Assembly: GCA_003696125.1 (NCBI GenBank)
Contig: RFHZ01000259.1
Coordinates: 1 to 5,383 of the forward strand
Reading direction: 5' to 3'
DNA length: 5,383 nucleotides
Source: Nitrospinota bacterium
GTDB lineage: Bacteria > Tectomicrobia > Entotheonellia > J063
This document shows, piece after piece, positions 1 through 5,383 of the stretch. The position numbers and the translations under genes were made by a program. A model generated the notes under the pieces. The model had not been told where the DNA came from and made no database searches. It was given only the letters and a program-made list of their open reading frames with translations. The number at the start of each line of letters is the position of its first letter. The first letter of the stretch is position 1.

Positions 1-104
1 GCATTCAATGCTGCCGCTCCAGCCCGCAGCCCCATAGGCATGGCCGGACATTTGTGTCCGTGAAATTGCAACCCGAGCGCCAAATACTCTTGCGGATCGA
101 CCAT
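1..104 (-). CDS. FmdE-family protein, N-terminal fragment (cut by window edge)
   Basis: Reading the minus strand from an ATG at 104-102 gives 34 complete codons before the window ends: [20 protein letters not shown] (residues 1-20), then [14 protein letters not shown]. The FHGHKCP stretch at residues 14-20, followed by GLRAG at 25-29, matches the N-terminal signature FHGHxC...GxRxG of the FmdE family (PF02663, named after subunit E of formylmethanofuran dehydrogenase). His and Cys of that motif are likely metal ligands in the family. The start is supported by an AGAGGAG ribosome binding site (112-118 on the plus strand) ending 7 nt before the ATG, and by a good promoter 60-90 bp upstream. Many FmdE-family proteins lie outside methanogenesis and have no known function, so the family name should not be read as C1 metabolism here. 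It is divergent from the ars operon and shares its operator-like element, which suggests an arsenic-responsive role. The C-terminal part is not visible, so intactness cannot be judged. Confidence 0.8.
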
Positions 105-138
105 CCTTTGTCTCCTCTCAGAGCCGTAAGTCTTTTAT

Positions 139-170
139 ATATGTTTATATGTGCTTACATGCATATAATA
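139..170 (-). promoter_or_regulatory. Probable ArsR operator at the fmdE-like promoter
   Basis: This AT-rich 32-bp element, read on the minus strand, matches 766-797 on the plus strand at 26 of 32 positions, including the unbroken core TGCATGTAA. It contains a perfect inverted repeat TTATATG (145-151), 10 nt, CATATAA (162-168), the sort of dyad that dimeric ArsR/SmtB repressors bind. It overlaps the -10 box and the expected transcription start, a position suited to repression. Binding by the ArsR encoded at 846-1259 is inferred from the shared element in front of arsR itself. Confidence 0.6.
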
Positions 171-193
171 GGGTAAAATGGCGACGGTGACAA
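165..193 (-). promoter_or_regulatory. Sigma-70-type promoter of the fmdE-like gene
   Basis: On the minus strand a -35 box TTGTCA (193-188) is separated by exactly 17 nt from a -10 box TATTAT (170-165). Transcription should start near 158, giving a leader of about 55 nt before the ATG at 104. The geometry is the same as that of the arsR promoter on the other side of the spacer. The boxes are seen in the sequence; activity is inferred. Confidence 0.7.
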
Positions 194-211
194 GTCCCTA
201 CGCGTATTTTG

Positions 212-720
212 TTCAACAGGTCCCCTCCCTTCTGAGAGAAATCTGGACAGAACAGTAATCCAAGGCACTCAGGTCTCCTCCACTTCCCCAGACCGTGGGG
301 ACACCCCACGACCCCTGGCGGGCGGGACTCCACCTCGCTACAAACTTCCTTCCCACTGATGGAACTCTGTGGTGATCACCCCGTGGGTCACCCGTCGGAG
401 AGCTGGTGGATGATGGCCGAGGACAGCAGTCTCACCGTCATGACGATCACCCTGCATACACAGAATTTACTTCCTTCGCAAGACCGGTGTCAGGGATTGG
501 ATCTGACGGTATAGCCAAACCCTGAACCGTCTGGTGGAGCAACCCTCCGTCACGTTGCAGGCAACGATGACCGCTTGGGGATTGTGTGCGGTGTCTGAGA
601 TGGACGGCCGGACTGGGAAGATCTGGAAGCCAACCTGTAGATGCACACGTGAGCGGTCTATGAGATCGAGGTGACTGGGGTACATGTGGATAGCACGACG
701 ACATATAGATCCCTTTTTGG
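212..720. other. Unassigned spacer between the two divergent promoters
   Basis: About 500 bp lie between the two outward-facing promoter blocks. I find no reading frame with a ribosome binding site and a recognisable protein, no tRNA or rRNA, no transposase remnant and no CRISPR repeats. Visible structure is limited to a strong hairpin (294-310) and two perfect 10-bp palindromes, GGTGATCACC (371-380) and CGTCATGACG (436-445). Each palindrome lies close to a GATCACCC word. The length is unusual for a divergent bacterial regulatory region, so a decayed gene, a small RNA or an inserted fragment are all possible. Confidence 0.5.
294..310. repeat. GC-rich hairpin, perfect 7-bp stem with 3-nt loop
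   Basis: CGTGGGG (294-300), loop ACA, CCCCACG (304-310) form a perfect inverted repeat. No run of T follows on either strand, so it does not look like a standard intrinsic terminator. It lies upstream of the fmdE-like promoter, outside the expected transcripts of both flanking genes. Confidence 0.5.
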
Positions 721-797
721 CAAAATTCTCTCCACAGGACTTGACCCCGGCGCTTTTTTCTCCTATATTGTGTGCATGTAATCGCATATATGCATAT
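721..797 (+). repeat. Right copy of the inverted promoter-operator block
   Basis: This is the plus-strand partner of 139-211. It holds CAAAAT (721-726), GGACTTG (737-743), the -35 and -10 boxes and the 32-bp operator-like element in the same order as the left copy. Confidence 0.55.
741..769 (+). promoter_or_regulatory. Sigma-70-type promoter of the ars operon
   Basis: A -35 box TTGACC (741-746) and a -10 box TATATT (764-769) are separated by 17 nt, the optimum for sigma-70. The start point should fall near 776, inside the operator-like element, leaving a leader of about 70 nt before arsR. No other promoter is evident further down, so this one probably drives all six plus-strand genes. Confidence 0.75.
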
Positions 798-804
798 GAT
801 GCAT
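766..804 (+). promoter_or_regulatory. Probable ArsR autoregulatory operator
   Basis: Positions 766-797 are the copy of the 32-bp element found at the fmdE-like promoter (26 of 32 identical, core TGCATGTAA). The 7-10-7 dyad that is perfect in the left copy is degenerate here. This copy has extra symmetry instead: a perfect palindrome GCATATATGC (784-793) and a direct repeat ATGCAT at 790-795 and 799-804. The element sits on and just after the -10 box, so a bound repressor would block initiation. ArsR binding is inferred. Confidence 0.6.
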
Positions 805-834
805 ACCCCTATATGATACAGCCTGTTCCGGGAA

Positions 835-841
835 AGGAGGT
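835..841 (+). promoter_or_regulatory. Ribosome binding site that fixes the arsR start
   Basis: AAGGAGGT is a near-perfect Shine-Dalgarno sequence ending 4 nt before the ATG at 846. In-frame upstream starts at 684 and 813 have no such site, and the one at 684 would lie upstream of the promoter. Confidence 0.85.
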
Positions 842-845
842 GGAG

Positions 846-1259
846 ATGGACACCTTTGTGACCCTCTTGAAGGCCTTGGCCGATAAGACCCGGCTCCGTA
901 TCCTCTGGGTCCTGAGCCAGGCCGGTACCGAGCTGTGTGTCTGTGAAATCATGGATGCCTTGAACGAAACACAATACAACGTCTCCCGCCATCTCAAGAT
1001 CCTCAAGACGGCGGGCTGGGTGCGGGAACGAAAGGAGGCCCGCTGGGTCTTCTATGCCCTGACCACTCCTGCCCATCCCTTCCAGGCATGCCTCCAGCAG
1101 GCGATTCTTGCCCTGCCCGAAGAGCTGCTTCGCCTGGATAAGGCCCGCCTGGAGAAACGCCTGGCCCTCCGGGAAGATGGCAGGTGCACCGTAGGAGTCG
1201 ATAGCGAAGCGTGGCGAAGTATCGTCAGGGAACTGACCATCATAGGAGAGAGGGAATGA
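846..1259 (+). CDS. arsR: ArsR-family arsenite-responsive repressor
   Basis: This 137-residue protein is a winged-helix ArsR/SmtB repressor that releases operator DNA on binding As(III) or Sb(III). The N-terminal part has the family pattern LKALADKTRLRILWVL (8-23). The metal site is ELCVCEI at 29-35, with Cys31 and Cys33 matching the paired cysteines of the classical R773-type ArsR; the third cysteine of that type (CxCxxC) is replaced by Met36. Cys82 and Cys114 lie further on. The recognition helix is TQYNVSRHLKILKTAG (42-57), followed by the wing containing RKEARWVFY (62-70). Length is slightly above the usual 100-120 because of a C-terminal extension. The start at 846 is chosen for its strong ribosome binding site; the frame is open back to 684, but that part overlaps the promoter. 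It is first in the operon, and its TGA overlaps the next ATG. Confidence 0.93.
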   Translation: MDTFVTLLKALADKTRLRILWVLSQAGTELCVCEIMDALNETQYNVSRHLKILKTAGWVRERKEARWVFYALTTPAHPFQACLQQAILALPEELLRLDKARLEKRLALREDGRCTVGVDSEAWRSIVRELTIIGERE

Positions 1260-2254
1260 ATCCCCCAACCCAGCCTCACCTTTCCATACGAGACGAAAGC
1301 AAACCGTTACTCCTCATTGCGGCTATTCTGATCGGTATCCTGCTCAACCGGCTGGCAGGTGGCGTGATGCGTGAGCTTTATGGTCTGGTGAATATCGGGC
1401 TGTTTCTCGTCATCTTCGCCATCATGGCCTTTGTAGAAATAAAAGAGGTCGGCCAGGCTTTGGCTAAAGTGAAGCCGACAGCCTTGGCCTTGCTCACCAA
1501 CTTTCTCTTTACCCCGCTCTTTGCCTGGTTTTTGGGCTGGCTCTTCCTGCGCCACTATCCCGACTTCTGGGCTGGTGTGATTCTCTACAAGCTGACCCCC
1601 TGTATCGGCTGGTACCTCATCTTTATCGACCTGGCCGAGGGGGATGTCCCCTGGGGAGTGGCGCTGTTACCCTGGAATCTGGTGTTACAGATTCTCCTCC
1701 TGCCCGTGTATATGTGGTTGCTGGTAGGGAAAGTCGTGCCCATAGAGCCCCTGACCTTGATCAGGAGTGTGGGGTTATTCCTCTTCCTGCCCTTTGTGAC
1801 CGGATATCTCACCCGGCTGCTCCTGCTTCGCTGGCGGGGACGAGAGTGGACCTATGGCCCATTTAAACAGGTGATGGGTGAAGTGAAACTGTGGGCATTG
1901 GTCCTGGTCGTGATCGGGATCTTTGCCTCGCAGGAGGTCCTGGAGGTAAGCGATTTGGGCCGTATAGGACTGATCATCCTGGTCATCGCGCTCTTTTTTA
2001 TCAGTTTATTCCTGATCGGCCTGGCCGTAGGAAGAATCTTCCTCCTAGACTATGCGGAGACCACCACCCTGGTCTTTACGACCACGGCGCGCAACTCCGA
2101 GGCGGTGGTTGGGGTCGCGGCAACCGCCTTCCCTGGTCATCCGCTGGTGTTGTTCGCCATATTGATCGGTCCCATAGTAGAACTCCCGGTACTGATCCTG
2201 CTCAGCCGGATCATGCTGGCGTTACGCACACGGTGGCAATGGAAAGTCGTGTAA
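1256..2254 (+). CDS. ACR3/BASS-family arsenite permease, divergent copy
   Basis: This 332-residue polytopic inner-membrane protein has about ten hydrophobic segments from residue 17 to 324 and is likely an As(III)/Sb(III) exporter of the bile acid/arsenite (BART) superfamily. Family marks are KLTPCIGW (112-119), where Cys116 corresponds to the essential cysteine of Acr3 transmembrane segment 4; TTARNSE (276-282), in the helix-break region; and IGPIVELPV (304-312), whose Glu309 matches the conserved acidic residue of a late transmembrane segment. It shares RWRGRE (192-197) and LPVY (149-152) with similar words in the next permease, so the two are paralogues, but it lacks the YP motif after the second segment that the other one has. 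The start at 1256 has AGGAG at 1244-1248 and overlaps the arsR stop as ATGA, indicating translational coupling. A different but related substrate is possible. Confidence 0.82.
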   Translation: MNPPTQPHLSIRDESKPLLLIAAILIGILLNRLAGGVMRELYGLVNIGLFLVIFAIMAFVEIKEVGQALAKVKPTALALLTNFLFTPLFAWFLGWLFLRHYPDFWAGVILYKLTPCIGWYLIFIDLAEGDVPWGVALLPWNLVLQILLLPVYMWLLVGKVVPIEPLTLIRSVGLFLFLPFVTGYLTRLLLLRWRGREWTYGPFKQVMGEVKLWALVLVVIGIFASQEVLEVSDLGRIGLIILVIALFFISLFLIGLAVGRIFLLDYAETTTLVFTTTARNSEAVVGVAATAFPGHPLVLFAILIGPIVELPVLILLSRIMLALRTRWQWKVV

Positions 2255-2288
2255 ATATATGGAGTGAACTTCTTTAGGAGGGAACAGC

Positions 2289-3398
2289 ATGCGCACCTAT
2301 CTCGAAAAGTTGCAGAACTTCCGGCTCTTACCCGTCTTTGTCGTGGTGAGTATGGCCATCGGTATCCTGATTGGAAAGGGGTATGGCATCTCCAACTTCC
2401 AGTTGACCCCACCCATCGACGCCCTGAAGGCGATCTTTGCTGGGACCTATCAATTTACCCTGCCCAACAGTCTCGCCCTGGGTGTGGTCATCGGGCTCTT
2501 CCTCATGATCTACCCGGCCATGACCAACGTGAAGATCGAAGACCTGGGAAGAGCGACCCGATCCCCCAAGCAGTTGCTCATCGTCCTCTTCTTCAACTAC
2601 GCCATCGCCCCCTTTTTTATGTTGCTCCTGGCCAAAATCTTTCTGGCCGGAGAGCGTGACCTGTACACCGGCCTGGTGCTCTACGGGCTGGCTCCCTGTA
2701 TCGCCATGGTCATCGTGTTCACCTTCCTGTCCTTCGGGAACAATGCGCTGGCCATCGTGCTGGTGGCCATCAACTCCATTGCCCAGATGCTCCTGATCCC
2801 GGTATACGCCAAGCTGCTGCTGGGCAATATCGCCTTCGACGTCTGGGTGGTAGGGGAGAGTGTGCTCCTCTACCTGGGTGTGCCGCTCATCGCCGGGTTT
2901 TTGACGCGACGCATCGCCGTGCGCTGGCGAGGAGAAGAGGGACTCAAACAGGTCAAAGTCTACCTGGACTCCCTCTCCATCCTCGGCCTCCTCTTCACCC
3001 TGGTGGTCATGTTCGCCTTAAAAGGGGATCTGATCCTGGAAAAACCGGTGATCATCCTCCAGATGGCCATTCCGATGACCCTCTTCTTCTGGATCATGTT
3101 TGGGGTTGTGTACCTGACCGGCTGGAGCCTGGGACTGAACTACCAGGATGCGGTGGCAGTGGCCTTTAACTCCACCGGACGGGATTTTGAGATCGCCATC
3201 GCCATCGCCATCACCGCCTTTAATCCGACCGTGGCCCTGGCCACCGTGGTGGGACCGCTGATCGAGGTGCCGGTGATGCTGGTGTTGGTCTGGGCGGCCC
3301 GGACCTCACGTGCCTGGCTCTTCCAGGAAGAGGCCGGCCTGGCACCGGCAGCAGAGACGGCGCTCAACCCGCATTCCGGCTCCAACCCGGAACATTAA
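2289..3398 (+). CDS. acr3: ACR3-type arsenite efflux permease
   Basis: This 369-residue protein has about ten transmembrane segments and closely follows the Acr3 pattern. It has MIYPAMTNVKIEDL (73-86), LYGLAPCIAMVIVF (131-144) with the functionally essential Cys137, FNSTGRDFEIAIAIAI (293-308) and VVGPLIEVPVMLVLV (320-334) with conserved Glu326. Acr3 exports arsenite, and in some members antimonite, out of the cytoplasm, driven by the membrane potential or proton gradient and possibly assisted by ArsA. The soluble C-terminal tail after residue 340 is Ala/Pro/Ser rich and not conserved in the family as I know it. AGGAGGG at 2276-2282 lies 6 nt before the ATG. It follows the first permease by 34 nt and precedes the Usp gene by 14 nt, so it is co-transcribed with both. 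Confidence 0.9.
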   Translation: MRTYLEKLQNFRLLPVFVVVSMAIGILIGKGYGISNFQLTPPIDALKAIFAGTYQFTLPNSLALGVVIGLFLMIYPAMTNVKIEDLGRATRSPKQLLIVLFFNYAIAPFFMLLLAKIFLAGERDLYTGLVLYGLAPCIAMVIVFTFLSFGNNALAIVLVAINSIAQMLLIPVYAKLLLGNIAFDVWVVGESVLLYLGVPLIAGFLTRRIAVRWRGEEGLKQVKVYLDSLSILGLLFTLVVMFALKGDLILEKPVIILQMAIPMTLFFWIMFGVVYLTGWSLGLNYQDAVAVAFNSTGRDFEIAIAIAITAFNPTVALATVVGPLIEVPVMLVLVWAARTSRAWLFQEEAGLAPAAETALNPHSGSNPEH

Positions 3399-3412
3399 GA
3401 AGGGAGGAGAGC

Positions 3413-4312
3413 ATGTTTTCACGTATCCTCTTTCCCACCGACTTCTCCCGGCATGCGACCAAGGTGCTGGAGTGCCTCCCCGCCTTAAAAAATGCTGGAC
3501 TGGAGGAAGTGGTCTTGCTGCATGTGATCAACCCGATAAAAGCGGCACGCTGGATCAGCGTGGATGAAAGTGTCATCGCCAGGCTTAAGAGAGAAGCGCA
3601 AAGCCAGATGGAGGCGATCATTGCCCAGATCTGCTCTGCCCATGGTCTTAGCGGCAGGTACAGGATCGCCGTGGGCGTGACCTATCAGGAAATCGTGCGC
3701 GTTGCCACAGAAGAACAGGTATCACTTATCATCATGGGCTCGCATGGACGGGGCTTTGTCAGGGGAGCGGTGCTGGGAAGTGTGACCCAGAACGTCTTGC
3801 GCCATACCCGCACCCCGCTCCTGATCGAGAAGTTTCGGTTTATCGAACAACAGGGGAAAGAGGTCTGCGATTTCGTCTGTCAGGGGATGTTTCGCAAGAT
3901 CCTCTTTCCCACCGACTTCTCCGACTGTGCCCTCTCTGCGCTGCAGATGGTCAAACAGCTCCGCACCTGTGGCGCAGAAGAAGTGGTGCTGGTCCACATT
4001 CAGGATACCAGGAGACTCTTGCCTCCCGTGCTCTCCCAAAGGGAGGAACTGCAGAAGCAGGATCAGGAGAGGTTAGAGGAGATAAAAGGGCAACTCCACT
4101 TTCTCGGGTACAGGGTAAAGAGCATATTGCGGGAAGGGATTCCCTTTGTAGAGATCAATCGTATTGCGGAAGAGGAAGATGTCTGCATGATCGTGCTGGG
4201 CTCGCATGGCAAGAGTGCGATCAAAGAAGCGCTCATCGGGAGTGTCAGTGAAGCCATTGCCCGCGAGCATATCCGGCCGGTGCTGGTCATTCCGAGAAAT
4301 TGGGAAGGATAA
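3413..4312 (+). CDS. Tandem-domain universal stress protein (UspA family)
   Basis: This 299-residue protein contains two complete Usp domains joined head to tail. Domain 1 (about 1-143) opens with SRILFPTDFS and ends with GSHGRGFVRGAVLGS (109-123). Domain 2 (about 159-297) opens with RKILFPTDFS (161-170) and ends with GSHGKSAIKEALIGS (263-277). Both closing motifs fit the ATP-binding pattern G-2x-G-9x-G-S, so both domains should bind ATP and the protein could form an intramolecular Usp dimer. It is soluble and cytoplasmic, with no membrane segment or signal peptide. The linker carries CDFVC (Cys152 and Cys156), a possible thiol pair. GGAGG at 3403-3407 lies 5 nt before the start. Usp proteins act in stress survival, and the specific role here is unknown. 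Its position between acr3 and arsD implies arsenic-induced expression. Confidence 0.92.
   Translation: MFSRILFPTDFSRHATKVLECLPALKNAGLEEVVLLHVINPIKAARWISVDESVIARLKREAQSQMEAIIAQICSAHGLSGRYRIAVGVTYQEIVRVATEEQVSLIIMGSHGRGFVRGAVLGSVTQNVLRHTRTPLLIEKFRFIEQQGKEVCDFVCQGMFRKILFPTDFSDCALSALQMVKQLRTCGAEEVVLVHIQDTRRLLPPVLSQREELQKQDQERLEEIKGQLHFLGYRVKSILREGIPFVEINRIAEEEDVCMIVLGSHGKSAIKEALIGSVSEAIAREHIRPVLVIPRNWEG
3425..3448 (+). repeat. 24-bp perfect direct repeat, copy 1 (within usp domain 1)
   Basis: These 24 bases, encoding the ILFPTDFS stretch, recur without mismatch at 3899-3922, 474 bp downstream, in the same frame of the second Usp domain. Identity covers wobble positions too, while the rest of the two domains has diverged strongly. 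Confidence 0.85.
3899..3922 (+). repeat. 24-bp perfect direct repeat, copy 2 (within usp domain 2)
   Basis: This is an exact copy of 3425-3448 at the start of the second Usp domain. A shorter shared word, GGGCTCGCATGG, encodes the ATP-loop GSHG in each domain. Confidence 0.85.
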
Positions 4313-4333
4313 ACAGGGGAAAAACCTCATGAA

Positions 4334-4338
4334 AGGAG
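4334..4338 (+). promoter_or_regulatory. Ribosome binding site that fixes the arsD start
   Basis: AGGAG lies 5 nt before the ATG at 4344. The in-frame ATG at 4329 lies upstream of this site and overlaps it in its coding sequence, so 4344 is preferred. Confidence 0.75.
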
Positions 4339-4343
4339 AAGCG

Positions 4344-4691
4344 ATGCCGACATTTGCGCAACAACCAGAAGCCCAGAAATCCCCAGCTCGCGTCGAAATC
4401 TTTGATCCACCGCTCTGTTGTCCCACAGGGCTCTGTGGACCTACCATTGATCCGATCCTGCTGGATGTGCATGAGATGGTGTTAAAACTGCAGGCACAAG
4501 GGATTCAGGTGCAACGATACCAGCTCAGTGCCCAACCGCAGGCCTTCATGGCCAATGCCCAGGTGTTTCAGTTGATACGGGAACGCCAACTGACCGTGTT
4601 GCCGATCACGGTCGTGAACGGACGGATAGTGAAAACCGGTGCTTATCCTACCCTGGATGAGATCCAGAAGGCGTTGAAGGAGGAACAATGA
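4344..4691 (+). CDS. arsD: ArsD arsenic metallochaperone
   Basis: This 115-residue thioredoxin-fold protein binds cytosolic As(III) or Sb(III) and transfers it to ArsA, raising the affinity of the pump for arsenite; some ArsD proteins are also weak repressors. The diagnostic motif VEIFDPPLCCPTGLCG occupies residues 17-32, with Cys25, Cys26 and Cys31 matching the essential Cys12, Cys13 and Cys18 of R773 ArsD. The motif begins about 13 residues later than in R773 because of a polar N-terminal extension. The protein ends in LKEEQ and lacks the C-terminal vicinal cysteine pairs found in R773 ArsD, which are known to be dispensable. It follows the Usp gene by 31 nt, and its TGA overlaps the arsA start as ATGA, so the chaperone and its partner are translationally coupled. 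Confidence 0.93.
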   Translation: MPTFAQQPEAQKSPARVEIFDPPLCCPTGLCGPTIDPILLDVHEMVLKLQAQGIQVQRYQLSAQPQAFMANAQVFQLIRERQLTVLPITVVNGRIVKTGAYPTLDEIQKALKEEQ

Positions 4692-5383
4692 TTCCTTCGT
4701 TTATCTTCTTCTCCGGCAAGGGTGGTGTAGGCAAGACCAGTATGGCCTGTGCCACGGCTGTGTACCATGCGGATCAGGGACATCAGACCCTCATTGTCAC
4801 CACGGACCCGGCCTCGAATCTGGCCGACGTCTTTGAGCAACCTATTGGCCATCAGATCACCCCGATCAGAGATGTCCCCAACCTGTACGCCATGGAGATC
4901 GACCCTGATCAGGCCACCCAGGAATACAAGGAGCGAGCCCTGTCCCCGCTACGAGCCATCTTTCCGGCCGAGATCGTACGCGTAATGGAGGAACAGCTCG
5001 ATTCCCCCTGTACAGCAGAGATGGCTGCCTTCGACCGCTTTACCGATTTCATGGAGACTACGGACTATGAGGTGGTCATCTTTGATACCGCTCCCACCGG
5101 TCACACCTTGCGCCTGCTGGAGTTACCGGTAGAGTGGAGTCAATATATCGAGGAGGCGGCAAAAGGTTCGGGCCAGACCTGCATGGGACCGGTGACGACC
5201 ATCCAGGCTGCTCAGGCCAAGTACGAGCGGGCCATTACCCTCATGCGGGATCCAACGCGCACGCAATTCATCTTTGTTACCCAACCAGAAGCGACCGCCA
5301 TCGCGGAAACGATGCGAGCCGCAAACGAGCTGGCACAGCTCGGCATGCAAACGCAGCAACTCATCGTCAACGGCATCATCCCC
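4688..5383 (+). CDS. arsA: ArsA arsenite-stimulated ATPase, N-terminal part (cut by window edge)
   Basis: The frame is open from 4688 to the window end (232 codons) and encodes a GET3/ArsA-type deviant-Walker ATPase. It shows the P-loop SGKGGVGKTS (9-18), switch I DPASNLAD (40-47), the ArsA signature DTAPTGHTLRLL (133-144), FVTQPEAT (196-203) and VNGIIP (227-232). Cys108 in SPCTAEMAAFDRF and Cys165 in TCMGP match metal-site cysteines Cys113 and Cys172 of R773 ArsA, so this is an arsenite ATPase rather than a tail-anchored-protein targeting factor. It hydrolyses ATP to assist As(III)/Sb(III) efflux at the inner membrane, receiving the metalloid from ArsD. GGAGG at 4679-4683 lies 4 nt before the ATG. 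Whether it has one nucleotide-binding half or two (R773 has about 583 residues) cannot be told because the gene is truncated by the window. Confidence 0.95.
   Translation, partial: MIPSFIFFSGKGGVGKTSMACATAVYHADQGHQTLIVTTDPASNLADVFEQPIGHQITPIRDVPNLYAMEIDPDQATQEYKERALSPLRAIFPAEIVRVMEEQLDSPCTAEMAAFDRFTDFMETTDYEVVIFDTAPTGHTLRLLELPVEWSQYIEEAAKGSGQTCMGPVTTIQAAQAKYERAITLMRDPTRTQFIFVTQPEATAIAETMRAANELAQLGMQTQQLIVNGIIP

Follow-up and report, generated by a model that had tools for sequence, protein, structure and literature searches.

A predicted ArsR-type operator probably places an fmdE-like gene under ArsR control in a Nitrospinota bacterium

The window, the whole stretch of DNA analysed here, is the entire contig C576 (5,383 bases) of an assembly comprising 990 contigs and 4,182,615 bases, with a completeness of 94.8% and an estimated contamination of 7.98%. 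The plus strand carries an ars operon in the order arsR-acr3-acr3-usp-arsD-arsA. The first gene, arsR (846–1259), encodes an ArsR/SmtB metalloregulator and its stop codon is overlapped by the gene for a diverged Acr3-like transporter of the SBF family (1256–2254, SBF E = 3.6e-28). There follow a likely acr3 arsenite efflux transporter gene (2289–3398), a double universal stress protein (Usp) gene (3413–4312, with Usp matched in two stretches, 1.6e-52), the metallochaperone gene arsD (4329–4691, NF033727 at 111.5 bits, above the cut-off of 90) and the 5′ part of the ATPase gene arsA (4688–5383, ArsA_ATPase 5.4e-70), which continues past the contig. The Acr3/SBF-family transporters form a tandem pair (1256–3398). 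The first is far from the ACR3 model, with a TIGR00832 score of 134 bits as opposed to 247 bits for the second and a cut-off of 282.8, and it may have a different substrate. The position of the double Usp gene, between acr3 and arsD within the operon, is also noted. An Rfam search gave no match and plasmid DNA gave no nucleotide matches to the window.

On the minus strand, the contig end cuts an fmdE-like gene after its N-terminal 34 codons (104–3). The frame is real and includes an FHGHKCP motif. The fragment matches Pfam FmdE (PF02663) with an E-value of 2.3e-4 and 21.7 bits (cut-off 22.9) over profile positions 1–21 only, and full-length FmdE relatives in other genomes score above the Pfam cut-off. 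A search with the protein of a relative did not find the remainder of the gene elsewhere in the assembly. Identity to the FmdE proteins of six loci (L082, L115, L051, L050, L109 and L110) is 22–24 of the 34 residues; the fragment appears closest to a set of FmdE forms in which linkage to ars genes and to arsR is represented, though 34 residues are too short for firm placement.

Three PF02663 structures are available (2gvi, 3d00 and 2glz). According to PMC2954224, the HGHxC motif provides the His, His and Cys ligands of Zn/Ni in two of them, and most PF02663 genes adjoin genes for metal-ion transporters. The FHGHKCP of the window fragment corresponds to the ligands His15, His17 and Cys19 described there. 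A fourth ligand, a cysteine, and a C-terminal zinc finger are present in FmdE relatives; the window gene is cut before them. Structures of the family exist and a settled function does not, in keeping with its earlier description as largely uncharacterised.

Between the two transcription units lies an inverted repeat, the arms of which (139–170 and 766–797) are 32 nucleotides long, complementary at 26 of 32 positions (81%) and separated by 595 nucleotides. When the upstream regions were shuffled (n = 200) the best pairing was 21/32 and the mean 17.1. Two sigma-70-like promoters face outward, TTGTCA-17-TATTAT on the minus strand (193–165) for fmdE and TTGACC-17-TATATT on the plus strand (741–769) for arsR. 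Both are predicted from consensus match only, each at 10 of 12 positions, and the hexamers alone are weak evidence because the scan found four such sites where 2.8 are expected. Each 32-nucleotide element overlaps the −10 box of its own promoter, beginning at base 1 of the −10 on the fmdE side and at base 3 on the arsR side, a register shift of two nucleotides. The words CAAAAT and GGACTTG are common to both promoter blocks. GGACTTG is in register with the −35 on both sides, and CAAAAT lies eight nucleotides upstream of it on one side and ten on the other. The first-pass annotation had described these outward promoters of equal spacing, the matching elements over the −10/start regions and the shared flanking words; all were recovered, with the offsets given above. 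Over the stretch from GGACTTG to the −10, 23 of 31 positions agree between the promoters. This likeness extends beyond the element to the −35, therefore the whole promoter blocks look paralogous and probably share an origin.

Within each element is an imperfect dyad with an ATATGC-N8-GCATAT-like core, conserved upstream of arsR homologues and positioned over the −10 region. The core reads ATATGC-N8-ACATAT (147–166, minus strand) at fmdE and GTGTGC-N8-GCATAT (770–789) at arsR, where an extra half-site reaches to 797. Elements of the same type occur over the own promoters of foreign arsR genes, for example ATATGC-N8-GCATAC in locus L004 and ATATGC-N8-GCATAT in locus L007. A core pattern, RTGCNNNNNNNNRCATATANRCATAT, was derived from the two window sites and used to scan the assembly with up to two mismatches allowed. 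In 4,182,615 bases there are exactly two sites, the window elements themselves, each with no mismatch; there is no third, and the reversed pattern used as a control has none in the assembly.

A matrix was built from 12 foreign arsR promoters. It scores the fmdE site at 30.1 bits and the arsR site at 34.7 bits, far above the rest of the window, and the fmdE site equals or exceeds many real arsR operators. Shuffling the fmdE upstream region 5,000 times gave at most 11.7 bits. Over 1.75 million positions of other DNA, matches above 25 bits outside the training set fall in three loci; in L022 and L024 they adjoin arsR starts, and in L002 the site is within an ars cluster, about 4 kb ahead of arsR. 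Since the training sites had been picked by eye, a sliding test was also run, in which one window element was compared along 20 arsR-containing loci of other organisms with no hand-picked foreign site. When the fmdE element was the sole query, 14 of the 20 loci had their overall best match in the 130 bp preceding arsR (binomial p about 2e-14 if the chance expectation is 5%); the arsR element places it there in 15 of 20. For L002 the best match to the fmdE element (26/32) is again some 4 kb ahead of arsR, still inside the ars cluster. The ArsR proteins of loci with the element beside arsR are about 37–54% identical to that of the window. On these comparisons the paired element is an ArsR-type operator, as predicted from sequence.

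The candidate regulator, window ArsR, has a winged helix-turn-helix (HTH_5 E = 4e-13; NF033788 at 89.8 bits against a cut-off of 55; HTH_metalloreg 7.4e-26, above cut-off), in the HTH region of which an ELCVCE metal-binding box aligns to ELCVCD of a PDB homologue. Homologues of 43–56% identity were found, and no other protein of the assembly resembles it at E ≤ 1e-3. By analogy with the family (PMC5658604) we infer that this ArsR binds both operators and that As(III) releases it.

The gene neighbourhoods of FmdE relatives were compared in a sample of 386 genomes, 25 of which have a match to an FmdE-subfamily model; one copy per genome was examined, and the counts are lower bounds as many contigs are short. 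A TauE/SafE permease gene is within 3 kb of the FmdE relative in at least 17 of the 25, an arsR-family gene within 3 kb in at least eight, and acr3 and arsC are both within 10 kb in at least five. With backgrounds that are assumed, not counted, co-location has a p-value of 2e-8 to 5e-7 for arsR (background 2–3%) and 1e-4 to 3e-3 for ACR3 (2–4%), so that, given such backgrounds, both counts would be unlikely by chance. The simplest arrangement, arsR-fmdE-tauE, occurs in genomes G025, G054 and G158, with arsR-permease-fmdE-tauE in G275. More extensive clusters are arsR-permease-fmdE-tauE-arsE-arsR-arsC-arsD-arsA-acr3 (G335), arsR-arsM-permease-tauE-fmdE-CDF-arsE-...-arsC-acr3 (G126) and, in the Zixibacteriota record L007, arsR-acr3-arsC-arsR-permease-ABC-ABC-arsE-fmdE-tauE, with a predicted operator upstream of the first arsR. 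In G024, fmdE-tauE-porin-fmdE is about 7 kb from acr3-arsC-arsA-arsD-arsR, and on a plasmid of Citrobacter amalonaticus Y19 fmdE is near tauE, acr3, arsC and arsA. Some FmdE relatives, alone or with TauE, have no ars genes nearby, so FmdE probably has settings other than arsenic as well.

A search for the motif beside fmdE-like genes of other genomes, which the first-pass annotation had proposed as a check, gave weak similarity to the ATATGC-type operator upstream of fmdE in G025 and, in L007, close to its second arsR; the operator is absent at fmdE of the Citrobacter plasmid, and G024 and G046 have a different palindrome. ArsRs linked to FmdE in other genomes often belong to other subtypes and have different palindromes upstream. 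In the fmdE operons of G024 and G046 (L051:6119–6400 and L081, upstream of 10538) the palindrome TATATCACTATATCGTGATATA precedes the genes near a TTGACA-like −35, and is probably the operator of another repressor. Some FmdE-TauE cassettes include the gene for an outer-membrane porin of the Alginate_exp or Porin_O_P family (L050:5295–6674, L051:4341–5426), an arrangement suggesting transport across both membranes.

What do these observations imply for regulation of the window? The reading we consider likely, and hold with some confidence, is that window ArsR represses the promoters of both the arsR operon and fmdE and that arsenite or antimonite releases both. An ArsR dimer would bind the two near-identical operators, one at the promoter of arsR-acr3-acr3-usp-arsD-arsA and the other at the promoter that reads outward into the fmdE-like gene, covering the −10/start region at each and so blocking RNA polymerase. 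Binding of arsenite (or antimonite) to the cysteine pair of ELCVCE would then release ArsR and both units would be switched on. That the fmdE-like gene is under ArsR control had been put forward from the sequence of the locus. The proposal gains support from conservation of the element at the promoters of distantly homologous arsR genes, from the operator-like score of the fmdE copy, from the restriction of the pattern to two sites in the assembly and from the recurrence of FmdE relatives beside arsR and within ars clusters. Weighing against it are the FmdE relatives with no ars gene nearby, the other subtypes and palindromes among linked ArsRs, the truncation of fmdE at the contig end, and the fragmentation and contamination of the assembly. 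The fmdE-like gene is then probably an unrecognised member of the bacterial arsenic response.

The arrangement follows autoregulated ars operons of the ArsR/SmtB type in the HTH_5 regulator, the CVC metal site and the imperfect A+T-rich dyad over its own −10/start, placed as in PMC5658604. It differs from them in the second, near-identical predicted operator at a divergent gene outside the known ars genes. TtSmtB of Thermus thermophilus HB27 gives footprints on a non-self target promoter and also binds its own (PMC5658604), and we propose that window ArsR behaves alike. The sites and targets of TtSmtB are different, however, and the ars genes there are dispersed, whereas the window has an fmdE-like gene as the proposed second target and a single gap of 600 bp flanked by the two operators. 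One ArsR acting on two promoters is an ordinary mechanism; what appears new lies in the target gene and in the repeated association of FmdE-TauE/SafE with ars clusters.

Three alternatives deserve consideration. The fmdE operator might be served mainly by a different repressor of the ArsR family, perhaps one whose gene accompanies fmdE past the contig end, with cross-talk from window ArsR only minor. FmdE-TauE cassettes often include an arsR-family gene of their own and the fmdE side does end at the contig edge. Against this, the elements match at 26 of 32 positions, the promoters are also alike around the −35, window ArsR is the sole match to itself in the assembly at E ≤ 1e-3 and the pattern has only the two sites, and we regard this alternative as improbable. 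Less probable still, and in our judgement very unlikely, is that the fmdE copy arose by duplication of a promoter fragment and has no present regulatory role, or that it is a chance A+T-rich similarity. The likeness that reaches past the operator to the −35 would fit a duplication and A+T-rich promoters do look alike, but the shuffles and the genome scan exclude chance and the fmdE site scores as high as, or higher than, many real arsR operators. The inverted layout about 600 bp apart and a faint transposase trace in the spacer might indicate a decayed insertion sequence, with the elements as its terminal inverted repeats. This is rejected as barely credible since arsR promoters of many unrelated genomes carry the same element, which overlaps predicted −10 boxes in the window and has no more copies in the assembly. 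The trace itself is in plus-strand frames at 480–715, where residues ...VTGVHVDSTTTYRSLF give a match, only suggestive, to an IS1634-type transposase (NF033559 E = 0.16, 11 bits); Pfam, and tblastn against plasmids, found no transposase there.

Control of fmdE by window ArsR, if correct, gives the FmdE family a concrete and testable setting in metalloid stress, marked by an ArsR-type operator and by cassettes beside arsR, arsM, arsE, arsC and acr3, and extends the ars regulon by a new candidate component. The accessible part of PMC2954224 links PF02663 proteins to no arsenic function, whereas the window gene carries a predicted ArsR-type operator. In the open-licence literature we found no paper tying FmdE to arsenic resistance or ArsR, although such absence is not proof of novelty. 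A transcriptome study of the archaeon Acidiplasma (PMC12524180) reports that formylmethanofuran dehydrogenase subunit E is down by a factor above 14 with sulfur and with pyrite as well as with arsenopyrite, a response that is not arsenic-specific. A broader interpretation would make FmdE-TauE/SafE a widespread accessory module for arsenic resistance that has gone unrecognised, with ArsR-family repressors in control and FmdE handling metalloids or thiols alongside the permease as its partner; it is tentative and we lean somewhat against it. That FmdE, a predicted metal-binding protein, supplies the TauE/SafE permease with As(III)-, sulfur- or thiol-bound species for export is speculative, a guess.

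In two related ars clusters, elements resembling the operator occur at places other than the start of arsR, at L002:1950 and L005:8831. Genes near these elements, named by eye, include those for a YlbF-like protein, a flavoprotein and, in L002, MoeA, hinting at further accessory members of the regulon.
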